In this document: positions 1 through 48,219 of the stretch, in pieces
Position numbering within the stretch: position 1 is the first letter of the stretch
How the letters are laid out: each line of letters opens with the position of its first letter
Made by a program: the position numbers and the translations under genes
Assembly (NCBI GenBank): GCA_009602725.1
Contig: WELB01000327.1
Location: 30,361 to 78,579, forward strand
Origin: Spirogloea muscicola
Taxonomy: Eukaryota; Streptophyta; Zygnematophyceae; Spirogloeales; Spirogloeaceae
Length of the DNA: 48,219 bases
Reading direction: 5' to 3'
Notes under the pieces: model-generated
Database searches by the model: none
Told to the model about the DNA's origin: nothing
The model's input: only the letters and a program-made list of their open reading frames with translations

Positions 1-4347
<4,347 letters not shown>

Positions 4348-4903
4348 CAGGCTTCACTACCTCAGACAAGGCCCTCGGACATCAAGACAGGCAATGCGCC
4401 CTGTATACTGAAGAGGGCATCAAGCATACACGATCAGGATGATCCTGTCATTCTACAAGCTTTTGTAGAATGAGCTGCTGCAACTTGGGGTAAGACAACC
4501 AGGAAGTGCTAGAATGTCCGCACATTAGAAATGGATGAGAGAGATGCTACAAGTTGGCGGGAGGAGGCTGGCAAGTGGCGGTGTCCAGCCACTTGAAGGC
4601 TACTCATTCTTCTACTGCTCATAAATGCTATCAACGCTTGGGCACCGAGCTTCCATGAAAATTGCTCCCACCATAGAAGCCTCTGCAAGAATCTGCCTGC
4701 AAGGGCACGGAGAGCGCGCACGCCAAATCTTGCCAGGCGACGGTTCTACTACTCTGGGCCCGGCCGCTACCAAAAAGCTTAAGGTCACAGACTCAGATGG
4801 GACAAGAATCAAGGTGGTGGTGGTGGGAGATGATGCTGCTTAATCCAGAGAACAAAGAACATAATCTCAGGCAGGGACTACAGCATCTGCTATACTGTGC
4901 TCT
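4348..4903. other. Convergent intergenic region
   Basis: This is the space between the helicase stop (4347) and the H+-PPase stop (4904, opposite strand). It should hold both 3' UTRs. I see no gene; the only clear structure is the 24-bp palindrome at 4449-4472. A short GT-rich stretch lies near 4811-4827. Confidence 0.6.
4449..4472. repeat. Perfect 24-bp palindrome in the helicase 3' flank
   Basis: CATTCTACAA and TTGTAGAATG are exact reverse complements separated by GCTT, itself part of the HindIII-type AAGCTT centre. The whole 24 bases are therefore self-complementary. It lies about 100 bases past the helicase stop codon, so in RNA it could form a 10-bp stem with a 4-base loop. A role in 3' end formation is inference only. 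Confidence 0.75.
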
Positions 4904-7900
4904 CTACTTGCTGCCTCCCCAGATGAGGCCCCCGTGGGCAGCAAAGAAGGGCGCCAGCACCAGGGACTCCACGGCTGCGAGCTTGATCAGGATGTTAAGT
5001 GATGGCCCTGACGTGTCCTTGAGAGGATCGCCAACCGTGTCTCCAATGACGGCTGCCTTGTGCGGATCTGAGCCCTTAGGGCCCAGTGACTTGGCATGTT
5101 CAGAAGCTCCAGCCTGGACAACCCACTGCCCTGTCAGATTTGCTTGATCTGCAGGATGAAGACTGACTGCTGCACACTACTTCACAAACTGAAGCAGTGC
5201 AGCTAACATCCCTCCATACAAATGCACTCGTCGTTCATCACATGGTGAAAGACAACATTGCTGAAGCCCCTCTCAAACAATCAGTGCTGCAATCGTGTGC
5301 CCGATATGCAACACAAAGATACTGAAAAAAACAACGACCAGAGCATCAACTTGCACAGGTTGGTCAGGCACATGCATAACTCTAGCATCACTTCTGATGA
5401 CACAAGCCTCTGAGAATAGCATATACCTCAATATACTTCTTAGCATTGTCCCATGCCCCGCCAGTGTTGGAGGCAGAGATAGCAATCTGTTGCACATGTG
5501 CAGCTCAGTGAAGGCCGTCAACAGATCATAGAAGCAAGAAGCTACGCATCACACTTGTGGACAAAGACACCTGCTCAACGGGTGCACGAAAAGGCAAGTG
5601 AAGATGTGTACATACAGTGACAATGGCTTCCATGCATTACCTGGACACCCGAGACCAAAGATCCTGCCAACAGGCCAGCAAGGGTGTGTGTGCCAAAGAG
5701 AATGCCCGCCACGACTGGGGAGAGGATAACGAGTGCGCCTGGTGGGATCATCTCCCTAAGAGAGGCTTCAGTGGATATCTCAACACAGCGCTTGTAGTCG
5801 GGCTTAGTCGTGCCCTCCATGAGCCCAGGGATTGTGTTGAACTGACGTCGTACTTCCTCCACCATTGCCAGTGCAGCCTTACCCACGCTCTTCATTGTCA
5901 TAGCTGAGAACCAGTAGGGCAGCATGGCTCCAACCAACAGTCCCACAAACACCTGAGGGTCGATCAAGTCGACCGTGGCAACACCCGCACGGCTGACATA
6001 TGCACCAAAAAGAGCAAGGGATACCAAAGCTGCAGAGCCAATAGCAAAGCCCTGCAAAGCAGTACACTAGTATCAGCTCTTTGCACGTGCCTCTCCTGTT
6101 TAACTTCGTCTGAAACTTCAAGAGACAATCTCTAACGAACTTGCTCCCCATACTGCAGCGGAAAAGCATGCAGTATGCAGTATATTCAATTTGGTATGCA
6201 GTATATTCAATTTGGCTGCCTCAAATTGGCTAACCAAGGATTACGCACAATGAATGCTGCCGTACCTTGCCAATGGCAGCCGTTGTATTGCCAGCAGCAT
6301 CTAAAGCATCAGTGCGTTCCCGGATGGAGTGTCCCATGCCAGCCATCTCAGCTATGCCGCCAGCATTGTCACTGATGGGCCCATAGGCATCAATAGCAAG
6401 GCCGGTGGCCAGAGTGCTCAGCATTCCAAGGGCCGCAACAGCAATGCCGTACATTGCTGCAAGAGAGTAGCTGAGGTAGATGGCAGCGGCGATTGCAAAA
6501 ACTGGAATGATCACGGACTTATATCCTAGAGCAAGTCCAAAAATGATATTGGTAGCAGCGCCAGTCCTGCAAGAGTCGGCCACATCCTGGACAGGCCTGC
6601 AATACTTGCAACATTGATTGTCAGCCACTTGATGCGCTCATATGCAGCAGGATTCAACATTTGTTGCCCAGAAAGCAACAAACACAAAGCAGCGTCCCCT
6701 ACTTCTTCAAGACTTAGCACGTAACTGGAGGAGTCCCTGTTGGCCAACACCTTCATGCCAGGTGGAATGCATGTGCAAATGACAACCCATGCTTTACCAC
6801 AGTAGCACCATCCAGTTTAAGGGATGTGCAGGCAACTTGAGGAGCACAGCAAGTCAGCATAGTGTATAGAGGCATTGGCCTTGCAAACCTGTAGGTATTG
6901 CTGGTGAAATATTCGGTGACAAAGCCGATGATCAGACCAGCCCAGAGGCCAGATGCAACACAGAAGAATACCTGCCTGCAGAACAAGTCTTTTACCAATC
7001 AACGACGTGGAAAGGTGGTCTAGAACTATGTCATACCAGCAGGCCAGTTCAACATGCTCCTGCGTGTCTACAATATTCAATTCAGTCTGGATAAGGTGAA
7101 GTCACGAATGCACTATCTTAAGTTGCCAGACAGAAGCAGGCAGGTTGTTGCATTGCAAAGTGAGTAGGTGCCCACCAGTTCTTGACGGTCTTCTCTCTGT
7201 GTCCAATAACCTTGATCTTGAACTCCTCGGGAAGCGCCGTGATGGCAACGGCGTAGATAACAGGGGTCATCAGAATAGTGGAAATAATCAATTGCCACTT
7301 CAACGTCCTCTCAATCTCCTTGTTGGCCTTGATTTTGTAAAGGTCGGTGGCAAAAAGCGTTGTAATGAGGCAAACGAGGATGCCACTTGCACTTATCAGG
7401 AGGGGGAAGAGCATGCCAACAAAGTCCAAGTCGCTCGCCAGAGATCCCAATGAAGAAATTACAAGAGCTGCACAGGTTGATTCTGCAAATGACCCAAAAA
7501 GGTCTGAACCCATGCCAGCAATGTCACCAACATTGTCTCCAACGTTATCAGCAATGACCTGCATACCGTCCATGACTCAAATAGTTGTTTGGTGTCCATT
7601 GGACCACTTTGCCTGGGCCGTAGAGTTTCCAATGATGCAAGACTGACTGGAGCTGATAGACACGTTGTGATGTCTGACATAGAATTTTGCACACTATGCT
7701 ACATAGTTACAAGCTTCCGGGCCAAAATCTGCCAGTACTCTCCGATCAACCTAGATAACACAATACCGTGAGTTCATGACATTCGGTAACACGAGTTCTG
7801 TGCTGCCACAGCGTGAGCATGCTTACAGCAGGATTGCGAGGATCGTCCTCTGGGATCCCCCTCTCCACCTTGCCAACCAAGTCAGCTCCAACATCGGCAG

Positions 7901-9141
7901 CCTTTGTGTAGATACCTCCGCCAACGCGGCCGAAGAGAGCAACAGAGGATCCTCCAAGACCATAGCCAGCAATGGACTCAAAGAGACCAACCCAGTCGTG
8001 ATGGTAGTACAACTTGAAGAGGAGAATGGTGAAATATAGTACCAGTAAGCCGTTGGCCGAAAGGAGGAAACCCATGACGGCTCCGGACCTCAAAGCTGTG
8101 ACGAAAGCAAAGCCTACGCCCTTCCGAGCTTCCAATGTAGTGCGGGCATTTGCATAAGTGGCTATGGTCATTCCAAGGTAACCAGAAATGGTGGACGTGA
8201 CAGCCCCGGCAATGAAAGCGATGGTGGAGAACAGCGCATTTGCTACTGCTGGAGCGCACTTCCCACTGTCGTTGCTCTCACAGGGCACCCAGTCCGTCTT
8301 GAAATTGTCGACTGAGCCAAGGAAGAAGAAAATAAGAAGGGAGAAGCCGACCATGAAGACTGCCAAGTACTTGTACTCCGTCGTAAGGAAAGATTGAGCA
8401 CCTTGATCACACAACAATCACTCACAGATTTAGCTTGTTGCATCATACAGGCATTCAACTCTCAGACATAAGCTACGATGTGCCACTTGTATGACAACTG
8501 ATTCTAGTGTGTCTGAAGAGTGCAAACACCTGAAGAGTTGACAGCTAATCACTGTGCAACTTCTGCACAAGGCAAGTAAGTACATACTCCATCACCCTAA
8601 AAGTATGTGCAACAGTGACGCACTCTATGCAAAAGTGACTTTACAGAGGTGCCATGACCTTGACACAAGGAATTGTTACAGAACTTAAGCAGATACAGAT
8701 GGAGTGCAACATGACTATTTGTGATTGCCGCCATTATGAAGCAGAACACCTGGCGAGCGATTGCTGTACTAGGACCTCAGCAAGACAGGGTTATCCCCTT
8801 AAGAGAATATAATCATAACGACACCGCCCTCAATGACCTCCGTATCCAAAATGAACTAATTACGTGGAGATTTTCAGAGGATATGGCAGGTACGCACCAA
8901 GGGCGATAGCGCTCTGGATTTCAGCGCACTGCTGTACCACAGAGGAGTCGTCGAGGCCGTCCTCAGTGTCCAGCACATACCCGCCATCCGAGCCAGCGTT
9001 GACCTTCACTTTGGAGACCAGGTACCACTGGAGGAGGGCGAAGCTGATGCCAATGACGCCCGCGAGCGGGATGAAGATGTGCACAAAGTACACGCTCATC
9101 TCGGGCGGAGTCCACGACACGGCCGCCCCGGAGTCAGCCAT
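4904..9141 (-). CDS. AVP1: K+-dependent vacuolar H+-translocating pyrophosphatase (V-PPase, type I), 8 exons, 766 aa
   Basis: Integral membrane pump that uses pyrophosphate hydrolysis to move protons into vacuoles or acidocalcisomes. Exons (minus strand, 5' to 3'): 9141-8898, 8401-7827, 7558-7176, 6975-6889, 6596-6266, 6051-5641, 5486-5427, 5113-4904; total 2301 nt, 767 codons with stop, the usual size for the family. Visible signatures: PPi-binding loop [11 protein letters not shown] (about residues 251-261), the acidic segment [20 protein letters not shown], a conserved stretch around [22 protein letters not shown] (about 532-537), and a C-terminal acidic segment [15 protein letters not shown]. 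Ala rather than Lys in GNTTAA is the known mark of K+-dependent enzymes. Around 14-16 hydrophobic segments are evident. The start is the ATG at 9141, preceded by a GGC-rich 5' leader. The gene looks intact and is divergent from PRP18. Confidence 0.97.
6173..6214. repeat. Two perfect 21-bp tandem copies in a V-PPase intron
   Basis: The unit begins GTATGCAGTATATTC and occurs at 6173-6193 and 6194-6214 without mismatch. It lies in the intron between the exons at 6596-6266 and 6051-5641, 52 bases from the nearer splice site. It is probably a neutral microduplication. Confidence 0.8.
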
Positions 9142-9147
9142 GTCGTA

Positions 9148-9222
9148 CGGCGGCGGCGGCGGCGGCGGCGACGGCGGCGGCGGCGGCGGGGGCGGAGGCG
9201 GCGGAGGCGGCGGGGGGCGTGG
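9148..9222. repeat. GGC/GGA trinucleotide tract in the V-PPase 5' leader
   Basis: An almost unbroken run of GGC triplets, with some GGA and GGGG, sits directly upstream of the V-PPase start codon. On the minus strand it reads as a CCG-rich leader. The ambiguous base N at 9223 ends the tract, suggesting base-calling or assembly trouble. Open frames through it would give poly-Gly or poly-Pro and are not supported as genes. Confidence 0.85.
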
Positions 9223-9801
9223 NGGTCACCAACCCCAGGCAACTAGGAGGCTGGCAAGTGGTGCCTTGACGGCGGCAGCGCGCATGGCATAAGGCACCCT
9301 GCTGCCGCACTCCAGCGTAGCATAGGGTCCTCTCGCGGCGCCGGCGAGGGAGGCGGGGCCGTCGATCAGTGCCATCGGAGGCACGGTGCTGCTCGCTCGC
9401 ATCGGACGGCGCCGAAGTGCCGCTGGGGATTGGGGGAGGATCGGATATTGCCTGCGGGATGCCACGCGGGAACGAGCCGACGGCGGTGCCGTCAGGAGAG
9501 ACGGACGCCGTTGAATCGGCGATATGTCATCAGCTTCGGGGGCCTGCGCCTGGGCCTCGTCGTCGGTCCCAATAATGCCTCTGTCGACTTGGCGGCCAGT
9601 CTGAGGCCAGTCGCTGTCGTCCATCGGCGCCCCAACTCCAACTTTGTGCGCGCCCGCTTTTCACAGGCTCGCCTCCTTTTCCTTTTTGAAAGTAGGCGCG
9701 CGGTGCGCATGAAATTGAAAGGGAGGCCAACTCTAGCCTTACCAGATGTCCTCGTACGGGAAGGCTGCTTTGAGAAAGAAAGAAGAAAGCGCGGCCAGAT
9801 T

Positions 9802-9890
9802 GACTGGTGGCCGGGAAAGGCCAGCCCAAAGGAAAGAAAGGGCTCGCCCATTGAGGATAGGGGCTAGACAAGCCAGCCCAAAAGAGAAGG
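9802..9890 (-). repeat. Two copies of the short GGGCTGGC element
   Basis: Read on the minus strand, each copy has a T-rich run, GGGCTGGC, about 5-7 bases, then a second arm (CGGCC or TAGCCCC). One is near 9802-9820 and one near 9850-9890; the latter continues into CCTCAATGGGCGAGCCC, which recurs almost exactly at 25858-25905. The core is an imperfect inverted repeat. The T-run-first orientation matches the direction of V-PPase transcription. Confidence 0.6.
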
Positions 9891-10324
9891 CTGCTTCTGC
9901 TCATTGTGTGGGTTGCTGAGCACCAATTCATAGGTGCTACTTTGAGAGCCGCTTGCGCTTTTCGACCTCAGACGGATTGATGGCTAGCGATTACAGCCAT
10001 CCTCCCCTTCGGATAAGCTTCTTGGACCTCACCTCCTCAACATCGTACGCATTGACACTTGCAAAGCGGCAGCACCCACGCCAACTGTCCCTGGCTGGGC
10101 AACAACAGACAGCTTACTTCTTTCACAATAGATCAAGCAGCTCTTTCCACGTAGGGGAACAGCTGTCAGAGGCGACAGCCCAAACGAATGAACAAGATCT
10201 GGAGGGGCCAGAAGGTGCAGAATGATGAAAATGCTGTTTATGACTTTTGCAAATGGATGCTTGATAATGTGTAGTCAACATTTCGGAGTCGATAGAGTGC
10301 GGAAAAGCGTTGTAGATGGCTGTG

Positions 10325-10490
10325 AGAAGCCAGCCCAAAAAGAATTAGTGCGTCCAATGTAAAAGCAATGTCTGTGAAAGTCCGTAGATTTAGGAATGGA
10401 TAAGATCTCAAAGGGGGCTAGGGCTGTGAATGAAGAGAAGTGAGCTCTTCCAAAGGGGCGAGGGCTGTGGAAGGCCAGCCCGAAGGCCTC
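10325..10490 (-). repeat. Two more diverged GGGCTGGC elements
   Basis: Minus-strand reading shows TTCTTTTTGGGCTGGC followed by TTCTCACAGCC near 10345-10318, and TTCGGGCTGGCC followed by TTCCACAGCCC near 10485-10460. The second is followed by TCGCCCCTTTGGAAGAGCTC, like copies at 27586 and 32690 where CAGCCC is followed by TTGCCCCCAT. An AAGAGGGCTAGGGCTGTG-like relic lies between them. Confidence 0.55.
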
Positions 10491-10588
10491 GGAAGGGGCA
10501 AGAACACGAAACTGTTCCGTGACCTTCGCATATGGACGCTCGATAAGCTTTAGACACAAATGCAGATCAACATAAGCAGAGGGCGGAA

Positions 10589-11342
10589 GTGCGCCGTTGG
10601 GAGCATTCACCCTTATGCGGCTATGCAGAGGGCGGAGACCTAGCTTTACATATGCTGCAATGTCCCACTGGCCTTGAAGTGGTGGCCGTTCAGAATCTAC
10701 TGCTGGATGCCCTGGCGGACTGCGTGATGCCGGTTACTGCACTATTGTGGAGGTTAACAGCATCATGTCCATCACCACGGATGCTCAGGGATGCCATCAC
10801 CGTCGCACCCTAGACATTGTGGGTGGACAAGCTGACAGGTCCACGAGCCTTGATTGACGTAGTTGGGATGGAGGCGTGCAAGAGCTCAGCTTCGATCCAC
10901 ATTTCTAAACACGCAGTGGGACGTGCAGAGCAGAGGAAGCTGCTGCAATTCTGTGACTACCCCATAGCGATCGCCGTCTACCAGCCGCAATTGACACCTT
11001 TGGCTGCACAGGTCCTCGTTGTCATACCCTACTTGAGAACATCGCAAGTCTAGGATATGCACGACGTGAGGATATGGTTCCAGCCGAGATGGGCATGCCG
11101 GCAGTGTATCTGTCGATTTTACAATGTCGTGTGTCAGCCTGTTTGCAGCGAGCTTCAAGCTCATGCTTTGCACCAGAAAGTTGGTCAAGCCTTAGCTCGT
11201 GGCACAAGGGCTTGTCAAATTGCAGGACGGTGCTCGGGCATCAGTTTGCGACTGCTACGTGCTGACTCGTGGTAATGGATACTGAGCCGGTTAGCTTTGC
11301 AGCAGGTGATGTACATCTGTCAATGTGCTTGGCCACTCAGGC
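10589..11342 (+). mobile_element. 5'-truncated, decayed non-LTR (LINE-like) retrotransposon 3' end, copy A
   Basis: Two consecutive open frames (10589-10813, 10817-11053) and a continuation to a stop at 11285 read like the C-terminus of a non-LTR retrotransposon polyprotein. There is a Cys/His stretch (C-x6-D-x3-HMLQC), then a segment resembling a restriction-like endonuclease core (ALIDVVGM, then K...AEQRK), then a basic tail including RREDMVP and CYVLTRGNGY before the stop. The same tail recurs at six or more other sites in the window. Stops and frame changes show decay, and no reverse transcriptase core is present, as expected for 5'-truncated LINE copies. The family name is inference from this motif order. 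Confidence 0.5.
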
Positions 11343-11482
11343 GGCACAAGGGCTTGTCAATTTTCTGGACGGTGTTTGGGCATCAGTTTGCGACCTCTAC
11401 GTGCTGACTCGTGGTTATGGTTACTGAGCCGGTTAGCTTAGCAGCAGGTGATTTACATCTGTCAATGTGCTTGGCCACGCAG
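11201..11482 (+). repeat. Direct duplication (about 142 bp) of the retroelement ORF tail and 3' UTR (copy B)
   Basis: GGCACAAGGGCTTGTCAA starts at 11201 and again at 11343, and the similarity continues through the ORF tail, its stop (11285 and 11427) and the segment CAATGTGCTTGGCCAC at the end. The second copy ends near 11482. The copies differ at scattered bases, for example GGTAATGGATAC against GGTTATGGTTAC. This is a head-to-tail duplication of a LINE 3' end. Confidence 0.75.
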
Positions 11483-11504
11483 GCCCTCCTTCATTCAGTA
11501 TACA

Positions 11505-11550
11505 TTTCCTTTTGGGCTGGCCTCTCCCAGCCAATACCTTCTATGGGCGA
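11505..11550 (+). repeat. GGGCTGGC element upstream of PRP18
   Basis: TTCCTTTTGGGCTGGC followed by CTCTCCCAGCC lies at about 11508-11535. It directly follows the retroelement 3' UTR of copy B, the same arrangement as the copy downstream of the retroelement at 26660-27100. It points in the direction of PRP18 transcription. Confidence 0.65.
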
Positions 11551-11700
11551 GCACGTTCTTCTCACAGCCACTGCTGTCAAACTGGAAGCGCTGTTTCCTC
11601 ACACTCTCCATTTGTTGTAACGCCGTCAGCGGCACATTCACCTGCCTGGCCTCACCCCACCCGCTCCTCGCCGGCGGCCACTCCCCCGCGCCCGGCAGCA

Positions 11701-11731
<31 letters not shown>

Positions 11732-11732
11732 G

Positions 11733-14379
11733 GGAATGGCTTCCCAGNGCGCGCCGAGGAGGCCGCGGAGCTGCGCCGCAAGGCCAGCCGCGACAGGTGC
11801 GCGCGGGCAAGGCGTGGACGACGGCGGCCGCGCTGGCCTCAGCTCGTCCTCCCGAGCGCGGCCGCTGCGACGTCATATGCTCGGCGCGCTCTGCTGATGC
11901 CTTCTATGTTGACATGCGGCGGCGCTGGGAGAGCCAGGCCTGCGCAGGAGTCTGCGGCTCGGGAGGACGACAGCGCCGCCGCCGTGCAGCAGGCCGCCGC
12001 CAAGAAGCACAGGGTGTGCACCGCTGCCGCCGGCCTGGCCGGCTGCGCTGGCCCCTGCCTCCGGCGCTGCGTCCAGGCTCTGAAGCAGCAGTTGCGGGTG
12101 TGGCAGGTGGAGGAGGAGGACCGCGAGCAGGCAGCGCAGGAGCGCCGAGACGATGTGGCGCTCTCGCGCGCGGAGGTCATCAGGCGGCTGCGCGTGCTCA
12201 AGCACCCCGCTACGCTCTTTGGCGAGGACGAGCCGCAGCGCCTGGCCCGCCTCAAGGTGCGCTGCCTGCTGGCCCTCGCCGCTCTTCCGCCGGTTCCGAC
12301 CACACGCTTTGGCTGCTCTCAGCCGCCGTCATTCATCCGGCGAGGCTGCTGCAGGTGCCTGCTGCAGCTCACACGCGTGGCGCTCTCGCCTGGCGCGTTT
12401 CTGCGCTCTTGCAGCACATCCTGGAGACGGGTCAGGTGGACGTGGAGAGCGAGATGATGGAGGGCCAGCGCAACGACTTTCTGCACGACCTCCTCGAGAT
12501 GCGCAAGAGCGAGAAGCACGTATGCCACCGATGGCCCTAGAGGCCCTCTGCCTCCCGGCAGCTCTCTGATGCCCGCCTCTCGGCTGCGTTCTCGACTACC
12601 ATCGGCTGCCCTGCCCCGCTTGCTCCTGCGCTCCCTTGATCTGCTGGGCTTCTGGGCACCAGTTGCTGAGAGCTGGAGATGTGGGCGGTGCACACCAGGG
12701 GCGGTCAGAGCCGAGGAAGGAGAAAGCCAAGGACAAGGAGAGGCCCGAGGGCGATCAGGGTGAGGGGCACGCCAACGCAGAAGCAGACGCCGACGGGAGC
12801 GTCAACAACCTCCTGCACTCCAAGGATGACAAGGATGCCAAGAGGATGCGGGCCCTTTTTGACGAACTCTGTGACGAAGACAAGATCCTTGTCTTCTTCA
12901 AGCGCCTCCTCCTGGTTAGTCTCTCATCGTCCCTCTCCTCCCAATGTGCTGTTCATACACACGAATGACGACCCTGTGATGCCACCATAGAGTGGCTTCA
13001 AGCCATGCATCCTGAATCATGCATTGTCTCGCTGTCTCTTTCAACCTTAAAGCTCATTGTCAGCAACACGTACTCTCCTGCCTCGGCGAGTGATTGACTA
13101 AGAGCACATTGGAACACACCACATGCAATAGAGCGTGAACAAAGGATTCACAAGCTACTTAGAGTCGATTAAGCCCCACCTTCTTCCGGCAGAGCGTGAA
13201 CAAAGGATCCAGGTACCGCACACACTGCTTGTATGTGGCAACCAAAGATTTACCCTTGGCTGTTCTCCTCTCCGCTTCGGATCTGTCCTCTACTTCTCGC
13301 TCCCACTCCTGCAAAAATGCAAGCAGCGAGCGAACACAGCCTGCTGGTGATTGTGACGTTGGCTGGCCAAAATCATGCAGGTACATGACCTTAAGCACCT
13401 ACGAGGAAGTTTGAGCAAGTCACCTGATGCTTTACATGCATATAGAAGCACTAGACCATAGTGACCCAAAAAAGCTGGCCAGCCGCACACTCTCCACTCC
13501 ACCATGACAGTGCTCCAGGTGCATTCTGTCAAGGTGATTGCATTCATCAAGTAGTCAACTTAGCAGTACTTGTGGATTGATTGTGGTTGGGCTGTGACTT
13601 TGATAATCTCAAAAGCTTCAGGGTCGTTTCTTCCTGACTCTCTTGTTGTTGCATGATGCTGTTGTTCCAGCAACTGTATGATGATATCCGTGAAGCACTT
13701 CTGTACATTGTAAACAAGTGCCGAGAAAGGGATTACCTTGCTGCCATGGACAAGTACATCAAATTGGCCATCGGCAACTCGCCTTGGCCCATTGGAGTGA
13801 CCATGGTTGGCATTCACGAGCGGTCTGCTCGAGAAAAGATTCACACAAATTCTGTCGCCCACATCATGAACGATGAGACGACAAGAAAATATCTACAGGT
13901 CTGCAAACACATCTCTTCTGCCTCGCTTGTGACAGGCTTGACTGTAGTTCCAGTGGTCCACCTTAGTGTTGGGGCATTCTTGCAATGGCTGCAAGCCAAG
14001 GAGCTGCTTTTGATTGAGACGAGCACTAGGCTTTATGATGTACTGAGTATATTTCTTCTATACAAGTATCTGGATGACCTGTGTTTTAGTACTGTTGGGC
14101 ATTTTCCTTGGATATGTACTTGGGCGTTCAGCGGCTCAACAAGTTTCCGCTCGTCGTGCTGAAACTGGTCTGTGAAATATTGTGCAGTCGGTCAAGCGGT
14201 TATTGACCTTGGCGCAACGTAGATACCCATCTGCACCTTCCAAGTCTGTTGAGTTCAACAGCCTTGCTAATGGCAGCGATCTGCAGTCGCTGCTCAAGGA
14301 GGAAAGGGCGAAAGGCATTGCAGGCACTGACATGCTTCGCATCACTGCAACACCCGCAGAGGAGAATGGGTTTTTCTAG
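11733..14379 (+). CDS. PRP18: Pre-mRNA splicing factor PRP18 (second-step factor), one exon inverted
   Basis: Spliceosomal protein for the second transesterification step. Forward exons: about 11733-11796 (uncertain), 11932-12013, 12077-12256, 12415-12519, 12699-12914, 13671-13898, 14188-14379. Recognisable parts are the PRP4-like/SFM motif SRAEVIRRLRVLKHPATLFGE (split here: SRAEVIRRLR, ATLFGEDEP), the acidic KDDKDAKRMRALFDELCDED segment, and the Prp18 core with AIGNSPWPIGVTMVGIHERS and NDETTRKYLQ, ending after EFNSLANGSDLQSLL. The expected 43-residue piece joining FFKRLLL to QLYDDIREAL is absent from the plus strand and is encoded by a complete exon on the minus strand at 13180-13308. Exon 1 is unsettled: the ATG at 11733 is out of frame with AEEAAELRRKASRD, and an N lies at 11745. 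Confidence 0.9.
13180..13308 (-). CDS. PRP18: Inverted internal exon of PRP18
   Basis: On the minus strand this 129-base, phase 0-0 exon has a strong acceptor (TTTTTGCAG at its upstream side) and a donor (AAG followed by GTGGGG). It encodes 43 residues from EWEREVEDRSEAERR through SLVATYKQCVRYL to FTLCRKK, which is exactly the Prp18-domain segment missing between the plus-strand exons ending at 12914 and starting at 13671. Phases fit both neighbours. Intron sequence must have been inverted along with it. Transcribed from the PRP18 promoter in this arrangement, the exon would appear only as antisense within an enlarged intron. Exon loss would keep the frame but remove part of the conserved fold. 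Confidence 0.88.
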
Positions 14380-15516
14380 TTTCTGGTTGACTGGACAAGG
14401 GTGCACATACGACAGTGTACTTTAGTATTTCTCAGTCCAGGTCTCTTTGCTGGGCTGAATGTTTAGGAGGCAATGTCTTTGCCTTGAAGTTTCATCTTTG
14501 CATGGTCGAACCTTGACAACATTAGATTCTGAAGAGCCCCGATTGGGCTGGGGAAATCATATGTACCAGCCTAGTGGACCGTGGGAGCTCTCTGTGAGGA
14601 GTATCCCCGGCACTTGGGCTCAGTGTGGATCTGAAGCAGCCGCGCCGCTCCCATGCTCTAGCTATGGCTCCCACCGACCTTGAGGGTGGACTGGCCTGTG
14701 CTAAGCTGATGTGTCCGCCGTCATGAAGTGATCTGCATCGGTCGAGGTGGGGCGGTCTGCCCCTCCCAAAAGGAGAGGCAACATGGCTAGCTATGTACTT
14801 GGAGTGGGCAAGGAGAGTAGTGGTGGCAGCGGCGGCTGTCGAAAAGCTGCCAGCTACTTGAGAGCAACAGGCAGCAGACGCCATCAGATGATGGTCAACT
14901 CGCAGGTGGCAGCGGTCATGCCACTTCTAGCACCCACAGGAAAGCAACACTCCCCTTGCACAAAGTTGGTGCTCGTGTGTCCAAGGGCTTTTGCAAGCTG
15001 GCGAAGCTGTCATGCATGCTGCCGTCTAACGAAAATTGACCTTAGTGTTTTAGGAGGTCCTCCAGGTGACTGAGACATATGCCGGCACCCAGTATTATAA
15101 GGACTCAACCCTTCCAGGCAAGCAACATTGGCAAGATCCAACTCTTCCCATCTTATCATGAAACAAGAGTAAGCAGCAGTGCACAACGCTTTCACTTCTA
15201 CCAATGATGCTTAGCGTCACTGGGAGAAATGTCATACAATGAATGTAAGGGAGCCCACGGCTCTACACTCAGATTACACCTCACTGTGCTACAAAGAAGA
15301 TGTTAAACAACACCACCTGACTGGGTCCTGACTGTGCTCAGAGGAACAAAACAATAATAAGTCAAGTTGCTGCATTCTACGATCAGCACACCCAAAGTAA
15401 AGCAAGCAACCCGAGGTAAAGCAAGCAACATGTCGAATGCAAGAGCTCTTGCACTGATGAAGCCATATCTCCAATTCCCCTGAGCCTGGCAGTGAAGCCA
15501 TCAATGACATGCTCCT
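14380..15516. other. Convergent intergenic region, no gene seen
   Basis: Lies between the PRP18 stop and the stop of the exon-array gene on the opposite strand. Open frames are short and without family resemblance. A small direct repeat (AAAGTAAAGCAAGCAAC, then GAGGTAAAGCAAGCAAC) occurs at about 15393-15429. Presumably 3' UTRs of both genes. Confidence 0.55.
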
Positions 15517-18500
15517 TCAGCCTTGAGCTTGCGGCCTGAAGCAGCAAGAAAATAAACCTCCACCACCCTTGCTCCCTGCCTTGCCAGCAGGCGTGGCAGT
15601 CATAGGCTGGGCAGCTGTCACACGCGGCTGTGTGACTTGTTTTCGTCCCAGGGCAATTGTATCTGAAAGACAGTGGTGAATATGGCTTAGCTGTTTATCC
15701 ACCGTAGGCTGGCTGCATGCAGCCAAATCAAGCAGAAGAAGCTGCTTTATGTAATGGTGACGCTCAATGCCTGACTCCAGCGATCTATTGCACGCAAGGT
15801 TGCAGCAAGAGAGTGAAGGTGCACCTGGTGCAACGACCTCAGTACTTGGCTCCTCCCAAGCAGCCTCAGACACGGATGGAGGGGAGACTCTGGCAGCTTC
15901 TTCAGCAACTCCAGCAAGTTTTCTTTGAGCTACTCTCCCACCCATCCACATACAATATCAAGAGACGAGCTTAGTGATAGACACGCGACAGAGTGATATG
16001 ATGGCTCACGGGAAAATGGCAGCTGTGCCCGCTCTAGCTGAGGGCACAGATCCCAGTAAGCTGTTGGTGTACAGTCATATGACGTAGAGACCCACTATAT
16101 ATCAAGCTGGGAGCTGATGCCCAATATAGGACAATACAGACATGATGTAGAGACCCATTATAAATCAAGCTGGGAGCTGATGCCTAATATAGGACATAAC
16201 TGCACATCAGAGTCCAGAATGCCAAGGCCACATGTACCTTGTCCTTGAGCTCCTTGAGGCTCTTTTGTAACAAGGACAGTCGTTACCGATGGGGGAACTG
16301 GTCAACACAGCAATTGCATATACTGGATGTCAGCGCTGCTCACACTTAACAGCAAAATGCACTCCCTCGTGGAGTGCACAGAATCAAAAGTCAACAAGGA
16401 GTTGCTTCTTCCATCGCAAAATGCACATTGATCAAAGAGCAAACAGCCAGCTGACTAAGGGCTACCTGCTGCAATTACGTCTCCTTGCACACTGTCTCTC
16501 ACAAGTACTGTTGTATCTGATGGGGGAACTTGACAACACAACAAATGCAGAGTGTGAAATTCAGAGCTGCTTCCATACAACAGCAGTAACCAACTCTCTC
16601 AGCATGACAGCACAGTCTAACAAGCCTTGGCACTCTCATAAGGCCAACAGTAAGATGCTGGACTCCGAGTCCTCCTAAGCACGTAACAACAGCCTTCACA
16701 CACCATAAGGCCTACCTGCTGCAATAACTTCTCCTTGCATACCCGCACCTCCTTGCATACTTGCTGCAGGTGCAATTCTTGGGTCAGCAAACTCCTGAAT
16801 CAAGATTTGGCCCCATGTTCAAGGCTGCAGCTGCAAGTGAAGAAGCAGCCAGAGTCCAGCAACTTTTCCCTGAGCTACTCTCCCCCCAAACATATCCTAA
16901 CATATGCAATATCCAGAGACAACCTTAATGACTGACACAAGACAGCATCGTACACGTTGATGGCTCCCGTGAGAATGACAGCTGTGCCTGCTCTAACTGA
17001 GGACACAGATCCCAGTAATCTGTTGGTTTTCAAGCATATGATGTAGATACCCATTACATATGGAGCTGGGAGCTGATGCTCAAAACAGGACATAACTGCA
17101 TATCAGAGTCCAGAATGCCAAGGCCACATGTACCTTGTCCTTGAGCTCCTTGTGGCTCTTTTGTACCAAGAACAGTCGTTTCCGATGGAGGAACTGGTCA
17201 ATACAGCAGATGCATATACTGGATGTCAGAGCTGGTCACATCTCACAGCAAGATTGCACTCCCTCGTGGGGTGCACAGTATCAAACATAAATCAACAAGG
17301 AGTTGCTTGTTCCGTCCCAAAGTGCACAAGAATAAAAGAGCAAACAGCGCCAACTGCGGGCTACCTGTTGCAATTACTTCTCCTTGCACACTGTCTCTCA
17401 CAAGTACCATTGTATCTGACGGGGGAACTTGACAACACAACAAACCCAAAGTGTGGGATTTAGAGCTGCTTCCATACAACAGCAGTAACCAAATCTCTCA
17501 GCATGACAGCACACTCTAACAAGCCTTGGAACTCTCATAAGGTCAACAATAAGATGCTAATATTCGAGTCCTCTGTAAGCATGTAACGACAGCCTTCACA
17601 CTTCATCTTGCTACATGAGGCCTACCTGCTGCAATAACTTCTCCTTGCATACCCGCACCTCCTTGCATACTTGCTGCAGGTGCCAAGGCTGCAGCTGCAA
17701 GTGAAGAAGCAGCCAGAGTCCAGAGTGAGGAGAGTAGCTCAAGATCTTTGAGCTACTCTCCCACCCAAACATTTCTAAACATATGCAACATCAAGAGACA
17801 ACCTTAATGATTGGACAAATGACTGCACTGTACACGTTGATGGCTCCTGGGAGAATGGCAGCTGTACCTGCTCTAGCTGAGGACACAGATCCTAATCATC
17901 TGTTGGTGTTCAAGCAAATGGACTGATGCCTAATACAGGACGTAATTGTATATCGGAGTCCAGAATGCCAAGACCACATGTACCTTGTGTTTGAGCTCCT
18001 TGTGGCTCTTTTGTGACAAGGACGGTTGTTTGCGATGGGGGAACTGGTCAACACAGCAATTGCATATACTGGATGTCAGAGCAGCTCACATTTAACAGCA
18101 AGAACGCCATCTCTTGTGGAGTGAAGAGAATCAAACATAAGTCAACAAGGAGTTGCTTGTTTCAACCCAAAGTGCACATCAATACAGTAGCAAATAGCCA
18201 TGCTGACTGAGGGCTACCTGCTGCAATTACTTCTCCTTGCACACTGTCTCTCACAAGAACTGTTGTATCTGACGGGGGAACTTGACATCACAACAAACTC
18301 AAAGTGTGGAAATTAGAGCTGCTTCCATACAACAGCAGTAACCAGCTCTCTCAGCATGACAGCACGGTCTAATTGGCCTTGACAAGCTTTCAGAAGGTCA
18401 ATAATACGATGCTAAATCCGAGTCGTCTATAAGCACATAAAAACAGGCTTCACACACTATGTTGCTATATGAGGCCTACCTGCTGCTATAACTTCTCCTT

Positions 18501-21500
18501 GCATACTTCCAATTGCTGCAGGTGCAGTTTTTGGCTCAGCAACTCCCGAAAAGTTTGGCCCCATGTTCAAGGCTGCAGCTGCAAGTGAAGAAGCAGCCAG
18601 AGTCCAGCAGCTTTTGTTTGAGCTACTCTTCCACCCAAACATATCCAAAAATATGCACTATCAAGAGACAACCTTAATGATTGACATGTGACAGCATTGT
18701 ACAAGCTGATGGCTGTACCGGCTCTAGCTGAGTCCTCTATAAGCTCGTAACAACAGGCTTCACACACTATGTTGCTATACGAAGCCTACCTGCTGCTATA
18801 ACTTCTCCTTGCGTACTTCCAATTGCTGCAGGTGCCATCTTTGGCTCAGGAACTCCTGAAAGGTCTGACTCCATGTTCAAGGCTGCAGCTGCAACTGAAG
18901 AAGCAGCCCAAGTCCAGCAACTTTTCTTTGAGCTCTCTCTCACCCAAATATTTCCAAAAGTATGCACTATCAAGAGAAAACCTTAATAATTGACATGTGA
19001 CAGCATTGTAAACGCTGATTGCTGTACCTGCTCTAGCTGAGGACACAAATCCTGGTAATCTGTTGTTGTACAGACGTGTGATGTAGAGACACATTATACA
19101 TCAAGCTGGGAGCTTGATGCCTGATGCCTAATATATAATTAACTGCATACAAAGTCCCGAATGCCAAGGCCATATGTACCTTGTCCTTGAGCACCTTGTG
19201 GCTCTTTTGTGACAAGAACGGTAGTTTGCGATGGGGGAACTGGTCAACACAGCAATTGCATTCACTGGATCAGAGCTGCTCACACCTAACGGCAAACCGC
19301 ACTCCCTCGTGGAGTGCACAGAATCGAACATAAGTCAACAAGGAGTTGCTTGTTCCATCCCAAGATGCAAATTGATCAAAGAGCAAACAGCCAGCTGACT
19401 AAGGGCTACCTGCTGCAATTACTTCTCCTTGCACACTGTCTCTCACAAGGATTGTTGTATCTGACGGAGGAACTTGACAACACAACAAATGCAAAAGTGT
19501 GGATGGATCTGGATCAGAGCTGCTTCCATACAACAGCAGTAACCAACTCTCTCAGCATGACAGCACAGTCTAACAAATCTTGGAAATCTCACAGGTCAAC
19601 AATATGATGCTGGAATCCGAGTCCTCTATAAGTACGTTACAACAACCTTCACAGATTTTCTTGCTATATGCGGCCTACCTGCTGCAATAAATTGTCGTTG
19701 CATACTTCCAATGGCTGCAGGTGCAGTGTTTGGCTCCATGTTCAAGGCTGCAGCAGCAATTATTTCCCCATCAGGGAGCCTCTCTCAGACCAGGGCAAGT
19801 AAGGAGATCAAGGTAGGCACGAGCTCAACAACACTTTGTATGAATCCCCCAGATTTGCCCCACTACAATTGAAGATATTTGTACATATCAGCACTACACT
19901 ATGATACCGCAGGCCTGGCTTGAAGCATTCGCACTGCCGTTGTAACGTACCAGAAGAGTAAGTGGCAGCACTGCCATTGCCAGTGCCATTCAGATCACCC
20001 ACATTGACAGGCTGTGAGAAGCTGGGCGGCTTCATGGCAGTTGTAGGTGGAGGCGGCGCAGCCCGGTGTGGCACTACTCTATGAGAGCCAGGCAAACCTC
20101 TGCTCCCATCTGTCTCAAGTGGAGCAGCCACACCAGCTAAGGGAAGCACACCGGCAGCGAGCGAGTTGATCTCATGGCCTTCAGGTTTGGCTGCCTCGCT
20201 CGGAGGAATGGTAAAGTCTGCTGCCCCTTGAGGGGCAGTAGGTGCTGCCTGGGAGATGGGACCAGCGGCAGCAGGGGCCATGCCTTCTTTGGACAACAGA
20301 CTAGGCTCAGCACCCAGTAAACCTGCAGAAGCCCCAGTTGGTGCCAGGCCACTTGCAAGTGGAGCAGGCTGTAGTGACTCAACCAGGGGCTGCGCCCTTC
20401 CTTCAAACTGCGTCGATGGCAGTGTCTCTGGTTGTTGTGCAGGGGCAGCATTCAGCACGGGTGGAGTATGGAGGCCCTCCTCCATTACCATCTGCTCCCT
20501 TGCAATCCCCTCCATGCGTGGTACTCCATGCTCTGTCCCGCAAGCATGCAGTCAGAGCGACAAAATGGTGAGCATCAGATCTGACCCAGTCCAGCAGTGA
20601 TCAGGCTGCTCCACAACTGCTTAGGCAACACTTTGCGGGCTGCAGGTAAAGACATTCCACCTTCAGCTGGAAAAGGCTGTGCAACCTCCCTCTGGGGCTG
20701 CATGTTCTCTTCTCTCTGTAGCAGTGGCTGTGCTCCAGCAGGTTGTGCAGGGGAGGCGTCCATCAAAGATGGAGCACCGAGGGCCCCTACCACTCCTGAC
20801 TGCTCATTAGCAACCATATAATCTGGTGGTACGCTGCTCCCTGTTCAGCCAGCATAATGCCCGACATTGACCATCATGAGCAGCACAATTGTGGTCAGGA
20901 AAGTGGTCAGATTTGGAGGTGTAGCCTGCTATATCTCAAAGGGATGAGTTGCTGTCTGAGAAAGGCTCATCATCTACGAACCTGTCAAGGGTCCCCCTAT
21001 TGGCGTGAAGCGGCTTGCAAATATAGCAGGCTGTGCAGGCTCCTCCAGGGGCCGCTCTCTCTGGCCCAACTGCTCTGGTAGCCTTGTTCCAGGCTGTTGT
21101 GCAGTGGAGGCGGCCATCAACAACGGAGCACCGAGGGCCACGGCTGCCTCTCTGTCTCTCTGCTCCGATGCAGCATCGTTCACTGCTGGTGCCCCACTCT
21201 CTGTTCCGCAAGCATGCAGTCAGCATGCACCACTATAAGCAGGGCTCTTAAGCAGCTTTCATCTGTATCTAGCATAACTGCCCTGCTAATGTCGTGCAGG
21301 CGGAACAGCTATTATCTCAATCTTTTCAGCTAGTAGTCATAACAAGCCTGACCTGGATATCTGAAGCCATTCTCATGGCTCTGTGCGGCTGAAGCTGCTG
21401 CTCTTGCCGCTGCGGCAAGCTGGGCCGAAGAAGCACTAACAGCCTCCGCTGCAGCAACATCTCCACTTGGAGCAGGCTCAAGTCCTCCTAATTTGTAAGC

Positions 21501-24500
21501 TGCTTCATCCTCTGGTGTCGCCATTTCTTGATCTGAGGGAAAACACAGTGCCAACTTCCGGTCAGCCTCCAAGGTGCACTGTAAGAAGAAGGCATTCTGG
21601 TCAGGCAAGCAGCATATGACTGCTACAAATGGAAAGTCTGCTGCAGCTTTCTGCAGTTGATATGAAGGGCATAAACGAGTTAGCTCTTAGCACTCTCCTA
21701 AGAAACCAAGCCGATAATCTGCACATATGAGGAGATGCACAGTTAGCCCATCAAGCTGTTTACTAACCAATGTTCTGAGTTAAGTTTGTAGGGGCTAGCA
21801 GGCTTGCAGGCACGGCTGAGTCTTCGCTTGCACGCATTGCCATCGTGCTTCCACTATCCATGAAATCAGATTGTGGCACATGGTCCACCACTTCGGGCTG
21901 GCTAGCGGGCTTGCCAACCATGCTCAAGCTTGAACCTGCTAGCACTGCTGCTCCTAGGCTTGATGTCAGTGTTGAATCATCCTCTGCTATCTTACACTAG
22001 CACGCTGCTGCATAACCTTGAGGTTATCCTCTGAAGCCAATATGAAGTGGTATGGGCAACAGTCATACATCATATGTCCGAGCAAATGCTGTGCAGGTAG
22101 GTAGCTTCACAGTCATTTATGGGCTCTGCTACAGTGCAAGACGCCCTCATACATACTCACTGCTTTGCCAGTATTTATTAGTATCCGCTGAAAATTTTGT
22201 TCAGCGGTGTATATCACAAAATGCACGGACCTACAAACCGCAGACCACTTTCTCCAGGAGCAATCGTCAACCAGGTGCTGAATGGTTTGACGACGTACCT
22301 GGAGTTGGGAGGGCCTCGGAGAAGGTTGCTGCCTTGTCTTGATAAGGTTCCAAAATCTGCTGTTGCTCACCACCATCTTGGAAACGGCCCACAAGGCCAC
22401 CAGCTACTGCACCTGCAGCAGTCCCTAGCTGTGCACTTTCCTGAGCGAGGAACAAGTGAACGTTGTGTGAGCACGAGACAAGGAAATAGAAATACCAATA
22501 CCGACACCGATCTAAAGATTTGCACCAGACGGCTATGAAGAACTCAGGCTGTGAATCTCAAGTGGTCCACGCCAAGCTTTATCTTCTAAATAGGACCATA
22601 CAGTGTAAGGCCGGACTCAGGCCAGGTACTACTTTGGCGTACCTGACCAGGCCCTCTGTAGATTGGAGCAGTGACTGCACTTTCATCATTCTTTCCTTCC
22701 ACCTCAGAGTAAGAGCGCGGTGTAGAAGTGAACAGTCCAGCATTAGTGGATGCTACTGAAGGCCCAGGAACATATGTAACAGGCAAGCTCTCCTCCGGAT
22801 CTTGGTCAAAGTTAACAGCAGGAGCCTGTATCTGGGATTCTGGGGCTGCCATGGTTGAAGACTGGACTGAAGCCCTTGAAGCATCGAAGGGTGAAGGGGG
22901 GGCTGGCGGCTCAAGGTGAGCAGGTGTCATGACAGCAAAAGAGGGACCTGTCCCTTGAGGCAACATGCCGCCACTGGGCGGTACAGCTCCATCGGCATTG
23001 ACAACTCCTTGCGTACCTCCTTCACGAACAATGAAAGGTGTGACCATGTTTGTAGCCTCAAGTCGGGGATCTGTGCCAGCAGTCAACGATTTAGTTCCAG
23101 CTGCATCTGGCAGCTGACTTGCAAAGTCACCAGATGCGGTCACGTCAATGGCCACGTTGGGACCTATAGAGCCTGTCCTCCAAGTTCCTGATGCTGGGGC
23201 TTGCATAGGAGCAACCAAGGTGGGGCCTGTAAGCAGCAGAACATTGTTACTCTAATCAATGATCAACCATCATGTTGCAAATGCTCATGTGCACAGAAGA
23301 TGTATACAGGTGCCTTGACCAGGATTAATCATCACTAGTGCTTCACAAGCTATTGTCTTATTCCCAAAGATCCATGTGACAGAAAGGGAAAGTGGACCTG
23401 CCTTACTGTCCCTGTCCAACTTTAGGACTTTGATACTAGCAGCTAAAGCCAGAAAGGTACAAGAGCTTCTAACGGCAGGCAAGCACTCAATCCTCTCAGC
23501 CCAAAGATGCCCCCCATGATAGAGAGAAAGTAGAGCAGTATGGTACTAAGAAGACATGATCGCAAATACTCTGCACACTGACTATACCATGATTGTAATC
23601 AGGATTCTCAGACCGAAACACAAGGCCTTCTGTCACATGCCCTCCCCTCAACCAGTCTAATGCTTTCCCTTGAGCCAGCTAATGTCCCGAGAGACATGAA
23701 GGCTGAATACCCGCAATAAAATGCACAAGGTGACTATGCACAAGGCCCCATGCTCTATACTGGCTATAGCAAGAGTTCTCATATAAAAACTTGAATCTAT
23801 GAATAACGATAGCAGAGATTGCCCCTCACCTCCAGCAGAGGCTGCCGTGATCCCCAATTTGTCAGCGGCAGCCTTAGCTGAAGTGAGGCCCTTCTGCAAC
23901 ACCTCCTTATCTAGACCTGAGATAGCCGCCAAGCTCCGCAGCTCACCTTCATCTGGCAGAAAATCAGTATGTGTTGCTGCTGGAATGCCTCCTGGAACGC
24001 CAGCTACTGCCCTCCCTGTCAAGTCACCCTGAGCATATGGGTTGTCAAGAGCTCTGCTCGTGCGAGCAAGGGAGCTCTGCTCTGTGCTGGTCACAGGTGA
24101 CTGAGCACTTCCATACGAACTGGCCCCTTGAGAAGCCGTGCCTGCTTCAAGCAAGCTGAGGACCCCTGGTTGTTGGCCAGCTTGCAGCTCCTCGGCAACC
24201 ACTGCAGCTACTGCAGGTCTCAGGTCACCATTCGCACCACCCAACCCTGACGGGGCACTTGTCCCAGGCTTCAAGTCTGAACCGGTACTCAATGTGGGCA
24301 AGTCAACTGCGAGTGGGTCATTTTCCCTCTGAATTGAGATTGTTGTGCTTTCTACTGCGAGCAAGTCATTTTCCCTCTGGATTAACATTGTTGTGCTTTC
24401 TATGCTAGAAATGGACGCTGGACTCTCCCTTTGATCTGCACGAGAACAATAGTAGGTCAGTGAAATGCTCCAGAAGCCCCAGCTCAAAATACCTCAATGG

Positions 24501-25793
24501 CAAGGCGGCACAGATGTCTCTTGTAGGAGACAAGATGAACTACTGACATGCTTCAGATGCAAAAGAGGTGAGGGAAGGACACTGACCAAAAGTCTGTAGA
24601 GAAGCAGCAGAAGGAGCGTCAACATCTGGAGCAAAGAGTGCAACTGCTGCTGACTTAGCCGCCTCATCGGCTTGGGTTCCTGTATAGCTTGTGTCCACTG
24701 CTTCAGATCCTGACAGGAAAACAGGCTGGCTGTTGTCCTGCAAGTCGGGTACTGGTGCGAATTTTGAGGGCATATTTGGGGCCAATGAAGTGTCAGCGTA
24801 TGCTTCCTCAGCAGGCTCTGAGTATATGCCACTAGCTGCGGAATCCCCAGACATACTTCCAGCAGTCGCGGTTGTGGAGATGGTCTTGGCAATAGGAACC
24901 GTGTCCAGTGCACTCAGGGGCACCTCATCAACGCTTGCATAGCCAGTTGCAGCAAGGAGCGCAGTGAACTCTTCGGGTGTCATGGCCTCCCCAACGTGTT
25001 GGTCTACCCCTGCAAAGTGGACAGCTAGAGTCGAATATTAGCCACTAAAGTACAGCTGGAAATTGGCTCGCACTTGTAGGTGGTGAGACGTCAATTTCCT
25101 GAGGCAGCCTACTCTGTAGAGTAGAAAAGCTCCTGAGGATCTGACAGCTGCTGCCAATGTGAGATGAGGATGCAAGCATGTACCAGGTTCGGGACCTTGC
25201 GAGTCCTCAGCCGCAGGTGCCATGGGCCCCAAGGTTGCAGAGGATTCGACAGAGGGGGCAGCTTCTAGTGCCTCCACCAACAAGGGTTGCAGCTGCTGGA
25301 ACCACGCCACCGTGGGGCCCAGGGCCTTGCTGACGCCAAACTTCTTAGCATTGACCTCGAACAGGTCGGAACCTGCAGAGCGGCAGGCGGGTAGGAGTCA
25401 TTCTGCGGAAGGGGACGAGTGACACTGGTGGCGAAGACACGTGCTGTGAAAGCGCACTACTGACGTTGGGAGGTGGATCGCAACGACGCAAGGAGTGCAA
25501 GGTGCTCACACCGCACCTGGAACACCGGCGTTTGCCAGTTCCGAGACAAGGGCCAGGACGTCGTCGCCGTGAGCAGCAGCGAGCTCCTGCGATGGGCTGA
25601 GGAGGAACGAGCGGGCCTCGGGGCCGGACTTGTAGAAGACGTCGGCGATGCGCGGGCACACGTCGGCGGACTTGTCGGAGAGGGCGTGGGCGATGCCGTC
25701 GCGCTGCTCCTCCCAGCGCTGGGCGAGCTCCTCGGGCGTCTGGAATTCCTGCTTCTTGCGGGCGCCCGTGATGGCGCGGAGCAGGAAGGCCAT
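15517..25793 (-). CDS. Large Ala/Pro/Ser-rich protein encoded by an array of phase-1 exons; unrecognised family
   Basis: Start ATG at 25793 (GCGCCATGG context). Exons on the minus strand: 25793-25517, 25372-25184, 25009-24587, 24435-23830, 23226-22643, 22440-22299, 21983-21768, 21532-21353, 21200-20982, 20822-20586, 20532-19951, 19747-19679 (or from 19783), then the small-exon array, 15899-15825, and last exon 15662-15517 with stop. Without the frameshifted copy at 16830-16716 the sum is 4704 nt, 1567 aa. The N-terminal 150 residues (MAFLLRAITGARKKQ, then FEVNAKKFGVSKALG) look helical and globular; the rest is low-complexity. No signal peptide, membrane span or known domain is seen. The C-terminus ends GGGGLFSCCFRPQAQG, with a Cys pair that could be acylated. 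Nearly every intron is phase 1. Function unknown. Confidence 0.72.
16079..16196. repeat. Imperfect 55-bp direct repeat
   Basis: ATGACGTAGAGACCCACTAT begins copy 1 (16079-16133) and ATGATGTAGAGACCCATTAT begins copy 2 (16142-16196); both end AATATAGGACA. Period 63 bases. It lies in an intron of the exon-array gene, and a single related segment occurs in the other units, for example near 17038 and 19079. Confidence 0.75.
16230..19760 (-). repeat. Tandem array of about 0.9-kb genomic units, each with three small related exons
   Basis: Four units repeat exon and intron sequence together. Exon type c (60 nt): 16238-16297, 17134-17193, 17984-18043, 19180-19239. Type b (63 nt): 16466-16528, 17365-17427, 18218-18280, 19410-19472. 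Type a (69-115 nt): 16716-16830, 17626-17694, 18480-18578, 18790-18888, and a shorter relative at 19679-19747. Successive spacing is about 900, 850 and 1195 bases; the last interval is longer because type a is itself duplicated (310-bp step). All are phase 1-1. Exons b and c both start VPPS and a and b both end with a V/F-IAAG signature (for example QGEVIAAG), so the three exon types are themselves related. Confidence 0.85.
24306..24401 (-). repeat. 48-bp in-frame tandem repeat inside exon 4 of the exon-array gene
   Basis: Copies at 24306-24353 and 24354-24401 encode ESTTISIQRENDPLAV and ESTTMLIQRENDLLAV on the minus strand. Third-position and a few replacement changes separate them. It shows internal expansion of this protein at a second scale, below the exon. 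Confidence 0.85.
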
Positions 25794-25857
25794 GGCGCCC
25801 GCTTGGCGCACCCGCGGCAGCTGGGGAGCGTGACGGGGAGAGCTGGGGATGGGAAGA

Positions 25858-25905
25858 AGGGCTCGCCCATTGAGAATATGGGCTGGAACAGCCAGCCCAA
25901 AAAAG
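25858..25905 (-). repeat. GGGCTGGC element upstream of the exon-array gene
   Basis: On the minus strand TTTTTTGGGCTGGC is followed by TGTTCCAGCCC, then CTCAATGGGCGAGCCC. The plus-strand sequence closely matches 9838-9885. The element sits 65-110 bases upstream of the predicted start codon and points in the direction of that gene. Confidence 0.65.
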
Positions 25906-26104
25906 AATGAACAGAGTACAAGAAGAGGGGGGGGGAAGCCAGGCGAAGCCCTAAGGCGAAGCAGCAGAAAGATGGGAGGGCTGGCTGGCTTTCACAGCTG
26001 CTCTTCCAATGGAAAGAAAGCGCTCTGCCATAGAAGTGCTCTTCCATGTAGGATATATCAGCAGACTCAGTCTTTCGTTTCTTTTTCTCTTTCGACCGGG
26101 CCGG

Positions 26105-26352
26105 GAGAGAAGGCGCGCGGGGCGCATGAATTGAAAGGGAGGCCAATTCAAGCCAATACATTGTTCAGGCAGAGTCGAGTGCAGACTAAACAATGCTACA
26201 TAATACGGAGACCTAATCTAAGGTACCTAAGATGACATTAGTACCCACGGGTGAGCACAAACAATCTGACAAGCTAACTTGGGGAGCTGGAGCGCCGCCA
26301 CGAAAGCCGGAGGCCTGACTTAGAGCGCGCCCTGCACGTTGATGAAGAGCCA
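26105..26352. repeat. Left arm of a near-identical 248-bp inverted repeat
   Basis: This segment is the reverse complement of 32374-32622. By eye the two match throughout except for one extra A in the right arm (CAAACAATCTG here against CAAACAAATCTG). Identity falls sharply outside the block. It carries, on the minus strand, the C-terminal tail of the retroelement ORF (stop at 26238) and its 3' UTR. The two arms enclose the complete EamA transporter gene. Confidence 0.9.
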
Positions 26353-26420
26353 ATGCTTGCGAGCGCTGCAAACTAAGCGAGAGCCGCATTCTATAATATG
26401 CAACTAAGGCCTGCGGAATG
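26238..26420 (-). mobile_element. LINE-like retrotransposon 3' end, copy D (minus)
   Basis: Minus-strand frame includes RMRLSLSLQRSQALALHQRA, then GRALSQASG, and ends SLSDLFVLTRGY at the stop 26238. This matches copy C (LRRRVSACLQRAQAHALHQK, then SLSDLYVLTRGY) and the intronic copy H. Downstream, the 3' UTR includes GCCTGAACAATGTATTGGC and CATGCGCCCCGCGCGCCTTC. The 5' limit is uncertain. A CCCCCCGGGGGG stretch lies just upstream. Confidence 0.55.
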
Positions 26421-26659
26421 CTGGAGTGGCCCAAGCTGCCCCCCCGGGGGGACTGGCCCACACGGCCCCCGCCGCCTGGCCCCTTGTTGGCCCTCCCCCG
26501 CCCTCCTCGGCGCGCCCGCCAGGTGGCGCCCTCCTTCCGCATCTCAGCTGACCTCTTCATCTTTTCGCTTTTCGGCGCCCCTTCAGCAACAAAAAAAGAA
26601 AGGAAGGACGCTTCCAGGACTGGCTTTTCGCGCTGTTCCTTTACCGGTGTTGCTTTAGA

Positions 26660-27100
26660 GAAAGCTCCGACACTACTCTGACTACCCCCGCAGCGATCAC
26701 CTCCTCCCGGCGGCAGTTGACACTTTCGGGTGAATAGGTCCTCGCTTCAATACCTTACTGGAGAATATTGCAAGTTTGGGATATGCTCGACGTGAGGATC
26801 TGCTTCCAGCTGGAAGCTCAGATGGGCATGCCGCAGCCTACTTGTCATTCTTGCGACGTCGAGTGTCAGCTTGTCTGCAGCGAGCTCAGGCTCATGCGTT
26901 GCATCAGAAAGCTGGTCGAGCCTTAGCTGGTAGCTCAAGAGCTTGTCGATTGCCGTCCGGTATTCGGGCATCACTTAGCGACCTCTATGTACTGACTCGT
27001 GGTTACTGAGCGGGTCAGCTTAGCAGCAAGTGACGTACATTTGTCAATGTGCTTGCCTTTGTACTTGGCCACACATGGCCTCCCCATCTCTTACTACACA
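26660..27100 (+). mobile_element. LINE-like retrotransposon 3' end, copy C (plus)
   Basis: Similar to copy A over its whole length, for example TTGGGATATGCTCGACGTGAGG against CTAGGATATGCACGACGTGAGG. The frame 26776-27009 reads GYARREDLLPAGSSDGHAAA, then LSFLRRRVSACLQRAQAHAL, and ends SLSDLYVLTRGY with stop TGA at 27009. The 3' UTR has CAATGTGCTTGCC and GGCCACACATGGCCTCCCC, the latter shared with copy F. This is the best-preserved coding tail in the window, though it still lacks the upstream domains. Confidence 0.55.
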
Positions 27101-27179
27101 CGTCTTCACAGCCACTGCCCTCCCTTGGAAGAATCCTTCTTCAGTGGCCGCTGTCGCTGTGTGCTTAAGAGCTTTTCTG

Positions 27180-28000
27180 GCCCCTCTGAGCTTTGTACAT
27201 TCCCTTTTCTAGGCTGGGCAATCACAGCCATCGCCCCCAAGTGGAAGACTCTTTTTTCTTCATGCAGCAGCGCTCAGCCCCTTTGGATGAGCTTACTTTT
27301 TGTACATTCCTTTTGGGCTGGCCTCACACAGCCATTGCCTTACATTGCATTCGCAGATAGGGCTTTTCTTTTCCCTTGTTTTCGGCATCTGTTGGAGCTC
27401 TTTGGATTTTGTCCATTCTTTTGCGGCTGGCTTCTGCCAGCCCCTCTTTTCTATCGGATCAGCGGCTCCTCACTCGTCACTACTGAGTGGTCCATCCTCC
27501 CCCTGTGCTGACATGACATCTTCAGGCCCCTCTGTAGCTGCTAAACGCTTGTCGGCCCCTCCGAACCCTTGTCAATCCTTTCTGGGCTGGCTTTTCAAAG
27601 CCCTTGCCCCCATTTGGAGTGCCACTTCTTGCTTCTATGAGCGAGCACCTTCTTCTTTTCTTTGTGTAGCCCCACTCTCAGCACTAGCGGTGGTGTTCCG
27701 TTCCGGCTCCCCAAATCTGGCCCGTCAGATGTGCATGTGCTCACTCGTGGGTACTGAAGCCCCCTTCCGCCAAACATCCACTCTGCTTCCTCAGCCCACC
27801 CTTAGCTTAGGACTAGCTTTGCTTTGTGCTTTGTGCTCCTTTCTTTGCCACTTTCGCTTTGGCCTGAACAGCGTATTGGCCTGATCTGGCCTCCCTACTC
27901 GTCGTTTCACGTAGCCCCAGCTTTTGCACTAGCTTTTGCCTGAACAATTTAATGGCGTGTAATGGCCACCCACACTCTCTTCATGTCATGCGCACCGCTT
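27180..28000 (+). repeat. Irregular array of GGGCTGGC elements and two further retroelement tails
   Basis: Four diverged units follow a shared pattern: GCCCCTyTGnA, about 10 bases, TTGTnCATTC, T-run, GGGCTGGC, 5-7 bases, CAGCC. They are near 27180, 27276, 27395 and 27555. At 27718-27757 another copy of the retroelement tail (SDVHVLTRGY, stop) is seen, followed at 27858 and 27936 by two copies of its 3' UTR mark GCCTGAACA and a final CATGCGCACCGCTTCTCTC near 27983. No host gene is supported here although open frames run through it. Confidence 0.55.
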
Positions 28001-28150
28001 CTCTCGCTGTGGCCGTGGGATCAGCGCCCGTCGCTGCGGCCTGGCCAGCCCGCGCCGCCATGACGCGCCTCCGCGGGCGCCGGTGCCCCTGCCCCCTGGG
28101 CCGCCGCCACCTCCCATGACCCCACCTCCGCCGCCGCGGCATCGGGCCCC

Positions 28151-31100
28151 ATGACCACCCCGGGCGCCCCCGGCGGCGGCCTGAGCCTGCTCTCGCCGCC
28201 TCCGGATGGCGCCGGTGCCATGCTTCAGCCCAAGCCCGAGCTGGATGGCGAGGTCGGGGAGGAGATGGTCGGGCTCCTGGAGGACACGCGCGTGGAGTTC
28301 CTCCCCGCAGGCACTCCCACCCCGCTTCACACCAAGCGCCCGCTTCACGCTCCTGTCGTGAAGGTGAGGTGCCCATGGCACCTGGCACGGTGACCTCAGT
28401 CAGCGGTGCACCGCATGTGCAACTGCAGCGCGGGACTTCAAGCCCGTCCGGCGAGATCGCTGTTGTCCAGAACAGAACCTCTATGCAGGGTTGACGGCCT
28501 AGCTGGGTGCTGCATTGCTGACAGCATGCTCAGCATTTGACCGTCCTCTTTGGAGGAGGTCCTAGACCATATCGATAGTCGGGTGCTCCTGAAACCAGAC
28601 TGGCAAGTCACCTTCCCAAACAGCCTGAGGCGAGGTCAGAGGTGCATCTTGAGGGGAAGACCGAGCACAGACCGAATGCGCCACAGTGCGACTGAGCCAG
28701 AGGCACCACGGTAGCACCTGGCTAAGTCAGCCGGTGACCTGTGGACGTTGTCTGCTCCTATGAACCAGGAAAGGCAGGAGCGGCATGAGAGGAAGCGCAA
28801 GGAGAGCCATGCAGAAGGCCCTGGAGCTACTGAGACATTCTGGTGGCTCTGGAAAGGCTCCCCTCACGCTGGGATCTTGTGCATTGGAGCCGCCTGTCTG
28901 TGCTACTCCTTCATGGGAGTGTTAGTGACCCTTGTTGCAGGTGCGTTGCCGAGGTGGGGCACAGGTTCATCTGCTGCATCTCACCTGCCGCTTGTTGTGC
29001 TGCGTCAGTATGTACTACTGGGTTTGCCTGAAAACATTGTCAGATACTTGAAAGTGCTGCGCAGCCCTTTGGATCCCTGGTCTTGTCTGCTTGCTACACG
29101 TCTTACCACTATATCCATTCACTTACAGCGACTCTAGAATAGAGCAATATACATATGGTGAAATGGTGCAGTGGCTGAAACTTGTGTTGCTAGCTTGTGC
29201 AGTCAATGAGATACCCACGCTTGAGGCAGTAGCTTTGCGATGTGCTGTGGGGTCGATTCTGGGGGCAACTGGCCTTAAAAAGCTGGGTCATCCTTTTCTC
29301 GGAACTCCCAGTCTGCGGCCTCTCCTACTTGCCCGAGCTGTGCTTGGCTTCTTGTCCATGACTACCTTCCTGTACAGGTAGGGCTAGGAAAAATTTCGCG
29401 GGCAGGGTGAGACAGGCCACTACTCCATGCAGTGCTGGTGCAAGACAATTGATGCTTGATTCCATGCACGAAAGCACCTCTGCTTGTAAATAGCGTATTG
29501 GTACAAACTTGTCCACTGAGCTTTCCTCAGATATCCTACTTGATAAGTAACTAATAACTGGTGTTGATCTCCATCTCCAGCCTTCACGGACTGAGTGGAG
29601 AGGACACCACTGTTCTCAGTCTACTGTCACCTATTCTTACTGCCGTAGTAGCACGAGCAGTGCTTCAGGAGAAATGGGGGATGGTTGACATGGCAGGTGA
29701 GCTAGGCCTGACACTGGCAAGGGGGTTATACCCAGTGATAGCATACTTGCGAGTAGTACGCGGCTTATATCATTGGCGTGGTGCTTACTATCTTATCTCG
29801 TTTGTGTAGCATGGCCATCAATCACAGCCCACTCTGATCCCTGTAGTCATTATTGTCACCGTCCACTAAGCGCTCACGTGTTCTCCACAGGTGCAGTGTT
29901 ATGTTTCTTTGGGACCATCTTTGTGATGCAGCCAATTTCGCTGTTCAGAGGTGTACTTTTCTTTCTTGACCAAGTTTGCATTCAATTGTGGGCTGCACTT
30001 GTACTGTTGTCTGATCCAGCAGAGCCCACAGGCTTGTATTATACTGCTTGAAGCTTAGGAGCGCCTGGCGGGCATAACAGTCTGCCGATGCAAGAGCTAG
30101 GGGTTCAAGGTGTTGTCCAGCTTTACTCTTGTTTCAGGAAGGGGACTGAAGGCCCTGCTCGGTGTAAGCAAGACGGAAGGCATCATTGCAGCTGCCATGG
30201 CTCTTGTGTCAGCTCTTCTTGCAGCTGGCACAAACTGCACATTGCGAGCCCTTGGCAAGAGCGGAGAGCCCCCCCTGTGAGGCCTTCGAGAGCTGTGTCA
30301 CCTCCCTTGAGGGGTTCAAGTCTTGCAGCGATGACTGCAACGCAGTTTGCTTGTAAATGCCTATTCATATGCTCTGATGTCTGCAGTGGTGCGCCTCCAA
30401 TGGCAGCTGCTGTGTGCTGACGAGCCTGCTGACGAGCCTGAGCTGGCTCTATGATTCTCAGTATGAGCGTCTTCGCCTTTGCTGTGTTCTCGTGTCCTGC
30501 AGCTTTAGTCTGTCTACTGCTCTTTCAGGTACTTCATCACCATCTCCAGGAGTTCTCAACCCGTGTCTTTGCATCAGCACGGCACAGTAGAAAGATGCTT
30601 CATGTCTGCTTTCTGGCTCTGCAACTTGCCTTCCTTCGCTACTGGGGCAACAGCTGAGTATTGTTGGGCATGTGCCTGCAGAGGGTTGTGGTCCCGTCAT
30701 TCTCTGAATCTCTGGGTATGCTTGTGGTCGGCGCCGTAGCCTTCGCGGCTCAGGTCTACTGTCATGCTTTTTTCACATGAATCATCTAGTACTGCAGCTA
30801 TCCATTTCTTAGGGTTATAGGTGCGCAGTCCACGATAATTCGTAGGAATGCTGTGTGATACATGCAGTGACTCCATCAGCTGACGTCATGCCTGCTATCT
30901 TTGGGAATAGGAAATGGTGTGAAGCAGCTTGCAATTTTTTGGAATCAGTCAGTCATTGTAATCCTGTCCAATCACGCAGTAAGCTCCAGTGCGCGACTTT
31001 TTGAGATGCATCTGCGTGTGGTGCTCAGCCGCCATCTCTTTGCTGGTGCAACGGCAGGTCCTTCTTGCGCGCGGGTTGCAACTTGAGAAGGCCGCTAGTG

Positions 31101-31475
31101 CTACTGTTTTCCAGTACCTAATGGTAAGCACAGCAGTGAGGTGTTTACAAGATGTCGTTACCTATTCTTGTGGCTCAAAGGGAGCTCGAGCTTTTGAGCC
31201 TGCCGTTGACCTGGAGCTCAAGTATCAGCCACCATTCGCCTCTGTGTAGCGCTAGCAGTCTATGCTTTCGTGATGGCGGTTGCAACTGAGGACTGCGCAC
31301 TCACGTACTCTTTGCGCCCCTTGGCTGCCAGGTTCCCTTCTCTTTCCTCTTGACCCTGCCACTAGACCTCGGGCGCTTGACGAGCTACAGAGCGAGTGGC
31401 CTGGCTGTCATCCTGCTCACGCTGAGCTTTGTCGCGTACGGCCGCGTGGAGAACGGCGTGGAGTCACGGGTGTGA
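28151..31475 (+). CDS. EamA-type drug/metabolite transporter (SLC35G-like), 10 exons, 407 aa
   Basis: Predicted multi-span membrane carrier of the drug/metabolite transporter superfamily; substrate unknown. Exons: 28151-28363, 28769-28940, 29203-29377, 29581-29696, 29891-29950, 30138-30276, 30462-30528, 30682-30753, 31058-31123, 31332-31475; 1224 nt, all phases consistent. After a hydrophilic N-terminus of about 100 residues there are some ten hydrophobic segments in two EamA-like halves: GILCIGAACLCYSFMGVLV, then the ALRC motif and LLLARAVLGFLSMTTFLY, then DTTVLSLLSPILTAVVARAV with the family's Glu-x-Trp (QEKWGMVD), then a second half starting EGIIAAAMALVSALLAAGTN and ending LTLSFVAYGRVENG. 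Start chosen at the first in-frame ATG after a GC-rich leader. The gene lies between the arms of the 248-bp inverted repeat. Confidence 0.85.
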
Positions 31476-32373
31476 GCCCCTGGCGTGTCGCTTGTTCTAT
31501 CAGCCTGTTTGGGCGGCGCATGAAGTGGCAGACGGGCTGTCCGACCCAGCAGTACTGACAACCAGTTGGGTCCGGGCCAAGAGAGGGGAGGCCAACCTAG
31601 CCGAGCTGCTCGGTTGCGGGGAGAAGTGGCAGGAGCAAGTGGTGCTCCAAGTGGTGTCTCGTTGCGCCGGTGCCTGGCGAGCGGCGCAGGAGGATGATGG
31701 GGCGTTCTCTCCCCGGCATGCACTGCGGGTGGTGGCGGGGGGGAAGGGATGGCCAGGCAGCAGGGCGAGGCTGGAAGAGAAGGAGTGTGTAGCAAGCGAG
31801 GGAGGGGAGGCAAGGCGTGCACTATGCATTGAGGGAAAGGACTGTTGTGTATTGGAAAAAATTGGAAGGCCAAAGTGGCCAAGTACAGCGGCAAACCCAT
31901 CTGATGACGTACTTTGAGCACTGCAGAATGACCCGCTCAGTAGGCGCGGGTCAGGACACGAAGGTGGCTAATCGATGCCTGAATGCTGGATGGCAATTCC
32001 CAAGCCCTTCTGCCACCAGCTAAGGGAACGTAAATGCGTGTGTATAAAGAGATGGGGAGGCCATGTGTGGCCTCCCCAGTACAAAGGGGGTTCGAGCCGA
32101 GCCGGTGCGCTGCTCCGGCGGGAAGAGTAGCAGGAGGGGCCGGGGGCTGCAACAAGCCAAGCAAGTGCAGATGACGGGGCCGCTCAGTCCGAACGGCCAG
32201 GCAGGCGAGGGCCCAGGAGAAGGCGAAGGCGGGCGGTGCGCATGACTGCAGGAGAGGCAGATGCGAGCCACTGCACTGTTCAGGCAGGAGCTGGTGCCAA
32301 ACGTGGGGCCAAGTGGAACGAAGTGCAATGGCCCCAGCGTTGCGCACTTTCGGTATCAGCAGCCGCGCTCTTG
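31476..32373. other. Intergenic region between transporter and right inverted-repeat arm
   Basis: The first 450 bases are purine-rich on the plus strand with no recognisable gene; open frames occur on both strands but lack family features. From about 31920 the sequence is retroelement-derived (copy F, minus strand). Nothing else stands out. Confidence 0.5.
31937..32110 (-). mobile_element. LINE-like retrotransposon tail, copy F (minus)
   Basis: The minus-strand frame ends LPSSIQASISHLRVLTRAY with stop at 31937, aligning with LPSGIRASLSDLYVLTRGY of copy C. Just 5' of it, the segment AGAGATGGGGAGGCCATGTGTGG at about 32049-32071 (plus) matches the reverse complement of copy C's 3' UTR. That order is rearranged relative to copy C, so this is a scrambled or nested copy. 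Confidence 0.5.
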
Positions 32374-32622
32374 TGGCTCTTCATCAACGTGCAGGGCGCG
32401 CTCTAAGTCAGGCCTCCGGCTTTCGTGGCGGCGCTCCAGCTCCCCAAGTTAGCTTGTCAGATTTGTTTGTGCTCACCCGTGGGTACTAATGTCATCTTAG
32501 GTACCTTAGATTAGGTCTCCGTATTATGTAGCATTGTTTAGTCTGCACTCGACTCTGCCTGAACAATGTATTGGCTTGAATTGGCCTCCCTTTCAATTCA
32601 TGCGCCCCGCGCGCCTTCTCTC
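32340..32622 (+). mobile_element. LINE-like retrotransposon tail, copy G; right arm (32374-32622) of the inverted repeat
   Basis: Plus-strand coding tail ALHQRAGRALSQASGFRGG, then SLSDLFVLTRGY-equivalent with stop at 32489, then 3' UTR through CATGCGCCCCGCGCGCCTTC to 32622. Near-identical to the left arm apart from one base. The sequence 5' of 32374 still aligns weakly with copy D (R-A-L-V-A-L-H-Q-R against Q-A-L-A-L-H-Q-R), so the high-identity block starts inside a shared coding sequence rather than at an element end. Confidence 0.6.
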
Positions 32623-32644
32623 TTGTGCGGCCCGAAAGCCGACT

Positions 32645-32705
32645 GAAGAAGAAGTGGCACTCCCAATGGGGGCAAGGGCTGCGAAAAGCCAGCCCAAAAA
32701 GAAAG
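32645..32705 (-). repeat. GGGCTGGC element upstream of PATROL1-like gene
   Basis: On the minus strand TTTTTGGGCTGGC is followed by TTTTCGCAGCCC, TTGCCCCCATTGGGAGTGCC and ACTTCTTCTTC. The same order occurs on the plus strand at 27586-27640 (GGGCTGGCTTTTCAAAGCCC, TTGCCCCCATTTGGAGTGCC). Unlike the other copies it points away from the nearest gene. Confidence 0.6.
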
Positions 32706-32819
32706 CCGACTGGGCCAGCTCCTCGACGCTGCGAGGCTGGCTGCCCAGGCCCCGGGCGGGAGAGAAGGCTGGGCCGGCCCGCCGCGCCCCCGGGCCCGGG
32801 CCCCGCCCGCCCGCCCGCC

Positions 32820-35800
32820 ATGGCCGCNCGCCGCGCGTCGCCTCCCTCGCCTCGCCCCCCATTGCCCTCCCATTGCAGCACCTGCCTCTCTCTTGCCCGG
32901 GGTCCCGCTCCGTTGGCGCAGCTTCCCGCCGCTTCGGAATGCCAGGCTGCCCCTCGCCGCCGCTCCCCGCGCCGCCGCAGCCTGACCAAAGGCGACGCAC
33001 GGCGCGTGCAGGGCCGTGGATGCCGCGGCGGCGCAGCAGTTCCGGCGGGACAGGCGGGAGCTGCTCAGCTTCCTCCTCTCCGCCAGCGTGCTCAAGAAGG
33101 TGGTGATGCCGCCCGGCGCGGTGGCGCTGGAGGACGTGGACCTGGACCAGGTCAGCGTCGACCACGTCCTCGACTGCGCCAAGAAGGGTGAGCCGGAGGC
33201 CCTTGCCGCCGCCGCCCTCGACGGCCTGCGCACGGCACAGTGGCCGAAGGATCTCGGCCAGGCCCTCCTGCCGCAACCGAAACGAGTGATGCTATACCCC
33301 GGTGACGGTGGTGGCGGCACCTCCGCCGAATGCCAGCTCGTCGGCACCGCACCAGACCCGGCTGAGCTGCTGACAGCCGGTCCACGCCGGCATGGCCATG
33401 CAGGAGCTGCCTTGGACCTCGCACATGCGATCAAGCGGTACCACGAAGACCTGCGCGCGCCCCCCCGGGTGAGGCAGCTGGCGCCTCCCAAGCCCCTCAT
33501 CAGCTGCTGGTTTGCAAGAAGGGCGGGCCTACGCTGACCAGTGCAAGCTGCTGCAGGCCGGCCAAGGCTTGTCCGAGGTCTTCTTCCTGGTCACTGCCCC
33601 GGAGCTGTCGGGCGATCCGCCAAGAAGGGCCCCTCCACCTGTCGAGGTGGATGAGACTCCGCCGCAGTCCTTCAAGTCCTTTTCGAGGGCCTCGGCGCTC
33701 TCCACGCCGACAAGAATATCTGGGGACGACTTGTACGACGACGGGTTCGAAGACGAAGAGGGCGACGAGAGAGATGGACCTCGGCGAACTTTCTCGGATG
33801 CCAGTGACCTCGCGCTCCTTCTCCCACCACTGCCGACAGGTCAGCACGGCCGATGTCCAGCTGTCCAACACACAAGCATCGACAGTTGTCAAATGCTCTT
33901 GCTCGCTGGCGGTCCGGGCCTCAGAAGCTGAGCTGATGCACACAACCTGGTCTCTCCTCATGGGCAGGGCTGTCGAACGACGATTTGCGAGAAACGGGCT
34001 ATGAGATCCTGCTGGCTGCTGTCGGTTCCTCAGGGTACAGAACATGGCGAGCTTTACAGCTGAATGAAGGTTGATGCCTTGACGGTGCTTGATCTGCATT
34101 GGACACACCCGCTGCTGAGCCGGCAAGCTGCTGACGGCATGCAATCTGCCTCGCCAGGGCGCTTGCTGTGCCTGTACCTCAGGAGGAGAGGCCCAAGGAG
34201 GATAAGAAGAAGCTGATGCGAAGGTTCAGCCGGTCTCGTAGCTCCAAGGACAACAAAGCAGGGCTGCCTTCTTCTGTTGCCAGAGTCCATGGCCTGGCTG
34301 GCATCTTGGAGACCATCAGACTGCAACTTGAGGTGGAATACTGCGACCATCAAAGTCCCAGTCAATAGTTCCTTGAGTGCGCAGGTCTGATGTTGAAAGT
34401 GGTAGACAGCTAGACCGGGTGATTGAAGAACAGCAGTGACCTCGTGAACCCCTCGGGCAGACACATGATTGTTTTATCCTTGCAGATTGCAGACTCCAGT
34501 GATCGAAGGACCAGGACTGCCCTCCTCCACGCGGCTGGTAGTCGCGGTGGAAGACACATGGACACTTTGCTCTTACCTTTGGAACTACTGGCAGCAGTTC
34601 CCCCCACTGCGTTTGCCGATAGGAAGTCATATGTGTCCTGGGAGAAGCGAATGGTGAGTTTGACTTCCTACAGCGTCTGTCACCCTTCTTCATTTGCTGA
34701 TCAGTGTCCAAATGCGCTGCACACACGAGACAGAAGGTGCAAGAAGGGTGCGTAAAAGGTCCAGGTGTCCTTTGTGATTGATGACATCCTCTATGTGGGG
34801 TGGGGTGTTCACAGTTGAGGCTTCTGGAAGAGGGCCTTCTCAACCACCCCGTGGTGCAACTGGAGCATAGCAACCCTCTGGCCTCTGACCTTCGCAGACT
34901 CATCCAGAAGATAGAAGACGCCGAGGTAGGCAGGGCACGAGATAGGGACATGCAATGATTGCATGCCCACCTCTACTTGTTTGCCGCAAGCTGTGTGTGC
35001 AAGAAGTTGTCATGCTTGCTTGCATTTCAATTCTTGTCAGTTGTGGCTAGGCTCGCCAGATGACAAGCTTGCCAAGCTGATAGAGCTGCCCGTCACTTGC
35101 TCAGAGCATGCCCTCTCCAGCTGGACCTGCTCAGCAAGCCGAGGCAATCCGAGCAATGCGAGATGTGGGCCAGGCACTTGCTGAAAGGGCAGGCCGTGGT
35201 GATGAGACAGGGGAAGTTTGCCACTGGGCTGATGGTTATCACTTGAACGTTCTTATATACCAGCAACTGCTGCTGTGCTGCTTCGATCTAGCTGATGATA
35301 CTCGTTGAGGTAAGCATGCCTGTAGTGCGTGTATCACATCACTTGCAACATCACATTTACAGCTCTATCACATGATTTCGCTTGAGCAGTGATTCCCTTC
35401 TCTTGCTGGGGGTTGAAGAAAGCCGTTCTGCTTTGCCCTTTGCAGGAAGTGGAGGAGATACAGGACACACTGAAACAGACGTGGCACATCCTTGGCATCA
35501 CCACTGTGATGCATGACAGCATGTGGTTTTGGGTCTTGTTTAGACAGGTCACTTGCTGCTTGAAGCCCTCACTCACATTGAAGCAGTTGCTGTCTGGATA
35601 GTCCCACCGCCACCTGCCCATGGACACGCTTGCCTTGTCCTCGCTGATGGGTATATATTTTGCTGATAGCTGTAGGAGCAAACAAGGCTTTCCTACTATG
35701 TGAAGAAGCTCTGACAGTAACATTGCTGTGGGTGCAGTATGTGTTGACAGGAGAGGACCATCTACTAGAGCTTGCCATGTCGCAGCTGAAGCGCATTCCG

Positions 35801-38800
35801 TCACAAGGCCAGCGCAGCGTGCAGGAGCTTAAGCACATGCATTTACTAGTGTCAGTGATAGAGGACTCCAGGGCCTCACGAGAGTTCACTATGATCCAGT
35901 CCATCCTCTCTCCCGTGAAGGAGTGGGCTGACAAGCGCCTGCTCGACTATCATACCTACTTTCCTGAGGTCAGATGCGCTGTTGCTGCCTCTTGTGCCGA
36001 CTATCACGCTATATACTGTTTTGTGGCCTGTATGTACGTTGTTGCCAACTTGTTAGTCACTCGTCATGATGCCCATTGGGCTATGGCTGTCAGCTGAGCA
36101 TGAAATCTCTTCTGATATGGCAGGGTGGTCAGGGCAAGATGGACAGCCTGCTCACACTTGCTGTGATAACTGGCCGACTTCTTGCAGACGAGGACGATCA
36201 TGTTGGGGTAAGTGCCGTCCACTTGCGTGCATATCTGGATAGAGTGCTAAGGGCTGCTGGAGCTGGGTAATCATGCCCTACAGCTTCTGCTGACCTGCCA
36301 ATGAATCTGCCAATCAGGTCGGTCGTATCTCTACCGTGGCAGAAAAAGCAGCCGTCTCACAGCAAGTGGAACAGTATGTCTCGTCATCCGTTCGAGCTGC
36401 GTATGACAGGGTATGCAGTCACTCTTTGCTGTATGGCATACGGATAATGTGTCGGAAATGCTTCCCAAGTGCTGAAAAAGGCATGGATGGTTGTGACTTT
36501 CTGCTCGTGATTAGTGCCGCGCTGACATAGGGCTTGCACGTGTTGAGTTACTTCAGATGTTGACAACCAACATGAAGGCTGAGGCTCAACAAGGTGGATA
36601 CCATTTAGCCGTTCTCGCGACAGAGATACAGATGCTTGCAAAGCGCGATGTGCAATCCTACGCCCCAGTTTTTGCCAGATATAATTCGTCAGCCGTCGGC
36701 ATCACAGCCAGTATCCTTCACCAACTTTATCATCGAGAACTGGTGCTTAAATTCTCCTGAACAACTCAACAGTGCAGGCTCCCTTGTGCATGACATGTAA
36801 ATGTTTTACATCGTTTTCCTGCCACAGGGTTGACATAGGTGTATGTATGACGATTCTTGAAATGGAGTAATGTAGGCTGCGGGCTTCGAAGAAGTCATTG
36901 TCCTGGTCATGCAAGCACGTTGACTTCTGACACCCCATCTCTCTGCAGGCGCCATTTGTGAAGGGTGTCACTCATCTCACTGAGGAAGTCGAAGCTGTCT
37001 TGCCGGCAGCTGACAGGCTGGACAATTATCTGCGACACGTGGTGTCAGACTTGCCTGACACTGGAAGTGAATCTTCGCTCGGACAATCCGAGAAGATGGT
37101 GTCGTACGAGGTAAGCATCTATCATTCACTTCAAGCAATCTACACAATTGAAAGGATGGAGCCTCCATCACAGAACGAGATGCCATGGTATGCCACTGCT
37201 CAGCCCAAGGGCGTGCTTTGCCGCGGTCTGTCTTCCTTCTGGCTAGCCACTCCTTACATGCTCAATCTAGAAATGCAGGTGGCAACGGTGTCCGGCACGC
37301 TTGTGATGCGATGGATCAACAATCAATTGTCCAAGATCAACGAATGGATTGATCGGGCATTGTTTTCAGAGGTGACATTTGCAACTTGAGGCAAGATCCT
37401 AGCAAGGTTGTTCCCTCAGAGAATAGCTATAGGCACTTTCTTTGTCACAATGTTGAAGGGTATGTCGCTTAGGACTTGAATGTATACCAGCTCTGAGCAG
37501 ATGACTGCTTCCATTCTGCAGTGCGTGCTCATGTCACTTGCTACGTTTGTGTTGATGATAGAGCTGGGAAGCTGTATCACCACAACAGCGCTATGGTCCA
37601 TCTGTGGTAGAAGTCTTCAGAATAATAGAGGAAGTAAGCTCTTCCCTCAACTCCTTGAAGCTCATGGATGATTTAGTCAGATTGTTTATGTTCCTAATCT
37701 CCATGACAGAAATTGAGGAAGTTTCACTAGCTATTGGCCTGTTTCTGGCCCAGACTCTGGACCAATTTTTTGCGCTCAAACTTCCACTCAGAATGAATCT
37801 TCTAAAAGCGCTGAGCAGTGGCATCGATAATGCCCTGCAAATCTACTGCACTCGTATTTCTTCACAGCTTGGTAAGGTCACCACGGGCAAGCACAACCAC
37901 CATCCCACTTGTGACGTCTCCAATCTAATATGGGTGATAGTGCATGATATGGAGAGCAGACGTGCTTCTGTTCGCATTATTGACCCCATAGTGCTCATTG
38001 CAAACACCTGGCTTCTCTGCAAATAGACAGTGCCTATTGCCGTGGGTACGCTGTGCGAAAGGCATACGTTGACGACAAATGGTGGAAATGTTTTGTAGGT
38101 TCAAAGGAGGACTTGATACCCCCTGATGCACCCCTCACGCGCTTCAAGAAGGACGTTGCAGCAAAAGTGGCACTGACTGCAGCCAAGAAAGGCCGTGATC
38201 CTCGACTGCCTGACGAGCAGAGGACCGCCCAGATCAATGCTCTGACCGTTCCCAATCTGTGTATCCGCCTCAACACCCTTCATGTGAGTCCGCGTGCACG
38301 TAGGGAGTCAAGCGCTAACACCTGCCATCAATTTGCTTCTCCAAGATGGAGATTTGGATGTCTCATGCAGTGGTCACGTGCACCGCAGTATGTTCTTGGC
38401 CAAGTACAAAGGCTGGAAGATAGTATGCAAAACCGTTGGGCTCAACTGCGGCCTCAAGAGGAACGTCCACAAGCAAATGGTAAGGTTAACCAAGACCGTC
38501 TCCGCCATCCCCCTTCCCAACCCCAACCCCCTCCCCAAGTCATTCGCCACCAGCTGCACTCCAGTATCTGTTGTTTGTAGCATGTTGTGCCGCCTAGCTT
38601 CACACAGAAGTAGGCGGCACTTCTTTAGGTAGGGAAGGCAACACCTTGACTTGCTGTACAGCTCATGAGTTGTCCACGCATGACGGATGATACCTATCAT
38701 GAGGTGCTGCTCTCGCCATGTCGCAAAGGCTGCAGACACGCCAAAGACTGATGACGAATATCATCCCACTTACCTCACAAGCTATCCTAAACCCTTTCCA

Positions 38801-40457
38801 GCACATGCTCTTAAATTTTACTTGCCTAGTTGCTGATTTGCTTAGCCTCCCTATGTTGCTTCCACTATACTTTGCATCCAGGCAGGAGACTTGGTCCAGA
38901 GGACCAACCTTTGAGGAGAAGGCTTTCCTCAAAGGGCGATGAGCTCAACTCAGCTTTTGACCCTTGTCGCAAGGCAGTTAACACTGCCATTGACAAGATC
39001 TGTGACTTCACAGGTCAGCTATGCTGTACACTGCGAGATCTTTTCCAAAGTTGGTAGGGCTTAAATTGCCTTGAGGCCTCAATAGCACCTGACGTTGAGT
39101 GTGGTGTTCAGGAGTCTCTGTGACGCAAAGCTGAGCTGATATACAAGGGCACACAGAAATAGACTGCCACTGATGTTGACATTGATTGCCAGGTACAAAG
39201 GTCGTGTTCTGGGACATGCGGACTGTATTTCTTGACAGCCTATACCAAGTTAGTGTAGCACAGAATCGGATGGAGAAGGTCGTGACTGAGTTGGACCCTG
39301 TAAGTCCTGTCTGCCCGTCTGTGTCTATTGGAAATGAATGTAGGGCATCACATGGGGTAGGTTTGTTGTGCTACCCCGTTGGGTGCGGCGCAAAGGACCA
39401 GCCTGAAGGCATGGCATGCTTGTACGCGCACATATTTGACTTTCTTTGTCATGAAGACTCGACACCTGCGACTGGTCACCTTGCTGCAATGTGGAATGGC
39501 ATCCATGTTTGTCAGGTGCTCGGACAATTGTGCGAGGTCATTGCAGAAGCTCTGCGCGATCGAGTAGTTTTAGGCCTACTTCAAGCGACCCTTGTATGTG
39601 GCTCTGACGGGCTAGCTTGCATGCATGTGGCTCGAGTTTATGATAGCTTTTCTCATCATAGGATGCTCTCTGAAGCATGTGACAGAATGTTGAGGTCCAA
39701 CATAAGCACAGGCCTCGATGCAGTGTTGCTTGTGTACAGAGTCTGATTGGGACTGCTGCACTGGGTATGCATTTTCACATAATTTGCTGTGCCTTGCATC
39801 AATCAACAGGACGGGCTACTGCGAGTCCTTCTAGACGGAGGCCCTACCCGCAGTTTCGCACAAGAGGACTCTGACATGCTTGAGGAGGATCTCAACGTGC
39901 TCAAGGTGACCACAAAGGCTAATCGCAGTGCAGACAAGGCAGCAATAGCCCGCGGTGATGCTGACATAACCTTGTACCAAGTCATTGCAGGAGTTCTTTG
40001 TGGCTGATGGGGATGGGCTGCCCCGAGGCGTGGTTGAGAATACGACGGCGCCAGTGCAACAGATTCTTAACTTGTACTCACTAGATGTAAGTTGGCTACT
40101 ACATACACATACTCAATGTGTGCTTGCAGTTGCTCGACTCAGGAGATTGACCAAAGGTGTCACGCAGAGGGGGTGATTTGCATTGGAGTTGATTTCTGTG
40201 ACACCTATAAGCCCCAACTTCGACAGCCCAACTCAGCGCTTCTAAGTGTGGGATCTGTGCTGTGTCATCAGACGCATGTTGTTGTGGAGAACTTCAAACA
40301 CGCAAGCGAAGTGATGGTGACAAGCGGCAACTCTGCGCATCGGAGTCGCAGTGCCACTGATGCTGACACCCTCCTCCGTGTCCTCTGCCATCGAGCAGAC
40401 CGCAATGCATCTAAGTTCCTAAAGACGCAATACAAGCTCCCCAAGATTGCTAGCTGA
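32820..40457 (+). CDS. PATROL1: PATROL1-like MUN-domain protein (plant unc-13 homologue, DUF810), about 26 exons
   Basis: Plant relatives (Arabidopsis PATROL1) help deliver the plasma-membrane H+-ATPase and resemble the MUN domain of vesicle-priming Munc13. Core exons: 33012-33187, 33404-33468, 33557-33839, 33968-34034, 34158-34332, 34486-34653, 34815-34925, 35105-35309, 35446-35547, 35738-35968, 36124-36207, 36318-36410, 36557-36742, 36949-37110, 37279-37371, 37562-37633, 37754-37871, 38099-38283, 38389-38479, 38882-39013, 39193-39299, 39516-39593, 39810-39905, 39991-40086, 40143-40156, 40307-40457. About 1,110 codons, near the plant length. Landmarks: KKVVMPPGAVALEDVDLDQV, APELSGDPPRRAPPP, GEVCHWADGYHLNV, DGLLRVLLDGGP, C-terminal LCHRADRNASKFLK. 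The start is uncertain (ATG 32820 needs a weak donor near 32912; N at 32827). Exon 35105-35309 contains a frameshift; exon 40143-40156 is tentative. Confidence 0.92.
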
Positions 40458-40990
40458 TTGGCAGGGTCAGGGGGCTCCTTAGACATAGAAGTACACTATC
40501 AAGGCGGCTGGACGGCCTGAGATTATCATTCTGTTGGCAACCGTGCTTTGGAGTGATACAGTAACTCTGTCGCACCACATCGACAATGATCGTACCCAAG
40601 AACCTTTCTCGGTTGATAAACAGCTTCTCCAAGGACGTCGGTATAGTTATGCAATGAGAGGCTGGACCTATTCACATCTCAAAGACATTCTTCAACAGAA
40701 AACAAAGATGCTGGTGTCAATGGCTGGTGTTGCTCTTAGGTTGCATTGTTGCCTCGGAATTGATGCAGACTCAGCATTATAGTGGAAGTGATTGCTTACA
40801 AGAAACACGCTGCATTGAAGCACAATTGTTCATTAGTTGCCTGGTGCTGTACATCATGAGGTTCTTGCAGAGTCGGCCGATTAAGAGGGAGTGGTTGCCA
40901 TTAATGTACTTCACACGAAACAGGGCACCTGGATCAGCATAGTTCACTAGACGAACATATGCTATTTACGCCAGCAGGCGAAGCCTAGGC
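40458..40990. other. Convergent intergenic region, no gene seen
   Basis: Lies between the PATROL1-like stop (40457) and the tRNA ligase stop (40991). Short open frames on the plus strand (40534-40782, 40727-40942) have no family resemblance. Presumably both 3' UTRs. Confidence 0.6.
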
Positions 40991-43900
40991 CTACATGTAA
41001 CCCACTGTGCCGCTCACTACAGCGGGCTTATCAAATTGGACGGAGCAAGCAGTGCCATGAGCGACATCCTGAGGAAGCTCACCCGCAACCCTAGACTTGA
41101 CACCCTCGGCCTTCCAGACCTGCAAATGCAGCTCGACAGCATGAGCAAGAAAGGACAGAAGCAACAAGGCCACGTGGTAAATCGTTCACACTCATACAGA
41201 CTCATGTGTCCACTTTTTGGGACGTAGGAAAGAACCTCACCGTGATGTGCTGAAAATTGTTGAGCGACGTAATGGCTTGGCTCGATGAGTCTGAAGACCA
41301 ATCAACTTGTAAAGCAGCAATACTGGAGCTGAATAGTAGAGACGTTACTTCCATTGAAACTCTCTTCCCTGCCTCGGCGCCTGCTCTGATGACTGCAGCT
41401 GTTCCATGTTCATGTACATGAGCAAGGGTGACATGTGCCGTCTTCAAGTGCGCGTCAATCTGCTCTTCCTTTCCTGCAAGGTAGTCGGCTGTCTTTTTGC
41501 TTGCACACCCAAGCTGCGGCACCATGCGCCAGGACACATTGAAAGCCACAATCATTTGTCATGGCAAGACACAACTAACAAGATCAGTCAGCTGATTAGA
41601 GGCTCTACAGCCTAGAGATTAAGTATAGTGATACAAGCAAAGACAACTTTTTTGGCCAGTCCTGTGCATGCAGCAGTTGTCGCTGTGGGTATACATTTCA
41701 TTGCAGATATCCAAAAAGAACGACTGATTCTGTTCACTTTATTCGTGACAGCCGCATATGATTGCATGCAAGCCTTGACAACTATGACAACTTGACCAAG
41801 CATTAGCAACAGCCATCTGATGTCATTAGTTGCAGATCCAAATGCACTTGCCTTGTTCAATGCATCCTTGACTGCCTCTGCAGGCACATGAATGCATGCA
41901 AGCCTAAAGCTTCCATTTCCAGATTTTGAATGACTACTGGCTTCAAGAGGTGGCCCTCTGCAAGCGATCTCTTGCAGCTGTGCTTGCACAATTCTTACAG
42001 TTTCCTCCAAAGGCACCTGAAAGCATTCATCCACCAGCGCATGCTCATTGAATATGCTTTTATTTGCAGAGCAAAAGGGATAGAAATCATTCACAGAGAG
42101 TCCTCCTTGAGCAAGAGCCGACCTGTATCTCTGACAAATGTGTAGAGTGTTGAGATAGCACGGTCTTCAAGCGCACCTCCCAGTCCATCAGCTGCTGGTT
42201 AACCCTCTTCATATTCCTGCTTTCAAGAAGTACGATGCACAATAGGACAGCCTTTACTTTACAGTCCACAGAGGACTGATCAAAGTCCTCAGTCGAATCT
42301 GACACAGCAGATGTAATGGCATGTCCAGCTGGTCATGTCACTCCGTGTCCTAGACCTACATGTAGTGGATCTTGGCAATGACAATCGCAATAAAGCTACA
42401 GACACCTGGAGCAGTACAATTCCACACACCCGCGTCTGCTGGGTGGGTGCTTTCTCAGAAGCGCAAGTCCAGCCTCAAGCGTCTGTATTACTTCCAAAGG
42501 CATGCTTGTCCTAGATGTGCATCAAAAGCGATTGTACCATTCAGGGGCGAAGCGGTGGTAAGGGCAAGGACAAAGAAGAGCCAAGTGATTTAGCAATGGA
42601 AGCCTTCCACTTATTCACTGGATCACAACGTCAAAAGCACACCTGGTCTGCCGAAGAACTGGCATTGTTACGAGGAAACCAAAGCGTAACTTGAGGTCCC
42701 CTTCCAAAGTTGCTCGGTCCTACCATTCACTCCTCGAAATAAGCCTGGTCAGCACAGATCTTCTTGCAGTGTGCGCAAAGGATGCTTGCTGGGCTGCCAC
42801 AGCAAACAACAAAACACGCAGATCTTACCTGGCTGCTGTACAGGTCGTAGAAATGTAGTACTACTGTGCCAGGGAAATCATGGTCCATGTCCAGCTTCCC
42901 CTGACATGAGAACCGCATGATAGAAGGATGTCAAACCCGCTGTACCTATGGTCTCAAGTACAGGCATTGACTTGTAGCCCCGCTCCACACAGGTCTGCAC
43001 GCTGATAATGTGGCTCCTCAGACAAGGGGCATACAGGGTGCGCACGGCGCTGCAGAACCCGGTGCACGAAGACTGCCAGGCTTTCTAGGTCGAACGGGCA
43101 TCCCTCTGTACCTGTGCAAAGCCCAGCGCAGCAGTCAATCATGGGCCAATCGTGAGAGCGGTTCCCTAATGAGCACCAAATGATGTTGTAATGTGGTATT
43201 AGTGCTTGCGACTTACCAAACGAGGCAGGGAGTACTGGCACGCCAACAGCATGAGCAGTGGCGCACATCATCGTCACCTGCTTGACAGCAGCGCAACAAC
43301 CGGCAGTCAGAATCATCTCGGAGACCTGCTTAATGGCCGCTCGCACAAGCAGTCACACACCTGATCCCACACTTGATGGTTAGGAGCGTTCTTGTCAGCA
43401 AGGATGGTCTTCTGCAAGTTGCCCTCCTCTTTGATCTTTTCTTCCAGTACCTTCCAATACCTGCCTGCACAACATCAGCCCACACGCAGAGCGTCATTGT
43501 TGGCATTCATGGAGGATGAAGGCAGACTATAAAGCAGGGATGCAGAGGGGCCAAGATAAGCGTCACTGGGCGCGAGAGATACCCTGTGTCTTATCTCCCA
43601 TCACGTGCATGACCTCTCGACCATCTCCAACATCACCAATCCTGCACAGCTCCTCACACAAGGCTGACTTCCCACAGCCAGGTATCCCTGTCAAGCAGGA
43701 ATGCATGTAGTTGTCAGCACAGGGGGGTCAGCACAGACTGAGATTGGCACAGTGAAAGGGGAGCTCTTTTGCCACTGCGAGGGAGCATACCAGGAAAGAA
43801 AAGCATGAACCGCGGAGTTACTGTACATTGTGGATCCTCAGACAGCCCATAATTGTCAACACACTCGTCATCATCACTGCAATCAGGTGATCAACATGTG

Positions 43901-46900
43901 AGACTACTAATAGGCGGATCCAACACTGCTTCCTTGCGAAGCAACCTAAGCGATTGCAAATAATGCACAAGAAAGAGAGGGGATTGATCTGCAGGAAGTC
44001 ATGGACCTTTTGGTCGCATGAAAGACAGGAGCACCAACAAGCTGAGCATTGCTGCGCCTCTGACTTGCAAAATTGGCCAGAAAGGGTTCCAGCAGTTCCA
44101 GGTAGCTCTGTTCGCTGACAACCTCTTTCCTCTTGTTCACATGCTTGGCCCTATTCATCAGCATGCCACATTGAAACATGCAAGCCTGAAAGTCAATCTC
44201 CTGCTTATGAACTGCATCATGGCTGTTCAGTGTTAGAAGCACCAATGATTAAGCTTGAAATGGGTGTTCATGTCTTGGCTGTTGGTATGCACACGTGCTT
44301 GCCAAAGCTTGCAGAGTTCGATAAGGGCATCCCTCCTTTTCGGCGACACTCCCCATTGCTTCAGCTGCCTGAGGAACAGAAGATACACAATTGAGAAGGT
44401 AAGTCAGAAGAAGACTGAGCCATAGGCCACCTTTTACTGTGAATGCTTCTGGAACTGGTGGCAATGTACTCGGGCAATCCCTACCAGCTTGACACATTCT
44501 TCTGCGAGGCACATGATGCAGATGAAGTTGTTGCTATTGTACTAGAAAGGTACCTTACAACTTCCTGTACATATGCATCGTCGCCCTTCTTGAGTAGAGT
44601 GCTGAGGAGGTTTCGGATCAGGAAAGTGCGCAGCTTGTAAGGCAGGAACTTCATTTTCAGCATCAGAACCTCCTCCTCAGTCGCCTGAGATTTATCTTGC
44701 CCTTGTAATTGGAGATGGCTCAGCTTCGTCTGTATCAGGTGACCAGGCTGCTGCTCTTGAAAGCCGCCATGTTCCTTGTGCAGAGCAGAGAAGACAAAGA
44801 CCTCCACAAAGAAACCTCGGTACAGAGGCCAAAGGCCAGGCTGCATCCTGCAGATAAGAGATGCAAATGATGGTTGTGGCCCACAGATTGTGGTGTGTAC
44901 AGTAGATTATATGTAGGTGCCATTGACAGAGTCGATTGGAGGCAGAGTAGGAAGGTAGGACGGAAGAGCGGACCTCAGCAGCCTCTGATAACGTTGGAAG
45001 GTGGAGTCATGGAAAACATGCACACTAAGTATGAAACGTTGCACACTGCCGCTTGCCAACACTGAGTCACATGCACTCTCAGGTACTAAGGTCCTCAAGT
45101 GTGACTTGGAGAAGTCGTCCAAAGGCCTTGGCGAACATTTGAGCTTGACCCTCAATTTTTCCTTCTGGAGTGTCCATACAAGAGCCTGGCAGAGAAGCAC
45201 CGAGTGCAGAGACCAGCCAGATACACACGAGTATGAGACACAAAGAGCGTCCATCCAACTTCCTGGCAGAGAAACACTGGAGTCCTAAGCCCTGACAAAG
45301 AATGAGTATGAGACTCAAGAGCATGCCAGGTGGCTGCCCCTGCCTTGCCTTGTGTGGCAACTGAACTACTCTTCTGACAGTACCTGCAGCTTCTCTGTTG
45401 CCGCATTGCTGGGAGCACTGCCCATGAATAACGCCAACAAGTCCTCCTCAGGCTTCCCGCTCGCCACATTATTCATCTGTTCATCGGTACTCTTGTCCTG
45501 CCAAGCGCTGGCTTCACAGACAGCAGGCCCAGCCTCCTGAAGCAGTACTGCCACTGTCTGCAACCATAATGACTTGGTCACAACAAGCACTTAGGGAGGG
45601 ATTCCTCAGAGTCACTTAGAAAGGCTGCTGTTGATCCTGGCAGGTCTGCGTCGATCACACTAGAATTGGCCTCAACATGGAACTTGATGACATACCTCTG
45701 ACAGCTTAGATTGCCCCTGGAAAATCTTGCGGAGGCGCTGGCCTGCCCCCCGTACAGCTGCCCAGCAGAAATAGCTGTTGAGTACGCTGCAATACACAGC
45801 AGTCGCCCAACGACATGCTATATGCAGAGCTGAAGTGACACTTGACGAGACTTTTGGGCGTGTAACATTTCCGATGGAGTACAGTGATGTGCATCATCAA
45901 CTTTGTCAAGTGCCAACGCATGCTCTACACACTCATGATATCCTGGTTGACAAATTACAAGTTCTACTCAACCTTGCATAGCCACACAATGACTCCACAG
46001 CTGAGCACCTGGCTCGGTGCTTTGGGCTTGGGCTTCCAGCTTCTCAACACAACTGCAGCTGACAATGCGGGCCACCAGCCCCTCCATAATCTCTCCTTGG
46101 AGTTGCCTATGATTTGCAGTTCCTGGAGAGATCACACAAAAGCAGATATTATGCACATGCAATCCTGAATACAGCTGCCTCAGATTTTGTCAACATCACA
46201 TGCACAAGAGCAATAGGAGGGGTGATTTGGCAAGTAGAGACCAGGAATGATGACATCAGCAAGGTTGCCGAGCGTGTCCTCCACGCTCCTTGCCGTCCCC
46301 TCCTCATACAGCATATCGTAGGCAGTCATAAGGGCCTGAACAGATGAGCTGCAGCCAGGCCAGGTGTTTTGTGCATGTCACGTCAGGAGCATCTTCATGC
46401 GTAATGAAGCAGCAGCCATGCCGCGGTCCCAAGCAGGCTCAGGCGCACAAGAGCGACCAGCGACCCACCTGGACTGGAAGAGCCAGTACTGATTACTGGG
46501 AAGCTTCCACTCATTGCAGAAGTGGATGATCTCAGGGGTTGACCAAAATGTAGGCTTGGCCCGCACATCGACTATCGCTGTTACCACCACTGGAGCAGCC
46601 ACAAATGGGAACCAGCTTCACCGAAAGCCTTGGACGTGGTGCCCGTCTCTGCTTAACCAAGCACCCTGCCATGCTCTACAGCAGGCACAGCACACTGAAG
46701 GGCTCACTGTAGTCCTCCCGAGGGCGCTGCCCATGGTCGCCCAGTACAGCAGTCACGAGTTCAAATGCCAGGACCAAGCCAGTCGACTGCAGCACGAAGA
46801 TGCGAGCGCGAAAACAACATGTCAGTAGTGCAGCGATGGCTCTTGGCAGCTGCAAGTGAGGAGAGAGGAGGGCGCTGCCCACTACCTCAATGTGGTCACT

Positions 46901-48147
46901 GAGAGCCTGACCCTTGGCATTACCAACGTCTGGGCCCCAGGCTGCTCGCAGGCTCTCTGCCAGCACCCATACACCCACAGCAGTGAACCTGGACCAAGAG
47001 CAAGGTGTGTATGTCAGCCCAGTAGCCAAGCACCGGGTCTGTGCTACGCCAACGCTCGTAGGTTGCCACTAGGGCAATGGGGCTTCTGATATCACAGGGT
47101 GGCCAGCCAAGTGCAATTGAGAGGAAAATCAGATATGCACGTCCACTACGCGGAGCCGCAGGCTGGGCAGCAGGGCCTTCTAAGTAAACCCATGTCAGCG
47201 ATAGGATGTCTGATGAGCTGAGGGGAGCGAGAGGAACACTGCTGCGCCTGCGCAAGCCAGAGGCTGTTGCAAGGGCACGACTAGCACGGCGGTGCGTTGC
47301 AAGTGCTTGGCCCAGCTGGAGAGACATGGAGAGACGCATGCGGTAGCACGACACAAGCCCCAAAGGCAAGGAGCCTCCAGGAAGAGCTGCACCCTGCCAC
47401 TGCAGTGGCGGGCAGATAATGCTGGGCAAGGTAATTACTCGTTGGCGTAGGAATTCTTGGCAAAGGCTCCTCGGTGCTTCCCAGCGTACATGAAGAGCGA
47501 GCCAGAGTGCTTCACCGAGACCTGCGGATGGAGAGTAGAGCTGCTTGTTATTGCTGCCACGAAGTCTGGAAACGGCTCACCAGGACCAGGAGCTGATCTA
47601 AGTCAAGTAAGTCGAAGCATGCCAGCGGCAAGGCCCGGTGCAGGCAGGCACCTGCAGTCGCACGAGGCATGCAAGCGCAGGGACACCGCGCGGCTGAGGC
47701 CTCAGAGCAACCGGTTGGAGCAAGGCCGTGACTAGCACAGAGTTCATGGGCAGAGGCACGAGTCACACCTCGAGAACTCCGCGGCCAGCCTCGACTTCGG
47801 CCGACATCTGGCGCCCGCGCTGGGCCAAGAGTGAGCGCGAGAGCAGCGTCAGTGTGTAGGGAGGAGGCACGCGTCAAGCAGACGGCCGCTGGAGCGGCTC
47901 AACCGGTGCTCAGGAAGCTCACGCACGAGGTGCCACCCACAGGCCAGTGAAGGTTCCGATGTCCACAGCGGCACTGCGCGCGGGAGCCGCGGTGCGACGA
48001 GGTACCTTGAATTCCGCGAGTCGCGAGATTGAAGGCCCTCACCTCGGACGACCAGCTGTCATTGTCGAACTTGGGGTAGAAGGTGGCCAGCACGTCGGCG
48101 ACCGCGGCGGTGCCCCGGGCAAGCCCCGAGGGCCCTGAGGGGGGCAT
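40991..48147 (-). CDS. RNL: tRNA ligase RNL (ligase-kinase-cyclic phosphodiesterase), 26 exons, 5' end possibly partial
   Basis: Joins tRNA halves after intron removal, and in plants also the bZIP60 mRNA. Exons, minus strand: 48147-48043, 47807-47769, 47521-47439, 46988-46886, 46786-46708, 46589-46469, 46348-46242, 46122-46009, 45757-45696, 45557-45384, 45185-44974, 44847-44559, 44364-44293, 44185-44007, 43876-43791, 43687-43583, 43464-43361, 43277-43217, 43111-43035, 42900-42829, 42719-42643, 42510-42430, 42216-42123, 42016-41848, 41473-41241, 41119-40991; 1009 codons. Adenylyltransferase motif I is KHSGSLFMYAG (Lys about residue 52 here) and FELVTAVLGDHGQRP follows. Kinase P-loop GIPGCGKSALC is near 609. 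The CPDase has both HxT motifs, HVTLAH and HITVW. Arabidopsis RNL has about 100 more N-terminal residues; the frame stays open from 48147 to the window edge. Confidence 0.94.
46995..47430 (-). mobile_element. LINE-like retrotransposon tail, copy H, inside a tRNA ligase intron
   Basis: The 450-bp intron 46989-47438 contains, on the same strand as the gene, a frame with RMRLSMSLQLGQALATHRRA, SRALATASGLRRR and SSSDILSLTWVY. This aligns with copy D (RMRLSLSLQRSQALALHQRA, GRALSQASGF, SLSDLFVLTRGY). The terminal stop is lost and the frame runs on into a decayed 3' UTR with TTGGCTGGCCACCC, like TTGAATTGGCCTCCC in the inverted repeat. It appears older than copies D and G. Confidence 0.6.
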
Positions 48148-48219
48148 GCGGCCTGGAGGCGGCGCGGGCGCGGCGCGGGCGAGCAGCCGAGGGCGGGCGG
48201 GAGCAGGCGCGGGAGGCGG

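Follow-up and report, generated by a model that had tools for sequence, protein, structure and literature searches.

How does a complete exon of a splicing-factor gene, together with both of its splice sites, come to lie on the opposite strand to its neighbours? The question is raised by the PRP18 gene in a window of 48,219 nucleotides from Spirogloea muscicola, the whole stretch of DNA analysed here (G000:C327:30361–78579, from an assembly of 153 Mb in 471 contigs). The original prediction offered three answers: a small inversion of roughly 150–700 bp, a fragment flipped by the assembly, or an unusual mechanism in the alga.

Prp18 is a second-step splicing factor, usually with a PRP4-like motif near its N-terminus. 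On the plus strand of the window, exon 2 (11938–12013), exon 3 (12107–12256), exon 4 (12415–12519, with identical DNA in all three copies of the gene in the genome), exon 5 (12699–12914), exon 7 (13671–13898), and exon 8 with the stop codon (14188–14379) could be assigned, exons 3 and 7 by profile match and exon comparison and exon 8 by exon comparison; the lengths of exons 2–8 do not differ between the three copies. The PRP4-like motif is matched by the frame over exon 3 (PF08799, E = 3.3e-10). Exon 7 encodes the core of the Prp18 domain, covering positions 52–133 of PF02840 (E = 7.2e-38), and its frame scores 130.3 bits against a cut-off of 32.5, placing the gene in the family. Exon 1 is represented by a remnant at 11749–11796 on the same strand, whose end and frame were read by eye. 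Its 5′ part is missing beside a single N at 11748, and no start codon was seen at this remnant, where the C82 copy has an ATG-started exon; alignment with C82 ends at 11727 and restarts at 11749, and in this interval the window is 115 bases shorter than C82. A single N stands in or beside this GC-rich exon in two of the three copies (window 11748; C379, L006 near 4590, reverse strand), and both look like closed assembly gaps.

Exon 5 ends in phase 0 at the donor CTG|GTTAGT. The 43 residues that should follow had been predicted on the minus strand at 13180–13308, in phase 0 between plus-strand exons, and these coordinates proved exact: exon 6 (129 nt) is bounded there by the acceptor TTTTTGCAG|GAG and the donor AAG|GTGGGG, both on the minus strand, and exons 5, 6, and 7 join in phase 0. 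The minus-strand frame 13159–13398 contains EWEREVEDRSEAERRTAKGKSLVATYKQCVRYLDPLFTLCRKK and matches positions 6–52 of the 143 in PF02840 with E = 1.2e-7; the score of 32.4 bits falls 0.1 short of the curated cut-off (32.5). In the genome search, the exon 6 matches of the three copies scored 30.5, 27.9, and 31.6 bits, none passing the cut-off; by itself, exon 6 resembles the family only weakly, whichever copy is taken. Chance can nevertheless be ruled out for the minus-strand exon, because the same 43 residues are found letter for letter, on the coding strand and at the expected place, in both other copies, and because blastn aligned window 13035–13515 with C82 at 92.9% over 480 columns (E 0) and with C379 at 85.2% over 479 columns (E 1.8e-154).

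The expectation that Prp18 homologues carry the 43-residue segment at exactly this point was likewise borne out by C82 and C379, which encode it colinearly. Both matched exons stand on one strand in these copies and on opposite strands in C327; a nearly complete Prp18 domain (profile positions about 2–142) is thus encoded colinearly by the joined exons 5–8 of C82 and C379 and not by the window copy. The C82 protein matches three distinct solved sequences (1dvk_A, 5mps_a, and 9if7_SD), of which 1dvk is the yeast core structure. The best of these matches begins at query residue 103 and so takes in the last 13 residues of exon 6 and what follows them.

A forward copy of exon 6 in the same intron, which the original prediction named as decisive against an inversion, was looked for and not found. 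Within the window the inverted piece matches only itself (E 1e-3), and duplication of the exon rather than inversion was rejected on these grounds. The piece matches one place in the C82 region and one in the C379 region, where a weak 44-column match was also seen. A 21-nt repeat (13130–13150 and 13191–13211) places the 3′ part of exon 6 a second time in the neighbouring intron, 61 bases away. It was considered as a scar of the inversion and rejected: degenerate forms, recognized by eye, follow exon 6 at the corresponding position in both C82 and C379, so the repeat is older than the inversion.

The second PRP18 locus that was to be sought exists twice, with exon 6 forward in both cases. A whole-genome search with the Prp18 family scored nine candidates and returned six exon matches, two each on C327 (the window), C82, and C379, giving three loci. 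With the gene's DNA as query, seven matching pieces were obtained, all at these three loci, by a search that omits common words and that weak matches can escape. The C82 and C379 copies are syntenic with the window, whereby colinearity extends over most of the window for C82 and from 11.7 kb onward for C379, with breaks in each at about 26–28 and 32 kb. Upstream of PRP18, C379 lacks colinearity with the window over about 7.9 kb, which counts against the explanation preferred below. The stretch from 30 to 36 kb also matches both other contigs at 84–92%, with the exception of a dispersed repeat. A short repeat of about 250 bases at about 32369–32633 has matches of 98–100% on at least 31 other contigs (among the best 40 of 5024 candidates scored) and is probably a recently active mobile element. 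Window 15906–19736 gives many overlapping matches to C82 and C379, mostly at 70–88% and on shifted diagonals. This pattern suggests a tandem array of diverged units, each roughly 0.87 kb long, and the three sets may differ in how many they contain.

Prp8 (PF08083), like PRP18, has three loci, on C132, C36, and C19 (L018–L023; 18 exon matches in total), which are 88.6–89.7% alike over about 12.6–13 kb. The genome therefore seems to hold three similar chromosome sets, which may reflect triploidy, hybrid origin, or uncollapsed haplotypes.

Base-level comparison of the window with both other copies resolved the difference as one simple inversion of 481 bp, at about 13035–13515, which carries exon 6, its acceptor and donor, and parts of both introns on the minus strand, between flanking matches of 84–94%. 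The size falls within the range first guessed. Within the region originally under suspicion (12915–13670), the inverted part does not take up the whole intron. As C82 and C379 agree in having the exon forward, we regard the orientation in the window copy as derived. Across the left junction the sequence is TTGTCTC-GCTG-TCTCTTTC, and across the right it is CAGTGCTC-CAGGTG. Here CTT and GCC, present at the junction points of C82 and C379, are missing from the window copy, amounting to about 3 bp lost per junction, and GCTG (13031–13034) is a 4-base filler at the left junction on one reading, in which GC could also be ancestral.

These features are those of a simple end-joining inversion, with the ancestral orientation given by two of two relatives, short scars, and no long inverted repeats at its flanks. 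In an ancestor of this chromosome set, the introns on either side of exon 6 would each have been broken once, at points about 485 bp apart, and the piece between would have been turned round and rejoined by end joining, leaving the small losses and the filler. No inverted match of 7 bases or more was found between the junction flanks (12971–13095 and 13456–13580), and none of the eight inverted pairs listed bounds the piece. This argues against repeat-mediated recombination and also against a programmed invertible switch, which was rejected for want of inverted repeats bounding the piece. No support was found for an unusual mechanism in the alga.

A more serious alternative is an assembly artefact, in which 481 bp of this copy were inserted the wrong way round during assembly or gap filling. 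Three similar sets make assembly hard, and the assembly is locally imperfect (single-N gaps at 9223 and 11748), which counts against a real inversion; single-N joins occur within this same gene and in the C379 copy. Ns are present in the window only at 9223, 11748, and 32828, however, with none in or beside the inverted piece. Neither junction has an N, and the nearest is the one at exon 1. The absence of an inverted repeat of at least 7 bases between the junction flanks also leaves nothing of that kind to mislead an assembler. The small losses and the filler would be expected as marks of end joining and not from a plainly flipped contig, which is an argument and not a proof. In addition, the piece has private variants, 10 in the 341 columns of its noncoding part, a level much like that of the intron sequence next to it (3 of 115 and 3 of 144 columns). 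It is therefore this copy's own DNA and not borrowed from another. An assembly artefact is, on balance, unlikely, the junction scars, the lack of Ns, and the lack of flanking inverted repeats having weakened the proposal of a flipped fragment. We consider it very probable that the window copy carries a real, copy-specific micro-inversion that arose by end joining, that its exon 5–7 product is probably non-functional, and that the other copies supply Prp18.

The background of comparable events was gauged by a scan for reverse matches of at least 40 bases near the expected place, in the three pairs around PRP18 and the three around Prp8. All 14 fell in the PRP18 pairs (7, 4, and 3), with 0 in the three Prp8 pairs, for which 12.7–13.1 kb was alignable per pair, with 7030 and 6283 N present in two of the three pieces. 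The exon 6 inversion itself accounts for two of the 14. Two candidates, window 9778–9838 and 26950–27102, were rejected as inversions, each having several other matches and being attributed to dispersed repeats. The remaining 10, which are weaker, lie at about 26.1–32.7 kb of the window or in matching stretches of C82 or C379. Among the matches re-tested, namely the exon 6 inversion and the two rejected candidates, the inversion is the only single-copy reverse match near its expected place.

If the window copy is transcribed from the plus strand, exon 6 and its splice sites should be unreadable in that transcript. Judged by the other copies, the acceptor of exon 7 is the next one after exon 5, and the 756 nt from 12915 to 13670 would be removed as one intron. 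Because both exon ends are in phase 0, exons 5 and 7 join in frame, 43 residues short, which is about 30% of the Prp18 domain. Against the Prp18 model, this join scores 152.3 bits and matches only from position 40 of 143, compared with 200.3 bits over positions 2–142 for both forward copies. Of the in-frame, exon-skipped protein that had been foreseen, the arithmetic holds; the product itself we infer. Such a protein would be expected to misfold or lose function, and the window copy probably no longer makes the normal protein, with C82 and C379 presumably supplying Prp18.

A flipped copy might instead remain productive, through trans-splicing with a transcript of the minus strand or through a cryptic exon in the intron. 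A cryptic inclusion is possible because, in an inversion of human PRKN exon 5, the cDNA contained 93 bp of the inverted intron in frame (PMC8421701). Acceptor-like sites at 13381 and 13519 also pass the matrix threshold in the intron, and the coding sequence is without visible decay. Yet no donor in the intron passes its threshold, and the lost residues belong to a conserved domain. When both thresholds were lowered by 3 bits, one in-frame cryptic-exon candidate of 15 nt (13519–13533) appeared, by a weak matrix built from only 18 donors and 21 acceptors of the three PRP18 copies. A working protein from the flipped copy is accordingly rated as extremely improbable.

Private changes in exons 3–8 (exons 1 and 2 left out, and one three-way site not assigned) were N = 4 and S = 12 for the window copy, N = 5 and S = 11 for C82, and N = 1 and S = 19 for C379. 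There is no excess of replacements, so either constraint acted on the window copy during most of the time since it diverged, or the counts are too low to reveal decay. Exon 6 of this copy has one private change in 129 positions, which is silent, and no amino acid change in 43; in the absence of selection about 4 changes would be expected there, a number too small for dating the inversion. For six other intron stretches of the window copy, 30 private changes in 927 columns were counted (1.1 to 6.4% each). There is no clear coding decay in the window copy, which counts against the explanation preferred here and implies that the loss of function is recent or not established; the inversion may itself be a recent event.

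Retention of exon 6 without coding change would fit a role in antisense and would fit a recent origin as well. It was considered whether the flipped copy could serve as an inbuilt regulator of the two sister copies, by antisense or small RNA, a splicing factor then being controlled by its own excised intron. In the transcript of this copy, the intron would carry the flipped exon as a 129-nt antisense of PRP18 exon 6, with 2 and 4 differences from the exons of C82 and C379, respectively, with perfect runs of up to 54 nt (C82) and 35 nt (C379), and Piwi-domain matches were found on C188, C41, C54, and C5 (19 exon matches, several with an internal stop). The near-identity to the sister exons and the Piwi-domain matches make this reading testable, and we regard it as very improbable.

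With two further forward copies of PRP18 in the genome, the biological stakes of the inversion are lowered. It would provide a clear case from nature of a tiny inversion through which the transcript of a splicing gene is deprived of one of its exons, a way to lose one gene copy in a genome with three similar sets, and a natural antisense of a splicing-factor mRNA that is open to test. Copy number and splice-site sequences are left intact, so coverage-based checks would miss such an inversion.

Among literature titles on Prp18 in green algae and on microinversions in subgenomes, none was about such a case. The window copy resembles other members of the Prp18 family (PF02840) in its domain match and its upstream PRP4-like motif, and differs in having exon 6, domain positions about 6–52, on the opposite strand. 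The human PRKN exon 5 inversion is alike in having intronic breakpoints on either side of one exon and no homologous repeats at the breakpoints, its junctions being ascribed to end joining or replicative repair (PMC8421701). There, too, the exon was lost, in that case as seen in the cDNA, with the frame kept, alongside the in-frame inclusion noted above. The two differ in scale, PRKN having a 77-kb inversion followed by a common 49-kb deletion (PMC8421701) and PRP18 an inversion of 481 bp. They also differ in setting: the former is described as a human disease allele with cDNA evidence, and the latter is one of three gene copies, known from DNA. No new mechanism is indicated by the PRP18 locus; exon inversion is a known kind of mutation.
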